DNA of 64,000 nucleotides from Sulfuricurvum sp. Its GTDB lineage: Bacteria > Campylobacterota > Campylobacteria > Campylobacterales > Sulfurimonadaceae. Each line of letters begins with the position of its first letter. Position 1 is the stretch's first letter. Shown piece by piece: positions 1 through 64,000 of this stretch. The stretch is from positions 1 through 64,000 of the forward strand of contig JAUYRN010000027.1 of assembly GCA_030696775.1 (NCBI GenBank). Direction: 5' to 3'. A program made the position numbers and the translations under genes. The notes under the pieces were generated by a model that did not search any database, was not told the origin of the DNA, and was given only the letters and a program-made list of their open reading frames with translations.

Positions 1-1553
1 TTTGCATCAACATCGGTATCGTTTGCGATGACATCGATGATGACGGCGGCATCTTCGTTTGTCGTTGCCGTGTCATTTTTGACGGTTGTCACATCATTGA
101 CGGCATCTACGGTGACATCAAAAGTACTAGTGCTACCAGTATTAACGGTGTAGGTAGCTTGAGGGACCGTTCCGTTATAGTTGGCAGCTGGGATAAAGAT
201 GTAGTCTCCGTTGACTGCAAGGCTAAGTGTTCCCACTCCGGTGATGGTCGCCGTTTGCCCTGCGGTGTAGACGGTGGAGTCTCCGGCAATTTTGAAGCTC
301 GCAATGCTGAGGATGCTATCGACATCACTGTCGTTGGTAAGGACGTTTCCGCTCACTACGGTATCTTCGGTAACAGTTTTATTATCCGGTGCCATCACGG
401 AGGCATCATCAACATTATTCTCACGCAATGTAATCGTCGCGTCGGTGGCATTGTTCGCCGCGTCTTTGACGGTGATGACGTAGTCGCCGCTGTTTGGAGC
501 GTTCTCGAAGTCGTTCGCCGTAGAAGCCGCGCCCGCCGCGGTCAGGGTGATGACACCGCTGTTATCAATTTGATAGAACCCGTCCGCGGAGATGATGGTT
601 CCCGTCGCTTTGAAGCTATAGCCGATTACGGCGACGTTGTCGCTTGCCACGACGGTCGCGATGGTGGCACCCGCTGCGGTGTTTTCCGCATAGTCGAAGG
701 TTTGGTTCGCGATCACTGGTGCTGCCGTATCGACCGTAACACTACGTACTGCCATCGTATCAATGCTGTTACCTGCTGTATCGTATGAGGTCACTTTAAC
801 ATCGATATTGTTATCTGCCACAAGATCGGCAGTGAGAACATTGACGCTGTATGTGCCGCCCGTTTGAACTGTGGTAGTGTAGTTATGTCCGTTGACGGTG
901 AGAGTGACGGTGTCACCAATTTTGATATCGCCACCCGTTGCCATTCCGCTGATCGCCGTGTTAGTTTGACCTGCTTCGGTCGCATTAATAATGTCATCGC
1001 CCGCAATGGTACTGATTGTAAGAGTTCCCGCCGTAGCAGATGTATCAATAACTACTGGTCGAAAAGTTTCAATTGTCTCTTTAGGCTGATCTAAATTTAT
1101 TGCAGTAAGATCCAATAACGTCGTAACATCTTTAACCGTCCCCGTTCGATCAGAGAATACAACCGAAGTTGAGTTTTCGCTCATAACAACTTCATTACCG
1201 GCAGCTGTTTCATTATCATTATTTTTATTATCTATTAATGCAGGATCAACAATATTAAGAGCACTTTTGAGAGAATCAGTATGAATAACAGCATCATCAC
1301 TTAAAAAAATACTTTTGAGTAAAGAGGTATCAAAATTTAGAGCACTATTTCCAGCAAGTGTAATATCAGCACTACCTGCATTAGCCATATCAATAATAAT
1401 TTTTGCAGTTTTTACATTTGTTTGGTCCCCATAGACCAATTCACCCTCAGAAATAACATCACCAGCTTTTAACTGACGAATATTTCCGTGTATATCTTTG
1501 ACAAAAAAAGTTCCATTCTCTACTGCTTTTACATATCCAATAATTCGTGCCAT
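1..1553 (-). CDS. N-terminal part of a giant LapA-like, type I-secreted repeat adhesin (retention module plus Ig/cadherin/VCBS-like repeats); runs off the left edge
   Basis: Reverse strand from ATG at 1553 is open to base 1 and reads MARIIGYVKAVENGTFFVKDIHGNIRQLKAGDVISEGELVYGDQTN..., then repeats such as TNDSDVDSILSIASFKIAGDSTVYTAGQTATITGVGTLSLAVNGDYIFIPAANYNGT. Absent from the ORF track, probably because it has no stop in the window. Lies directly downstream of a type I secretion operon. Confidence 0.88.
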   Translation of the reverse strand, partial: MARIIGYVKAVENGTFFVKDIHGNIRQLKAGDVISEGELVYGDQTNVKTAKIIIDMANAGSADITLAGNSALNFDTSLLKSIFLSDDAVIHTDSLKSALNIVDPALIDNKNNDNETAAGNEVVMSENSTSVVFSDRTGTVKDVTTLLDLTAINLDQPKETIETFRPVVIDTSATAGTLTISTIAGDDIINATEAGQTNTAISGMATGGDIKIGDTVTLTVNGHNYTTTVQTGGTYSVNVLTADLVADNNIDVKVTSYDTAGNSIDTMAVRSVTVDTAAPVIANQTFDYAENTAAGATIATVVASDNVAVIGYSFKATGTIISADGFYQIDNSGVITLTAAGAASTANDFENAPNSGDYVITVKDAANNATDATITLRENNVDDASVMAPDNKTVTEDTVVSGNVLTNDSDVDSILSIASFKIAGDSTVYTAGQTATITGVGTLSLAVNGDYIFIPAANYNGTVPQATYTVNTGSTSTFDVTVDAVNDVTTVKNDTATTNEDAAVIIDVIANDTDVDA

Positions 1554-1622
1554 AGTAAATCCTCATAATATAAATAATTCTCTTATTTTAACACTATTAA
1601 GAAAGTAATACTATTGTACTAA

Positions 1623-1647
1623 GGTACTAAACAAAAGGTTTAGTACC
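1623..1647. repeat. Perfect 10-bp inverted repeat GGTACTAAAC-AAAAG-GTTTAGTACC between the LuxR-type regulator and the adhesin
   Basis: Read directly; an extra GTACTAA copy lies at 1616-1622. Confidence 0.85.
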
Positions 1648-1673
1648 ACATACTTGTCATATAAAAATATGAA

Positions 1674-2267
1674 TTATGAATGAAGAAGGAGAGAAAGGGC
1701 TAAACGGTCTTTTACGGCGAGTTTTTCATAGATAGCTGAACAATGAGCTTTGATCGTGCGAACGGTAATATCTAACTTTTCAGAGACCTCATTATGTGTC
1801 ATTCCTTGAGCCAGCAACAAGGCAACTTCTCTTTCTCTAAGCGATAATTTATTCAGCTCTTTATGCTCATCAATGGCTTTCGGTTGAGATTCAGCTAAGC
1901 GACTGATAAGGGCTGCAATAAAATCAGGATATAGCCATACTTTTCCTTCTTCAATAGCTTGATAAGCTGATTGAAGGTGTGATTCATGCATCAAAGCATT
2001 ACCGTACCCCATAGCACCAGCATTGAGTACATCTTGGGCCTTCGTAAAATCAGGTACCATCGATAAAACCATAATATGATTTAATCCAGAGCGCAAAAAA
2101 TGATGTAATTCAGTATCGGACAGAACCAGATCATGCACAAAAACAATACCCTCATTCGGCTGATTGAGTTCATTCATTGTTTTGAGCTTTATAGGGTGAT
2201 ATTTTTTTAATGCACCATACCAATGTCCTAGAACAGAATCCACTGAACTTATAAGATAAAGTTTCAT
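1674..2267 (-). CDS. LuxR/NarL-type response regulator with atypical receiver domain
   Basis: C-terminal LuxR HTH (LSLREREVALLLAQGMTHNEVSEKLDITVRTIKAHCSAIYEKL); N-terminal receiver-like region without an obvious acidic pair. Confidence 0.8.
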   Translation of the reverse strand: MKLYLISSVDSVLGHWYGALKKYHPIKLKTMNELNQPNEGIVFVHDLVLSDTELHHFLRSGLNHIMVLSMVPDFTKAQDVLNAGAMGYGNALMHESHLQSAYQAIEEGKVWLYPDFIAALISRLAESQPKAIDEHKELNKLSLREREVALLLAQGMTHNEVSEKLDITVRTIKAHCSAIYEKLAVKDRLALSLLLHS

Positions 2268-3604
2268 TAACGCTCCGAAAAAGTATATTGTTTTGCACGA
2301 AGCAAAGGTTTGAGGATGTATTCCAAAACCGTTTTTTGACCGGTAATGACATCAACATTTACCATCATTCCCGGAATGATTTTCAGTGGTTTTTCTTTTG
2401 TACCAAGATATTTTTTATTCGTTTGAATTCTAACAATATAATAAACATTTTGCTTATCATCCGTTTCCGTATCAGGACTAATGGTTGATACAATGCCATT
2501 TAATGAACCATACGTTGAAAAATCATAGGCCGTTACTTTAACAACAGCTTTTTGTCCAGGATAAATAAATGCAATATCAGCAGGTTTTATTTTTGCCTCA
2601 ATAAGTAACCCACCTTCTGTTGGGACAATTTCAATTAAATTATCTCCAGGTTTAATAACTCCGCCAACTGTATTGACATACAATTTTTGGACAATACCGT
2701 TAATGGGTGATTTAATTGTCGTACGGGTTACTTGATCGGCCAATTCCGAACTTTCAGCACCCACACGCTGATACTCTGTTATGGCTTGGTTAAGATCCAA
2801 ACGTGCTTTTGTTACGTATTCTGATCGTGCTTCACGCATCTTGCTCGTAATCTCATTGATAGCTGAGCGGAGTCTTGGAATAGATGAGCGTACTGCATTG
2901 TAACGCTCACTTACATCACTGTATTCACGTTGTAATTTCAAAAATTCTACACGAGGTTTAATCCCTTGAGCTACCATTGGTTCAGAAATAGCAACCTCTT
3001 CACGAATAAGATCAAGAGCATGTTTTTGCTGACTAATATGGCCTTGAGCTTCAAGCAGTTCACTTTGCTTTTGTGCATATTGATCTTGCAATGAAGCTAT
3101 CTGCGACTCCAAATGCTCTTTATTGGATAAATATAAACTTCTTTCTTCCATAATCTTCATCGGAATTGCTTTCATATCCGCATCAGATGGAGAAAAAGAT
3201 CCACCAGTGGATTCAGCACGCAAACGTATAATTCGTGCACGTAATTCACCTGATTTATACTGAGAACTTTCATACGTAGAAGAGGATTTTATATTATCAA
3301 TTTTAAGCAAAACTTCCTCAGTTTTGACCTTTTGTCCCTCTTTAACCATAATTTCACTCAGAATTCCACCCTCCAAGTGCTGAATCATTTGATTTTCACC
3401 ACCGGGGATAACTTTACCATCTCCTCTTACAAGCTCATCAATAGGTGCTAAAGTTGCCCACAAGAAAAAAGCGAATACCGTTACCATCCAAAAAATAAAC
3501 ACAAAACGTAATTTATGCGGCGTATCCTCTAAAACAGCTGCAGAAATACTTCGCATAAACTGATAATCATTGGCATCAAAATTAAACTTTTTTTTAGGAC
3601 TCAT
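2267..3604 (-). CDS. HlyD-family type I secretion periplasmic adaptor subunit (LapC-like)
   Basis: Single N-terminal TM, long coiled coil, C-terminal RTTIKSPINGIVQKLYVNTVGGVIKPGDNLIEIVP; overlaps the upstream ABC transporter by 4 bp. Confidence 0.9.
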   Translation of the reverse strand: MSPKKKFNFDANDYQFMRSISAAVLEDTPHKLRFVFIFWMVTVFAFFLWATLAPIDELVRGDGKVIPGGENQMIQHLEGGILSEIMVKEGQKVKTEEVLLKIDNIKSSSTYESSQYKSGELRARIIRLRAESTGGSFSPSDADMKAIPMKIMEERSLYLSNKEHLESQIASLQDQYAQKQSELLEAQGHISQQKHALDLIREEVAISEPMVAQGIKPRVEFLKLQREYSDVSERYNAVRSSIPRLRSAINEITSKMREARSEYVTKARLDLNQAITEYQRVGAESSELADQVTRTTIKSPINGIVQKLYVNTVGGVIKPGDNLIEIVPTEGGLLIEAKIKPADIAFIYPGQKAVVKVTAYDFSTYGSLNGIVSTISPDTETDDKQNVYYIVRIQTNKKYLGTKEKPLKIIPGMMVNVDVITGQKTVLEYILKPLLRAKQYTFSER

Positions 3605-5781
3605 ACTTGACCTCCCGAAAGCTTCGCGATGACACTGTCACGAGGTCCATCCAAATAAATTTCACCTTCATTCATTACAATGATTCTATCAACCAAAGGT
3701 AAAACCGTATTTTTTTGCGTAATAATGATGGCAGTTTTATCCACTAAATACGTTTGTAAATTAGCAATCAACCGATTCTCGCTAAGCTGATCCATAGCGT
3801 TTGTCGGCTCATCCATGATGACGATTGGTGATTCTAACAATAAGGCTCGAGCAATCCCAATACTTTGACGTTGACCGCCTGAAAGCCCCATACCGCGCTC
3901 ACCGATAGGCATTTCATACCCCAAAGGATGACGACGTATAAACTCATCAGAGCCTGAGATAACGGATGCACGAATCATCTGTTCATCGGATACTCGTGTA
4001 TTTCTGTACGCAATGTTGTCTTTTGCATTACCCTTAAAAAGATTAATATCTTGGGAAACGTAACTAATGTTTTTACGCAAATCTGCAGGATCAATTTGAT
4101 TGATATCAATACCATCCAATAAAATCGAACCGCTCTGAGGCTGATATAAATTAAGCAACAACTTGGCTATCGTACTTTTACCGGAACCGATACGACCAAT
4201 AATCGCTATTTTTTCTCCCGCTTTAATCGAAAATGAGAGATTTTTCAAAGCACTAAACTGGGAATCCTCATATCCGAAATTGACTCCTTGAAACTCAATT
4301 TCACCTTTCAATTGTGAACGGGCAACAAATTTTTTACCGTGAGGTCGCTCCATCGGTTGTGAAATAATCGTATCGATAACGTCATAAGCGGATTTTGCAT
4401 CTGAGTAATTTGAAATCAGGGAAGCCACTTGTCCCATTGGGGCAACCGTCCGACCAGCCAAAGTCATAATAGCGATTAACCCACCCATACTCAACTCATG
4501 TTCACCAATCATATAAACTCCAACTATAACGGTTACAACCGTCGTTAATTGTGTGAGATAGCCAGTAATCGTTGAGATTGATGTTGAGATAAGACGTGAT
4601 TTTAAACTTTTTTGGGCAATTTCCCCAGTGGCTTCTTCCCATTGCCATTGCATCTGCCCCATTGTCCCCAAGGTTTTCAACGTTTCGATGTTTTGTAACG
4701 CTTCAATAAGAATGGAACTTTTGGCCGCAGATGCTTTATGGCTTTGTTCAATACTTTCTCGCAAGGGATGCCGCATAAAGAGAGCATACGCTGCAATAAG
4801 AAGCATGATTGTGATCGGAACGACGACAACCCAACCACCAATATATCCAATGACGATTAAAAATAAAATAGCAAAAGGAAAATCTACTAACGCCGTGAGT
4901 GTCGCATTAGTCAAAAACGAACGTATCGAATCAAAGTCTTTCAGATTACTGGCAAAGGAGCCAACGGATTTGGGATGAGATGACATTTTCAGATCCAAAA
5001 CTTTTTCAAAAATAATCGATGACATAATGACATCACTTTTTTTACCTGCACTCTCCAACAGCATCGCCCGAGTAAATTTTAAAAAAGTATCAAGTAAATA
5101 AATTATCAACACACCTACAGCAAATACCCACAGCGTTTCGGTAGCATTATTAGGAATAACACGGTCATAAACACTCATTGTAAACATCGGAGTTGCCAAA
5201 ACAAATAAATTGACAAGTACCGTAGCATAAATTACATCACGGTAAATATTTTTTGAAAGCTTTAAGGTATCCCAAAACCAATGTTTATGCTTAACATCAA
5301 GTGTCAAAGAGTCATTTTCATCATACACAAACGGTCGCTTGATCAAAAAACCATACCCTGCATATTCTTTTTCTAAAACTTCAATAGGGACAATTTCTTC
5401 TACTGCTTCTTCAGCGGGAAGTATAACTTTACATGTTTTTAAATCCGAGGAAAATGAGTCCAATATACATGCACTATTATTTTCCAAAAGTAATATCATT
5501 GGTAATTGCAAAGGAGAAATGTCACGTAAATGACGATGTACTAATGTACTTTTTAGCCCGGCACGACTTGCTGCGCGAGCAAAAAGCCCTTTAGATGACT
5601 TTAAATTAAAAAGCTGAAGAGCTCCCCCAAAAGGGGAAACAGGAAGTCCGGCCATAAGGACTTCAGCACTGTAAGGCTTATGATAAATATGGGTAAATAA
5701 AACCAAACATTGCAATAGAGGGTCAACACCAAAAGCTGCTCCTTCTGGATCACTTATGCTGGATTGCTCGTTCTCATTCAT
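3601..5781 (-). CDS. Type I secretion system permease/ATPase with N-terminal C39-like domain (LapB/HlyB-like)
   Basis: Walker A GRIGSGKST, signature LSGGQRQSIGIARAL, Walker B IVIMDEPT; the N-terminal C39-like domain appears to lack the catalytic Cys. Confidence 0.92.
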   Translation of the reverse strand: MNENEQSSISDPEGAAFGVDPLLQCLVLFTHIYHKPYSAEVLMAGLPVSPFGGALQLFNLKSSKGLFARAASRAGLKSTLVHRHLRDISPLQLPMILLLENNSACILDSFSSDLKTCKVILPAEEAVEEIVPIEVLEKEYAGYGFLIKRPFVYDENDSLTLDVKHKHWFWDTLKLSKNIYRDVIYATVLVNLFVLATPMFTMSVYDRVIPNNATETLWVFAVGVLIIYLLDTFLKFTRAMLLESAGKKSDVIMSSIIFEKVLDLKMSSHPKSVGSFASNLKDFDSIRSFLTNATLTALVDFPFAILFLIVIGYIGGWVVVVPITIMLLIAAYALFMRHPLRESIEQSHKASAAKSSILIEALQNIETLKTLGTMGQMQWQWEEATGEIAQKSLKSRLISTSISTITGYLTQLTTVVTVIVGVYMIGEHELSMGGLIAIMTLAGRTVAPMGQVASLISNYSDAKSAYDVIDTIISQPMERPHGKKFVARSQLKGEIEFQGVNFGYEDSQFSALKNLSFSIKAGEKIAIIGRIGSGKSTIAKLLLNLYQPQSGSILLDGIDINQIDPADLRKNISYVSQDINLFKGNAKDNIAYRNTRVSDEQMIRASVISGSDEFIRRHPLGYEMPIGERGMGLSGGQRQSIGIARALLLESPIVIMDEPTNAMDQLSENRLIANLQTYLVDKTAIIITQKNTVLPLVDRIIVMNEGEIYLDGPRDSVIAKLSGGQV

Positions 5782-5832
5782 CTATTATTACCCTAATCAA
5801 CAAATTCTTTTACTTCACAGTGTATCTAAATA

Positions 5833-7242
5833 TTACTTTTCAACTTCTCTTTTGTATTTATCTATTTTTCTATCTGCGAAAATAAGGTTTTCGATGCGAT
5901 CATTATTATCCTGTCGATTATCTAATGATTTCAATCCAACGCGTGCGATCAAGGCACTCTCTTGGGTTCCAAGAATCGATGGAACCATCGTTCCCATGGA
6001 ATCTAAAATTCGATAATGAGCAAGCATCAAATCATTTTCAGCACGAATTATTTGTGTTTGTGCAGAGACATGATCACTTTGAGCTGTAAGCAAATCCAGC
6101 AACGTACGGCGACCTAAGTCATACTCTTTTTGATACAGTTCTAATGTTCTTTTACTTGAAATCTCATAGCGCTTAAGATGAACTATTTGATCCGCTAAAT
6201 TTTTCTTAGCAGACCATGAAAGCGATCCTTGTTCGTCTAACTTACGTAGATTATCTCTTCTAGTCTCAGATTCCTGATTGATTTTACTCAAACTTTTATG
6301 GATTTGAGACTCATCTGCTCCACCACGATACAAATTATAATTAAGAGTCAGTCCAGCTTTAAAACGATCATCATTCCCCGGTATTCCACCAACGTTATTT
6401 GCCCAACTCTGCCGTGCAAAAGCATCAATACTAGGATAATATCCTTTTTGTGCAATCTGTTTTTGAGCTTGAGCTGCTTTAATATTGTAATCGTTGACTA
6501 AAATAGAAGGATTATGAAGCTGTGCATATTCCTTCATTTCTTCGATTGAATCCGGTAATTCTCCAGAAAAAGAGAGTCCTTGGACTTGTGAAGGAGAAAC
6601 TTTTTTACCATAAATACGTTCTAAATTAAAGAGTGCATCATCAAGATTATTCTGAGCAACAACAAAATTTGATTTAGCTAGAGAAAGAGAAGTATCAGCT
6701 TTTTCAACCTCTGAACGCGTTGTTAGACCCGCATTAAAAAGTTTTTCTACTTTGATCACAATATCATCATTGTATTTCACATTGGACTGCGCAACAAACA
6801 TGATATCGCGTGTTTTAAGTGCGTTGATATAAGCTGTCGTAAAGTTAAAAGCGACGTCATTGGCATTTTCGATATAATTGTATACTGCGGCTAAAATACG
6901 TGCTTTATTATAATCCGATTCGTGTGTTGTAGCAAAGCCATTAAAAAGATTTTGTGTCAGTTGTAATGAGTGCTCATAAGCATTTAGTGAAACACTATTA
7001 AAGCTTGTACTTGGTGAATTTGTTTTCTCACGACCAATGGTCGCTGTATAATCCAATGTTGGAAGATACTGCGCCTCAGTCGTTCGTAAATCTTCTAAAG
7101 TTGCACGATAATTGTGAAGGCGCTCTTGTACGATTGGATTGGTGCTAAGAACATCATCTACCCCCTCTTGTAAAGAAAGTGCATTTAATGCAGAAATTGC
7201 ACACATTGAAAGAGTTGTAATAATAGCCCATTTGTTTTTCAT
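5833..7242 (-). CDS. TolC-family outer membrane protein (type I secretion)
   Basis: Signal peptide and TolC-type repeats (ALNALSLQEGVDDVLSTNPIVQERLHNYRATLEDLRTTEAQYLPTLD; QLTQNLFNGF; LNYNLYRGG). Confidence 0.9.
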   Translation of the reverse strand: MKNKWAIITTLSMCAISALNALSLQEGVDDVLSTNPIVQERLHNYRATLEDLRTTEAQYLPTLDYTATIGREKTNSPSTSFNSVSLNAYEHSLQLTQNLFNGFATTHESDYNKARILAAVYNYIENANDVAFNFTTAYINALKTRDIMFVAQSNVKYNDDIVIKVEKLFNAGLTTRSEVEKADTSLSLAKSNFVVAQNNLDDALFNLERIYGKKVSPSQVQGLSFSGELPDSIEEMKEYAQLHNPSILVNDYNIKAAQAQKQIAQKGYYPSIDAFARQSWANNVGGIPGNDDRFKAGLTLNYNLYRGGADESQIHKSLSKINQESETRRDNLRKLDEQGSLSWSAKKNLADQIVHLKRYEISSKRTLELYQKEYDLGRRTLLDLLTAQSDHVSAQTQIIRAENDLMLAHYRILDSMGTMVPSILGTQESALIARVGLKSLDNRQDNNDRIENLIFADRKIDKYKREVEK

Positions 7243-7525
7243 TTATATAGCCTTTATATTATAAAGATTTACAAATCGTAAAACCACGTGCCGATTGTTG
7301 GTAAATCATGTTTTTTTATTATTTCATAGCAATTCTATATAAAAATAATAATTGAAATGTGACAATTTGTCAACAATTCATCACTCTAATTATAACTGCA
7401 AAATAAGTTTAACGTAAAAATCAATAAATATCATATTATTTAGATGATTTAACGTTATATTATAGATTCTTTTATTGAAAACTTGTAATAATAGCACTTA
7501 TCATAATCAAATATTAGGAATACCT

Positions 7526-8182
7526 ATGTCTATTCGTACTAATTCTAAGATTGCCTCATTTGTCTATCTTTTTACTGTTGGCTTGTCATTCTCAGGTTAT
7601 GCTGTTGATCAGCAATGCATAGTACGGCATGAAATATGTACAGAGCATTATAAGCAAACGACTTTTGCTCCAAGCTATCAAGAGATTATCAAAAAGCAAC
7701 CTATTGCGCAAGCAGCTCCAGTAGTTGCTCCTATCGCTGTAGTAGCTATTCCAATGCTTAGTGATGAGGACAATGATGGAGTTGAGAATACGTTAGATAA
7801 ATGTCCTCAAACTCCACAGGGATACAAAGTAGACTCGACAGGGTGTCTAAGAAATGTCACTCTTTACATCAATTTTCCTTTCGCATCTAATGTCCTTCCC
7901 GCTTCTTCCATAAAAGAGGTAGAGACATTAACAGCCTTCCTACAAGAAAGTCCTGCATCGATGGTGACAATTATCGGACATACTGATAATAACGGAATTG
8001 ATACGCGCAATCAGCCTCGTTCGGAAGCCAGAGCAAAGGCATTAGGAGATAAATTAATTTCAAATGGAATTGATATGAACCGAATTAAAACATCAGGTCA
8101 AGGGGCAAAAAATCCAATTGCTTCCAACGCAACTGATGCAGGACGTGCCCAAAATCGTCGCATAGAAGTTCAAATCAAATAA
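7526..8182 (+). CDS. OmpA-family outer membrane protein with thrombospondin type 3-like Ca-binding repeat
   Basis: DEDNDGVENTLDKCPQTPQGYKVDSTGC followed by an OmpA domain (VTIIGHTDNNGIDTRNQPRSEARAKALGDKL...GQGAKNPIASNATDAGRAQNRRIEV). The ORF track starts at 7475; the ATG at 7526 (MSIRTNSKIASF, signal-like) is more plausible. Confidence 0.88.
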   Translation: MSIRTNSKIASFVYLFTVGLSFSGYAVDQQCIVRHEICTEHYKQTTFAPSYQEIIKKQPIAQAAPVVAPIAVVAIPMLSDEDNDGVENTLDKCPQTPQGYKVDSTGCLRNVTLYINFPFASNVLPASSIKEVETLTAFLQESPASMVTIIGHTDNNGIDTRNQPRSEARAKALGDKLISNGIDMNRIKTSGQGAKNPIASNATDAGRAQNRRIEVQIK

Positions 8183-8664
8183 GAGGGTAATGCCTCTTTT
8201 AGTTTGAGATAAATCCGCTCAAAATCGGTCGAATAGACGCGTGTTTGCGCGATAGAAGTGATAAAGTTCGTATCACGCTCCCATCGTGGGACGAGATGCA
8301 GATGAATGTGTTCTGCTATTCCAGCTCCCCCTGCTTTTCCCAAATTCATTCCGATATTTACCCCGTGTGCACCCAAAGACTCTTTAAGCATTCTAACTCC
8401 CCGTTGCGCCAATGCAGTTATATGCAACCATGTAGCAGGATCAAGTGATTCAAGGGCATCGGTATGATCATGAGGAATAATCATAAAATGTCCCGGAGTA
8501 TAGGGATAACGATTCATTACCATAAAGCAATACTCATCTCGATACAGTACGTGATGTTCACTATCGAGATCAGGATTTTGCGTGATATGACAAAAAGCAC
8601 ACCCTACATCTTTTGCTCCCGCTACGTACTCATTGCGCCATGGCGCGTATAAAGTATTTTCCAT
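8170..8664 (-). CDS. HIT-family nucleotide hydrolase/transferase
   Basis: C...C zinc-type N-terminus (VGCAFCHITQNP), HIT motif HIHLHLVPR. The ORF track start at 8751 is probably too far upstream; MENTLYAPWRNEY begins at 8664. Confidence 0.87.
   Translation of the reverse strand: MENTLYAPWRNEYVAGAKDVGCAFCHITQNPDLDSEHHVLYRDEYCFMVMNRYPYTPGHFMIIPHDHTDALESLDPATWLHITALAQRGVRMLKESLGAHGVNIGMNLGKAGGAGIAEHIHLHLVPRWERDTNFITSIAQTRVYSTDFERIYLKLKEALPSYLI
8181..8198. terminator. Bidirectional hairpin AAGAGG-GTAATG-CCTCTT at a convergent junction
   Basis: 6-bp perfect stem, T-rich on the + side; overlaps the ends of both convergent genes. Confidence 0.5.
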
Positions 8665-8796
8665 AATTTCCTCCATTGTAAAGAGATTAAAGTCTAATTT
8701 TTTCTCCCATATCCGAAAGATATCGGTAGCTTCAGGGGGTTGTAGGAACATTTGTCCCTGCCGTTAAAACGGATGCATTCGTTTTAACGTATACCA

Positions 8797-10236
8797 TCAA
8801 ATAAAATTCGGTGCATCGTTGGCAAAAAGGATGATATCCCCCGCACGTGTCACTTCTCCTAGAGTTTTAACCATTTGAGATTTATCACTTAACATTATCA
8901 CTTCAGGCACTCTCAACTCTTTTTCAAACTGCACTGCATTAAGAGCGCCTGTGATAATAGCAATATCAAATACATGATTGATTGCTTCAATAAGCTCAGA
9001 GTTCAGTTCATCCGTACTCTCTACTAGTCCAGGAGTGACAATCACCTTGCGTCCTGTATGAAGTGAACATAAACGGACTCCCTCAAGCATCCCGTCGATA
9101 TTTCCATTGTATCCATCATCGAGGATAATCTTCCCACCTGCATCAATACGCTCTAACCGATGTTCAACACTTTTAAGATTTTTGACGGCTTCTATCATCT
9201 CATCACTGCTCATACCCAACTCATCCGCAATTAAGAGTGCCGCATTGATATTCATAGTCTGAAATCCACCTAACACTGAGGTATGAAAATGATAAGACTG
9301 ATTCCCAAATAACAAATCAAAATCTGTACCGGTCAGTGTTGCATTAAGATTTAAAATCCCATCCCCAAAGAAGGTTACTTTTTCGTGTGGCACATCGGTA
9401 ACCGAGGTATGAATAAAGGCACGTTTGAGTCGATTAGAGTGGATAATCTCCAGCTTAGTCTGCTGAATACGCTCTAACGTTTTAAAATATTCCAAATGTT
9501 GAGGTCCGACTTTTCCTACGACCACGATTTGAGGATTAAGAAGCTGTGTAATCGCATAAATATCACCGATTTCACGAGCACCTGCTTCACACACATAAAT
9601 TTGGGTATTAGCAGGCAAGGATTCATTCACATCACGAATAATGCCACCCAAGGTATTGACACTTCGTGGTGTGGCATAGACGTTAAATTTGGATGCAAGG
9701 ATCTGAGCAATGAAATTTTTCATCGATGTTTTGCCATAGCTTCCCGTCACACATATAATAGTGAGTTCTGACATAGATGCTATTTTTTTCTTCGCTTCCC
9801 GTTTATACGCTTCAAATAAAAACTTTTCAGTTGCCCAAGATAGACCATACGTTAAGAATAAAGGAAAAAAGACACTGTATGTTTGAGAAATACCTTTGAG
9901 AGTACACAGTATATTTAAAAAGAGTGTAATCGAGAATAGGAGGATTAAGAATCTCTTCACACGCCATGTAAGGACAAGCTTTTTATCGAGTTTAATGTGC
10001 CATAGAGCCAACAAAGGAAGATAAACGACCAAAACTAGCGGTGCATACATCCCAAGAGCATAATAGGCTAAAAAGGGAATAACAAAATAAAGTGCATGCC
10101 ACCATGACTTATGATGACGAAGCACAACTCGTTCAATACGATAATCGTACCATTGTAAATTGGTAATCAAATACCATCCCAGTGCCATGACAAAAATAGT
10201 ATTACTCACAAAACCGATTAACTGTATATTATCCAT
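8797..10236 (-). CDS. murF: Mur ligase family, UDP-N-acetylmuramoyl-tripeptide--D-alanyl-D-alanine ligase
   Basis: ATP-binding VTGSYGKTS, VCEAGAREIGDI, LDDGYNGN; next to ddl. Confidence 0.85.
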   Translation of the reverse strand: MDNIQLIGFVSNTIFVMALGWYLITNLQWYDYRIERVVLRHHKSWWHALYFVIPFLAYYALGMYAPLVLVVYLPLLALWHIKLDKKLVLTWRVKRFLILLFSITLFLNILCTLKGISQTYSVFFPLFLTYGLSWATEKFLFEAYKREAKKKIASMSELTIICVTGSYGKTSMKNFIAQILASKFNVYATPRSVNTLGGIIRDVNESLPANTQIYVCEAGAREIGDIYAITQLLNPQIVVVGKVGPQHLEYFKTLERIQQTKLEIIHSNRLKRAFIHTSVTDVPHEKVTFFGDGILNLNATLTGTDFDLLFGNQSYHFHTSVLGGFQTMNINAALLIADELGMSSDEMIEAVKNLKSVEHRLERIDAGGKIILDDGYNGNIDGMLEGVRLCSLHTGRKVIVTPGLVESTDELNSELIEAINHVFDIAIITGALNAVQFEKELRVPEVIMLSDKSQMVKTLGEVTRAGDIILFANDAPNFI

Positions 10237-10961
10237 TAATTTCCTCTCAAATTTTTCTCAATCTCATCTGCAATTAATTTTCCCTCTTTAAAAAGAAAAT
10301 AATGATCCCCTTCAAATGCCACCAATCGTGAATCTGTAATCAGTGTATGTATCACTTCAGCCGTCCATAATGGCGTTGCCGTGTCCGTTGTTCCAAAACA
10401 TAGTAACGCATTATTTTTAAATGCTTTAAAATGCTCACTAAAATCTTCATTAACGACATTTTTAAACGTTTGATACATTGCTTCAGACATTCCGGCTGCA
10501 TCAGGAGCAACGAAAAAACGACGTAACGATGTAAGTCCTGTCAATTTTAAAATTTTAAAGAGAGCGATTTTAACACGGACTTTAAACGGTTTCGGAACTA
10601 AAATTCCAGCAGATGCAACTAAAACTAAAAGATCTGGGTTAAGCAGAGTAGCAACTTTTCCACCAAATGAATGTCCTAATACAATCTCTTTAGAAGCACT
10701 TATCTCATGTAAAAGAAGTTCCATAATGGCAGCGTAGTCCTCAGTAGTAAGAGCAACATCACAATTACTCCCACCAAATCCAGGCATATCGATGTAAATG
10801 TGGCGAAAATCGGGAAGAGTACGCCCAAAGGCTTGCTTCATCAACGCTTTCGAAGAACCCCATCCGTGCAAAAATACAATATCTTTTTTCTGTGCAGGAT
10901 TGAGAATTTCATAGCTAATGGCAAATCCATTGCCCTTATAGAGGAACGATTTTACTGCCAC
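10236..10961 (-). CDS. Alpha/beta hydrolase
   Basis: FLHGWGSS, nucleophile elbow LGHSFGGK, C-terminal EGDHYFLF. Confidence 0.85.
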   Translation of the reverse strand: MAVKSFLYKGNGFAISYEILNPAQKKDIVFLHGWGSSKALMKQAFGRTLPDFRHIYIDMPGFGGSNCDVALTTEDYAAIMELLLHEISASKEIVLGHSFGGKVATLLNPDLLVLVASAGILVPKPFKVRVKIALFKILKLTGLTSLRRFFVAPDAAGMSEAMYQTFKNVVNEDFSEHFKAFKNNALLCFGTTDTATPLWTAEVIHTLITDSRLVAFEGDHYFLFKEGKLIADEIEKNLRGN

Positions 10962-10963
10962 GT

Positions 10964-12001
10964 TTATTTGCCCTTAGCTTGTGAGATAGAGTGAATATAA
11001 TCGTACTGTACTCGAATCTCTTTTTTAGCAGGGAGTGAGCCTAGAAGTTTTGTGATAGAAGCGCTAAAATCTTCAAAAAGATAGTTTGCCATCGAACCCG
11101 GAATAGGATTGACCTCGTTAAGATACACTTCACCCTCGATCTCAAAGAAATCACAACGAATCAGTGCACCCTCAAACAACGGTGTATAAATCGTTTTGAA
11201 TGCTGCTTGCAGCTGTTGAACGAGAGCTTCAGGAATCGATGCTTCAGCTACAGTGCTGGAACGAGAAAAATCGAGGTATTTTTTCTCAAAATCTAAAAAT
11301 TCCGCTTTTTGAGGCTCTTCAACGATGGAATACGTAATCTCACCTCGCGCACTAAAACCGGCAAGATTGTATTCTTTTACCCCGCTGATAAATGGCTCTA
11401 TCAGCATTACCTCATCAAATTCAAATCCGACATCCAAAGCATATTCAAGCTCACTTGCTTCACGAACAATACTGACCCCAATAGAGCTTCCTAAACGTGC
11501 AGGTTTAACGATAAAAGGATACGGTGTGGTAATCATATTACGCTTCTCTTGGGTAATCGCTTCAAAAGGAAGAGTTTTAACCCCCAAAGATGCGGCGAGC
11601 CATTTGGTGTAATGTTTGTCAAAACTGAACATTGATGCTTCTTTACGAGGACCAATAAATGAAATTCCATAAAAATCAAGCAATGCAGCAATCGTACCGT
11701 CTTCACCGTCTCCCCCATGGACAAGGTTCAAAATTGGCATTGTGTGCATCTTGGAGCCAAACATCCCTCTCTGCTCAAAACCACCCTTCATCAATGAAAG
11801 TTGAGGCATTTTAAGATGTTCACCGCGAGAAAAAGTAACCGCTTTCATCTTAGAGCCTTCCACGAGATAAAAGCGATGATCCTGATCACAGAAGATAAAG
11901 CTTAAATCAAATCCTCTGAGTTTTCCTTTGACTGTAATCGCACTAACGATACTGATTTCGTGCTCGAAGCTCGCTCCGCCGAATAAAATAGCTAATTTCA
12001 T
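10964..12001 (-). CDS. ddl: D-alanine--D-alanine ligase
   Basis: LFGGASFEHEISIVSA, LVHGGDGEDGTIAALLDFYGISFIGP, EVNPIPGSM. Confidence 0.93.
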   Translation of the reverse strand: MKLAILFGGASFEHEISIVSAITVKGKLRGFDLSFIFCDQDHRFYLVEGSKMKAVTFSRGEHLKMPQLSLMKGGFEQRGMFGSKMHTMPILNLVHGGDGEDGTIAALLDFYGISFIGPRKEASMFSFDKHYTKWLAASLGVKTLPFEAITQEKRNMITTPYPFIVKPARLGSSIGVSIVREASELEYALDVGFEFDEVMLIEPFISGVKEYNLAGFSARGEITYSIVEEPQKAEFLDFEKKYLDFSRSSTVAEASIPEALVQQLQAAFKTIYTPLFEGALIRCDFFEIEGEVYLNEVNPIPGSMANYLFEDFSASITKLLGSLPAKKEIRVQYDYIHSISQAKGK

Positions 12002-12011
12002 TATTTTCCTT

Positions 12012-12575
12012 TTAGAATTTTTGCAGTTGCTTTAACGCTTCTTTGACTAGCGTTGGGGTATCGGTTGCACTGCACTTACTAAGTGCATTAACAATCACCT
12101 CTTTTTTAAATCCAAGTGATTCAAGCGCCATTAATGCTTCGCTAGATGCACTGGTCGTAAACGTATCGCCTTGGAGCAATATCGCATCGAATCCAGCCAA
12201 TTCGACCATAATCCGTGCAGCACTTTTGGGACCGATCCCCGGAACTTTTTTTAATGCATTGACATCTTTAGATGAAATAATACCCGCAAACTGCTCCGGC
12301 GTAAAGGTGCTGCAAATTGCAAGAGCTGCTTTTGGCCCGATCCCGTTGATTTTTAGCATCCCCTCAAAAAGCGTTTTTTCACCTTTTTGGGAAAATCCAT
12401 AAAGTTGCTGTGCATCTTCACGTATAATATGACTGATATACAATCGCACATTTTGAGTTGTTAATTCACCATAGGTATGGAGACTAATAAACACTTCATA
12501 AATAATTCCATTTACGTCTAAATGAAGTTTATTAGGTTCTTTATACTCGATATTACCGATTAATCCTACTATCAT
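12012..12575 (-). CDS. ruvA: Holliday junction branch migration protein RuvA
   Basis: MIVGLIGNI...; HhH motifs KINGIGPKAALAI and KVPGIGPKSAARIMVEL. Confidence 0.93.
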   Translation of the reverse strand: MIVGLIGNIEYKEPNKLHLDVNGIIYEVFISLHTYGELTTQNVRLYISHIIREDAQQLYGFSQKGEKTLFEGMLKINGIGPKAALAICSTFTPEQFAGIISSKDVNALKKVPGIGPKSAARIMVELAGFDAILLQGDTFTTSASSEALMALESLGFKKEVIVNALSKCSATDTPTLVKEALKQLQKF

Positions 12576-14467
12576 TTACTCAAAACCTTAATACTAAATT
12601 CACCCTCTTCATCTTCATGCAGTCCCAGAACATTTTCATCACTGTTATCTGCAGGAAAATAAGTGACATCCATACGAGGCTCGATCAATTTGAACACTAC
12701 CTCATTATAATTGCGCCAACGGTCATGGTTAACAATACGTGCCTCAAAAATTTTATTTTGCAATGACGTATGTTGATTGCTTATTAGTGCAAGGTAAGAC
12801 TGTTTTTCAGCAAATTCATCCTGTAATGACTCAAGCTTATGTCGAAACTGCAAAAACTGCTGGTATTTTTGGACATATACGGAAGGGGGAGCGATATTAT
12901 TTCGTTTATAGTGAATCAATTTTTGTTTAATATCCTCATAGGCGTTCTTGTTCTCTTTCATAGTATTCTCATACTCTAAAAGCTCTTTTTCAACACTGTA
13001 AAGCGCTTTCTTGGCTTCATTCATTTTTATTTCTTCGTCATCTAAACTATCACGTGATTCATTCAAAAGAGGATCGATCGTTAAAACATTTTCCCCACCC
13101 TGAAGCTTTTTAATTTCAATGCTCTTAGATGCAGTCAACTTTGTATGCGATCCTAATAATTCAATAAAAATCTCTTTTGCACGTACTTTTCCGCCAACAG
13201 CTTGGGTAATGAAAACACGATCTCCTTCAACTTCACCATGTTCAAGTCGAGTAATATGAATTTCTTTTCCATAGGCTTTGCCTTTGTGAATATTAATCGA
13301 TAATTCATCCGCAATAACGGTAGCGCTGCTATGGACTTGCCCCTCGATGTTTGCTTTGTGTGCGGTAATCTTTGCTTCTGCTCCAACATTTCCTTCGATA
13401 TTAATGACGTTTACTGTTACTGCCATTCCAGTGCCTATGGCATCTTTGAGGGAGTCTTTTTCCTTGACATTAATGGATACATCCGCGTCAAGTTCGGTAT
13501 CAATAGATCCAGTAGAGCGAAAACTGATCTCACTCACATCCATTTCAGTTTTAATATCATACATCCCGCCTTCGAATGTCACATATCCACCAACAGATGC
13601 ATAAAAACCTACCGTCGTATCGCTCTCATCACGTCTAATTTTGTCACTAATTGTAAAAGTAGGCTCATTACGGGCAACAGGTTCTTTTGGAACAATCAAT
13701 TCACCTCGAACATTTCGACCTAACGTACCCTTTATGGGTTTAATGTATTCAATCAATAAATCATCTTTCACTACACTGACAATATAACCACGCTTAGCGT
13801 AATTAATTCTGCCATCTTCGTCCATATCCTGATGTTTTTTGTCATAATGCAATATAAGCTTGTCATCAATTGTCAAGATAGGCTCGAACCCTTCAGCAAC
13901 AATGAAACGTTCTTGTGTTTCAAACTGATACGTTCCATTTATTCTTACTTTCGCAATGACTTCAGACAAGTTAGACGACATCATTGAATCAAACATACCG
14001 ATAAACACATTAGCTCTTAGCTTTTTCTTTTTAATAAGTTCAAAAAAATTACTCTCAAACGTTTCATTGTAAGTTGCTAGACTGCCCGCTTTGATCGTCA
14101 AATAAATTTTGCACAGTGTTCCATTTCCGGCAATAGAAATATCTAATAAATCTAAAGGTCCAGCTTGTGTTATCGTAAAAATTTCTATTTCATAAATTTG
14201 CTTGAGTTCAAATTTCGGGTTTAGATACATCTCTTCAGTAATATCCGCAAGTTCCTCTGGATTTACCTCAATCCAATCGTCACCATCCGTAAGAAGACGA
14301 ATAAAGGTTTGTGTTTCTAAAAGTCTAAAATCAAGTGTTTTGATGGAAACTTTGTGATTACTAGCAACGCCCATCAACTCTTTGGCGACATTACTTGTTC
14401 GAATCACAATAGAAGGTATTTGAGAGGAAGTAGTAGAGAATTCAGTTTTTTTTGCAAACAATGCCAT
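12572..14467 (-). CDS. DUF342/FapA-family protein
   Basis: ORF 12572..14506 with FapA-like beta-helix (VEGDRVFITQAVGGKVRAKEIFIELLGSHTKLTASKSIEIKKLQGGEN) and a coiled coil. The Met at 14467, preceded by GGAGG, is the likely start. Confidence 0.78.
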   Translation of the reverse strand: MALFAKKTEFSTTSSQIPSIVIRTSNVAKELMGVASNHKVSIKTLDFRLLETQTFIRLLTDGDDWIEVNPEELADITEEMYLNPKFELKQIYEIEIFTITQAGPLDLLDISIAGNGTLCKIYLTIKAGSLATYNETFESNFFELIKKKKLRANVFIGMFDSMMSSNLSEVIAKVRINGTYQFETQERFIVAEGFEPILTIDDKLILHYDKKHQDMDEDGRINYAKRGYIVSVVKDDLLIEYIKPIKGTLGRNVRGELIVPKEPVARNEPTFTISDKIRRDESDTTVGFYASVGGYVTFEGGMYDIKTEMDVSEISFRSTGSIDTELDADVSINVKEKDSLKDAIGTGMAVTVNVINIEGNVGAEAKITAHKANIEGQVHSSATVIADELSINIHKGKAYGKEIHITRLEHGEVEGDRVFITQAVGGKVRAKEIFIELLGSHTKLTASKSIEIKKLQGGENVLTIDPLLNESRDSLDDEEIKMNEAKKALYSVEKELLEYENTMKENKNAYEDIKQKLIHYKRNNIAPPSVYVQKYQQFLQFRHKLESLQDEFAEKQSYLALISNQHTSLQNKIFEARIVNHDRWRNYNEVVFKLIEPRMDVTYFPADNSDENVLGLHEDEEGEFSIKVLSK

Positions 14468-14485
14468 CAAAGTCCTCCACACAAT

Positions 14486-14549
14486 ATAATGAGCTATTTT
14501 AATCACATATCGGTTAAACTTACGTAAATTTTAAGAAATGGCTCATTAT
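14486..14549. repeat. 9-bp perfect inverted repeat ATAATGAGC / GCTCATTAT bracketing a divergent intergenic region
   Basis: Arms 14486-14494 and 14541-14549; the right arm ends 2 nt before the murJ ATG. Confidence 0.75.
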
Positions 14550-14551
14550 CT

Positions 14552-15955
14552 ATGTTCAAATCCGTATTTTCCAACTCTTTTGGCATTCTCATCTCTCGTG
14601 TCACAGGTCTTGGCCGAGATGTTTTGATGACCTCTGTTTTGGGTGCTAATATGTGGAGTGACATTTTTTTAATGGCATTCAAGTTCCCCAATCTTTTTCG
14701 CCGCATTTTTGCGGAAGGGTCATTCACCCAAAGCTTTATGCCCTCATACATTGCTTCAGGACAAAAAAGTGTCTTTGCCGTTGCTATTTTTATTCGCTTT
14801 ATGGTATTTATTGTCGCTTTGTCCTTTTTGGTCACCCTCTTTCCTGAATTTTTTACGAAACTTTTGGCATGGGACTGGGGTAAAGATCTTATTAGTAAAA
14901 CAGCACCCCTTACGATGATTAATTTTTGGTACTTGGACCTCATCTTTATTGTCACCTTTTTAGGGACGCTGTTGCAACACAAAGAACATTTTTTTACAAC
15001 TGCTTTTTCGACCGTTTGGCTCAATATCGCTATGATTGCAGCTTTGCTGCTCTTCAGTAAAAGCGATCCGAAAACGATCGTTTATGCTCTGAGTTTTTCG
15101 ATTCTCATTGGTGGAGTATTACAAGTACTAACGCATCTTTATTCGATTCGACAGAAAGGATTGTTAAAGATTCTTGTAGGAGGCTGGAAATATCGAAAAA
15201 CCAAAAATGTCAAAGCCGAAGAATCTAAATTTGCTTCCCTTTTCTTCCCATCACTTTTAGGTAATTCTACGGCACAAATTGCATCATTTATCGACACCAG
15301 TTTAGCCTCATTTTTAACAGCAGGTTCAGTATCCTATCTCTTTTACGCCAACCGTGTTTTTCAGCTCCCATTCGCCATTATTGCCCTTGCCATCACTACC
15401 GCATTATTTCCAACCATTGCCAAAGCAATCAAAAATGAAAACCTCACCCTCGCCTATAAAAATCTTCACAAATCTTTTTGGCTGCTGAGCGCTTTACTCG
15501 GGCTGTCCGTTTTGGGGGGAATGCTCTTAGCGGAACCTATTATCTGGCTGTTGTTTGAGAGAGGTAATTTTACGATACAAGACACGCACAATACGGCAGA
15601 TGTTTTGGTGATGTACATGGTCGGACTGATCCCTTTTGGACTGGCAAAGCTTTTTTCTCTCTATTTATACGCCATGCACAAGCATCTCAAAGCTGCCAAA
15701 ATAGCCGGAGTATCCCTCATTGTTAACATCATTTTTTCTCTTCTTCTCATGCATCCTATGGGAGCAGCCGGATTAGCGTTGGCAGGGAGTATCGGCGGGG
15801 CAGTACAGCTTATTCTTACAGCCAGAGAAATAGGATGGGGAATAGTATTGAATCTGCTAAAAACCAGATACAGTTTCTATTTTATCCTTGGAGTAGGCAC
15901 TTTTGGGGTATTATTTTACAATCTAAATCATTTTTTACTGAACCTAATACGATAA
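14552..15955 (+). CDS. murJ: Lipid II flippase MurJ
   Basis: Multi-TM MATE-like protein: SRVTGLGRDVLMTSVLGAN, FPNLFRRIFAEGSFTQSFMP. Confidence 0.93.
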   Translation: MFKSVFSNSFGILISRVTGLGRDVLMTSVLGANMWSDIFLMAFKFPNLFRRIFAEGSFTQSFMPSYIASGQKSVFAVAIFIRFMVFIVALSFLVTLFPEFFTKLLAWDWGKDLISKTAPLTMINFWYLDLIFIVTFLGTLLQHKEHFFTTAFSTVWLNIAMIAALLLFSKSDPKTIVYALSFSILIGGVLQVLTHLYSIRQKGLLKILVGGWKYRKTKNVKAEESKFASLFFPSLLGNSTAQIASFIDTSLASFLTAGSVSYLFYANRVFQLPFAIIALAITTALFPTIAKAIKNENLTLAYKNLHKSFWLLSALLGLSVLGGMLLAEPIIWLLFERGNFTIQDTHNTADVLVMYMVGLIPFGLAKLFSLYLYAMHKHLKAAKIAGVSLIVNIIFSLLLMHPMGAAGLALAGSIGGAVQLILTAREIGWGIVLNLLKTRYSFYFILGVGTFGVLFYNLNHFLLNLIR

Positions 15956-15965
15956 AAGAGAGCCT

Positions 15966-17363
15966 ATGTTTATTTATGACAGCGTGAAAAAAACAAAACT
16001 AGAATTTAAATCACTTATTGAAGGTAAAGTTTCACTTTATGTTTGCGGACCAACTGTTTATGATGACGCTCATTTAGGACACGCTAAAAGTGCACTGGTA
16101 TTCGATCTCTTACGACGTGTATTAGAAGCAGATGGATATGAAGTGACGTATGCACGCAACATTACCGATATTGACGATAAAATCATCAACAAAGCACTGG
16201 AACTGGGTGTAACGACCAATGAGATTGCCACTGTCTATACTGCCGCCTACCATCGAGATATGAATACCATAGGAATTCGTCCTCCGACACTTGAGCCAAA
16301 AGCGACCGAATCCATCGACGCAATGGCTGAGATGATCCAAAAACTCCTTGATAAAAAACATGCCTATACTATCAGCAATGGTGACATCTATTTTGATACC
16401 GCCAGCGATAAAAACTACCTCAGTCTCTCCAACCGCCAAAGCAATGAAACCATCAGCCGTGTCGAAAAAGTGAGCGAAAAACGTTCCGAAGCCGATTTTG
16501 CTTTATGGAAAGCGGTTCATGATGAGAGTGTCGCATTTGACTCTCCGTTTGGTCGCGGACGCCCAGGATGGCATTTGGAATGTTCTGCGATGATTGAGCA
16601 GTATGTACGTCAGGGTGAAGGGCAATACGCCATAGATATACATGGCGGTGGAGCCGACCTACTCTTTCCTCATCATGAAAATGAGGCTGCACAAACACGC
16701 TGTGCTACGAACCATGAACTCGCAGCCTACTGGATGCACAACGGTTTTGTCACCATTGACGGTGAGAAAATGTCCAAAAGTTTAGGAAACAGTTTCTTCC
16801 TCAAAGATGCTCTAAAAGTCTACGACGGTGAAGTGCTCCGTTTTTATCTCACCAGTACTCATTACCGAGGTGATTTTAATTTTAATGAAGAAGACCTCAT
16901 AGCCTCCAAAAAAAGGCTCGATCGCCTCTACCGTCTTAAAAAAAGACTTTTTGGTCTGGATGCCCCTGAAATCAAAACCGATTTCAACGCCGCTCTTTTA
17001 GAAGTTTTGAATGATGATTTGAATGTTTCAAAAGCGTATGCACTCATTGATGAACTCATTTCGACTGCCAACGATGCACTTGATACGAATCCTAAAGACA
17101 AAGGATATCGTCAATCACTCCTCTCATCCTTGTCTTTCATTGAAACCGTATTGGGATTTGGAGGGCAAAACCCTTTTGAATATTTTCAATTTGGATTGGA
17201 TGAAGCGGTTAAAATAAAAATTAACAATCTTGTTACTCAACGTAATATTGCCAAAAAAGAGAAAGATTTTGCAACGTCGGATGCGATTCGTGATGAGCTT
17301 ACCGCATTAGGAATATCCATTATGGATACACCTCAGGGAACCTTTTGGGAGAGTCGAGATTGA
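15966..17363 (+). CDS. cysS: Cysteinyl-tRNA synthetase
   Basis: VCGPTVYDDAHLGHAKSALVFD, GWHLECSAM, EKMSKSLGN. Confidence 0.96.
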   Translation: MFIYDSVKKTKLEFKSLIEGKVSLYVCGPTVYDDAHLGHAKSALVFDLLRRVLEADGYEVTYARNITDIDDKIINKALELGVTTNEIATVYTAAYHRDMNTIGIRPPTLEPKATESIDAMAEMIQKLLDKKHAYTISNGDIYFDTASDKNYLSLSNRQSNETISRVEKVSEKRSEADFALWKAVHDESVAFDSPFGRGRPGWHLECSAMIEQYVRQGEGQYAIDIHGGGADLLFPHHENEAAQTRCATNHELAAYWMHNGFVTIDGEKMSKSLGNSFFLKDALKVYDGEVLRFYLTSTHYRGDFNFNEEDLIASKKRLDRLYRLKKRLFGLDAPEIKTDFNAALLEVLNDDLNVSKAYALIDELISTANDALDTNPKDKGYRQSLLSSLSFIETVLGFGGQNPFEYFQFGLDEAVKIKINNLVTQRNIAKKEKDFATSDAIRDELTALGISIMDTPQGTFWESRD

Positions 17364-19081
17364 AATTTCAAGATACTTATAAACGTTACTGGCCTTATAT
17401 CAAAGGCTACAAATTTCAATATTTTATGGTTCTGATCGGAATAATACTGACCGTTACTGCAACTGCCGGAACAGCTCATATTATGCAACCGCTTATGGAC
17501 AATATGTTCATTAAAAAAGAACCCGGAATGCTCTATATTATCCCGGCTTTGTTAATAGGGATTTATACGTTAAAGTCCATTGGACGCTATATCCAATCTA
17601 TTTTTACCACGTACATTGGTATGCATATTGTTTCCCGCCTTCGCGAAGGTTTACTCTCTAAAATGCTTTATATGGACATGCAGTTTCTCTACATTAACCG
17701 AAGCGGTGAGCTCATCTCGCGCATTACCAATGACATCGCACGAGTACAGTACTTTGTCTCCAAAATGCTGCCTGAATTGGTACAGGAAAGTTTCACCGTT
17801 ATCGCCTTGGTCGGTTACGTCATTTATCTCAATGCGACGTTGGCATTTTGGGCACTGTTTGTCATGCCCGTTGTAATCTTTCCTCTCATTAAAATCACTC
17901 GACGCCTGAAAAAACTCTCGCACCGTTCTCAAGAAAAAAATGCTGATCTTATGACCCGTCTCACTGAAGTGTTTAATAACAGTGAAATCATCAAAGCCAA
18001 TGCAACCGAAGACTATGAAATGAGACGATTTAAAGATGAAAATGATCATTTTTTCAAACTCAACATGAAAGCAACCTATACCGGTGAACTGGTATCGCCG
18101 ATCATGGAGATGATAGCTTCCATAGGTCTTGCCGCTGTGATCTTTATCGGTGGACAGCAGGTTTATTCGGGTGCTATGAGTGTGGGAGAGTTTACCGCTT
18201 TTTTAACGGCTATTGGTTTGGTCTTTCAACCTCTTCGCCGTGTCAGTGCTATCTACAGTAAAATCCAAGATGCCCAAGCTGCCAGTGAACGAGTATTTCA
18301 CATTTTCGATTTAGATAATTCCATTAAAGACGGTCCCGTTTCACTAAGCGAACCCATCACTCAGGTAGATTTCGACAATGTCACTCTCAATTTTGGCGAA
18401 AAAGCCGCTTTATCCAATCTCAATTTGACCATTTCAAAAGGACAAACCATTGCCCTCATCGGTCAAAGCGGTGGAGGCAAAAGCTCTCTTATCAACCTTC
18501 TTTTACGCTTTTATGACCCTGATGAGGGAAATATACGTATTAACAACCAAGATCTTAAAAATTACACTCAAAATTCTCTTCGTCATCAAATTGCAGCAGT
18601 TTCTCAACGCGTCTATATCTTCCAAGATACATTAGCCGCCAACGTTGCCTACGGTACCGAAGTAGATGAAAGTCAAGTACTTTATGCTTTGAAAATTGCA
18701 GATGCACTTGACTTTGTCAATGAACTTCCGGATGGAATTCATACCGTGATGCAAGAGTTTGGTGTCAATCTTTCAGGTGGTCAGCGTCAACGCATTGCAA
18801 TTGCTCGTGCCGTTTACAAACATGCTTCATTGCTAATTTTAGATGAAGCCACAAGTGCACTGGATAATGAAAGTGAAAAACGAATTCAAAGTGCCCTGGA
18901 GAGTTATGCCAAAGATAAAATTACCATTATTATCGCACACAGACTCAGCACGATTGAACATGCCGATGTAATTTTATACTTTGATTCAGGTGAGATTATC
19001 GCACGGGGCTCCCACCAGCAACTTTTAGAAACATCAGAAAATTACCGCAGACTCGCAGGAAAAATGGAAGCTTCATCATAA
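17360..19081 (+). CDS. msbA: MsbA-like ABC transporter, permease/ATPase fusion
   Basis: LIGQSGGGKSSLINLLLRFYDP, LSGGQRQRIAIARA, LLILDEATSALDNESE. The track start at 17345 overlaps cysS; a start close to 17360 (LKFQDTYKRYW) is plausible. Confidence 0.87.
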   Translation: MKFQDTYKRYWPYIKGYKFQYFMVLIGIILTVTATAGTAHIMQPLMDNMFIKKEPGMLYIIPALLIGIYTLKSIGRYIQSIFTTYIGMHIVSRLREGLLSKMLYMDMQFLYINRSGELISRITNDIARVQYFVSKMLPELVQESFTVIALVGYVIYLNATLAFWALFVMPVVIFPLIKITRRLKKLSHRSQEKNADLMTRLTEVFNNSEIIKANATEDYEMRRFKDENDHFFKLNMKATYTGELVSPIMEMIASIGLAAVIFIGGQQVYSGAMSVGEFTAFLTAIGLVFQPLRRVSAIYSKIQDAQAASERVFHIFDLDNSIKDGPVSLSEPITQVDFDNVTLNFGEKAALSNLNLTISKGQTIALIGQSGGGKSSLINLLLRFYDPDEGNIRINNQDLKNYTQNSLRHQIAAVSQRVYIFQDTLAANVAYGTEVDESQVLYALKIADALDFVNELPDGIHTVMQEFGVNLSGGQRQRIAIARAVYKHASLLILDEATSALDNESEKRIQSALESYAKDKITIIIAHRLSTIEHADVILYFDSGEIIARGSHQQLLETSENYRRLAGKMEASS

Positions 19082-19162
19082 AGAACACTATAATCTAAAT
19101 GAAGTCTAACCTTTTTTTGAGTATAATCACTATTATTTACTCTTTTGTTAGGTAGGGGCACA

Positions 19163-20221
19163 ATGTTCGATTACGAAACGTTAAAACCATGGTTATTTAA
19201 ATTTCAACCTGAAACGGCTCACACGCTAGGGGAACTGGTATTACGAGGGGCAGGATACTGTACTCCTTTGTTGAATCCAATGATTGCCAGAAACTTTATT
19301 TCTCACCCTTCTCTGACTCAAGAACTTTTTGGACGAACATTCCTTAATCCTGTTGGTTTAGCGGCTGGATTTGATAAGAATGCCACGATGATTCCAGCAT
19401 CTCTTGCTTTAGGCTTTGGATACAGTGAAATCGGTACTCTTACTCCTAAGCCTCAAGAGGGGAATCCACGCCCTCGCCTTTGGAGACATATCGAAGAAGA
19501 ATCAATCCAAAACGCCATGGGTTTTAATAACGATGGACTGTTTCGTATCAACCACCGTCTCAAAAATATTTATCCTTTTAGCGCTCCCATCGGTGTCAAT
19601 ATCGGCAAAAATAAAACAACGTCCGAAGAAAATGCTCTAAAAGATTACACCACGCTTATCAAAGCATTGCATGAGTACGCTGACTACATGGTGATTAATA
19701 TCTCTTCACCTAATACGCCGGGACTTCGTGACTTACAGAATGAAGCCTTTATTTCTCAACTTTTTGGAGAGGCTAAAGCCATCACGTCCAAACCGATTTT
19801 GCTCAAAATTGCCCCCGATATGTCCGAAGACCAAGCCGTCAGTCTATGTGCTCATGCAGTTGAAAGTGGTGCGGATGGGATCATTGCCACCAATACTACG
19901 ATTGACTACTCACTCGTAAGTGATCCTGAAGAGATTGGTGGATTGAGCGGAGAAGTCTTAAGAGAACGCAGTTTTTATATTTTTGACGCCATTGCACGAG
20001 AACTTTTTGGCAAAGCCACTCTTATCAGTGTAGGCGGTATCAGTACACCAGAAGAAGCTTATCGTCGAATCCGTGCAGGGGCGTCATTGATTCAGCTTTA
20101 CACCTCGTTGATTTTCAAAGGGCCTGAAGTGGTTGAAGAGATCAACAACGGTCTTATTGCCCTTATCGCAAACGATGGTTACTCATCAATCTCAGAAGCT
20201 ATAGGTGCTGATCGAGCATGA
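19163..20221 (+). CDS. pyrD: Dihydroorotate dehydrogenase (quinone, class 2)
   Basis: NPVGLAAGFDKNA, GTLTPKPQEGNPRPRLWR, NISSPNTPGLRDLQ, ISVGGISTPEEAYRRIRAGASLIQLYTS. Start adjusted to the ATG with upstream AGGGG. Confidence 0.95.
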   Translation: MFDYETLKPWLFKFQPETAHTLGELVLRGAGYCTPLLNPMIARNFISHPSLTQELFGRTFLNPVGLAAGFDKNATMIPASLALGFGYSEIGTLTPKPQEGNPRPRLWRHIEEESIQNAMGFNNDGLFRINHRLKNIYPFSAPIGVNIGKNKTTSEENALKDYTTLIKALHEYADYMVINISSPNTPGLRDLQNEAFISQLFGEAKAITSKPILLKIAPDMSEDQAVSLCAHAVESGADGIIATNTTIDYSLVSDPEEIGGLSGEVLRERSFYIFDAIARELFGKATLISVGGISTPEEAYRRIRAGASLIQLYTSLIFKGPEVVEEINNGLIALIANDGYSSISEAIGADRA

Positions 20222-21519
20222 AATCGCTCACTGTATTATTTTTTACACTAGGAACCCTTATGGCCTCATCATTGCCTCACTATGAAACGAAAACACTGAC
20301 AAATGGATTGCAAGTCGTCGCTATTCCAATGGAAAACAACTCAAATGTTATTTCAACCGATATTTTTTACAAAGTAGGAAGCCGCAACGAAGTAATGGGT
20401 AAAAGTGGGATTGCTCACATGCTCGAGCATATGAATTTCAAATCCACCAAAAACCTCAAAGCAGGTGAATTTGACGAAGAGGTCAAAAGTATTGGCGGCA
20501 TGAACAATGCTTCCACCGGATTTGATCACACTCACTATTACATCAAATCCAGCAGCGAAAATATGGAAAAGTCTATGACTCTTTTCGCGGAATTAATGCA
20601 GAATCTAAATCTAAAAGATGAAGAATTTCAGCCAGAGCGTAACGTTGTTGCCGAAGAGCGTCGCTGGAGAACAGATAATAATCCGATGGGATACTTGTAT
20701 TTTCGACTCTTTAACAGTGCCTACGTCTATCACCCGTATCATTGGACACCGATCGGATTTATGAATGACATTCAAACATGGACCTTAGAAGACATTCAGA
20801 AATTTCATGCGACCTATTACCAGCCAAAAAATGCAATTTTAGTCGTAACAGGCGATATTAAAGCAGCCAATGTTTTTGAAGAGGCAGAGAAACATTTCAG
20901 TGCCATTATCAATACGATTGATATCCCAAGCGTCAAGACAATTGAACCCGATCAAGACGGTGCACGACGAGTCGAAGTGCACAAAGAGAGCGAAGTAGAG
21001 ATGATTGCTATTTCATTCCCAATTCCTAACTTTCAACATGCTGATCAACCTAAACTTTCAGCGATCAGCGAGTTGCTAAGCTCCGGTAAAAGCTCACGAT
21101 TGTACCGTACACTCGTAGATGAAAAACGACTGGTCAACCAAATCCATGCCTATAATATGGAGACCATTGATCCGGGTGTATTTTTATTTTTAGCGATTGC
21201 CAACAAAGGGGTAACGGCTGAAAAAATCGAAAAAGAAATTTGGAAAGAGATAGCAAAACTTCAAAAAAACGGGGTAAAACAAAGTGAACTGGATAAAATC
21301 AAAATCAGTACAAAATCTGATTTTATTTATTCACTTGAAAGTTCTACTTCCGTAGCAGAACTTTTTGGAGGCTACTTGGCACGTGGTGATTTAGCGCCAC
21401 TAGAGCGTTATGAAACTGCTATCAATGCACTTACGTCCAAAGATATTCAAGAGATGGCAAAGCACTATTTTAATCCTGCTGCATCAACAACCCTTATTTT
21501 ACGAAAAGGTGAAAAATGA
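20218..21519 (+). CDS. M16-family zinc peptidase
   Basis: Inverted zinc motif HMLEH (HxxEH); signal-like N-terminus. Confidence 0.92.
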   Translation: MKSLTVLFFTLGTLMASSLPHYETKTLTNGLQVVAIPMENNSNVISTDIFYKVGSRNEVMGKSGIAHMLEHMNFKSTKNLKAGEFDEEVKSIGGMNNASTGFDHTHYYIKSSSENMEKSMTLFAELMQNLNLKDEEFQPERNVVAEERRWRTDNNPMGYLYFRLFNSAYVYHPYHWTPIGFMNDIQTWTLEDIQKFHATYYQPKNAILVVTGDIKAANVFEEAEKHFSAIINTIDIPSVKTIEPDQDGARRVEVHKESEVEMIAISFPIPNFQHADQPKLSAISELLSSGKSSRLYRTLVDEKRLVNQIHAYNMETIDPGVFLFLAIANKGVTAEKIEKEIWKEIAKLQKNGVKQSELDKIKISTKSDFIYSLESSTSVAELFGGYLARGDLAPLERYETAINALTSKDIQEMAKHYFNPAASTTLILRKGEK

Positions 21520-22409
21520 ACATCGTAACCGGTTCAACAACCGCACTCATAACGCCATTTAAAAATGGAAAACTTGACGAGCAAAAATATGCCCAGCTCG
21601 TTCAAAGACAAATAAATAATGGTATCGATGCCGTTTGTCCTGTCGGAACAACTGGCGAAAGCGCAACACTGACCTATGACGAAGACAGACGATGTATGGA
21701 GATTGCCGTCGAAGTCTGTCGTGGAACGGGCACAAAAGTTTTAGCCGGCGCTGGTAGTAACTCCACAGCAGAAGCAATTGAAGCTGCAAAAATGGCTCAA
21801 ATGTGTGGTGTTGATGCCATCTTTTCGGTTGCTCCTTATTACAATAAACCTTCACAAGAGGGTCTATATCAGCACTACAAAGCCATTGCACTCTCTGTTC
21901 CTGAAGTTCCGTTTATGCTGTACAACGTCCCTGGACGAACCGTGGTTGATATCAGCGCCGATACCGTTATACGACTCTTTGATGATGTGGAAAACATTTA
22001 CGGTATCAAAGAAGCAACCGGAAGCATTGAACGCACCATCGAGCTGCTTTCACGACGACCAGAACTCAAAGTATTTTCAGGAGATGATGCGATTGATTAC
22101 GCAATACTCGCCTGCGGAGGTGCAGGTATCACCTCAGTAACGTCCAACCTCTTGCCTGACTTGAAAAGTCAGTTGGTTGCCAAAGCCTTGGCTGGTGATT
22201 TTAGTGGCTCAAAAGCAATAAATGACATACTTTATCCGATGAATAAAGTCCTCTTTTTGGAATCGAATCCTGTTATGATAAAAGCCGCCATGTACATTGC
22301 AGGTCTCATCGATACATTAGAATACCGATTACCGCTTGTAACCCCAAGCAACGATAATTTAAAACGACTTGAAGAAGTTATGAAAAACTACACCATCACA
22401 GGAGCATAA
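21516..22409 (+). CDS. dapA: 4-hydroxy-tetrahydrodipicolinate synthase
   Basis: TALITPFKNGKLD, GTTGESATLTYDE, YNVPGRTVVDIS, IKEATGS. Confidence 0.96.
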   Translation: MNIVTGSTTALITPFKNGKLDEQKYAQLVQRQINNGIDAVCPVGTTGESATLTYDEDRRCMEIAVEVCRGTGTKVLAGAGSNSTAEAIEAAKMAQMCGVDAIFSVAPYYNKPSQEGLYQHYKAIALSVPEVPFMLYNVPGRTVVDISADTVIRLFDDVENIYGIKEATGSIERTIELLSRRPELKVFSGDDAIDYAILACGGAGITSVTSNLLPDLKSQLVAKALAGDFSGSKAINDILYPMNKVLFLESNPVMIKAAMYIAGLIDTLEYRLPLVTPSNDNLKRLEEVMKNYTITGA

Positions 22410-22412
22410 AAT

Positions 22413-23189
22413 ATGACGAATATGAAAGGCAAAACACTGGTTATCACTGGAGCCACAAAAGGTATCGGTCAAGCAATCGCTGAAAAATTTGCACAAAATG
22501 GTGTGAATATCGCATTTACGTACAATAGCAATGCAGAAGTAGCCGGTGTCCTAGTACAAGAGCTCGAAGCAAAATATGGGATCAAAGCACGTGCTTATCC
22601 TCTCAATATTTTGGAAACAGACGAGTTTAAACCTCTTTTTGAAGCCATTGATGCTGATTTCGATCGTGTAGACTTTTTTGTCAGTAATGCAATGATTTAT
22701 GGTCGTCCTGTCGTTGGCGGATATGGTAAATTTATGCGTCTCAAACCACGCGGTCTGAACAATATCTACACCGCAACCGTAAACGCTTTTGTCGTAGGTA
22801 CGCAAGAAGCGGCTAAACGAATGGAAAAAGTTGGCGGCGGAGCAGTCGTCACTATGTCAAGTACGGGCAATCTCATCTACATCGAAAACTATGCAGGTCA
22901 TGGAACCAACAAAGCAGCCGTTGAAGCAATGAGCCGCTATGCAGCAGTGGAGCTTGGAGAGATGAATATTCGTGTTAATGCCGTTTCAGGCGGTCCAATC
23001 GATACCGATGCCCTCAAAGCTTTCACCAACTACGAAGAAGTAAAAGCTGAAACCATCAGACGTTCGGCAATGAACCGTATGGGTTCTCCCAATGATATTG
23101 CCGGTGCTGTTTATTTTCTTTGTACTGAAGAAGCAAGCTGGATTACAGGTCAAACAATCGTTGTTGATGGTGGAACTACGTTTAGATAA
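22413..23189 (+). CDS. SDR-family oxidoreductase (enoyl-ACP reductase-like)
   Basis: VITGATKGIGQAIAEKFAQNG, C-terminal GQTIVVDGGTTF. Confidence 0.88.
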   Translation: MTNMKGKTLVITGATKGIGQAIAEKFAQNGVNIAFTYNSNAEVAGVLVQELEAKYGIKARAYPLNILETDEFKPLFEAIDADFDRVDFFVSNAMIYGRPVVGGYGKFMRLKPRGLNNIYTATVNAFVVGTQEAAKRMEKVGGGAVVTMSSTGNLIYIENYAGHGTNKAAVEAMSRYAAVELGEMNIRVNAVSGGPIDTDALKAFTNYEEVKAETIRRSAMNRMGSPNDIAGAVYFLCTEEASWITGQTIVVDGGTTFR

Positions 23190-23196
23190 TTTATAC

Positions 23197-23220
23197 GCCA
23201 TCGGAACTCGTCCCGATAGC
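23197..23220. repeat. Imperfect hairpin GCCATCGG-AACTCGTC-CCGATAGC downstream of the SDR gene
   Basis: Direct reading: 7 of 8 stem pairs, 8-nt loop, no U-tract. Confidence 0.45.
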
Positions 23221-23255
23221 TACGTTAACACTGTGTTTTACCCAAAGGGGGAACA

Positions 23256-23330
23256 ATGTCTACAGTAGAAAGCTCACGGCGCTTGCGCCTCTCTATAAAA
23301 TCATACACATATTGGAAACTTAGTGTTTAA
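23256..23330 (+). CDS. Candidate 24-aa leader ORF (MSTVESSRRLRLSIKSYTYWKLSV) overlapping the GTG start of pgsA
   Basis: AAGGGGG Shine-Dalgarno about 6 nt upstream of ATG; TAA stop overlaps the pgsA GTG at 23323. Confidence 0.45.
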   Translation: MSTVESSRRLRLSIKSYTYWKLSV

Positions 23331-23871
23331 TATCCCTAATACTTTAGCATTTTCGCGCTTCCTAATCGCTCCGGTGATGTTTTGGATTATTCTTAATCCA
23401 CAACTTTTTACCGATCAGGGTTACCACATATCGTGGAGTTACTATACAGCTGCATTGTTATTTGTCATTGCCAGTGTTACCGATTTTTTTGATGGGTACA
23501 TTGCTCGTGAACTGGATCAAATTACCATCGTCGGGCAAATACTTGATCCTCTTGCGGATAAGATGCTCACTCTAGCTGCTTTTTTAGGGCTGATGATGAG
23601 CGGTGAGGCGTCCGCGTGGGCAATTTATCTCATTATCGTACGTGAACTTTTTATTACAAGTCTTCGAACACTTTCAATCTCCATCGGAATCGATGTCAGC
23701 GCCTCTCTTATGGGTAAAATTAAAACAGTGATGCAAATGATTGCTATCGGCTTTTTATTGATGCATTGGCAGGGTGGAGTTTACCTATTATGGGTGGCAG
23801 TCGCGATTACGCTCTACTCTGGCGGTGAATATCTAGTAGGATTTTCAAAAGCTTATAAGGAGAAAAAATGA
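23323..23871 (+). CDS. pgsA: CDP-diacylglycerol--glycerol-3-phosphate 3-phosphatidyltransferase
   Basis: CDP-alcohol phosphatidyltransferase motif SVTDFFDGYIARELDQITIVGQILDPLADKM. Confidence 0.93.
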   Translation: MFNIPNTLAFSRFLIAPVMFWIILNPQLFTDQGYHISWSYYTAALLFVIASVTDFFDGYIARELDQITIVGQILDPLADKMLTLAAFLGLMMSGEASAWAIYLIIVRELFITSLRTLSISIGIDVSASLMGKIKTVMQMIAIGFLLMHWQGGVYLLWVAVAITLYSGGEYLVGFSKAYKEKK

Positions 23872-24920
23872 GTTGGATGATTGCATTCCTAGTTTTATCC
23901 CTTCTTATTTTTCTCCACGAGCTAGGTCACTACAGTGCCGCACGCTATTTTGGTGTCTATGTCGAAGTATTCAGTATCGGATTTGGAAAAAAACTCGGTT
24001 CTTTTAAAGCTTTTGGAACTCAATGGCAATTTTCAGCTATTCCTCTAGGCGGCTACGTAAAAATGAAAGGGCAAGACGACCTTGACCCTACTGCACTCAG
24101 TAGTGACAATGATAGCTATAATTCTAAAAAGCCTTGGCAGAGGATTATTATCCTCCTCTCAGGTCCTATGGCAAATTTCCTTACTGCATGGATACTTTTT
24201 TACGCCATTGCAATCGGCGGACCACAAGCACTTTCCCCTGTTATTGGAATGGTTGCCAAAGATTCTCCCGCACAAATGGCAGGAATACAAAGCAATGATA
24301 AAATCATCTCCATCAATGGCACTACAATTACCCAATGGAATGAGCTCTCAGATGCGATCAAAACATCAACGGGGACTCTGACGTTAGCCGTTGAGCGCAA
24401 TGAAACACAACTTTTCATCCCCCTTACCCCTCGTATCACGGAAGCAACCAATATTTTCAAAGAAAAAATTCAACAACGCATGGTGGGGATCGCCCCATCG
24501 GGCGTGACGCATACCCTTGATCTTAGTTTCATCGAGACTCTGACCTATGCCTCTACTCAAACCTATGAGACCTCTTTTATCATTTTTCAAAGTGTACAAA
24601 AGCTTCTTACCGGGGTTGTACCCGCCAAAGAAGTAGGAGGAGTGGTAAGCATCGTTCAAATCACAGCAGATGCTACAGCATATGGATGGATGAGTCTCTT
24701 TTTCTTTGCTGCTCTAATCTCAGTCAACCTTGGAGTGCTTAATCTCCTCCCCATACCTGCTTTGGATGGAGGTCATATAGTCTTTAATCTTTATGAAATG
24801 ATTCGTCGCAAAGCACCGAGTGAAGCAGTAATTACAAACCTCACTATTGGTGGATGGGTACTCCTTCTTGGGCTCATGACTCTAGGACTTTATAATGATA
24901 TTTCAAGGCTTATACAATGA
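23868..24920 (+). CDS. rseP: RseP-like M50 site-2 protease
   Basis: FLHELGHYSAARYFGV (HExxH), PDZ region, NLLPIPALDGGHI. Confidence 0.93.
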   Translation: MSWMIAFLVLSLLIFLHELGHYSAARYFGVYVEVFSIGFGKKLGSFKAFGTQWQFSAIPLGGYVKMKGQDDLDPTALSSDNDSYNSKKPWQRIIILLSGPMANFLTAWILFYAIAIGGPQALSPVIGMVAKDSPAQMAGIQSNDKIISINGTTITQWNELSDAIKTSTGTLTLAVERNETQLFIPLTPRITEATNIFKEKIQQRMVGIAPSGVTHTLDLSFIETLTYASTQTYETSFIIFQSVQKLLTGVVPAKEVGGVVSIVQITADATAYGWMSLFFFAALISVNLGVLNLLPIPALDGGHIVFNLYEMIRRKAPSEAVITNLTIGGWVLLLGLMTLGLYNDISRLIQ

Positions 24921-25588
24921 CTTCTTTAGAGCAAAAACTTCACTTTGACACTATCATTGACCGTATTGAAAAAGCACGATTACGTGTCAGTGATCACCAT
25001 ATTGTTAAAATTGTAGCCGCAAGTAAATATGTGGGCGAGAATGAGATACGCTCACTTTACAATATTGGGCATCGAGCATTTGGGGAAAATAAAGTCCAAG
25101 ATATGAAATTAAAAGTGGATGCTCTCGAAGATCTACCTCTTGAGTGGCATTTCATCGGAACGCTCCAAAAAAATAAGATCAATCAACTTATTAGTCTCAA
25201 TCCTTATATGATTCACTCTATCGATTCACTTGATCTAGCCTACGCACTCAATGAGCGCCTCATACGTGAAGGAAAAACACTTCGAGCACTTGTGCAAGTT
25301 AATTCTGCCTACGAAGAGAGTAAATCCGGTTTTCATCCGGATGAATTTACCGATGCGTACTCTCAAATAGCCTCCGAATGTCCAAATCTTCAGCTCATGG
25401 GAATCATGAGTATTGGTGCACACAGCGATGAAATAAATGTCATCCAAAAAAGCTTTGAAATCACCCATTTATTGTTTGAAAAAATTCCCAATGCAGCAGT
25501 CTGCTCGATGGGAATGAGTAGTGACTTTGAACTTGCTATAGCGTGTGGCTCTAATCTAGTTAGACTGGGTTCAATCCTTTTTAAATAG
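24917..25588 (+). CDS. YggS-family PLP homeostasis protein
   Basis: VAASKYVGENEIRSLYNIGHRAFGENKVQD, LEWHFIGTLQKNKI, SMGMSSDFELAIACGSNLVRLGS. Confidence 0.93.
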   Translation: MTSLEQKLHFDTIIDRIEKARLRVSDHHIVKIVAASKYVGENEIRSLYNIGHRAFGENKVQDMKLKVDALEDLPLEWHFIGTLQKNKINQLISLNPYMIHSIDSLDLAYALNERLIREGKTLRALVQVNSAYEESKSGFHPDEFTDAYSQIASECPNLQLMGIMSIGAHSDEINVIQKSFEITHLLFEKIPNAAVCSMGMSSDFELAIACGSNLVRLGSILFK

Positions 25589-25670
25589 CGATAGTTTTTT
25601 AAGTGCTTATAAAAAAATATGATACTTTTATGATACAATGATTGTTATTGAATTGTGGATGGAGTGACTT

Positions 25671-27866
25671 TTGAACAAGATTCGAATACGAGCAACATTA
25701 TTCGCGATGGGAATTGTTCTTGCCCTTGTTTCTTATTTTGTTTACTCTATCTTCCAAGATAAAAAACGTGTTTTGGAAGAAAAAACTCACTCTCACCGTG
25801 AACTTCTCAAAAATGCATTTGAACTCTCTATGCTCGATACCGAAAAAGGACTTAATCACTACGCTTGTAAAATGCTTAGTGACCATCGTATTGTCGATGC
25901 GTTTGAAGCGGGAGATCGTGACGAGCTTTATGCTCTTGCTACCCCCTATTTCGACGAAGCTCACAAGCTTGGTGAAGCGGATTTAACAGGTTTTATCAAA
26001 GCTGATGGTCACCATTTTCTTCGATTACAAGATCCAAAAAAATTTGGCGATAACATATCCAAGAAACGACCCATCATCGCGCAGGCAATCCAATCACGCC
26101 GTCCACTCACCTCTCTTGATGTAACTCTTTACAATATTTCCGTTGTAAGTATTATTCCTATCTTTAAAGAAGGACGTTTTCTTGGAATCATTCAAGTTGC
26201 ATCGAATATTAATAAAATACAAAATCGTCTCAATGCCCATTCAGGGATAAAATCAGCACTGGCTTTTGATACTAAAATTCTTCACACTGTTCTACCCACA
26301 GCAACGAAGCTTAAACACTACAAAAATTACTCGATTATTTCTTCCAATCATCCTATCTTTGAAAATTTACCTAAAGATTATGCTTTTGACTACTCAATAC
26401 GATATACAACAGAAGAGACCACCTACATCATTGCTTCTAGAGAATTACGTACCTATACCAACAAGCCCTTGGCTCGGATGATTTGTGCTCTTGATATTAC
26501 CCAAGATGAAGTTGCGTATAATCGTGAAATAAGAAATTTACTTCTTGTCAGCGCAGTAATGGTCCTTGCACTGGGAGGAATTTTACACATTGGGTTTAAA
26601 ACACTCATACGACGAATAAACCGTAAATCTGCAAAACTTAATGAACAACTTCGACAACAACTCTATACAGATTCACTCACACAATTGCCAAATCGAAAAG
26701 CCTTGATTGAAAACATTCATGACCAAAAACATCTTGGTATCCTGCTTATAAATATTGACAATTTTAAAGAGATTAATGATTTATACGGACATGGTATAGG
26801 CGATAAACTTTTAGAATCGGTTGGAGAGTCCATCCAAAAAATAGCAGTCATTTATACCCTTGCACTCTATAAAATGCCAGCAGATGAATACGCCTTGTTA
26901 CTTAGTGATAAGCTCAATACTGATGCATTTGACAAAATGTGTCACACAATTCTTCATTCTCTTAACGAAACTTATTATGAAATTGACGGGATTACTATTT
27001 TGGCAACCGTTAGTATTGGTGCCGACTTCTGCCTTGACCTACACTGCGACTTAATTGGCCGCGCTGATATGGCGCTCAAGACAGCTAAAAAGCAGAGCCT
27101 GTCCTTTTTAAAATACAATGAATCACTTCTTATCAAAGAGGAGTATCTCAATAATATTTTATGGAGCAAAAAGCTGAAAGATGCCATTGATTCTGAACGT
27201 TTTGTTCTTTACTATCAAGGTGTTCATAACGCCTCAACCCAAGAAATCTACGAATATGAAGCTCTAATACGTCTTATCGATACCGATGGCTCTATCATCC
27301 CTCCAAATACTTTTTTAGAGATCGCTAAAAAATCTCGCCTTTACCCTCATATTACAGACTTTGTAATCCGAACTATTTTTCAACAGCTTCGCACAACTCC
27401 CCATAGCTACTCCATCAACCTTTCTATTGCAGACATTCTAAACTTGGAAATGAAAACAATGCTCTATTCACTTTTAAGTGAATTTGATGTCGGGAACAGA
27501 CTTATTTTTGAAATTTTAGAAAGTGAAGGAATTGAAAATCATACTGAAGTGACAGACTTTATCACTCATGTTAAAGCATTTGGATGTCGCATTGCCATCG
27601 ATGATTTCGGAACAGGATACTCCAACTTTGCTCACATATTACGATTGAATGTTGACTTCATCAAAATTGATGCATCCCTCATTAAAAATCTTGATGTGGA
27701 TCTCAGTGCACAGGATATTGTTCGTACCATTGTTGAATTTGCTCATCGACTTAACATTAAAACTGTTGCTGAGTTTGTCCATTCTAAAGATGTTTATGAT
27801 GAATGCCAAGATTTAGGAATTGATTATTTACAAGGATATTATTTAAGTGAGCCAAAACCACTTTAA
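25671..27866 (+). CDS. Cache-like sensor with degenerate GGDEF and apparently intact EAL domain (c-di-GMP phosphodiesterase candidate)
   Basis: Two TMs flanking a dCache-like region; PADEY in place of GGDEF; EALIR, IDDFGTGYSNF, FIKIDASLIKN, VAEFVHS. Confidence 0.9.
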   Translation: MNKIRIRATLFAMGIVLALVSYFVYSIFQDKKRVLEEKTHSHRELLKNAFELSMLDTEKGLNHYACKMLSDHRIVDAFEAGDRDELYALATPYFDEAHKLGEADLTGFIKADGHHFLRLQDPKKFGDNISKKRPIIAQAIQSRRPLTSLDVTLYNISVVSIIPIFKEGRFLGIIQVASNINKIQNRLNAHSGIKSALAFDTKILHTVLPTATKLKHYKNYSIISSNHPIFENLPKDYAFDYSIRYTTEETTYIIASRELRTYTNKPLARMICALDITQDEVAYNREIRNLLLVSAVMVLALGGILHIGFKTLIRRINRKSAKLNEQLRQQLYTDSLTQLPNRKALIENIHDQKHLGILLINIDNFKEINDLYGHGIGDKLLESVGESIQKIAVIYTLALYKMPADEYALLLSDKLNTDAFDKMCHTILHSLNETYYEIDGITILATVSIGADFCLDLHCDLIGRADMALKTAKKQSLSFLKYNESLLIKEEYLNNILWSKKLKDAIDSERFVLYYQGVHNASTQEIYEYEALIRLIDTDGSIIPPNTFLEIAKKSRLYPHITDFVIRTIFQQLRTTPHSYSINLSIADILNLEMKTMLYSLLSEFDVGNRLIFEILESEGIENHTEVTDFITHVKAFGCRIAIDDFGTGYSNFAHILRLNVDFIKIDASLIKNLDVDLSAQDIVRTIVEFAHRLNIKTVAEFVHSKDVYDECQDLGIDYLQGYYLSEPKPL

Positions 27867-28846
27867 GCAAGTGTAATAACGAATCCTTTTTCTTCTCCCT
27901 CAAAAAGAGCTATATTGCCTCCATGAGCTTTTGAAATCTCTTTTGAAAGAACCAATCCCAATCCATTACCTCGCTCTTTAGTACTTTTAAACGCCTCAAA
28001 AAGCCATTTTTCATTCTCTATCGGAATGCCTGAATCCGTAATCACAAAGTGATGTTTTTCCTGTGCATACGAGTAAGTCATAACAACTTGACCCTCTTCT
28101 TCATCATCCAGTTCAATCGCATCAATCGCATTAAAAACAAAATTACTAAACAGCATCACTAAAAGATCCAAATCTCCACTAAGCTCAAAATTCTCTTCAG
28201 GAAATACAAACTCAATTTTTTTAGCATAACTGTAATAGCCAATGGCATGATGAAGTTCGCGAGCAATGCTTTCCCATGACAAAACGCTTTTCTGCGCCTG
28301 TACCCCTTTAGAAAACATCAAGGTAGCTTTGATAATTCGCTCGATACGATAGAGTGACTTTTGTATTTCAGTGACTATTGGCTTGTTTTCGTCTTGAACT
28401 CTTTTCATCAACGTCGAAGTGAGCAAGGCAATAGCACCGATAGGATTGCGAATCTCATGAGAGAGATGTGCCGCCATCTGTCCCATAGTTGCAAGGTTTT
28501 CTTTTCGCTTTTGTTCTGTTATATCGGTTGCGCTTAGGAGATGCTTCTCATTATGATGGGCAGATTTGATGAGATAGGAACGCTCATCAAAATTCACTTC
28601 ATAGTCTTCTTCACCGTATCTCAATATATCAAACAGCTGTTCAAGGACTTTTGCTTGAGAATTTTGTAAAAAAATCTTTCCGTCTTCTTCCACAATCCAA
28701 ATCGCATTGGGTAAAAATTCTATTACCTGCTCTATGGTTAGCTGAAGATGATTGTAAGAGTGACGTAATGCCACATACTCCTCTTCAACCCGATACGTTT
28801 GATCAATAAGCGCTTTGAGTTCTTCGGGAGAAACCATCTCAGCCAT
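27863..28846 (-). CDS. Sensor histidine kinase, FlgS-like
   Basis: H-box AAHLSHEIRNPIGAI, N-box NFVFNAIDAIE, GNGLGLVLSKEI; no TM; architecture resembles epsilonproteobacterial FlgS. Confidence 0.82.
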   Translation of the reverse strand: MAEMVSPEELKALIDQTYRVEEEYVALRHSYNHLQLTIEQVIEFLPNAIWIVEEDGKIFLQNSQAKVLEQLFDILRYGEEDYEVNFDERSYLIKSAHHNEKHLLSATDITEQKRKENLATMGQMAAHLSHEIRNPIGAIALLTSTLMKRVQDENKPIVTEIQKSLYRIERIIKATLMFSKGVQAQKSVLSWESIARELHHAIGYYSYAKKIEFVFPEENFELSGDLDLLVMLFSNFVFNAIDAIELDDEEEGQVVMTYSYAQEKHHFVITDSGIPIENEKWLFEAFKSTKERGNGLGLVLSKEISKAHGGNIALFEGEEKGFVITLA

Positions 28847-30084
28847 TAATACTCACCTATACTCAAAAGAATCTGTTTCAAACCGTATGCGTCACTAACT
28901 CCGGCTAACTCTCGAATCGAATGCATCGCAAGCGTTGGCACACCCACATCAATCGTCTCAACACCAAGCCTTGTAGCCGTAATGGGACCGATGGTAGAGC
29001 CGCATCCCATATCACTACGGGTCACAAACGTCTGTCTTGCTACCCCTATAGCCTCTGCACATTGCACAAAACGTCCCATAGTTCGAGAACTCGTTGCATA
29101 TCGCTGATTGGCATTAATTTTGATCGCTACTCCACGATTTAAAAGCGGTGCATGTTCACTTTCGTGCTTGGAGGGGAAATTTGGATGCTGACCATGGGAG
29201 TTATCACATGATACCATGAGCGATTTGCGCATTAATAGAGTAAAATTCTCCCCTGCGATACGACGTAAAACCTCTTCCAAAAATGTCCCACCTGCCCCGA
29301 TATGTGAATCACTTCCCACCTCTTCATGATCCATACATGCTAAAATCATTGGATTTTTACACTCAACCAACGTACTTAATCCAACGTAACAGCTTAAGAG
29401 ATTATCCAATCGTGCTGTACTGATAAACTCTTCTTTAATCCCGAGTAATGACCCTTTTTGAACGTCATAAAAACTAAGTTCATGAGCGAGCAGTTTTCCG
29501 TTACTCACACCCGCTTCCTCCATAATCCATGATGAAAAATCAAAATCCTCACCGCAAGAAATCATCGGGACAATATCTGTTTGGGCATTAATCGAATGCG
29601 ATGAATTTGCATCACGATCAAGATGGATTGCAAGCGATGAAATAATCCCTATCGGGCGTTTTAAATCAATTAATTTTTCGTAACGCTTTTTAGTCACATC
29701 CAAATAAACAATTCGCCCAGCAAGACTGAGATCACGATCAAACCACGGATTAAGCAACACTCCACCATACGGTTCAACACCAAGTCGAACGATACCAGCA
29801 CTTTTCGTGACAGGATTGGGCTTAAGACGCAAATTCGGAGAATCCGTATGCGCTCCCACAATGGTGTATCCTTTTTCAGCCGAAGGAGGATAGGTAAAGG
29901 CGATGATAGAAGAATCATTACGGGTAACGTAATAGCCTTTTTCTTCTTCCAAATTCCAATGCTCACACTCATCGAGCTTTTGAAAACCTTTTAGCTCCAA
30001 AACGTTTGCCATCTGAGCAACGGCATGAAAAGGTGTAACCGATTCATCGATAAATTGGATTAGTTCTTCGTTAAATTTTCGCAT
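28846..30084 (-). CDS. M18-family aminopeptidase
   Basis: VGAHTDSPNLRLKPNP, ACMDHEEVGSDSHIGAGG, SCDNSHGQHPNFPSKHE. Confidence 0.93.
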   Translation of the reverse strand: MRKFNEELIQFIDESVTPFHAVAQMANVLELKGFQKLDECEHWNLEEEKGYYVTRNDSSIIAFTYPPSAEKGYTIVGAHTDSPNLRLKPNPVTKSAGIVRLGVEPYGGVLLNPWFDRDLSLAGRIVYLDVTKKRYEKLIDLKRPIGIISSLAIHLDRDANSSHSINAQTDIVPMISCGEDFDFSSWIMEEAGVSNGKLLAHELSFYDVQKGSLLGIKEEFISTARLDNLLSCYVGLSTLVECKNPMILACMDHEEVGSDSHIGAGGTFLEEVLRRIAGENFTLLMRKSLMVSCDNSHGQHPNFPSKHESEHAPLLNRGVAIKINANQRYATSSRTMGRFVQCAEAIGVARQTFVTRSDMGCGSTIGPITATRLGVETIDVGVPTLAMHSIRELAGVSDAYGLKQILLSIGEY

Positions 30085-30096
30085 AATACATAGCTC

Positions 30097-32820
30097 CTAT
30101 TTCAACTCACCCCAGTGATTGCCAACGTGCATCGAAGTTTTAAGCGGGATTTTTAACTGCATGATTTTTTCCATCATTTCCACAAATTCTACTGCTAATA
30201 TGTCTGCAACGTCTTCATCAACTTCAAAAATCAATTCATCGTGAATTTGTAAGAGCATTTTTGCACGCAGTCCCTCTTCACGGATACGTTTATCAATTGC
30301 ATTCATGGAGAGCTTGATAAGATCACTGGCGGATCCTTGAAATACTGCATTGACGGCTTCTCTCTCGTAGGCAGCTTTGAGCATGGGTGTTGTGTTAGCA
30401 AAATCAAAATAACGACGACGCCCAAGGAGTGTTTCAACGTAGCCCAACTCTTTGGCCTGTTCTACAATAGCAGAAAAATATCCTTTGACACTGGGGAAAG
30501 TTACAAAATATTTCTCAATAATCTCTTTAGCTTCTTTACTGCTGATTCCTAACGTATCCGAAAGTTTTTTTGCTCCCATACCGTAGAGTAATCCAAAATT
30601 GACCGTCTTGGCAACATTACGTTTTGATGCAGCATCTTCTTCGCCAAAAAGAGAAATAGCAGTTTGCGTATGAATATCAAGATTATTATTGAATGCATCG
30701 ACTAAGACTTTATCTTCTGTGAAGTGTGCCAATAATCTTAATTCCATCTGCGAATAGTCAATTCCGATCAGTTTTTTCCCCTCAGGCGCGACAAATGCTT
30801 CACGGATTCTCATCCCTAGGGCTGTTTTGACGGGAATGTTTTGAAGATTTGGATTTTTAGAACTAAGCCGTCCTGTTGCCGTACCCGTTTGGACGAACGA
30901 GGTATAAATACGTGAATGTTTATCTAGCTTTGCAAGGGTGATGAGTGGTTCAATGTAGGTTGAATACAATTTGTGATACTCGCGATACTGCAATAACGAT
31001 GAAACAACTTCATGCTCATGACGTAACCCCTCAAGAACAGATTCATCGGTACTGTAACCGGTTTTAGTTTTTTTCCCGTGAGGAAGCCCCAGCGTTTCAA
31101 ATAAAATCACACCCAATTGCTTGGGAGAATTGAGATTAAAAACGGTTCCACACGTTGCATGAATTTTCTCTGTCAAGATAGAGAGTTCATTGGAAACTTC
31201 TATTTTGAACGTTTCAAGAACCCCAATATCTACCGCAATTCCGGCTTTTTCCATCCCTAACAACGTCCCAATAAAAGGAAATTCAACGTCAAACGCTTCA
31301 TTTAAAGTAGTATTTCCCCCTTTGAGGAGTAATTGTTCTCTCAAGACCTCATAAAGACTATAGGTGATGTAAGCATCCTCACCTGCATACTTGCAGGCAT
31401 CTTCGATGGCAACGGATGAAAAATTCTCTCCGCGTTTTACCGTATCTTTGAAATGAATCATCTCATGGTTCAACAATGAAAGACTCAGATTATCCATAGA
31501 AAGAGACCGATTTGAATCACTAAGCCACGCCATAATAATCGTATCGGCATAGAGAGGAAGTCTCTCAACCTCTAAAAATCGAGTCACAAAATGAAGGTCA
31601 AACTTGAGATTATGTCCGATAACTTTGCTGTTAAAAATTGCTTGTATCGCAGTTTTTGCAGCTTCTTTGGAAACTTGTTCTCCAACACCCAGATAGTTAT
31701 GACTTAGTGGAACGTAATAACCGCTTTTACCATCCATACTAAAACTAAATCCGACCAATGAATCGGTATGAGGATTAAGCCCCGTTGTTTCCGTATCAAA
31801 CGCCACAATCGTCTCTGAGGTTAGGGTAGAAACCAAAGCATTAAGAGCTTCATCCGTATCGATTAGAATACTGCATCCATTAGGAGAATCACATTGCGGG
31901 AGATCATTTATAATTTTTATCGGTGTTTTGTCTAAAGGCTGCGTCTCTTCAAATAATGCTTTAGCTTTCAATGTTCGCAAAACGGCATTCATCTCATAAT
32001 GAACCAACTCGTCATAAATCGGATGAAACGGATTATCAAAGTGCATTGCGTAGTCATTAAAATCAAGAGACTCAAGAACATCACCGCGTAATTTCACAAG
32101 CTCACGTGATCGGAAGGCATCCTCACGATACGTTTCCAGCAAGCCGCGAATACGAACTGGCATAACTTCATCCAGTCTAGCGTATATCGTACCCAATGTT
32201 CCAAACTGTACCAAAAGTTTTTCAGCCGTTACTTTACCAATTCCTTTTACTCCCGGAACATTATCGGCGGTATCACCGATAAGCGATTGATAGTCGATAA
32301 ATTGGGACGGATGAACCCCATATTTTTCAAAACAATGAGTTTCATTAAGCACTTTTTTGGTGATTGCATCGACCAAGACTACTTTATCATCTTCAATAAG
32401 CTGATACAAATCTTTATCATGAGAGACAACACGGACATTAATTCCCTGCTCTTTTGCATGATGGACTACCGAAGCAATCATATCATCCGCTTCATATCCG
32501 CTCAAAAGAAGGGATTTATACCCCATCTTTTCAATCCAACTGATGGCAATAGGAAGTTGTTGAATCAGTTCTTCAGGAGCAGGCGAACGATTGGCTTTAT
32601 AGTTGGGATCAATTTCAGAACGAAAACTTGGTCCCTTGGCATCAAGGGCAAAGATGAGATAATCGCTGCTATGATCTTTGTGAAGTGAAGCAATAAAATT
32701 AATAAAACCGGTCAAAAGACCCGTCGGAAAACCATACTTATTTCTAAGAGGCGGAAGAGCATAAAAGGAACGGAAAAAAAATCCAAAGGTGTCAATTATA
32801 GTAACAGTTTTTTCTTCCAT
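30097..32820 (-). CDS. polA: DNA polymerase I
   Basis: N-terminal 5' nuclease, 3'-5' exonuclease motifs FDTETTGLNPH and GHNLKFDLHF, polymerase motifs GRLSSKNPNLQNIP, IGIDYSQMELRLLAHF, QIHDELIFEV. Confidence 0.97.
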   Translation of the reverse strand: MEEKTVTIIDTFGFFFRSFYALPPLRNKYGFPTGLLTGFINFIASLHKDHSSDYLIFALDAKGPSFRSEIDPNYKANRSPAPEELIQQLPIAISWIEKMGYKSLLLSGYEADDMIASVVHHAKEQGINVRVVSHDKDLYQLIEDDKVVLVDAITKKVLNETHCFEKYGVHPSQFIDYQSLIGDTADNVPGVKGIGKVTAEKLLVQFGTLGTIYARLDEVMPVRIRGLLETYREDAFRSRELVKLRGDVLESLDFNDYAMHFDNPFHPIYDELVHYEMNAVLRTLKAKALFEETQPLDKTPIKIINDLPQCDSPNGCSILIDTDEALNALVSTLTSETIVAFDTETTGLNPHTDSLVGFSFSMDGKSGYYVPLSHNYLGVGEQVSKEAAKTAIQAIFNSKVIGHNLKFDLHFVTRFLEVERLPLYADTIIMAWLSDSNRSLSMDNLSLSLLNHEMIHFKDTVKRGENFSSVAIEDACKYAGEDAYITYSLYEVLREQLLLKGGNTTLNEAFDVEFPFIGTLLGMEKAGIAVDIGVLETFKIEVSNELSILTEKIHATCGTVFNLNSPKQLGVILFETLGLPHGKKTKTGYSTDESVLEGLRHEHEVVSSLLQYREYHKLYSTYIEPLITLAKLDKHSRIYTSFVQTGTATGRLSSKNPNLQNIPVKTALGMRIREAFVAPEGKKLIGIDYSQMELRLLAHFTEDKVLVDAFNNNLDIHTQTAISLFGEEDAASKRNVAKTVNFGLLYGMGAKKLSDTLGISSKEAKEIIEKYFVTFPSVKGYFSAIVEQAKELGYVETLLGRRRYFDFANTTPMLKAAYEREAVNAVFQGSASDLIKLSMNAIDKRIREEGLRAKMLLQIHDELIFEVDEDVADILAVEFVEMMEKIMQLKIPLKTSMHVGNHWGELK

Positions 32821-32823
32821 TAA

Positions 32824-33636
32824 TTAACTATTTTGTTCCAAGATAGCATCAATGGCTTTTTGCAGAGCAGCGGTATTTAAACCTGCTGCTTCCGCTTTTT
32901 TAAGGCCTTGAATAATTGCTCTTTCTGATAATGGATCATGAATAGGTATAATAGTTTTAATGATACTAAGTACCATTGAAAGCTCTTTGAGTTCATCCGG
33001 TGCTTTCTCAGGTGCATCAGAGTATTCAATCATTTGAACAAATTCATGATCAAAATTCCAATGCGTAAAAATAGCCGCTGCTACTTCAGCTGTCGTTGCT
33101 TCCACATAACTGCGCTCAACGTTTGATATATCAAGCAGCATTTCAATATCCGATTTAAAACTCGTCACAACATCTTCTTGGATAATATAACTAGCAATGA
33201 CAATTTTTCCCGTCTCTTGCAAAAATGCAGCAAGAAAAAGTTTCTCTGCTTTTACGCGATCAATTTGACTGTACCATTTTTGCGCCAAAACTGCCTGCAT
33301 AGATGAAATTTCGGCAAAACGGTCTGAACTAATCCCATACGGTTCCATATCAACATTCAGCAACTTTCGCACCGAATTGCCTAAACCGATAGAACGTGTC
33401 ATGCTCATTCCAAAAAGAGAAACAGCCTGAGCAACACTGCTGATTTCACGACGAAGACTGTAAAGAGGTGAATTTGCTGCTTTGAGCAAATTTGCTACAA
33501 TCATCGGGTCATGATCTACTGTTTTTACCAAATCACTAATCGATGAGTTAGGGTCATTACACACCCGTTGCATATCAATAACCGTTTTTGGAAGCGGTGG
33601 CAAAGACTTAATGCTATTAATCATCGAACTTTTCAT
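32824..33636 (-). CDS. HDOD-domain protein
   Basis: SIKSLPPLPKTVIDMQRVCNDPNSSISDLVKTVDHDPMIVANLLKAANSPLY. Confidence 0.88.
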   Translation of the reverse strand: MKSSMINSIKSLPPLPKTVIDMQRVCNDPNSSISDLVKTVDHDPMIVANLLKAANSPLYSLRREISSVAQAVSLFGMSMTRSIGLGNSVRKLLNVDMEPYGISSDRFAEISSMQAVLAQKWYSQIDRVKAEKLFLAAFLQETGKIVIASYIIQEDVVTSFKSDIEMLLDISNVERSYVEATTAEVAAAIFTHWNFDHEFVQMIEYSDAPEKAPDELKELSMVLSIIKTIIPIHDPLSERAIIQGLKKAEAAGLNTAALQKAIDAILEQNS

Positions 33637-33669
33637 TACATATTCCTCACTAAAACCAATTGTTTTGTA

Positions 33670-36498
33670 TTATACCTTAGATAGGTGATTCTTAAGTTCA
33701 ATTGCTAAATATTTTCCGGTAAAACTTCCCGTCTCTTCCCAATTCATTGCAACGCTTTCAGGATCACCTTTTGCAACGAGCAATCCGCCGCCTGAACCGC
33801 CTTCAGGCCCTAAATCGAGGATATAATCCGCATTTTTAATCATATCAAGATTATGTTCAATGACCAGTACCGAATTACCCAGTTCAACGAAATTATGCAG
33901 CACTCGAGTAAGCCGATTAACATCATCAAAATGCAATCCCGTTGTGGGCTCATCGAGAACATACAAAGTTTTACCCGTATCACGGCGACTGAGCTCTTTA
34001 GCCAGCTTAATACGCTGTGCTTCCCCTCCTGAAAGAGTGACCGCATTTTGACCCAAAGTAATATAGTCCAGTCCAACATCGCTGAGGGTTTGTAAAATCA
34101 CTTTTATTTTCGGGATAGGCGCAAAGAATTCCAATGCTTCGCCAACACTCATATTGAGGACATCCGAAATCGTTTTTCCCTTATATTCGACTTGCAGTGT
34201 TTGAAGGTTGTAACGGCTGCCGTGACAGGAATCACATTTGACCATAATATCGGGCAAAAAGTGCATTTCAATCTTGATTTCACCCTCACCTTGGCACTTC
34301 TCACAACGACCGCCTTTGACATTAAAACTAAAACGAGATGCCGTATATCCACGAATTTGAGACTCTTTGGTTTTTGTGAAAAGATTACGAATTTCGTCCA
34401 TTACACCTGTATAAGTAGCTGGATTGGATCTTGGAGTTCGCCCGATGGGGCTTTGATCGAGATAGATGACTTTGTCGAGTTTTTCAAGTCCCTCTACTTC
34501 AACTCCTGCCACACGGTTGACTTTTCGCGCATGATTTAGAATCTCACGACTTACAGGAAGAAGGGTTTGTAAAATAAGAGAACTTTTTCCGCTTCCGCTG
34601 ACTCCCGTCACACACACAAAATTATTGAGGGGGATAGAGACACTTAAATCATTAATATTATTGAGAGTAACATTTTTAATGTGCATCCACTCTTTTTGTT
34701 CTCGTCGGTAAAAATATTCGATTTTTTTGCGTCCTGAAAGATATTGTGCGGTCAGAGTATCGCTCTTTTTCATCTCTTCCAATGTCCCTGCAAAAACAAC
34801 ATTTCCACCAAACTTTCCAGCCCCAGGTCCGATATCAACGATGTAATCTGCATGCTCAATGGTCTCTTTATCGTGCTCAACGACGATAACCGTATTTCCT
34901 TTTTCTTGGAGTGAACGAAGAGTACGGATAAGTTTTAGCGTATCTCTCTCGTGCAAACCGATACTGGGTTCATCCAGTACATACATAACTCCGGTAAGTC
35001 CGCTTCCGATTTGACTCGCGATACGGATACGTTGAGCTTCTCCGCCGCTAATAGTACGGGCATCACGGCTAAGAGAAAGATACCCAAGCCCTACATCGTA
35101 GAGGAAAAAGAGACGTTCACGGATTTCATTTAAAATAGAAGCCCCGATCATTGCATTTTGCTCACTGAGATTTTCAAACGTTTTGGGATCAGTAAACCAC
35201 GCATACGAATCTTTGAGCGGCATCGAAATCACTTCTCCGATTCCAAGACCGGCTACTTTAACCGCCAATGACTCCCGCTTTAAACGATGAGAATTACAAA
35301 CATTACACGGTTTTTCAGACATATAATCGGCAAGATCTTTTTCGTCTTTGAAAATATCGTAGGCAATGCGGACAATCCCCGGCCACGTTCGTGTTATAGG
35401 ATGATCTTGCCATTTGAACTCAACATCCTCAACCGATCCATGTAAAATCGCCTTTTTTTGATGCTCTTCAAGTGTATAAAAAGGCTGTGTGATACTAATA
35501 CCCGTTGTCGAACAAAAAGCTTTTAAGAAGGTAAAATAATACCCTTTGTTAAATCCGTAAACAATCTTTACAGCACCCTTTTCAATCGGGAGCTCAGAGT
35601 CAATAATCTTGTCGTAATCAAGAGAATATCGGATACCAAGTCCATCACACTCTGTGCATGCACCCTTGGGAGAGTTAAATGAAAAAGATAATGGCTCAAG
35701 AGGGTCAAAACTTACTTTACAGTCAAAACACGCACTGTGCTCACTGTAATGGATCAGCTTTTCGTGCAGTCCTACTTCTTCAGAATTTTGAATCTCAATC
35801 TCTACTTCACCGTAACTCTCTTTAAGCGCTTTCTCAACATCTTGAGCCACACGGTCATGATTGTCTTCTTTAACAACCAAACGGTCAATGACGACTTTGA
35901 TTGAGTGTTTTTTCGTTTTTGAAAGCTCAATCTCCTCATCCAAACGAACCATCACCCCATCAATCATGGCACGAACGTATCCCTTGTGGCGTAATGACTC
36001 CAGAATATCGGCAAATGATCCTTTTTTCTCACGTACCAACGGGGCTAAAATAACAATTTTAGAGTTTTCAGGAAGCTTTAACACCTGATCGATGATATCC
36101 TGAGCTGACATCTTCGTAATCTTGTTTCCGCATAAATGGCAATGCTGAATACCGATACGGGCATACAGCAATCGTAAATAGTCATAAATTTCAGTAATGG
36201 TTCCTACGGTTGAACGAGGATTTTTAGAGGTAGTTTTTTGATCAATCGCAATTGCAGGAGTCAATCCTTCGATCTTGTCAACATCGGGCTTTCCAACACG
36301 ATCTAAAAACTGCCGTGCGTAAGAAGATAGCGATTCGATATAACGACGTTGACCTTCGGCATAGAGGGTATCAAATGCCAAAGTCGATTTTCCACTTCCA
36401 CTTATTCCTGTACAAACAATCAACTTATTTTTTGGAATCTCAAGAGAAATATTTTTTAGATTGTGCTCTCTGGCACCAATAATTTTAATTTTATCCAT
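33670..36498 (-). CDS. uvrA: Excinuclease ABC subunit A
   Basis: Two ABC ATPase cassettes (GISGSGKSTLAFDTLYAEGQRRY; GVSGSGKSSLI), zinc fingers, LSGGEAQRIKLAKELS. Start adjusted from 36516 to MDKIKIIGAREHN. Confidence 0.96.
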   Translation of the reverse strand: MDKIKIIGAREHNLKNISLEIPKNKLIVCTGISGSGKSTLAFDTLYAEGQRRYIESLSSYARQFLDRVGKPDVDKIEGLTPAIAIDQKTTSKNPRSTVGTITEIYDYLRLLYARIGIQHCHLCGNKITKMSAQDIIDQVLKLPENSKIVILAPLVREKKGSFADILESLRHKGYVRAMIDGVMVRLDEEIELSKTKKHSIKVVIDRLVVKEDNHDRVAQDVEKALKESYGEVEIEIQNSEEVGLHEKLIHYSEHSACFDCKVSFDPLEPLSFSFNSPKGACTECDGLGIRYSLDYDKIIDSELPIEKGAVKIVYGFNKGYYFTFLKAFCSTTGISITQPFYTLEEHQKKAILHGSVEDVEFKWQDHPITRTWPGIVRIAYDIFKDEKDLADYMSEKPCNVCNSHRLKRESLAVKVAGLGIGEVISMPLKDSYAWFTDPKTFENLSEQNAMIGASILNEIRERLFFLYDVGLGYLSLSRDARTISGGEAQRIRIASQIGSGLTGVMYVLDEPSIGLHERDTLKLIRTLRSLQEKGNTVIVVEHDKETIEHADYIVDIGPGAGKFGGNVVFAGTLEEMKKSDTLTAQYLSGRKKIEYFYRREQKEWMHIKNVTLNNINDLSVSIPLNNFVCVTGVSGSGKSSLILQTLLPVSREILNHARKVNRVAGVEVEGLEKLDKVIYLDQSPIGRTPRSNPATYTGVMDEIRNLFTKTKESQIRGYTASRFSFNVKGGRCEKCQGEGEIKIEMHFLPDIMVKCDSCHGSRYNLQTLQVEYKGKTISDVLNMSVGEALEFFAPIPKIKVILQTLSDVGLDYITLGQNAVTLSGGEAQRIKLAKELSRRDTGKTLYVLDEPTTGLHFDDVNRLTRVLHNFVELGNSVLVIEHNLDMIKNADYILDLGPEGGSGGGLLVAKGDPESVAMNWEETGSFTGKYLAIELKNHLSKV

Positions 36499-36505
36499 AG
36501 TTAAC

Positions 36506-37243
36506 CTATCCCGCAATGAGTTTGTAAGCCGTTAGGCTGAAAATAAAAATATAAAACACAACCAAAACCTGTTTATAATGGGTTACTTTCACACGATTAA
36601 GTAACCAAATCCCCAAAACAATCCCCAACAATGAACTAATAGCCATGATGAATCCCGCATGGAGATTAACGAATCCTAGCCAACAAAGAGTAACAAATGC
36701 TGAAATCGACGTAAACATGACAAAAAATAGTCCCACAGCAGAAGCTTTTTTGAGTGGAAATCCCATAAAGCTAACCAATATTGGTGTCATCAATATTGAT
36801 CCGCCAACACCCAGCATCCCAGAAAAAACACCTATACTACCGCCGATAACGCTATAAAGCGGTCGATTAACAACTTCTACACGCGTAGGGACCGGATTTG
36901 ACATTGCTAAACGCAATAAGGTAAAAGCAACAATAGAGAGGAAAAACCATTCCAAGATGGAGGAAGAGAGCACTTTAACCAGCATCGCTCCAATTATCGC
37001 CCCAATAATTCCTCCAAAACCAAAATATTTTACTTCTTTGATTGCGTATGTTTGATTTTTTTGATGAATGTAAGCTGCCATCAGAGAACCTGCAACCATC
37101 TGCATCATTGAAATGCCAATCGCTTCTTTAATTCCAAATCCAAGATACAGCAGCAAGGGAACAGTAACCGTTCCACCACCTATTCCAAAAAATCCGGAGA
37201 GTGTTCCAACGATAACACCTAATAGTGATAATTCAATTGTCAT
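36506..37243 (-). CDS. TauE/SafE-family membrane permease
   Basis: LLGVIVGTLSGFFGIGGGTVTVPLLLYLGF and second half SVIGGSIGVFSGMLGVGGSILMTP. Confidence 0.9.
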   Translation of the reverse strand: MTIELSLLGVIVGTLSGFFGIGGGTVTVPLLLYLGFGIKEAIGISMMQMVAGSLMAAYIHQKNQTYAIKEVKYFGFGGIIGAIIGAMLVKVLSSSILEWFFLSIVAFTLLRLAMSNPVPTRVEVVNRPLYSVIGGSIGVFSGMLGVGGSILMTPILVSFMGFPLKKASAVGLFFVMFTSISAFVTLCWLGFVNLHAGFIMAISSLLGIVLGIWLLNRVKVTHYKQVLVVFYIFIFSLTAYKLIAG

Positions 37244-37317
37244 ATATACACTTTATTTTTCTAAATACTTCGCGATTATACTCACTTAATCTCTATTATT
37301 TCCTTGTAAATTTACGC

Positions 37318-37323
37318 TATAAT
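37318..37323 (+). promoter_or_regulatory. Candidate -10 TATAAT upstream of the CheX-like/fliN/fliO genes
   Basis: TTTACGCTATAAT about 40 nt upstream of the likely start at 37363. Confidence 0.4.
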
Positions 37324-37362
37324 CAATAATAATTTAGAGTGAATTTTAATGATGAGGTACGT

Positions 37363-37785
37363 ATGTTGTCATTTATCATAAAAGCGGCTGAGAATTTCTG
37401 CATCCATCAAATCCGCTTGCCCTATCGTATTGAACCTCTATATTCACAAAAGAGAACACTTATTGCTTATCTTGATATAGAAGATAGTAATGGAGATAAG
37501 CATCGTGCCTATATAGGGTGCGATACTATTCTCTTACAATGCATTACTGAAATCTTTTTAGGTGAAGAAATATACGATCAGGAGACTCTACGCGATATGC
37601 TGCTTGAAACAACCAATATGATTGTAGGAAACGCCAAGGTACTTTATGAAGAATCTTCGAGCAGTCCTTTTACGATCTCAACACCTCATTTTCAAGCCAA
37701 TGAACATTTTACACTCGATACTGAAGGATTACACACCTTTTATGTTGCCGATGGTGAAATGCTCATTGCATTAAAGGCATTATAA
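37363..37785 (+). CDS. CheX-like/flagellar-associated protein upstream of fliN
   Basis: LETTNMIVGNAKVL resembles the CheC/CheX/FliY family ExxNxxxGN motif; adjacent to FliN. Track start is GTG at 37339; ATG at 37363 is also plausible. Confidence 0.6.
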   Translation: MLSFIIKAAENFCIHQIRLPYRIEPLYSQKRTLIAYLDIEDSNGDKHRAYIGCDTILLQCITEIFLGEEIYDQETLRDMLLETTNMIVGNAKVLYEESSSSPFTISTPHFQANEHFTLDTEGLHTFYVADGEMLIALKAL

Positions 37786-37787
37786 TC

Positions 37788-38141
37788 ATGACTAATTCAG
37801 ACCTTCCTTTGCCCGAAACTCCTACAATTGATAAAACAAATGTTTTTGATTCCAAGAAAGAACTTTCATGGATGGATTACGATGGTTTACTTGATATGGA
37901 AGTTGAATTTGTTTCAGATTTGGGACAAACAACCCTCTCGCTGGCAGAGATTCTTAAACTTGAAAAAGGGTCTGTCATTGATTTAGGAAAGCCAGCAGGT
38001 GAAAGTGTCGAATCTTACGTCAATCATCGTATTATCGGTAAGGGAGAGGTCATGGTTTATGAAAAAAATCTTGCCATCCGCATTAATGAAGTACTCGATT
38101 CGAGTGCTGTACTTTATTATCTATCAAAAGAGAGACTATGA
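37788..38141 (+). CDS. fliN: Flagellar motor switch protein FliN
   Basis: SpoA domain: LLDMEVEFVSDLGQTTLSLAEILKLEKGSVIDLGKPAGESVESYVNHRIIGKGEVMVYEKNLAIRINEVL. Confidence 0.9.
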   Translation: MTNSDLPLPETPTIDKTNVFDSKKELSWMDYDGLLDMEVEFVSDLGQTTLSLAEILKLEKGSVIDLGKPAGESVESYVNHRIIGKGEVMVYEKNLAIRINEVLDSSAVLYYLSKERL

Positions 38142-39016
38142 AAAAAATTCTTCTACTTTTACTTCTAAGTACCCTTGTCTGGGGATCTAAAATCCTTACT
38201 TACAATGTTTATGATCGCCATGAACGTGTTGACGTAATGCTCACATTTGATACGCCATACGAGGGAGTATTACGTCAAAACCAACAAAATGGATTGATTA
38301 CTATCAAACTCGAAGAAGCGTCTATTGACACCCCTCTCAATAAAAAAATTAATTCAATGTATCTTCAAAATATTACCATAACACCCATAGGTGATCACAT
38401 TCAGATAACGGCACAAGTAAGCAATAACGTTATTTTACAAGCATCGAAAACATCTGATTCGTATGGACTTCGCTTACGCTTTAGTGCACCTGCCACTGTA
38501 CCGCTTACGGCAGAAGATACAACAGAAAAAGTCTCCTCACTGCCTACCAAAAATGGAAGTGAATTTGAACAAAGCTATTATGTGGTTATCGGTATTTTAG
38601 TTATCGGTATCGGTATTTTATTTTGGTTAAAACAAAACATTGCAAGTCGCGCAACTGCTATCCATGCAGCACCTAAAACACCATGGACTTTTAACACATC
38701 AACTAAAAAAACGGTACCAACGCCTACTCCCATAAGCAGTATTGAAGCAGGTGGAGTTCAAATACGGTTTCAAAAATCGCTCGACCCTATACACTCTGTT
38801 GCGATGCTCGATTTTGGAACACAAAGTTATTTAGTCTTATTAGGCAACAATACGATACTGCTCGATAAATTTCAAGACAATATACCCATTACGCAAAATG
38901 AATTTGAAACCCTCTTACGCACCAAGCATCAAGAACTTGATGGTTTTTTTCAACTGGGAACAACCCAAGATGAATCCTTTGATGCATATAAAGAAAAAGC
39001 TTCCGGAGAGTATTAA
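38138..39016 (+). CDS. FliO-like flagellar protein with large N-terminal periplasmic domain
   Basis: Signal peptide, beta-rich AMIN-like region, central TM (YYVVIGILVIGIGILFWL), FliO-like KSLDPIHSVAMLDFGTQSYLVLLGNNTILLDKF; overlaps fliN by 4 bp. Confidence 0.62.
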   Translation: MKKILLLLLLSTLVWGSKILTYNVYDRHERVDVMLTFDTPYEGVLRQNQQNGLITIKLEEASIDTPLNKKINSMYLQNITITPIGDHIQITAQVSNNVILQASKTSDSYGLRLRFSAPATVPLTAEDTTEKVSSLPTKNGSEFEQSYYVVIGILVIGIGILFWLKQNIASRATAIHAAPKTPWTFNTSTKKTVPTPTPISSIEAGGVQIRFQKSLDPIHSVAMLDFGTQSYLVLLGNNTILLDKFQDNIPITQNEFETLLRTKHQELDGFFQLGTTQDESFDAYKEKASGEY

Positions 39017-39022
39017 AATTAA

Positions 39023-39487
39023 TTAAGCGTTATTCAATTCATAGCGAGAATACACGTCATACGCTTCTTCTCCGCCTGTCGTCGCTAATACATCACGAAT
39101 AAGCTCAGCTGCTTCTTTACGGCTCCCCCCGCCGTGTCCTTTGGCATAGATTTCTGCCAATGTTATTTTTGCTGCTGGCTCGCCTTGAGCAACCGCCATT
39201 TTGAGATAATAAGCTGCTTTATCAAAATCTTCAGGAACGCCCATCGCATTTGCATATGCAAATCCTGCACTCACTTGTGCCGGTAATATTCCAGCTTCCG
39301 CTGCTATGGCATAATATTCTGTCGATTTGGAAAAACTACGTTCAACCCCTTGCCCATTGTAATACATCGTTCCCATTGCATACACGCAACGAATATCCTG
39401 TGGAGTTGATGCTAAAATTTCATACGCTTCTTTAAATCGACCTACTTCATAATATTTCATAGCTGTGACATAAAAATCGACTACCAT
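39023..39487 (-). CDS. Sel1-repeat (TPR-like) protein
   Basis: YAMGTMYYNGQGVERSFSKSTEYYAIAAEAGILPAQVSAGFAYANAMGVPEDFDKAAYYLKMAVAQGEPAAKITLAEIYAKG. Confidence 0.88.
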   Translation of the reverse strand: MVVDFYVTAMKYYEVGRFKEAYEILASTPQDIRCVYAMGTMYYNGQGVERSFSKSTEYYAIAAEAGILPAQVSAGFAYANAMGVPEDFDKAAYYLKMAVAQGEPAAKITLAEIYAKGHGGGSRKEAAELIRDVLATTGGEEAYDVYSRYELNNA

Positions 39488-39569
39488 TATTGGAACCTTT
39501 TTTAGGAGAGATTGTAGCTAGAGTGGCTAAGGAGAGACTATAAGAAAAGATTTACTTCGAAAACTATAT

Positions 39570-40559
39570 TTAGCATTCACTGCTCATTTCGAAGGGTTTA
39601 AATCCTTCACCAATTTGTATATGGGTCAAAAAGAAATCATCTACCACTTTACGAAATTCAAACGGATCATCGATCCGATTGACGGCATCACGCATAGCGG
39701 AGGCACCCTCATATCCTTTGGAATAGGTGTGCACATGCTTACGGAACATGATCACGCCTCTAGGTCCATAAAACTGTATCATTCCGTCTAAATGTTCCAT
39801 AATGATGGCGTGCTTAAGCATTGGATCGACACTGCTGCTTCCAGATTTGAGTTGGTGAAAAATCCAAGGCGCACCAACTGCTCCGCGACCGATCATAACT
39901 CCATCAGCTTTTGTGTGATTAAGAACCCATTGTGCTTTTTCAAAGGAGTCAATATCCCCATTTGCAATCACAGGAATAGAGACAGAAGCTTTAATCTCAG
40001 CAATCGCATCGTAATCGACAGGAGCTTTAAATTTTCCTGCACGCGTTCGACCGTGGACCGCAAGAAAATCTGCTCCGCACGATTCCACCAACTTAGCAAT
40101 TTCAACATGATTTTTGGTTTCAAATCCAAGACGAATTTTAACACTCAAGGTTGGTCTTGTAGAGGTTTTTTTGATGGTTTCGATAATACGCGCCATGCGA
40201 GGAAGATCATTAAGCAGTGAGCTTCCCGATCCATGACATACAATCTTCGGGACAGGACATCCACAGTTCAAATCAATAATATCGATATAATCTTGGGTAT
40301 TAAGTATCTCTACTGCCCGACGAACGACTTCTTCCTCAGAACCTGCAATTTGCACCGAATAAGGGTCTTCGTTAGGACTTCGTTCCAGCATTTTAAGTGT
40401 TTTTGTCGATCCATGAATAAGAGCATTCGAGCTAAGCATCTCGCTCACAGTCAAATCAGCACCAAATTTTTTGACTACGTTACGAAACGGTAAATCGGTA
40501 TACCCAGCCAGTGGGGCCAGGGCATAAATGGGGGTATCGAAGGAGAGTTTAGAAGTCAT
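39570..40559 (-). CDS. dusB: tRNA-dihydrouridine synthase
   Basis: LAPLAGYTDLPFRNVVKKFGADLTVSEM, IDLNCGCPVPKIV, ADFLAVHGRTRAGKF, GVMIGRGAVGAPWIF. Confidence 0.92.
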   Translation of the reverse strand: MTSKLSFDTPIYALAPLAGYTDLPFRNVVKKFGADLTVSEMLSSNALIHGSTKTLKMLERSPNEDPYSVQIAGSEEEVVRRAVEILNTQDYIDIIDLNCGCPVPKIVCHGSGSSLLNDLPRMARIIETIKKTSTRPTLSVKIRLGFETKNHVEIAKLVESCGADFLAVHGRTRAGKFKAPVDYDAIAEIKASVSIPVIANGDIDSFEKAQWVLNHTKADGVMIGRGAVGAPWIFHQLKSGSSSVDPMLKHAIIMEHLDGMIQFYGPRGVIMFRKHVHTYSKGYEGASAMRDAVNRIDDPFEFRKVVDDFFLTHIQIGEGFKPFEMSSEC

Positions 40560-40570
40560 TGCAAAAGGAT

Positions 40571-41587
40571 TTATTTTCGTAAAAATAAGGCAATATCGTA
40601 ATGTTTATTCGCACGTTTCAAATCGCGATATGCTTTAAAAATTAAATAATCATCTTTTGATGTATTGTTAAGAATCTCATTTGCTGTATCAACCATTTGT
40701 AAGTCATACAACGTATAGAAATAACCTTCCATAGCATCATCATTCGTTTCACTAAGTGTTTCAAACAAACGAATGCGTTGTTCTGGAACCATATTTTTTG
40801 CCATAGCGATAGAGAGATTAATATAATCCTCTGTGGTAAGCTTTAGAGATTTCAATAATGAAATTAACTCCTCATTACTCATTTCAATACCGTTTTGTGC
40901 ATTATTAATACGTTGGACAAAATCAATAAGTGAAGATTGTTTAAAAAATTGCTTGTACTTTAAAACAGATCCGAGCGAAGCGGTTTTCACATACGATTCA
41001 TACGCTTTAGATGCAACAATACTACCATACGTATCAGAACGAGACAATACTTCGTCCGCAGCCAATTCTCCACGCTCTAAACGATTCAAATTGTTTTCAA
41101 TGGCAATTGAAGTTGAATTTCCTAAATGGAATTTTTTAATATCAACTTTTTTCTTATCTTTTACATCACGTAATAAAGCTAATGCTTCATCGATTTTTTC
41201 ATTACCCACTTCTCTAAGCGATTCGTATGGGAGGATTAATGAGTTATCCAATAATTTCCCCATAAGTCTGTATGCATCCGTCTTAAAGACATAATTACGC
41301 TCACTTACACCCAAAAGACCATCACGAAGAGCATCAATCATCTTCTCGTTATCCCGATCTAGTTTACGAAGTTTCAAATTTCCCAACAGCGCATGAAACG
41401 CCATATGCAAAACACTTACAAAGTACATAAGGGCAACCGGTACAGCAACCCAAAAAGCAATCGGCAAATTAGGGAAATGTATCCCTAACAAATCAAACGA
41501 TATAGCGTCATTATCAATACTGTAAGTAGCAATACCAACTAAAAATATAAAAATAAATGAAGCAATAGTGTAACGTTTCAACTGCAT
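40571..41587 (-). CDS. Conserved-looking membrane protein of unknown function
   Basis: Two N-terminal TM segments, long soluble helical C-terminus; part of a co-directional gene run. Confidence 0.75.
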   Translation of the reverse strand: MQLKRYTIASFIFIFLVGIATYSIDNDAISFDLLGIHFPNLPIAFWVAVPVALMYFVSVLHMAFHALLGNLKLRKLDRDNEKMIDALRDGLLGVSERNYVFKTDAYRLMGKLLDNSLILPYESLREVGNEKIDEALALLRDVKDKKKVDIKKFHLGNSTSIAIENNLNRLERGELAADEVLSRSDTYGSIVASKAYESYVKTASLGSVLKYKQFFKQSSLIDFVQRINNAQNGIEMSNEELISLLKSLKLTTEDYINLSIAMAKNMVPEQRIRLFETLSETNDDAMEGYFYTLYDLQMVDTANEILNNTSKDDYLIFKAYRDLKRANKHYDIALFLRK

Positions 41588-41599
41588 TTGGCTCCCCTT

Positions 41600-41953
41600 T
41601 TAAAGTCTATTTTTTTCAACGATCGGACGACAGACGATGCAATAGCGTGCGTGTGGTTTTACTTTGAGTCGTTGAAACCCAATATCATCTTCACACATGT
41701 CACAAATACCGTATTGCTTTGATTTGATTTTAGCTAAAGCAGCCTCAATTTCACTCAACTCTTGTGACTGCTGAGCCCCAATAGCACTCTCAACCATGTT
41801 GTCATTACTAATCGATGCGTAATCACCTTCATCATTAAGCTCACACTCACGCAGTTGAATCATCTCAGCTTCAACCCCATTTAAATTTTTAATAATTTGC
41901 ACTTTACGAGCAAGTAAAATTTCCTCAAAATAATGCAGTTCATTGTCTCTCAT
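41600..41953 (-). CDS. DksA/TraR-family zinc finger protein
   Basis: CDMCEDDIGFQRLKVKPHARYCIVCRPIVE. Confidence 0.92.
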   Translation of the reverse strand: MRDNELHYFEEILLARKVQIIKNLNGVEAEMIQLRECELNDEGDYASISNDNMVESAIGAQQSQELSEIEAALAKIKSKQYGICDMCEDDIGFQRLKVKPHARYCIVCRPIVEKNRL

Positions 41954-41961
41954 ACGGTTCC

Positions 41962-42420
41962 TTATTTGTGATAGGGGTGGTTACTCAATAAACTAAAAGC
42001 ACGATATATCTGCTCAAGTAAAACTGCTTTGGCAATTTTATGACTCATCGTCATTTCTGAGAGACTTATAATGCTATCGCATTGCGTAACAAACGACTCT
42101 TCGAAGCCATACGCCCCGCCTATGAAAAATTGTATCGCGATTTTATCACTTATTAGCTTACTAAATGCCAAAGAATCCATCTTTTTACCATCAGGATGCA
42201 GGGCTATCGAATAAGTTTTTCCTATCATAGGTTCCAATACCTTTGTATAGGCACTTTTGGATGCTTCAGGACTAATAGTATGTGCTTTTACAATTTCTTT
42301 TGGAAACAGTTCTATATCCTCTAACTTGGCGAAACGAGAAATCATTTTTATCTGTTCTTGATAGAGAGGATCGTAGAGTGAGCGTTCTTTTTTGGCGATC
42401 GAGATCAATGAAATGGTCAT
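41962..42420 (-). CDS. rlmH: 23S rRNA pseudouridine-1915 N3-methyltransferase RlmH
   Basis: [62 protein letters not shown]-type C-terminus. Confidence 0.93.
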
Positions 42421-42974
42421 AGTAATCCCGATCCTATAACATGATACGTTACATATTGAAATGAATCAGCCATTTTTACTCCACCGATTGCCCCTACAGG
42501 ATGTTTTGAATAGGAAGCTAATGTATCAAGACTCTCACCTAAAACCTTTGCTTCACTTTTTGTTGAAGTAGCACGGTAAGCACCCAAACCAATATAATTG
42601 ATGTCCAAGTTATTGGCAATATCAATTTCTGCTCTATTATGAGTAGAAAGTCCAATTATTTTGTCATTACCAATAGCTGTTTTTAGTATTTTAATGGCAC
42701 GAATCGGTTCATTGTCAATTGCATACAAATCTTCTTGACCGATATGAACTCCATCACAAAAAGAGATAAGTTCATAATAATCATTAATGATCAAAAATCC
42801 ATCCCACAATTGGCGTATAGTAATTAAATCATTTTTAATAAGGGCAATATCATCATTTTTATTGCGGTATTGAAGGATCACAGCATTATGTTCTTTGGCT
42901 TTTTGAATAAAATTTTCCAAAGTAATGTTTCGTGTGCGCAATGCATCACGATCACATAGGGCATATAGCTGCAT
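42417..42974 (-). CDS. ThiE/TenI-family thiamine phosphate synthase-like protein
   Basis: [58 protein letters not shown]; somewhat divergent. Confidence 0.78.
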
Positions 42975-42976
42975 TA

Positions 42977-43819
42977 TTAGGGAAGAAGAAGTTTCAGAAG
43001 ATCAGCCAGTGTCTCTTTGAGCTCACTACGCGCTACAACCATATCTATAGAACCTTTTTCGAGTAAGAATTCAGCACGCTGAAAGCCTTCAGGAAGGTCT
43101 GATCCAATGGTCTGCTTGATAACACGTTGTCCAGCAAAGCCGATCAAAGCGCCCGGTTCGGCAATAATAATATCACCCAATGTTGCGAATGAAGCACTGA
43201 CTCCACCCATAGTCGGATCGGTTAATAGTGATATGTAAGGGAGCTTTGCATCTGCTAAACGTGCGAGTGCTGCAGAGGTTTTTGACATCTGCATGAGTGA
43301 AAAGGTACTCTCTTGCATACGAGCACCGCCACTGGCACTAACAATGATCAGACCCTGACGTTTTGCAAGAGCACGATTAATAGCTCGAACAATTTTTTCG
43401 CCTTCAACCGACCCCAAAGATCCACCCATAAAGTTAAAATCAAAAACCACTAGCTGTACAGCAGTAGATTCAATAGTACATTCACCGCTCACTACTGATG
43501 AATAACGTCCATTTTTAGTGAAGCCCTCTTCAATACGGGCAGCATAACTTTTTTTATCTACAAATTGAAGTGGATCAACCGGCTTTAAATTAGCATCATA
43601 TTCAACAAAACTTCCTTCGTCAGCAATCAATGCAAGACGCTCATTCACACCGATACGTAAGTGAAACCCACATTTAGGGCAAACATGATTTTGTTTTTCC
43701 ATCTCTTTGTAATACATAAGAGACTGACAGGCAGAACACTTTACCCAATGCGATGGAGCTTCACTTTTAGTGGGCTGTTTCTTTTTATCAGAATCTCCAA
43801 ATAAATTAAATAGACTCAA
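42977..43819 (-). CDS. accD: Acetyl-CoA carboxylase carboxyltransferase subunit beta
   Basis: Zinc ribbon CSACQSLMYYKEMEKQNHVCPKCGFHLRI, FDFNFMGGSLGSVEGEKIVRA, SASGGARMQE. Confidence 0.96.
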   Translation of the reverse strand: MSLFNLFGDSDKKKQPTKSEAPSHWVKCSACQSLMYYKEMEKQNHVCPKCGFHLRIGVNERLALIADEGSFVEYDANLKPVDPLQFVDKKSYAARIEEGFTKNGRYSSVVSGECTIESTAVQLVVFDFNFMGGSLGSVEGEKIVRAINRALAKRQGLIIVSASGGARMQESTFSLMQMSKTSAALARLADAKLPYISLLTDPTMGGVSASFATLGDIIIAEPGALIGFAGQRVIKQTIGSDLPEGFQRAEFLLEKGSIDMVVARSELKETLADLLKLLLP

Positions 43820-44544
43820 AAATACTCCTTTTCTACAATCAAACGTATCCGCTCGAACACTTCTTTATCAGGACTTAATAGGATGTATCTCTCATCACTA
43901 AAGCTATAAAGGTGTTGGCTTAAATACAAGCCAGCTTGGATATCAAACTGTCTCATTGTACCTAAAAATAGCACATATTTCACTAAGGGCGCATAAGCAA
44001 GTGAGAGGGCTAATGCTCCTGGAGAACGAAATTTAAATTTTTCACCTATCAAAATTTCAATAAGATCAGGATGTTCATACGATTTTTCAAAGAGACCGAT
44101 TTTGGGATTTTGCGAGGGAAGAACAGATAATTTAAGGATTGGATTGTCTAAACAGGTTTTATAATATTCATCCGATGTACGAATAAAAACGTCACCATTT
44201 ACAAGATTGCAAACAATTCCATCGGTGGTCTTTCCCGCTGTTTCTCTTGCTATAGAAACCCCATAATAAGGAAAAGAAGAAGAAAAATTATCACTACCAT
44301 CGATAGGATCTGCGATAATATTCACATTACTGCACGGTGTCATCCAGCCACTCTCTTCAGAATAAAAAGATCCAAAAGTCTTGAGATGTTTAAAAAGAAT
44401 GGATTCAGCCAGAAGATCAAAACCACTGCTTATGTCACCACCCTCACCAAGAGAATACGAATCAAAAAGGGCAGTTTCGCTTGAGTTAATACGTGTACGA
44501 ACCTCGAGGAGTGAAAGAATCACTGCATCGATAAAAGCACTCAT
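43816..44544 (-). CDS. Inositol monophosphatase-family protein
   Basis: IIADPIDGSDNFSSSFPYYGVSIA; FYSEESG. Confidence 0.85.
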   Translation of the reverse strand: MSAFIDAVILSLLEVRTRINSSETALFDSYSLGEGGDISSGFDLLAESILFKHLKTFGSFYSEESGWMTPCSNVNIIADPIDGSDNFSSSFPYYGVSIARETAGKTTDGIVCNLVNGDVFIRTSDEYYKTCLDNPILKLSVLPSQNPKIGLFEKSYEHPDLIEILIGEKFKFRSPGALALSLAYAPLVKYVLFLGTMRQFDIQAGLYLSQHLYSFSDERYILLSPDKEVFERIRLIVEKEYF

Positions 44545-45926
44545 TAATTCAACAGTGACTTTGCAATAGCCCGTGCAGCTTCTCGGCCATCGTATGCCGC
44601 TGTAACAACTAAATCAGCACCACGGTAACAGTCACCACCAGCATAGATACCTGCAGTTGTCGTTTGATACTCTGAATCGATCACAATACCGCCCCAGTTA
44701 TTCACAGTAATACCATTTTCAGCCAAAAAGCTTGGAACCATTGGATCAAATCCAAGTGCCATAATGACGACATCCGCATTGATATTAAAATCTCCACCTT
44801 TAATCTCTTCCATTTTTTGGCGACCGCTCTCGTCTTTTGCCCCTAAAACAGTTTTTATCATACGAACCGCGATTGCTTTCCCGTTATCTCCCAGAATAAC
44901 CTCTTTAGGAGAAGCATGAAAGACAAAGTCTACTCCTTCTTCAATCGCATTTTTGTACTCTTTTTGAGAGCCTGGCATATTGTGCGCATCACGGCGATAC
45001 AGACACGTTACATTTTTAGCCCCTTCTCGCTTCGCAGTACGAACACAGTCCATAGCTGTGTCCCCTCCTCCGATGACAACCACATCCAGATCTTTGAAAT
45101 CAAATTGCTTATCATATGAAATAGCAAAGTTTTTACGCTGAATGGCGGTTAGATACTCTATAGCTGGGTAAACGTTGGATGCATTTTCGCCTGCAATTTT
45201 TGCACCCTTTGATTTGGTTGCGCCTATACCGATAAATACAGCATCATATTGATCTGCAATCACATCAAATTCTACGTCTTTGCCCACTTCACAATTGTAT
45301 ACAATTTTTAAACCCGCTTCTACGAGAAATCCGACACGACGATCAACAATTTTTTTATCGAGCTTAAACCCTGGAATACCGTATGTCAACAATCCGCCTG
45401 CACGATCACTGCGCTCATACATGGTAACCGAAATACCCGAACGCAATAAATAGGTTGCGGCAGAAAGACCTGCAGGACCTGAACCTATGATAGCTACTTT
45501 TTTATCCGTAGTAATTCCCGGGAAGAACGGTTTAAGACCATGCTTGAACCCTTCTTCATTGATAAAGGTCTCAACTGAACCGATTGTAATCGCTCCATGC
45601 CCGTCATTAAGAGTACAATCACCCTCACAAAGACGATCATGAGGACAAATACGCCCCATGACTTCAGGAAAAGGTGATGGCTCATTTGAAAGATTAAAAG
45701 CAAATTTTAAATCTTTTTCAGCAACCGCTTTGAGCCACTGAGGGATGTAGTTATGCAATGGGCATTTGTTGAGACAAAACGGATCACCGCATTGAATACA
45801 GCGATCACTTTGAGGAGATGCTTCATGCAACTCAACAGGTTCATAAATCTCACTAAAATCTTTGAGTCGTTGTACAACTCCGCGTTTAATAGGATCGATA
45901 CGTTCAATAGTTAAAAATTCTCTCAT
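44544..45926 (-). CDS. gltD: Glutamate synthase small subunit
   Basis: DRCIQCGDPFCLNKCPLHNYIPQW, VAIIGSGPAGLSAATYLLRSG, VVIGGGDTAMDCVRTA. Confidence 0.95.
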   Translation of the reverse strand: MREFLTIERIDPIKRGVVQRLKDFSEIYEPVELHEASPQSDRCIQCGDPFCLNKCPLHNYIPQWLKAVAEKDLKFAFNLSNEPSPFPEVMGRICPHDRLCEGDCTLNDGHGAITIGSVETFINEEGFKHGLKPFFPGITTDKKVAIIGSGPAGLSAATYLLRSGISVTMYERSDRAGGLLTYGIPGFKLDKKIVDRRVGFLVEAGLKIVYNCEVGKDVEFDVIADQYDAVFIGIGATKSKGAKIAGENASNVYPAIEYLTAIQRKNFAISYDKQFDFKDLDVVVIGGGDTAMDCVRTAKREGAKNVTCLYRRDAHNMPGSQKEYKNAIEEGVDFVFHASPKEVILGDNGKAIAVRMIKTVLGAKDESGRQKMEEIKGGDFNINADVVIMALGFDPMVPSFLAENGITVNNWGGIVIDSEYQTTTAGIYAGGDCYRGADLVVTAAYDGREAARAIAKSLLN

Positions 45927-45931
45927 AATAG

Positions 45932-48900
45932 TTAGTCGCCTTTATCAGGATTAAGTGGCAATTTTGTTAAGTTTTTAGGTCTTACAAGCCAGAAATTTCG
46001 AATCTCATTACGGAAGTTATTGAGAAGAGCCTGGGCTTTTTCGCTTTGCGTTTCTGCTGCATAATCTTTTAAAAGACGTTTGAGATAATGACGCGCTTCA
46101 TCTCCATCATCGGTATCAATACGCAATGCATCGACGAGTTCACGGTTAACATTTTCAACAAAACTGTGATTTTCATCGTATACAAACGCGATTCCGCCTG
46201 TCATACCTGCACCAAAGTTGATACCTGTTTGACCCAAGATGACCACGATTCCGCCTGTCATATACTCACATGCGTTGTCGCCAGTACCCTCGACGATCGC
46301 CAATGCACCTGAGTTACGAACTGCAAAACGCTCGCCTACAGATCCTGCAATAAAGAGCTTACCGCCGGTTGCACCATAAAGACACGTATTACCGCCTGCT
46401 GCAAATGCTTCACCCTGATTACGAGATTTAATAACAATTTTACCGCCATGCATCCCTTTACCAATGTAATCATTGGCAACACCCTCAAGACGAATAGTAA
46501 CACCATGAATCAAGAAGGCACCCAATGCTTGACCAGCGATACCTTTAAGATCAATTTTAATGGTATCAGTCTTAAGTCCCTTATCTCCATAATATTGAGC
46601 AATTTCACCACTTACACGTGCACCAAAACTACGATTTAAGTTACAAATATCACGTGTAATTCGAACAGGCCGCTCTGGATTTTTGATCGCGTCCATGGCT
46701 TCTGCCAAAACATCAATTTCAAAAGCATTGTCATCAAATGGTTTATTCGATGCTTCTTGGCAAGTATTGACGCCCGCTTCACGGTGTAAAATATTGCTGA
46801 AATCGAACTTACGAGCTAAATCTGTATCAATAATGCGGAGTAAATCACTTCGACCGACGAGCTCTTCCATCGTTTTATAACCCAATTTTGCCATTATTTG
46901 ACGCACATCTTCTGCCATATAGGTGAAGTAGTTGATAAGTTGTTCAACGGTTCCTTTGAAATAATCAGCACGCAAACTCTCATTTTGGGTTGCAATTCCG
47001 ACCGAACATTTGTTGACATGACAGATACGAAGCATTTTACAACCAATAATTGTCAATACACCCGTACCGAAAGCATAACTCTCAGCTCCCAACAATGCAG
47101 CTTTTACGACATCTTGCCCGCTTTTGAGTCCACCGTCTGTTTGAACATGAACCAATCCACGAAGATTATTGACTTTGAGTGCATTATGAGCTTCTGAAAG
47201 TCCTAGTTCCCATGGATTTCCTGCAAATTTAATCGAGGTAAGAGGAGCTGCACCTGTACCGCCATCGCCGCCTGAAATAATAATTTTATCCGCATACGCT
47301 TTAGCAACACCCGCTGCAATCGTCCCTACACCAGCAGCAGAAACGAGTTTAACCGCTACTTTTGCTGCCGGATTGACCTGCTTCATATCAAAGATGAGCT
47401 GTGCCAAATCCTCAATCGAATAAATATCATGATGAGGAGGAGGTGAAATCAATGTCACCCCTGGTGTCGTATGACGTAAACGCGCGATTAAAGGGGAAAC
47501 CTTATGCCCTGGAAGCTGTCCTCCCTCACCCGGTTTTGCCCCTTGAGCCACCTTGATCTGAATCTCTTCAGCACTGCGAAGATAAGCAGGTGTAACTCCA
47601 AAACGTCCTGAAGCGACTTGTTTGATTTTTGAGTTTTTCAATGTATCAAAACGGGCTGAGTCTTCTCCGCCCTCACCTGAATTGCTTTGAGCTCCGAGGG
47701 TGTTCATTGCAACTGCAACGCATTCATGTGCTTCAGGAGAGATTGAGCCCAAACTCATTGCAGCCGAAGCAAAACGTTTGAAAATTTTCTCTTTTGGCTC
47801 AACTTCTGAAATATCAATACTTGGACGATCCGATTGGAACTCGAAGAAGTCACGAATAAATTTTTGACCGCGTTTGTTAATCAACGTACTGAGCTGATCA
47901 AAATCTTCACGTTTACCGCTTTTGGAAACACGATGAATGGCATGAATAACATCCGGATTAAAATCATGGTGCTCTTGACCATTGTAAAATTTGTAAAATC
48001 CGCCAATTTTTAGAGGGAAAATACGGTTAAACCCGTTTTGTTCAAATGCCTCTTTGTGATTTTTATTTAAACGCTCATCGATATCTTCATAGCTCAATCC
48101 AGGAATGAGCACATGTGAATCTCCAAAACACTCATCTACCATCTCACGACTCAAACCGATAACGTCAAAAAGACCTGAATTACGGTATGACGCTATCGTT
48201 GCAATCCCCATTTTAGACATAATCTTAAGTAGTCCGCCATTGAGAGCATGGTGGGCTGCTTTAAATGCTTCCGCACAATTTTCTTCGTTTTCATTGCCTT
48301 GCTTAACCCGTGCAGCAATGGTTGTAAATAAAAGATTTGGATAAATTGCACTCGCTCCGTATGCGATAAGGGTTGCTGCACCATGAGAGTCAACCACTTC
48401 ACTTGTACAGGCCACGATTGAACCTAAATGACGTATTTTTGCCTCTAATAATGCACTGCTGATACGACCGACTGCCAGCAACATTGGAATGGTTTTATGC
48501 TCACGATCAAATCCGCTATCATCAAGAACAATAATACGAACACCCTCTTCTTTGACGGCTAAAATTACTTGTGAAACAAGAGCATTTAATGCTTCTCTCA
48601 AGCTGCCTTTATAGGATGTAGAAAACACTGCATTAGTATACGAAGGGTGATAGCGTGGAGATTTTTTATCCCCAAACGATTTTAGTACTTCAAGTTTCTC
48701 TTTGAGCATAATCGGTGAAATTGCTTTCAAACGATTAGCATGAGTTGGAATTTCATCCAAAATATTATGTATTTCACCAAAACCGGTGTTAAGACTCATC
48801 ACCACTTTTTCACGAATAGGATCAATTGGAGGATTCGTTACCTGTGCAAAACGTTGTTTGAAAAAATCGCTAAAATTACGTTGAACGGTACTAAATGCAG

Positions 48901-50368
48901 CAAGTGGAGTATCATCACCCATTGATCCAACGGCTTCTTTACCATCGCGCATCATCGGCTCAATCACTTGCTCAACGATCTCTTGTGTAATGTTAAAATA
49001 ACGCTGACGTGCAATGAAATCTTCAGCCGAACAGTCGCATTTGGTTTCATACTGATGCTCTACGTGCTCTTGCAAGTAAGTCATGTGCTCATTTAACCAA
49101 CTCATATACGGATTAGAAGTTTTTAGATATTGATTAATATCTTCGTCTTTAAGCACTTTCCCAAACTTTAAATCCAAACCGATCATTTGTCCTGATTGAA
49201 GTCGACCGCGTTCTTTAATATTCTCTTCTGCAATATCAATGACACCGTACTCACTTGCGATAAGCAATGTGTCATCATGAGTAATAATATACTTTGAAGG
49301 GCGTAATCCATTACGGTCAAGAACACACCCGATGTAACGGCCATCGGTAAGTGAGAATGCAGCAGGACCATCCCACGCTTCAAAAACTGTTGAGTGATAC
49401 TCATAGAATGCACGTAATTGTGGATCCATATGAGGTGCATTTTGCCATGGTGCCGGAATAATCGCACGCGCTGCTTTAAAGAAATCCATTCCATTCGCGA
49501 TCAAAAACTCGAAAAAATTGTCGGCGCTTGCACTGTCCGAGCCATGTGGTTGCAAGATAGGAAGAAGACGTGCAATCTCTTCAGCGGTAAACACTTCACT
49601 TTTAATCGATTCTGATTTTACTGCAACATTAAAACGGTTTGCTTCAACGGAGTTGATCTCACCATTGTGTGCAACGGAGCGAAACGGTTGAGCCAAACGC
49701 CATTTAGGAAGAGTATTGGTAGAAAAGCGTTGGTGAAAGAGTGAAAAAGAGATTTTAAAATTTTCATTTTGAAAGTCAGTATAAAATTCCTTGATATGCG
49801 TAGGCATAATCAAGCCCTTATAAGAAATGACTCTCGAACTCATGGAAGGGATATAAAAATCTTGATCCTGTACGAGCATATGCTCAGTCTCTTTACGGCT
49901 CAAATACAACAATGCATCAAAGCGACGTGATGCCATCAATGAGTTAGGGGTAATAAAAATATGATAAATTTCAGGAAGAGACTCGAGCGCCTGTTCACCT
50001 AAAGCATTGATATCAAGTGGGACGATACGCTTCAATACCACTTTTAGATCATTATTAGCACAGGTACGTTCCAATAAATCCAATTGAGATGCATCGCGTG
50101 TAAAGACTACGGCAATGGCATACATTTCAGGCAACTCAATGCCGCTGGCTAAAGCAGTAGAACGCATGAACTCTTGAGGGATAGAAAGGAGCAATCCGCT
50201 GCCATCTCCTGTCTTGCCATCGGCTGCAACAGCACCACGGTGCATCATTCGTTCAAGCGCAGTAATTGCGTTTTCCAGTGTCTCATGAGAAGGACGGTTT
50301 TTAATATTGGCGATCAAACCAAATCCGCAGTTATCTTTAAATGATCGTAATAAATCTTGGTATTCCAC
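45932..50368 (-). CDS. gltB: Glutamate synthase large subunit
   Basis: Ntn-type amidotransferase region (CGFGLIANIKNRPSHETL), FMN domain SGGDGGTGAAPLTSIKFAG, Fe-S CHVNKCSVGIATQ, C-terminal GXGXG repeats. Confidence 0.97.
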   Translation of the reverse strand: MEYQDLLRSFKDNCGFGLIANIKNRPSHETLENAITALERMMHRGAVAADGKTGDGSGLLLSIPQEFMRSTALASGIELPEMYAIAVVFTRDASQLDLLERTCANNDLKVVLKRIVPLDINALGEQALESLPEIYHIFITPNSLMASRRFDALLYLSRKETEHMLVQDQDFYIPSMSSRVISYKGLIMPTHIKEFYTDFQNENFKISFSLFHQRFSTNTLPKWRLAQPFRSVAHNGEINSVEANRFNVAVKSESIKSEVFTAEEIARLLPILQPHGSDSASADNFFEFLIANGMDFFKAARAIIPAPWQNAPHMDPQLRAFYEYHSTVFEAWDGPAAFSLTDGRYIGCVLDRNGLRPSKYIITHDDTLLIASEYGVIDIAEENIKERGRLQSGQMIGLDLKFGKVLKDEDINQYLKTSNPYMSWLNEHMTYLQEHVEHQYETKCDCSAEDFIARQRYFNITQEIVEQVIEPMMRDGKEAVGSMGDDTPLAAFSTVQRNFSDFFKQRFAQVTNPPIDPIREKVVMSLNTGFGEIHNILDEIPTHANRLKAISPIMLKEKLEVLKSFGDKKSPRYHPSYTNAVFSTSYKGSLREALNALVSQVILAVKEEGVRIIVLDDSGFDREHKTIPMLLAVGRISSALLEAKIRHLGSIVACTSEVVDSHGAATLIAYGASAIYPNLLFTTIAARVKQGNENEENCAEAFKAAHHALNGGLLKIMSKMGIATIASYRNSGLFDVIGLSREMVDECFGDSHVLIPGLSYEDIDERLNKNHKEAFEQNGFNRIFPLKIGGFYKFYNGQEHHDFNPDVIHAIHRVSKSGKREDFDQLSTLINKRGQKFIRDFFEFQSDRPSIDISEVEPKEKIFKRFASAAMSLGSISPEAHECVAVAMNTLGAQSNSGEGGEDSARFDTLKNSKIKQVASGRFGVTPAYLRSAEEIQIKVAQGAKPGEGGQLPGHKVSPLIARLRHTTPGVTLISPPPHHDIYSIEDLAQLIFDMKQVNPAAKVAVKLVSAAGVGTIAAGVAKAYADKIIISGGDGGTGAAPLTSIKFAGNPWELGLSEAHNALKVNNLRGLVHVQTDGGLKSGQDVVKAALLGAESYAFGTGVLTIIGCKMLRICHVNKCSVGIATQNESLRADYFKGTVEQLINYFTYMAEDVRQIMAKLGYKTMEELVGRSDLLRIIDTDLARKFDFSNILHREAGVNTCQEASNKPFDDNAFEIDVLAEAMDAIKNPERPVRITRDICNLNRSFGARVSGEIAQYYGDKGLKTDTIKIDLKGIAGQALGAFLIHGVTIRLEGVANDYIGKGMHGGKIVIKSRNQGEAFAAGGNTCLYGATGGKLFIAGSVGERFAVRNSGALAIVEGTGDNACEYMTGGIVVILGQTGINFGAGMTGGIAFVYDENHSFVENVNRELVDALRIDTDDGDEARHYLKRLLKDYAAETQSEKAQALLNNFRNEIRNFWLVRPKNLTKLPLNPDKGD

Positions 50369-50411
50369 TGATAAATCACCTTATGTCATCGGAAAAATCC
50401 GGAAATTATTT

Positions 50412-50449
50412 CTACTTAATCTCTTTTTAAACATAAGTAGTTTAAAGAG
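50412..50449. repeat. Interleaved inverted repeats CTACTTA/TAAGTAG and TTTAAAC/GTTTAAA in the gltB-recO intergenic region
   Basis: Arms 50412-50418 with 50434-50440; 50426-50432 with 50440-50446. Confidence 0.7.
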
Positions 50450-50551
50450 GATTGAAATTCCTTAATTTTACCAGTTATTAGGTTAAAAAGTTTTAAAATT
50501 AGGAAACTTTTAGAGAATAAAATAAAAAAATGTGCGGTGAAGTAACAAAAT

Positions 50552-51169
50552 ATGCAGGGATTTATCATCAAACTTAGCCGGGTGAAAGACGAAGATATGA
50601 TAGTAACAATCATATCCGAGGAAAACTTAACAACCCTTTACAGGTTCTATGGAGCACGTCATAGTCCCATCAATCTTGGCTTTAAAATTGATTTTGAAGC
50701 CGAAACGTCACTCAAAAGTTCTATCCCTCGGATGCGTGATGTACTTCATCTGGGCTTTGGATGGATGGGTGAGTACAACCGTATTCGTATCTGGCAACAA
50801 TTTATTGCCCTTTTTCATCCCCATTTGCAACATTCAGATGATATTGGAAGCTTTTATTTTCAACTTTTAGAATCAGCTGCCCAAAACTGGAAAAATCAAA
50901 ATCCAAAACGACTCGCCATCGAAGCCTACATTCAACTGCTTGAACATGAGGGGAGATTGCACCGTGATCTGAACTGCTTTTTTTGTGACAATCCAATCTA
51001 CACCGATATTTCCCTCATCCGTGCATTCTTACCGGCACACAAAGAATGCGCCCATACCCTCTCCATTAATGCTAAGGGACTTTCATGGCTTTATGATCAT
51101 TATTCGACACTTTTTTTAGATGATTTTGAGATTGAGCGTCTTTGGCATGTTATTAATGAAGGTTTATAA
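50552..51169 (+). CDS. recO: Recombination protein RecO (Campylobacterota type)
   Basis: MQGFIIKLSRVKDEDMIVTIISEENLTTLYRFYGARHSPINLGFKIDFE; size and domain order fit RecO. Confidence 0.75.
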   Translation: MQGFIIKLSRVKDEDMIVTIISEENLTTLYRFYGARHSPINLGFKIDFEAETSLKSSIPRMRDVLHLGFGWMGEYNRIRIWQQFIALFHPHLQHSDDIGSFYFQLLESAAQNWKNQNPKRLAIEAYIQLLEHEGRLHRDLNCFFCDNPIYTDISLIRAFLPAHKECAHTLSINAKGLSWLYDHYSTLFLDDFEIERLWHVINEGL

Positions 51170-51220
51170 GTGTTGACATTACAGCTATAATACCCGCTCA
51201 TTAAATCATTAAGGAATTGT

Positions 51221-52675
51221 ATGTCCACTTCTTATCCTATTGCAAAATCAGCGGATCAATTTTTAACTCTACTCCCATCAATGGCGAATCGTCATGGACT
51301 CATTACGGGTGCAACCGGAACGGGTAAAACTATCACTTTGCAAAAAATTATCGAGAGTTTTTCCATGATAGGTGTTCCGTGCGTCGTAAGTGATATCAAA
51401 GGAGATCTTAGTGGACTGGCTGATGTAGGGGGAAATAATCAAAAAGTGACCGAGAGACTCGCCTCAATGGGTTTGGAAAGTGATTATCAAAAATCACCTG
51501 TCACATTTTGGGATGTATGGGGTGAAAACGGTCATCCTGTGCGTGCAACCATTAGCGACATGGGGCCTCTTTTGCTCTCACGATTGCTTGGTCTTAATGA
51601 AACACAAAGCGGCGTACTGACACTCGCTTTTAAAGTTGCCGATGATAAAGGACTTGCTCTGCTGGATCTTAAAGACCTGCGTGCAATGATTGTCAATGTA
51701 GGAGAACGCGCTAAAGAGTTGTCATTAAATTATGGCAATGTCTCTACGGCGTCTATCGGTGCGATTCAACGTTCACTGCTTACTCTCGAATCCCAAGGAG
51801 GGGAAAAACTCTTTGGTGAGCCTATGCTCAACATTCACGATCTTATCCAAAGTATTGATGGCAAGGGGGTTGTCAATCTCCTCGATGCTACAAAACTGAT
51901 GAATACTCCAAAACTCTACGGCTCACTTCTTTTATGGATGCTTTCAGAGCTTTTCGAAACGCTTCCAGAAGCTGGAGACAGCAGTGTTCCTAAACTTCTT
52001 TTCTTTTTCGATGAAGCTCATTTGCTTTTTACCGATGCTCCCGATGTATTAATTGAAAAAATCGAACAAGTAGTTCGCCTCATTCGCTCTAAAGGTGTGG
52101 GAATTTATTTTATTACCCAGCATCCTAATGATATACCGGAAAAAATTGCCGCACAACTTGGTAATCGTGTTGCTCATGCTCTTCGTGCTTTTACCCCTAA
52201 AGATCAGCAAGCCGTTCGTGCCGCAGCCGAAACAATGCGGGATAACGAATCCTTGGATGAAAAAACTGCGCTAATGGAGCTTGGTGTCGGAGAAGCGCTG
52301 ATATCCTTCTTGGATGAAAAAGGAACGCCAAGTATCACGCAACGCTGTTTTGTTATTCCCCCGCTCTCACATATTGGGCCTATTACTGACACATTACGCC
52401 ATGAACTTATGAGCAATTCAATTGTTGGCACGACCTATGACCAAACCATTGATAGCGAATCTGCCTATGAACGTCTCAACAAGCGCTTATCAGAACAATC
52501 AACTCAAAAAGCAAAAGAAATCGAAGAAGAAACTGCAGCTAAGGAAGAAAAAACTGTTTCCAGAGGGAGAGAAACAGCCATGGAAGCACTGGCAAAATCT
52601 GCAGCACGAGCTATTGGTTCTCAGCTTGGACGTGAGATTATTCGAGGGGTATTAGGAAGTTTATTTAAACGATAA
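51221..52675 (+). CDS. HerA-like DUF853 NTPase
   Basis: Walker A ITGATGTGKTITLQ, VVSDIKGDLSGLA, LLFFFDEAHLLF, ARAIGSQLGREIIRGVLGSLFKR C-terminus. Confidence 0.92.
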   Translation: MSTSYPIAKSADQFLTLLPSMANRHGLITGATGTGKTITLQKIIESFSMIGVPCVVSDIKGDLSGLADVGGNNQKVTERLASMGLESDYQKSPVTFWDVWGENGHPVRATISDMGPLLLSRLLGLNETQSGVLTLAFKVADDKGLALLDLKDLRAMIVNVGERAKELSLNYGNVSTASIGAIQRSLLTLESQGGEKLFGEPMLNIHDLIQSIDGKGVVNLLDATKLMNTPKLYGSLLLWMLSELFETLPEAGDSSVPKLLFFFDEAHLLFTDAPDVLIEKIEQVVRLIRSKGVGIYFITQHPNDIPEKIAAQLGNRVAHALRAFTPKDQQAVRAAAETMRDNESLDEKTALMELGVGEALISFLDEKGTPSITQRCFVIPPLSHIGPITDTLRHELMSNSIVGTTYDQTIDSESAYERLNKRLSEQSTQKAKEIEEETAAKEEKTVSRGRETAMEALAKSAARAIGSQLGREIIRGVLGSLFKR

Positions 52676-52734
52676 GTTCATAATCGGAACATTTTTTGCT
52701 TGTTAAATGTCAACTATCCATAAAAAGTATTATT

Positions 52735-52974
52735 ATGAGCAAAAACAACATTCGAGAAGCACTGTTAGCGCAATTTATCGATCCACCAGAAGTGGATAAT
52801 TATACTTCAAACAGAATACTTCCTGCGACACGGAAAGGGAGAACCTTAGCCGATTTTTATACAGAAGTTTTTCAAAGCAGTCAGCCACTCTATGAAACGA
52901 AAAGTGCCAAGGAGCTAGAAGTTATGATGATGCAAAATCGTCGTCTTATAGAATCAAAAAATAAAAGACGATAA
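52735..52974 (+). CDS. Small hypothetical protein
   Basis: MSKNNIREALLAQFIDPPEVDNYTSNRILPATRKGRTLADFYTEVFQ...; ATG at 52735 is preferred over the track start at 52696. Confidence 0.6.
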   Translation: MSKNNIREALLAQFIDPPEVDNYTSNRILPATRKGRTLADFYTEVFQSSQPLYETKSAKELEVMMMQNRRLIESKNKRR

Positions 52975-52978
52975 TTTT

Positions 52979-53383
52979 CTAAATATCATAATGATGAGGC
53001 TGGTATGCGTGATCAAGATCAGATAGTTTTGAAGTGAACAAAGCTCGCATTTTTTCTTCCACTTCTTTCCAATAGTACTCCAAAATCAAACTCGACCCCA
53101 CATTACCATCTATCTTGTAAAATGGCCCTTCAAGCGCTTCAACAATCTCTATGACTTCTACATCATGAGGCTGACGGGCTAATTTATAGCCACCAGACGC
53201 GCCACGAATACTGATGACGAGATTAGCTCTGCGTAATATAGAAAGAAGTTGTTCCAAATATCCATGTGAAATTTGTGTCATTGCCGAAATTTCACGCACC
53301 TGCATTGATCTGCCATGCGGTGCATGGGAGAGAACGTGCATAGCTGCTAATCCATAGACTGCTTTAGTTGAAAGAGCAGACAT
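52979..53383 (-). CDS. Rrf2-family transcriptional regulator without cysteines
   Basis: LSTKAVYGLAAMHVLS, ISHGYLEQLLSILRRANLVISIRGASGGYKLARQPHDVEVIEIVEALEG; no Cys in the translation. Confidence 0.9.
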   Translation of the reverse strand: MSALSTKAVYGLAAMHVLSHAPHGRSMQVREISAMTQISHGYLEQLLSILRRANLVISIRGASGGYKLARQPHDVEVIEIVEALEGPFYKIDGNVGSSLILEYYWKEVEEKMRALFTSKLSDLDHAYQPHHYDI

Positions 53384-53826
53384 TAAAGAAAACCTTTTGG
53401 ATAGATCTTTTTAGCAAAATAATAAATTTTACATGCGATGCATAATCCAAAGAAAAGTTCCAATCCAGCACAAAATAAAAATATCCCAGCGATAAAAGCA
53501 CCCACTATATCTGCACCTGCCCATGAACAAATCAACAATACAATGGTAAATCCAATACCAAAAAACGCCGCGAGACGTTTAGCACCGGCGTCTTCCATTT
53601 TTACAGGTAGAGAGGCTTTTTTCTGTATCCACAATGAACACATATTAATGGGACTAAAATTTTTGTAGCCATACAGTCGAAGGGCAAAATCTACTATTAA
53701 TGCTATCAATACTATCGAGTATTGTGTTACTAAAAATGCGATAATGACAACTATTACAAATAAAGTATTGATTCGTGTAACGGTAGCATCTACTTGTCGA
53801 AAGATTAAAGGGCACGCCTGTGACAT
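53383..53826 (-). CDS. DUF4395-family membrane protein
   Basis: CPLIFRQVDATVTRINTLFVIVVIIAF...VDFALRLYGYKNFSPI..., GLCIACKIY. Confidence 0.8.
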   Translation of the reverse strand: MSQACPLIFRQVDATVTRINTLFVIVVIIAFLVTQYSIVLIALIVDFALRLYGYKNFSPINMCSLWIQKKASLPVKMEDAGAKRLAAFFGIGFTIVLLICSWAGADIVGAFIAGIFLFCAGLELFFGLCIACKIYYFAKKIYPKGFL

Positions 53827-53925
53827 AATAACTCCTCATATTTTTGTGCCATTTTAAAACCATAGCAATAAAATGTCAAGTATTCATACCGAATTACTAA
53901 AGTATAAAAAGTATTTTTATTTTTG

Positions 53926-53934
53926 TGATACAAT
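53926..53934 (+). promoter_or_regulatory. Candidate extended -10 (TGATACAAT) for the rhodanese gene
   Basis: About 30 nt upstream of the 53965 ATG; AAGTAT repeats upstream at 53878, 53900 and 53909. Confidence 0.4.
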
Positions 53935-53964
53935 TGTGTCAAATTTATAATCACAGGATCTTTT

Positions 53965-54477
53965 ATGAAAAAAAGCTTATTGGGACTCTTTTTAGCCTTC
54001 TCATTAAACGCAGATGATATATATGAAGGAGATTTGAGTGCGCCTGAAGCTCATGAAATGCAAAAAAAGGGGGAAGCCATTATTATAGATGTCCGTACCA
54101 CACTTGAATTCATTTATACTGGTCACGGTGAAGGGTTTGTCAATATACCTGCGTATGAATGGACCTATATCCCAAAATCAATCGAAGAGCGGGTAAAAAG
54201 TTCAGAATTTGAACTTAAAACGGATAAAACAAAAGGGCATATTGATACCCAAAAACTTTACGATGCCAAAGAGGTTATCAACAAAAATTTCATTCCCGAT
54301 GTCATGGCGGCCATGAAACTTCGTAAAGTCGATTCAGTCATCCTCGTCTGTCGTAGCGGGCCACGCTCAAAAGCAGCCGCAAATATTCTTGCAAAAGAGG
54401 GAATCAAAGCCTACAATCTTGAAAATGGATTTATGTTCGGATGGAAAGAGGCAAAAATGCCTTTTGATGGGTATTAA
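53965..54477 (+). CDS. Periplasmic rhodanese-like protein
   Basis: Signal peptide (MKKSLLGLFLAFSLNADD), IDVRTTLEF, active-site loop VCRSGPRSKAAA. Confidence 0.92.
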   Translation: MKKSLLGLFLAFSLNADDIYEGDLSAPEAHEMQKKGEAIIIDVRTTLEFIYTGHGEGFVNIPAYEWTYIPKSIEERVKSSEFELKTDKTKGHIDTQKLYDAKEVINKNFIPDVMAAMKLRKVDSVILVCRSGPRSKAAANILAKEGIKAYNLENGFMFGWKEAKMPFDGY

Positions 54478-54480
54478 TTC

Positions 54481-54498
54481 CGTTATCTTCGGATAACG
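54481..54498. terminator. Perfect 7-bp hairpin with UUCG loop (CGTTATC-TTCG-GATAACG) at convergent gene ends
   Basis: Direct reading; overlaps the last codons and stop of the minus-strand SH3 gene and lies 3 nt past the rhodanese stop. Confidence 0.55.
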
Positions 54499-55727
54499 TC
54501 ACTCTCTTTTACCCAATAATTTTCATCCGCTGATTGCCAGACACGGTTCACAAAATAACCTGTAATTTTAACCCAGCCTCCGTTGCTTGTTCCAGAGGTA
54601 AATGACCGTCCAGATTCCCACATATCGACTTTTGTTCCATTAGGTGCATTGTAAATGGAGGCTATCGTTGCCATTCGATAAGCTGATGGAGCAGATCTTT
54701 TCGTGGTAGGGATGGATGCTGCTTTATCACTTTTCTTGCGTTCTTGTTCCAATGCCAATTTATCCGCCTGACGACGTTTTTGCTCGTCCGTAACTTTTAT
54801 ATCAACAACTTGTTTTTTAAGTGGTTCTTGTCTGATTGCTTCCGCTTTCAGAACCGTTTTAGGTACACTTTTAGGAACTTTCAACTCTTTATAGACAGTT
54901 TTTTCAACCACTTTTTCTTTGGCAATCGGTCGATCTCTGTACACAATTTTCTCAACTATTTTTTCGTGCTCAACAGGACGATCTCGATACACCACTTTTT
55001 CGACTATTTTTTCTTGCACGACAGGGCGATCTTTGTAGACTACTTTTTCAACCACTTTAGCTTTAGCAATCGATCGATCTCTGTAAACAATTTTTTCAAC
55101 TATTTTTTCGTGCTCAACAGGACGATCTTTATACACCACTTTTTCGACTATTTTATCTTTAGCTGTTTTTACTGGTATGTTTTGAAGATTTGCAATGGTT
55201 ATTTGAGCTGTAGCAAGATCACGTTGTAAGCTAGTAATTTTTTCATTTGATTCAATGGTTTTAGTAACAATTTTTTCCTGCACAACGGGACGATCTTTAT
55301 ACACGGTCTTCACTCCGCCTGCTTGTTTTAACGCTTTTTGTGCAACCAATAATTCAGCTTTAGCCGTTTCTACGGCACGTTTTAGTGTTTCACGCTCTTG
55401 TGTAGAGACTTTTTGGGTATGCAGCTGTGAAATTAAATTTTTATTTTGAGCTGTGGCTTCTCGGTAAGCACGATCACGCGTGAGCAGGGTTTGTTCCAAA
55501 CTTTTTATAACACCATTTTTTTGAACAATTTCTTGATTTAACAATTTGCTTTTGCTGTTAGATTCTGCCACTACCTTAGGTTCAAGACCCTGCACTGTAC
55601 CTTGAGAAGCTTTACACTCATCATACATTTGGCGTAATTTAGACACTTCACTCAAAATTGATTGAGGGTCATTACTCGTTGCACTTAACACGGTAACTGC
55701 GCATAATAAGATTAGACTCTTTCTCAC
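54483..55727 (-). CDS. Secreted coiled-coil/repeat protein with C-terminal SH3-like domain
   Basis: Signal peptide, coiled coil, six 16-aa EKIVEKVVYRDRPV-type repeats, C-terminal YRMATIASIYNAPNGTKVDMWESGRSFTSGTSNGGWVKITGYF. Confidence 0.85.
   Translation of the reverse strand: MRKSLILLCAVTVLSATSNDPQSILSEVSKLRQMYDECKASQGTVQGLEPKVVAESNSKSKLLNQEIVQKNGVIKSLEQTLLTRDRAYREATAQNKNLISQLHTQKVSTQERETLKRAVETAKAELLVAQKALKQAGGVKTVYKDRPVVQEKIVTKTIESNEKITSLQRDLATAQITIANLQNIPVKTAKDKIVEKVVYKDRPVEHEKIVEKIVYRDRSIAKAKVVEKVVYKDRPVVQEKIVEKVVYRDRPVEHEKIVEKIVYRDRPIAKEKVVEKTVYKELKVPKSVPKTVLKAEAIRQEPLKKQVVDIKVTDEQKRRQADKLALEQERKKSDKAASIPTTKRSAPSAYRMATIASIYNAPNGTKVDMWESGRSFTSGTSNGGWVKITGYFVNRVWQSADENYWVKESDVIRR
54870..55157 (-). 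repeat. Six tandem 48-bp units (16 aa) within the SH3 protein gene
   Basis: DKIVEKVVYKDRPVEH / EKIVEKIVYRDRSIAK / AKVVEKVVYKDRPVVQ / EKIVEKVVYRDRPVEH / EKIVEKIVYRDRPIAK / EKVVEKTVYKELKVPK. Confidence 0.9.
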
Positions 55728-56839
55728 AACTGACCCTTTCGAGTCAGTTTTACCCCCATCTCTAAATGATGCGTGTAAGGAAATTGATCAAACAGTGCCA
55801 TTGCCTGAACCTCATGAGTCTGGTTTAAAATCTCTAAATCTCGCAACAAAGTCTCAGGATTACAGGAGATATACAACAGATGATCAAATCGTGCAGCAAA
55901 CTTACAAGGTTCTTCACCTAAACCGCTGCGGGGAGGATCGACAAAAAGAGTCTTCAGAGAGTAGTCACTTACTTGCAACCCCTCTAATCGGCGAAATTCA
56001 CGCACGCCATCCAGTGCCAGTGTAAATTCTTCAGCACTTAGACGGACGAAATCAATATTATTAACGCCATTAAGTTCCATATTACGCTTAGCCGCGATGA
56101 TAGAGGCTTTAGAAATTTCGGTGGCTAAAACCCGATCAAATTGTGTTGCAAAAGGAATCGTAAAATTGCCCGCTCCGCAATAAAGTTCGAGTAAATCGCC
56201 ACCAATATTATCAAGCTGTTCAAGTGACCATGAAACCATTTTTTCATTCACAAGTGCATTGGGTTGCGTAAAACTGTTTTCGATATGGATATACCGATAA
56301 TCACGATTTTTTATATGGAGAGTTTCGGTGACATAGTCTTGACTTAAAATAATTTTTTGCTTACGGCTTCGACCGATAATATAAATCCCCAACTCTTTTT
56401 CAATAAGCCGCGCATTCACGCTCCACGACTCATCAAGTGCTCTATGATAGATCAAGCTCGCGACAACTTCACCGCTGCTGCTGGTCAAAAAATCAATCCC
56501 GAAGAGTTTATGTCCTAATTCGTATTTTTTAATTTCAGATAAAAGAGGCTGCATGATGCGCGCTATTTGCTCGTGAACAATAGAACAATTTGTTATTTTG
56601 ACAATTCCTTGTTTATCTGCACGGTTCATGGCATAAAAAGAGCCGTCATCATCATGATAAATTTTAAATTCAGCACGGGAACGATAATGCTCTTCTTTGG
56701 ACTCAAAAATATCAATTCTTCCACTAAAATAAGGGCTGAATTGTGTTTTAATGGCTTGACTTTTTGATTCTAACTGCCCTGTATAGCCTTCTTCATATAC
56801 TCTACAACTTCCACAAAGACCAAAATACTCACACTGCAT
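55724..56839 (-). CDS. trmA: tRNA (uracil-5-)-methyltransferase
   Basis: LLELYCGAGNFTIPFA, TLFVDPPRSGLG, LLYISCNPETLLRDL. Confidence 0.92.
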   Translation of the reverse strand: MQCEYFGLCGSCRVYEEGYTGQLESKSQAIKTQFSPYFSGRIDIFESKEEHYRSRAEFKIYHDDDGSFYAMNRADKQGIVKITNCSIVHEQIARIMQPLLSEIKKYELGHKLFGIDFLTSSSGEVVASLIYHRALDESWSVNARLIEKELGIYIIGRSRKQKIILSQDYVTETLHIKNRDYRYIHIENSFTQPNALVNEKMVSWSLEQLDNIGGDLLELYCGAGNFTIPFATQFDRVLATEISKASIIAAKRNMELNGVNNIDFVRLSAEEFTLALDGVREFRRLEGLQVSDYSLKTLFVDPPRSGLGEEPCKFAARFDHLLYISCNPETLLRDLEILNQTHEVQAMALFDQFPYTHHLEMGVKLTRKGQL

Positions 56840-56848
56840 TAAAACCCT

Positions 56849-57619
56849 TTATTTCACACTGGCAATCAAATTGCCTATAAGGAGATTCCACCCATCAACC
56901 ATGATAAAAACGAGTATTTTAAACGGCATCGAAATCATAACCGGAGGCAGCATCATCATACCCATACTCATCAAAATGGAAGCAACAACCATATCGATAA
57001 CCAAAAAGGGCAAGAACAGCAAAAATCCGATCTCAAACGCCGTTTTAAGCTCACTGATGACAAAGGCAGGAATGACAATCGTCAACGGCACTTCTTTGAT
57101 GGACTGAGGGTTTTCCATGTGACGAATACGTAGAAAGAGGGCCAAATCTTTTTCGCGGGTATTACGCACCATAAAATTTTTGAATGGATCCGTTGTTTTT
57201 TCAAATGCTTCATCGTAGGATATTTTATTTTCCGTATAAGGCTTTATCCCCTCGTCATACGATTTTTGAGCGACAGGTTCCATCACAAATACCGTTAGTA
57301 TAAGAGCAAGCATAACAAGCAGCTGCGTTGGCGGAACCTGCTGTGTCCCCAATGCCTGACGCAAAAATCCAAATACAATAACAAAACGGGTAAAAGTAGT
57401 CATAACAAGAACAAGACTCGGTGCGAGAAAAAGCACAGTAAGCATCATCAAAATATTGAGAGAGCTTACAATCTCTTTGGGAGACTCAGGAGCAGCAAGG
57501 TTAAAACTCATCGCTGGCATCTGCGCATCAGCGCCCCAAAGGGCAAAAGGGATTAGAAGAAATAAAAAGAAAAAACGACCCAAACCAACACTCCCAAAAT
57601 AAAGAGATGATAATACCAT
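56849..57619 (-). CDS. fliP: Flagellar biosynthesis protein FliP
   Basis: LAPSLVLVMTTFTRFVIVFGFLRQALGTQQVPPTQLLVMLALILT, VPAFVISELKTAFEIGFLLFLPFLVIDMVVASILMSMGMMMLPPV-type sequence. Confidence 0.97.
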   Translation of the reverse strand: MVLSSLYFGSVGLGRFFFLFLLIPFALWGADAQMPAMSFNLAAPESPKEIVSSLNILMMLTVLFLAPSLVLVMTTFTRFVIVFGFLRQALGTQQVPPTQLLVMLALILTVFVMEPVAQKSYDEGIKPYTENKISYDEAFEKTTDPFKNFMVRNTREKDLALFLRIRHMENPQSIKEVPLTIVIPAFVISELKTAFEIGFLLFLPFLVIDMVVASILMSMGMMMLPPVMISMPFKILVFIMVDGWNLLIGNLIASVK

Positions 57620-57685
57620 AGACTAAGGGCTATTCTCGATTAATTCTGATAAAATCACATGATTATTTATTACTCAGGAGCATCT

Positions 57686-58996
57686 ATGTCCAACCCTCTT
57701 TCCATCGTTATTCTCGCTGCCGGAAAAGGGAGTCGGATGAAATCAGCCAAGGCGAAAGTACTCCATGAGATTTGTGGTCGTGAGATGCTCTACTACAGTA
57801 TCAAAGCTGCACGTGAAATTACCGATGATGTTATCGTCGTTGTGGCTCATCAAAAAGATGCCGTTATACGCGCTATGGAAAAGCACTTCGACGGACTGAC
57901 ATTCGTCACCCAAGATACCGAAAATTTCCCAGGTACAGGCGGGGCGATGATGGAAGTAAAGCCCATATACGATGATGTTTTAGTCCTAAATGGAGATATG
58001 CCACTGATCACAAAGGCGTCTATCGATGCATTTATGAACAATCCAAGTGACATCGTTATGTCGGTTATCGCTCTCGAAAATCCAAGTGGTTATGGGCGTG
58101 TTATCATCGAAGGCGGCAATGTTCTCCGTATAGTCGAAGAAAAAGATGCTTCCCATGAAGAAAAGAGTGTTCAAAGTGTCAATGCTGGTGTGTATGCCTT
58201 TAAACATCATGTTTTGCAGACTTATCTTCCTTCTCTATCCAATGCTAATGCACAAAGTGAATATTACCTCACCGACATTATTGCTCTTGCGCGAGCTGAT
58301 AATCTCAGTATCACTCCTCTTTTCGTTCATGAAACAGAGTTCAAAGGGGTCAATTCCAAAAACGATCTTAGCTCTTCTGAAATGATTATGATGGATCGTA
58401 TCCGTCGCGACTGGATGGACAGTGGAGTTATTATGCAACTGCCTCACACCATCTATATCGAAGAGGGAGTCAAGTTGGAGGGAGAATGTATTATCGAAAA
58501 TGGTGTACGTCTGTGCGGAAATACCCTTATCTCAAATTCCCATATCAAAGCCCACAGTGTTATTGAAGAGAGTGTTATTCGAAACTCTGACGTAGGACCT
58601 ATGGCCCATATTCGTCCACTAAGTGTTATTGAAGGGACACATATAGGCAATTTTGTCGAAGTAAAAAAATCAATTCTCACAGGGGTAAAAGCGGGGCACC
58701 TGAGTTATCTCGGTGATGCAACCATCGGTGAGGGAAGCAATATCGGGGCAGGAACCATTACCTGTAATTACGATGGAGTCAATAAATACCAAACCATCAT
58801 TGGTAAAAACGTTTTTGTGGGTAGTGATACCCAGCTCGTAGCTCCCGTGGAGATTGCGGACAACGTCATGATCGCGGCAGGAACAACCGTCACTTCAGGG
58901 ACATATGAAAGTGATATTCTCATTCTAAGTCGCACCCCGATCCGAAAAATCGCTGGCTTTTTCACCAAATTTTTCGGTAAAGGTATGTCGTGCTAA
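57686..58996 (+). CDS. glmU: Bifunctional GlcNAc-1-phosphate uridyltransferase/GlcN-1-P acetyltransferase
   Basis: IVILAAGKGSRMKSAKAKVLHEICGREM, left-handed beta-helix C-terminus, IGAGTITCNYDGVNKYQTIIG. Start adjusted to the ATG with upstream CAGGAG. Confidence 0.96.
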   Translation: MSNPLSIVILAAGKGSRMKSAKAKVLHEICGREMLYYSIKAAREITDDVIVVVAHQKDAVIRAMEKHFDGLTFVTQDTENFPGTGGAMMEVKPIYDDVLVLNGDMPLITKASIDAFMNNPSDIVMSVIALENPSGYGRVIIEGGNVLRIVEEKDASHEEKSVQSVNAGVYAFKHHVLQTYLPSLSNANAQSEYYLTDIIALARADNLSITPLFVHETEFKGVNSKNDLSSSEMIMMDRIRRDWMDSGVIMQLPHTIYIEEGVKLEGECIIENGVRLCGNTLISNSHIKAHSVIEESVIRNSDVGPMAHIRPLSVIEGTHIGNFVEVKKSILTGVKAGHLSYLGDATIGEGSNIGAGTITCNYDGVNKYQTIIGKNVFVGSDTQLVAPVEIADNVMIAAGTTVTSGTYESDILILSRTPIRKIAGFFTKFFGKGMSC

Positions 58997-60261
58997 TTCC
59001 TTCTAATCTCCTAAAGGGCAAAAAAATTCTCCTCGGTGTCACTGGTTCTATCGCTGCCTATAAATCGCTCGAATTACTGCGTCTTTACATCAAAGCCGGA
59101 GCGGAAGTCAGTGTCGTTATGACTCCCTCTGCTAAAAAATTCATTGCACCTCTAAGCTTTGAAGCCCTAAGTAAAAACCGTGTCCTTGATGATACCAACG
59201 AGTCGTGGGCAGGAGATAATTTCAACCACATCCAACTCTCTCAAAGCTCAGATATCATGGTCATCGCTCCCGCAACTGCCAACACTATTGCCAAGCTTGC
59301 CAACGGGATTGCGGATACCATCCTCACTCAATGCGCCCTTGCCTTTAGCGGTGTAAAACTACTTGCCCCTTCTGCCAATACGCATATGATCCAAAATCCG
59401 ATGATTCAAGCCTCCATGAAAATGCTCGCCATTGCAAACTATGACAGTGTTTCGACCCAAACCAAAGAACTAGCCTGTGAAACGGTAGGAGATGGTGCTA
59501 TGGCGGAACCCATAGAAATTTTCTGGAATACAGCACGTATTTTGCTCAAAAATGATTTTTGGGCAGATCGTCGTGTCATTGTTACGGGTGGCGGTACGAT
59601 CGAAAAGCTCGATGATGTTCGAACCATCAGTAATCGCTCCAGTGGTAAAATGGCCTCTTCCCTCGCAACCGCACTTTTTTTACGCGGTGCGGACGTAAAC
59701 CTCATCGCAACTCGATTTGAGAATGATTTACCTTTGGGAATTCATACGATCGATGTCGAAAGTTCGGATGAAATGGGCGAATACCTCAACGATTCCATCC
59801 GTATTGCAAAAAAAGGAAAACTTTCCAAGCCTTCTCTTATCCACGATGAACCAATCGGATTAATTCAAAAAGAGCCGTTTCTCTTTATGGCAGCTGCAGT
59901 CAGTGATTACATCCCACTCCATCCTCAAAATGGAAAGCTCAAAAAAGAGATGTTAGGTGACACGTGGAATATCCCAATGAAGCAAAATATCGATTTACTT
60001 GCTTCATGCTCTAAAGAGGGGATTAAAACCATCGCATTCAAAGCCGAAACTGATCCTTCAACTGCACATATAAATGCCAAAAATCTTTTAACGTCTAAAA
60101 ATGTCGATGCGGTTTGTCTCAATATCATCGACAAAAAAAATCCTTTTGGCAGTGAGTCCAATGCCATTGATTTCATCACAGCTAACTCAACGTACATATT
60201 ACCGACAAACGATAAGCTTTCCCTCTCTCTCCAACTTCTCGATCAAGCCTGTGTTTTATGA
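58990..60261 (+). CDS. coaBC: Bifunctional phosphopantothenoylcysteine decarboxylase/phosphopantothenate-cysteine ligase
   Basis: LLGVTGSIAAYKSLELLRLYIKAGAEVSVVMTPSAKKF, VTGGGTIEKLDDVRTISNRSSGKM, MAAAVSDY. Confidence 0.95.
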   Translation: MLIPSNLLKGKKILLGVTGSIAAYKSLELLRLYIKAGAEVSVVMTPSAKKFIAPLSFEALSKNRVLDDTNESWAGDNFNHIQLSQSSDIMVIAPATANTIAKLANGIADTILTQCALAFSGVKLLAPSANTHMIQNPMIQASMKMLAIANYDSVSTQTKELACETVGDGAMAEPIEIFWNTARILLKNDFWADRRVIVTGGGTIEKLDDVRTISNRSSGKMASSLATALFLRGADVNLIATRFENDLPLGIHTIDVESSDEMGEYLNDSIRIAKKGKLSKPSLIHDEPIGLIQKEPFLFMAAAVSDYIPLHPQNGKLKKEMLGDTWNIPMKQNIDLLASCSKEGIKTIAFKAETDPSTAHINAKNLLTSKNVDAVCLNIIDKKNPFGSESNAIDFITANSTYILPTNDKLSLSLQLLDQACVL

Positions 60262-60938
60262 GTAATCTTCCCTCTCACATTGCGATAATTATGGACGGCA
60301 ACGGAAGATGGGCTAAAGTTCAAGGTAAAAACCGTACTTTTGGACATGAAAAAGGATCTGAAGTTGCTCGACTGATTACCACATACTGTTCAGGGAACTC
60401 CGAGATTCAACGACTGACACTTTATGCTTTTAGTACCGAAAACTGGACACGTCCAAAGCTTGAAGTCGAATTTCTGATGAAACTACTCGAAAAATATCTC
60501 AAACGTGAGCTTCCAACCTATCTGGAAAACAATATTCGTTTTGAACCTATCGGTGATTTATCCGCATTTTCATCCTCTTTGCAAAAAACCATCCAAAACG
60601 TTTACGACGCAACCGCACATTGTACAGGACTTATTCAAAGTCTTGCGCTCAATTATGGTGGACGAGATGAGATCCTTCGCGCAGTAAATAAACTCAATGA
60701 TAATCAAATTCCAATTACTGTCCAATCGCTCAATAATGCCCTTGATGCTTCCAGTGACGTTGATTTGCTTATACGTACCGGAGGAGATCACCGCATTTCT
60801 AATTTTTTACTGTGGCAAAGTGCCTATGCAGAGCTTTTTTTTACCGATACTTTGTGGCCAGAATTCAATATTGATGAGTTAGAAAAAATTATTTCACAAT
60901 TTAAAAAAGTTGAACGACGATTTGGAGGGGTAAATTAA
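60258..60938 (+). CDS. uppS: Undecaprenyl diphosphate synthase
   Basis: HIAIIMDGNGRWAKVQGKNRTFGHEKG, LYAFSTENWTRP, LNYGGRDEI, LLIRTGGDHRISNFLLWQSAYAELFFTDTLWPEF. Confidence 0.97.
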   Translation: MSNLPSHIAIIMDGNGRWAKVQGKNRTFGHEKGSEVARLITTYCSGNSEIQRLTLYAFSTENWTRPKLEVEFLMKLLEKYLKRELPTYLENNIRFEPIGDLSAFSSSLQKTIQNVYDATAHCTGLIQSLALNYGGRDEILRAVNKLNDNQIPITVQSLNNALDASSDVDLLIRTGGDHRISNFLLWQSAYAELFFTDTLWPEFNIDELEKIISQFKKVERRFGGVN

Positions 60939-61687
60939 TGGAGTGGCTATTAGTCTTTATTTTAGGAGCAGCAATCGGCTCATTTATGAATGTTTTGATT
61001 GTAAGAACACCCCGTGATGAAAGTGTCTCTTTCCCAGCATCACATTGTATGAGCTGTAATACCCCATTACGCGTATGGCATAATGTTCCCATTTTTTCAT
61101 GGCTATTCTTACGCGGAAAATGCAGTTTTTGCGGTGCTAAAATATCGGCACAATATCCTATTATTGAAATTTTAAGCGCCTTTATTTTTCTCTTCACTGC
61201 CATGAAACTGGGAATAAACCTCCACTCATTTGGAATAGCGCTTGTTTTCACCCTTTTACTCTCGCTCTCTGTTATCGATTTTTATTACAAAATGGTTCCT
61301 GATAGTCTAAACCTCGCAGCCCTCACCTTTGCGATTTTAAGCGCAACCTCATTGGGACAATTGGGCTATAACTTTACCAACGCCCTACTGTTTGCAGGCG
61401 GATTTACCCTGTTGCGTTTTTATCTCTCCTACGCACTTAAAAAAGAGGCGATGGGAGAAGCCGACATTATGATTGCTGCAACTATGGGTGCTGTACTTGG
61501 AATCCAGCTAGCGCTTGTTGCTATTTTTCTCTCTGCACTCTTAGCGCTTCCGGCATTACTACTGACACAAAGCGATGATGAAGACTCAAAGCAGCTCCCT
61601 TTTATCCCTTTTTTAGCCATGGCAACTTGGATAGTACTTATCCTTGATACCTATGTATCAGCCTTTATGGCAGGTTTATATGGGTAA
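60938..61687 (+). CDS. Prepilin peptidase (type IV leader peptidase)
   Basis: GSFMNVLIVRTP, CxxC pairs, aspartates in VIDFYYKMVPD and GEADIMIAATMG. Confidence 0.93.
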   Translation: MEWLLVFILGAAIGSFMNVLIVRTPRDESVSFPASHCMSCNTPLRVWHNVPIFSWLFLRGKCSFCGAKISAQYPIIEILSAFIFLFTAMKLGINLHSFGIALVFTLLLSLSVIDFYYKMVPDSLNLAALTFAILSATSLGQLGYNFTNALLFAGGFTLLRFYLSYALKKEAMGEADIMIAATMGAVLGIQLALVAIFLSALLALPALLLTQSDDEDSKQLPFIPFLAMATWIVLILDTYVSAFMAGLYG

Positions 61688-62705
61688 ATTACGACACTAT
61701 ATTTTTTCTCACCTGAACGTACTGTTTTTCTCTATATTTATACCCTTGTTTACCATTGCATCGGTCATTTTCATGATAAAACTGGCTACTTATACGGCGA
61801 TTATTCAGCTTAATATTGGTGAAATGGGGAAACTCTATCTCTTCGTTTTACCTGAACTGTTATTTTATACCCTTCCTATTGCCTTCGTCATAGCAAGCAC
61901 ACTTACTCTGTATCGGCTGTCCAATGATAATGAAATGGTAGTCGTTTTTTCACTGGGAATTTCTCCAGCATTTTTAGTACGGATATTGGCTCTTCCTGCC
62001 TTTTTACTGACAATCCTTTTGTTGGTTGATTATCTGATTGTGACTCCCTATGTCAATTCGATATCCAAAAATTTCTTGTCTCAAAAAAAAGCAGAAGCCA
62101 AATTCAATCTAACGGCTTCCGAATTCGGTCATAATTTCGGTGACTGGATGCTCTTTATCAACAAAAGCGATAGCAATACTCGTGCGTATGGAGACGTAGT
62201 CTTATTTAACAAAGATCTCAAAGAAGAAGTTCTTTTGGTAGCCCATACGGCTGAGCTTCTTAATGCGCATGGCAATCTACAGCTCCGTCTGAGTGATGGT
62301 GAAGGTTACACCTATAAAGATGAGAACCTCAAACGGATGAACTATAAACATCTCACGATAAACGATGTCATAAAAAGCGACAGTAACTTTTATACCAATA
62401 CTCTAGAGTATTGGACAGCATCACCAACCGATCAAAAATTTCGAACACGTCTGCTCATTACCAATGCTCTTTTGAGCTTACTCCCTACCCTCTCACTTTT
62501 TTTAATCGTTGCACTTGGTGTTGTTCACGCACGTCACCAAAAACGTTGGATTTATTTATGGCTTTTTATTTCTATAATCATTTTTTATTCCTGTGCAATC
62601 ATTGCACAACAGGCTCTTGGATTCCACGCTATTTGGGCAGTAACTCTTAGTTGGCTAATTGGAACTTATTTGATCTATAAACGACTTGTAGGTAATCGCT
62701 TTTGA
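61680..62705 (+). CDS. LptF/LptG (YjgP/YjgQ)-family permease
   Basis: LRHYIFSHLNVLFFSIFIPLFTIASVIFM, six-TM layout with central periplasmic domain. Start adjusted from 61644. Confidence 0.88.
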   Translation: MGKLRHYIFSHLNVLFFSIFIPLFTIASVIFMIKLATYTAIIQLNIGEMGKLYLFVLPELLFYTLPIAFVIASTLTLYRLSNDNEMVVVFSLGISPAFLVRILALPAFLLTILLLVDYLIVTPYVNSISKNFLSQKKAEAKFNLTASEFGHNFGDWMLFINKSDSNTRAYGDVVLFNKDLKEEVLLVAHTAELLNAHGNLQLRLSDGEGYTYKDENLKRMNYKHLTINDVIKSDSNFYTNTLEYWTASPTDQKFRTRLLITNALLSLLPTLSLFLIVALGVVHARHQKRWIYLWLFISIIIFYSCAIIAQQALGFHAIWAVTLSWLIGTYLIYKRLVGNRF

Positions 62706-63430
62706 ATCGTGTCAAAATCACTATGAGCTACAACGGCTCAGCGTTTATGGGTTCACAACAACAACCTGATACGACGAACACCGTCATCGGAACCCTTATC
62801 ATAGCATTACGGCGATTGCAGATCCACACCCTCCCAAAAGGTTCAGGAAGAACCGATCGTGGCGTTCACGCTACACACCAAGTCATGCACCTTGATTTAC
62901 CACCGTACTGGAGTGATCTGCGACGTCTTAAAGATATGCTTAACATGCAACTCTCCTCTTCTATCCGAATTGGACGCATCGAGTTTGTTGACAGCGAATT
63001 CCATGCTCGCTACTCAGCACGCAAGCGTGTTTATCGTTACATTATCAAAGAAGGCAATACCAATCCTTTTGGGGACAGCTTCGTCACCTTCGTCCCTTCT
63101 CTCAACCCTGAAGCTATCATTGATGCTATTAAACTTTTCGAGGGAACCCATAATTTTGAATTCTTTAAAAAAAGCGGAAATGATTTAGAGCATTTTACCC
63201 GTATCATCTATCGTGCTTACGCTTATACCCACAAAGGACATCTCATCCTTTGCTTTGAGGGAAGTGGCTTTTTACGTTCCCAAATTCGTCTAATGGTCGG
63301 TTTTTTACTCCGTATTTCTTCCGGCAAATCAACCAAAGAACAGCTACTTGAACAACTCAATTGTATTAAACGTTACAGCACGGACATTGCTCCGCACAAT
63401 GGCTTATATTTAACACATATCAAATATTAG
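62702..63430 (+). CDS. truA: tRNA pseudouridine(38-40) synthase
   Basis: MSYNGSAFMGSQQQPD, GSGRTDRGVHATHQVMHLD, ARYSARKRVYRYII. Confidence 0.95.
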   Translation: MNRVKITMSYNGSAFMGSQQQPDTTNTVIGTLIIALRRLQIHTLPKGSGRTDRGVHATHQVMHLDLPPYWSDLRRLKDMLNMQLSSSIRIGRIEFVDSEFHARYSARKRVYRYIIKEGNTNPFGDSFVTFVPSLNPEAIIDAIKLFEGTHNFEFFKKSGNDLEHFTRIIYRAYAYTHKGHLILCFEGSGFLRSQIRLMVGFLLRISSGKSTKEQLLEQLNCIKRYSTDIAPHNGLYLTHIKY

Positions 63431-63521
63431 TCTAATAGACTCAACTTACTTGATACTTCTTGCATTATTAATCCAATTTCGTTAAAATCGCACCATATAA
63501 AAATAATCCAAGGAATTCATC

Positions 63522-64000
63522 ATGGCGAAACATCAATTTCAAACCGAAGTCTCACAAATTTTACATCTTATGATCCACTCTCTTTATTCTAATAAAGAGA
63601 TTTTCGTCCGCGAACTTGTTTCTAACAGTTCCGATGCACTCGACAAACTCAACATGCTCATCCTGACAGATGACGCCTATAAAGGGATTTCATTTAATCC
63701 TCGTGTTGACATCATCATCGACAAAGAAGCAAAAACTCTCACGATTTCCGACAGCGGTATCGGGATGAACGAAACAGATTTAGTAGAAAACCTCGGAACC
63801 ATAGCGAAATCAGGTACGAAAGCATTCTTGGAAAAACTCTCAGGCGATCAGAAAAAAGATTCCAATCTTATCGGTCAGTTCGGTGTCGGTTTCTATGCAT
63901 CGTTTATGGTTGCGGACAAAGTCGAAGTCATTTCTCGCAAAGCAGGCGAAGAGCAAGCCTACAAATGGAGTTCAATGGCAGGGTCTGAGTATGATCTAGA
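63522..64000 (+). CDS. htpG: Molecular chaperone HtpG (Hsp90), N-terminal part; runs off the right edge
   Basis: ATGGCGAAACATCAATTTCAAACC = [43 protein letters not shown]...; absent from the ORF track as it has no stop in the window. Confidence 0.96.

What the first reader, a model, noticed from the sequence alone, without database searches (positions are those of the whole stretch)
1..1553. Giant LapA-like adhesin missing from the ORF track, with retention module and TAAG motif at residues 116-119
The minus strand is open from ATG 1553 to base 1. The N-terminus has the pattern expected of a LapA retention module (GYVKAVENGTFFVKDIHGNIRQLKAGDVISEGELVYGD). At 1197-1208 it encodes T-A-A-G (ACA GCT GCC GGT). 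In Pseudomonas LapA-type adhesins, the periplasmic protease LapG cuts at a TAAG/AAG-type site just after the retention module near residue 108. This suggests a c-di-GMP-gated, cell-surface-retained adhesin. Caveat: TAAG also occurs twice further on (ENTAAGATIA, LTAAGAAS), so position rather than the motif alone supports this. No LapD or LapG gene is in the window.
Basis: partly seen in the sequence, partly recalled or inferred. Interest (0 to 1): 0.72.

Follow-up and report, generated by a model that had tools for sequence, protein, structure and literature searches.

The report
Releasable surface adhesin in Sulfuricurvum
The window's edge cuts through the gene for a giant sticky surface protein of a sulfur-oxidising bacterium; the genes for the enzyme that should cut it loose and for the c-di-GMP sensor that should restrain that enzyme lie just past the break, so this is a normal, complete-looking version of a known attach-and-release switch in a group of bacteria where I found no published description of it.

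Summary
Confirmed and strengthened. The minus strand is open from ATG 1553 to base 1, and base 1 is the end of the assembled contig (C35), so the gene is cut by the assembly. The N-terminus is a real retention domain: an AlphaFold model built on 51 relatives has one significant PDB match, 5ix9, the "cell surface anchoring domain" of a Marinomonas RTX adhesin (target TM-score 0.80). TAAG (116-119) lies in the unstructured linker after it. In about 55 Campylobacterota adhesin N-termini, 46 carry TAAG in this stretch and 7 a near variant. The two without it come from the only two sampled genomes of the phylum-wide set that have the domain but no LapG. The missing half was found: contig C2 begins inside a 1787-aa VWA/RTX C-terminus followed directly by lapG and lapD. 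Synteny in relatives (both flanks on one contig in G023) places C2 next to the window's left end. The locus is tolC-ABC-hlyD-luxR-lapA-lapG-lapD, a canonical Lap c-di-GMP adhesin-release operon in Sulfuricurvum. It is a new member of a known kind. The middle of lapA is unassembled, and cleavage and gating are inferred, not shown.

The parts
1..1553 (-). 5' part of a lapA-like adhesin gene (517 aa, cut by the contig end); retention module, cleavage linker, then Ig-like, cadherin-like and tandem-95 repeats
   Evidence: open to the contig end; Ig_like_ice at 160-252, Cadherin_4 at 372-453, Big_9 at 382-482
1257..1553 (-). Retention module: beta domain (residues about 1-75) plus helices 76-83 and 92-99
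   Evidence: AlphaFold2 on A2, mean pLDDT about 90 over residues 1-50; only PDB match with E<0.001 is 5ix9 'Cell surface anchoring domain'; profile A1 also finds only 5ix9
1197..1208 (-). TAAG, predicted LapG site (scissile bond A117|A118, between bases 1203 and 1202)
   Evidence: T116 is 94% and G119 88% conserved within an otherwise unconserved linker; model places it in the pLDDT<50 stretch 101-127
1674..2267 (-). LuxR-type regulator with atypical receiver-like N-terminus, in the operon between hlyD and lapA
   Evidence: GerE 51 bits; same position in 8 of 8 relatives' loci compared
2267..3604 (-). Type I secretion membrane fusion protein (LapC/HlyD role)
   Evidence: TIGR01843, 407 bits over a 209-bit cut-off
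3601..5781 (-). Type I secretion ABC transporter of the LssB/LapB subfamily
   Evidence: TIGR03375, 874 bits over a 693-bit cut-off
5833..7242 (-). TolC-family outer-membrane channel (LapE role)
   Evidence: TIGR01844, 278 bits over a 225-bit cut-off
7475..8182 (+). Divergent OmpA-family gene beside the operon; possible accessory, role inferred only
   Evidence: PF00691, 66 bits; a similar ORF at this position in relatives L068 and L071

Best explanation
This is the 5' part of the adhesin gene of a Lap-type, c-di-GMP-controlled adhesin retention and release operon in a Sulfuricurvum species: tolC - ABC - hlyD - luxR - lapA - lapG - lapD. The adhesin is exported C-terminus first by its own type I system. 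It stalls because its folded N-terminal module cannot pass the TolC-like pore, so it is held on the surface. At high c-di-GMP the degenerate GGDEF/EAL receptor LapD binds the nucleotide and sequesters the periplasmic protease LapG. When c-di-GMP falls, LapG is freed, cuts between A117 and A118 of TAAG, and the adhesin slips out and the cell detaches. Supported directly here by sequence comparison: the genes, their order, catalytic and receptor signatures, the fold of the module and conservation of the site. Inferred from characterised Lap systems: stalling, cleavage, the c-di-GMP gate and the adhesive role.
For: One LapG in the genome, starting 18 bases after the adhesin's stop codon and followed by lapD. 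LapG matches solved LapG structures 4fgo (E 7e-38) and 4u65 (E 2e-35), with DCED, AH and LD motifs aligned. LapD: LapD_MoxY_N 138 bits, NESDF in place of GGDEF, several EAL metal-ligand positions changed, GW loop kept. Adhesin C-terminus: VWA, PPC, RTX. Fold match to 5ix9 only. TAAG conserved through divergence to 25% identity. In 299 Campylobacterota genomes the module and LapG co-occur in 58 of 60 module-bearing genomes, Fisher p 3e-39 (not corrected for relatedness); the two exceptions lack the motif. Same gene order in eight relatives, with both flanks on one contig in G023. 58 GGDEF matches in the genome.
Against: No assembled contig joins C35 to C2; adjacency rests on synteny. The middle of the adhesin and its full length are unknown. 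NCBIfam's retention_LapA model scores only 17 bits against a cut-off of 50, and NCBIfam's LapG and LapD equivalog cut-offs are not reached, so these are distant members. The published 'DP' element before the site is present here but not conserved in relatives. No biochemical evidence.
Confidence: 0.9

Rival explanations
1. A T1SS-secreted repeat protein that is simply released, or permanently anchored; TAAG is a by-product of a Thr/Ala/Gly-rich repeat protein and lapG and lapD act on another substrate.
For: Two further TAAG occur in the repeats at 292 and 338, and the protein is rich in T, A and G.
Against: The site at 116 is conserved across the phylum while the residues around it are not; the two at 292 and 338 are not shared by relatives. 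No other retention module was found in this genome: the best other hit to the LapA model is a FecR-like secreted protein. lapG follows lapA directly.
Confidence: 0.05
2. The operon is Lap-like but control differs: the in-operon LuxR regulator sets adhesin level transcriptionally and LapD answers another ligand, so c-di-GMP is not the main gate.
For: A LuxR gene at a fixed place between hlyD and lapA in all eight relatives compared. The EAL domain is degenerate, and binding was not tested.
Against: LapD receptors in characterised systems are likewise degenerate (alignment to solved LapD 3pjw and 6pwj), and 58 GGDEF matches imply active c-di-GMP signalling. The two controls can coexist.
Confidence: 0.07

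Closest known systems
Lap system of Pseudomonas fluorescens (LapA, LapG, LapD, LapEBC)
   Same: Retention module then TAAG; BTLCP protease; LapD with periplasmic LapD_MoxY_N domain and degenerate GGDEF/EAL; dedicated T1SS with LssB-type ABC; adhesin with VWA and RTX near its C-terminus
   Different: All genes in one cluster with a LuxR gene between T1SS and adhesin; module too divergent for the NCBIfam LapA model; 'DP' element before the site not conserved in the clade; adhesin shorter (at least 2304 aa here, 910-2920 aa in relatives)
Dvh system of Desulfovibrio vulgaris (DvhA, DvhG, DvhD; PMC13090378)
   Same: Adhesin, protease and receptor in one operon in a non-gammaproteobacterium; beta-domain, helix, then [T/A/P]AAG
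   Different: DvhG and DvhD differ from LapG and LapD in sequence and domain organisation, whereas the proteins here are of the standard LapG and LapD layout
Marinomonas primoryensis RTX adhesin anchoring domain (PDB 5ix9)
   Same: Only PDB match with E<0.001 by fold and the only one by profile, in register with its AAG segment
   Different: About 26% identity over 86 columns; gammaproteobacterial

Membership tests
Lap-type c-di-GMP-regulated adhesin system | Large T1SS adhesin with N-terminal retention domain | tested here: met
   Foldseek to 5ix9, E 8e-4, prob 1.00, TMt 0.80
Lap-type c-di-GMP-regulated adhesin system | [T/A/P]AAG site in the linker after the retention domain | tested here: met
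   TAAG 116-119, conserved in the phylum, in the disordered stretch of the model
Lap-type c-di-GMP-regulated adhesin system | Targeting helix and 'DP' before the site | tested here: inconclusive
   Helix 92-99 predicted and VDP at 102-104 here, but DP is not conserved in relatives
Lap-type c-di-GMP-regulated adhesin system | LapG (BTLCP, PF06035) with Cys/His/Asp triad | tested here: met
   53 bits over cut-off 27; triad aligned to 4fgo and 4u65
Lap-type c-di-GMP-regulated adhesin system | LapD with periplasmic domain and degenerate GGDEF/EAL | tested here: met
   PF16448 138 bits; NESDF for GGDEF; several EAL metal ligands replaced
Lap-type c-di-GMP-regulated adhesin system | Dedicated T1SS (TolC, HlyD, LssB-type ABC) | tested here: met
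   All three above NCBIfam cut-offs
Lap-type c-di-GMP-regulated adhesin system | C-terminal RTX repeats and VWA domain | tested here: met
   On contig C2; linkage to the window by synteny
Lap-type c-di-GMP-regulated adhesin system | LapG cleaves the site; LapD binds c-di-GMP and captures LapG | not testable with these tools
   Needs biochemistry
NCBIfam NF033682 retention_LapA | Score at or above the 50-bit cut-off | tested here: not met
   17.3 bits, aligned over model positions 4-122 of 145; so not claimed as a member of that model's subfamily

The most novel reading that the evidence does not exclude
Campylobacterota carry a widespread, separately evolved branch of the Lap switch: LapG in 83 of 299 sampled genomes, and, in Sulfuricurvum and one related genus, a compact seven-gene operon with a built-in LuxR regulator. 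In this branch the motif is kept when LapG is present and lost when it is absent, and the protease reads the site without the conserved 'DP' element.
Probability: 0.4. Interest if true: 0.5.

Novelty: new member of a known kind. Interest (0 to 1): 0.36.

Why it matters
It turns a truncated, unlisted ORF into a near-complete operon with a precise, testable cleavage site. It extends the c-di-GMP adhesin switch to sulfur-oxidising Campylobacterota, where attachment to mineral or sulfur surfaces plausibly matters. The phylum-wide comparison also gives a natural control: the two genomes with a retention-like N-terminus but no LapG have no cleavage motif.

Tried and rejected
(1) A second retention module in the genome: the best NF033682 hit (C16, 27 bits) is a signal-peptide, FecR-like protein, not an adhesin. 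(2) Joining C35 and C2 by sequence overlap: they share only 21-mers (none of 31 or more), so the gap was not bridged and adjacency rests on synteny. (3) A first AlphaFold run on 20 close relatives gave pLDDT 57; the 51-sequence run gave 71 and was used. (4) My first tblastn of the adhesin's C-terminal end was out of frame and found nothing; redone in frame, it matches all relatives at low identity, up to 54% over the last 175 residues in G023. (5) The 261-aa plus-strand ORF at 3-788 is antisense to lapA and was dismissed as a by-product of the repeats. (6) Literature searches for Lap systems in Campylobacterota found none in the open-access library; two key surveys (Smith 2018, which is not held, and the 2020 Lap review, which I recall but did not look up) were not read, so absence is not established.

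Full report
What is there. The minus strand from ATG 1553 to base 3 encodes 517 residues without a stop, with a TGAGGA ribosome-binding-like sequence just upstream. The window is bases 1-64000 of contig C35 of a 2.55-Mb, 38-contig genome. The gene therefore runs off the contig, which explains its absence from a list of closed ORFs. Named relatives of the N-terminus are almost all Sulfuricurvum, so the host is very probably a Sulfuricurvum species (Campylobacterota).

The N-terminus. A profile of 20 relatives finds one PDB chain at E<=10: 5ix9, the Marinomonas antifreeze-adhesin anchoring region, aligned in register down to its own AAG (E 0.1 alone is weak). AlphaFold2 on 51 relatives gives a mostly confident beta domain (residues 1-75, per-decade pLDDT 71-94), helices 76-83 and 92-99, and a disordered linker 101-127. 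Foldseek against the PDB then gives a single match with E<0.001, the same 5ix9, named 'Cell surface anchoring domain' (prob 1.00, TM-score 0.80 on the target). The general NCBIfam LapA model reaches only 17 of the 50 bits needed, so this is a divergent retention domain.

The site. TAAG at 116-119 lies in that linker. Among 20 close relatives, E115, A117 and G119 are invariant and T116 and A118 nearly so, inside a linker of variable length and otherwise unconserved sequence. Over the wider phylum, T116 is 94% and G119 88% conserved at 25-97% identity to the query. Of 57 fetched N-termini (two fetched twice, so about 55 places), 47 have TAAG in residues 95-150, 8 a near variant (TASG, TATG, TALG, TTAG, TSAG or AAAG), and two none. 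Those two are from G041 and G281, of one family, and these are exactly the only genomes of the 60 module-bearing ones in the phylum-wide sample that have no LapG. Two further genomes of the near-relative sample, G004 and G007, have the module and the motif but no LapG hit; both assemblies are incomplete (91% and 81%) and their adhesins lie at contig ends, so absence there is not established. Strict TAAG in 25 of the first 30 compares with a shuffle mean of 0.36. The further TAAG at 292 and 338 lie in the repeat region beyond the linker and are not shared by relatives.

The missing half. The single LapG-family hit in the genome is on contig C2. C2 begins inside a 1787-aa ORF with VWA, PPC and RTX domains. 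It ends 18 bases before a 214-aa LapG, which is followed by a 653-aa LapD. LapG aligns to solved LapG structures with DCED, AH and LD motifs intact. LapD has the LapD_MoxY_N periplasmic domain, a GW loop aligned to the Legionella LapD-type domain 4u64, NESDF in place of GGDEF, and loss of several EAL metal ligands.

Linkage. No overlap joins C35 and C2. But in G023 one contig carries murF-HIT-tolC-ABC-hlyD-luxR-lapA-lapG-lapD-ygiQ-trpD. The window has murF to lapA at its left end and C2 has lapA to trpD at its left end. Seven more relatives show the tolC-to-lapD order. In the closest relative, G012, the assembly also breaks inside lapA. The adhesin is therefore at least 2304 residues plus an unknown middle; relatives range from 910 to 2920.

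Secretion. Upstream are a TolC, an HlyD-type adaptor and an LssB-type ABC transporter, all above curated cut-offs, and a LuxR-type gene with a receiver-like N-terminus.

Mechanism. As set out for Lap systems in PMC13090378 and PMC6890996, LapD bound to c-di-GMP holds LapG; when c-di-GMP falls, LapG cuts the adhesin between retention domain and pore-spanning segment, and the adhesin is released. Every protein part needed is present here, and 58 GGDEF matches show that the genome is rich in c-di-GMP enzymes. The steps of stalling, cutting and gating are inferred.

Distribution. LapG-family proteins occur in 83 of 299 sampled Campylobacterota and this retention module in 60, together in 58 (Fisher p 3e-39, ignoring phylogeny). 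Within the 60 nearest relatives the overlap is 22 of 25 module-bearing genomes (p 4e-11). My open-access searches found no paper on Lap systems in this phylum; this is weak evidence, since key surveys were not available.

Verdict. The finding is right and more complete than its author could know. It is a new member of a known kind, with modest variations: one compact operon, an in-operon LuxR gene, a divergent module, and no conserved 'DP' element in the clade.

Noticed in passing
window 1-1000: GC is 52% in the repeat part of lapA against 34-41% in the neighbouring 8 kb, perhaps from repeat composition or horizontal exchange of repeats.
   Followed up: no
window 1674-2267: LuxR-type regulator with an atypical receiver-like half, fixed in place between hlyD and lapA in eight relatives; its input is unknown.
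   Followed up: partly
window 7475-8182: Divergent OmpA-family gene with thrombospondin type 3 repeat beside tolC, with a similar ORF at this place in L068 and L071; possible surface or peptidoglycan accessory of the operon.
   Followed up: partly
L065 and L066 (G012): N-terminus 97% identical to the window's, but the assembled C-terminal parts show no DNA similarity at E 1e-5 and about 26% protein identity: the exposed part of the adhesin may turn over quickly.
   Followed up: partly
L071 (G030): Two adhesins and two tandem lapG genes ahead of one lapD; the shorter adhesin (910 aa) has TATG in place of TAAG and no GGxGxD repeats.
   Followed up: no
L055 (G041) and L116 (G281): Retention-like N-termini of about 45 residues followed by unrelated sequence, with no TAAG and no LapG in the genome: possibly permanently anchored or freely secreted proteins.
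   Followed up: partly
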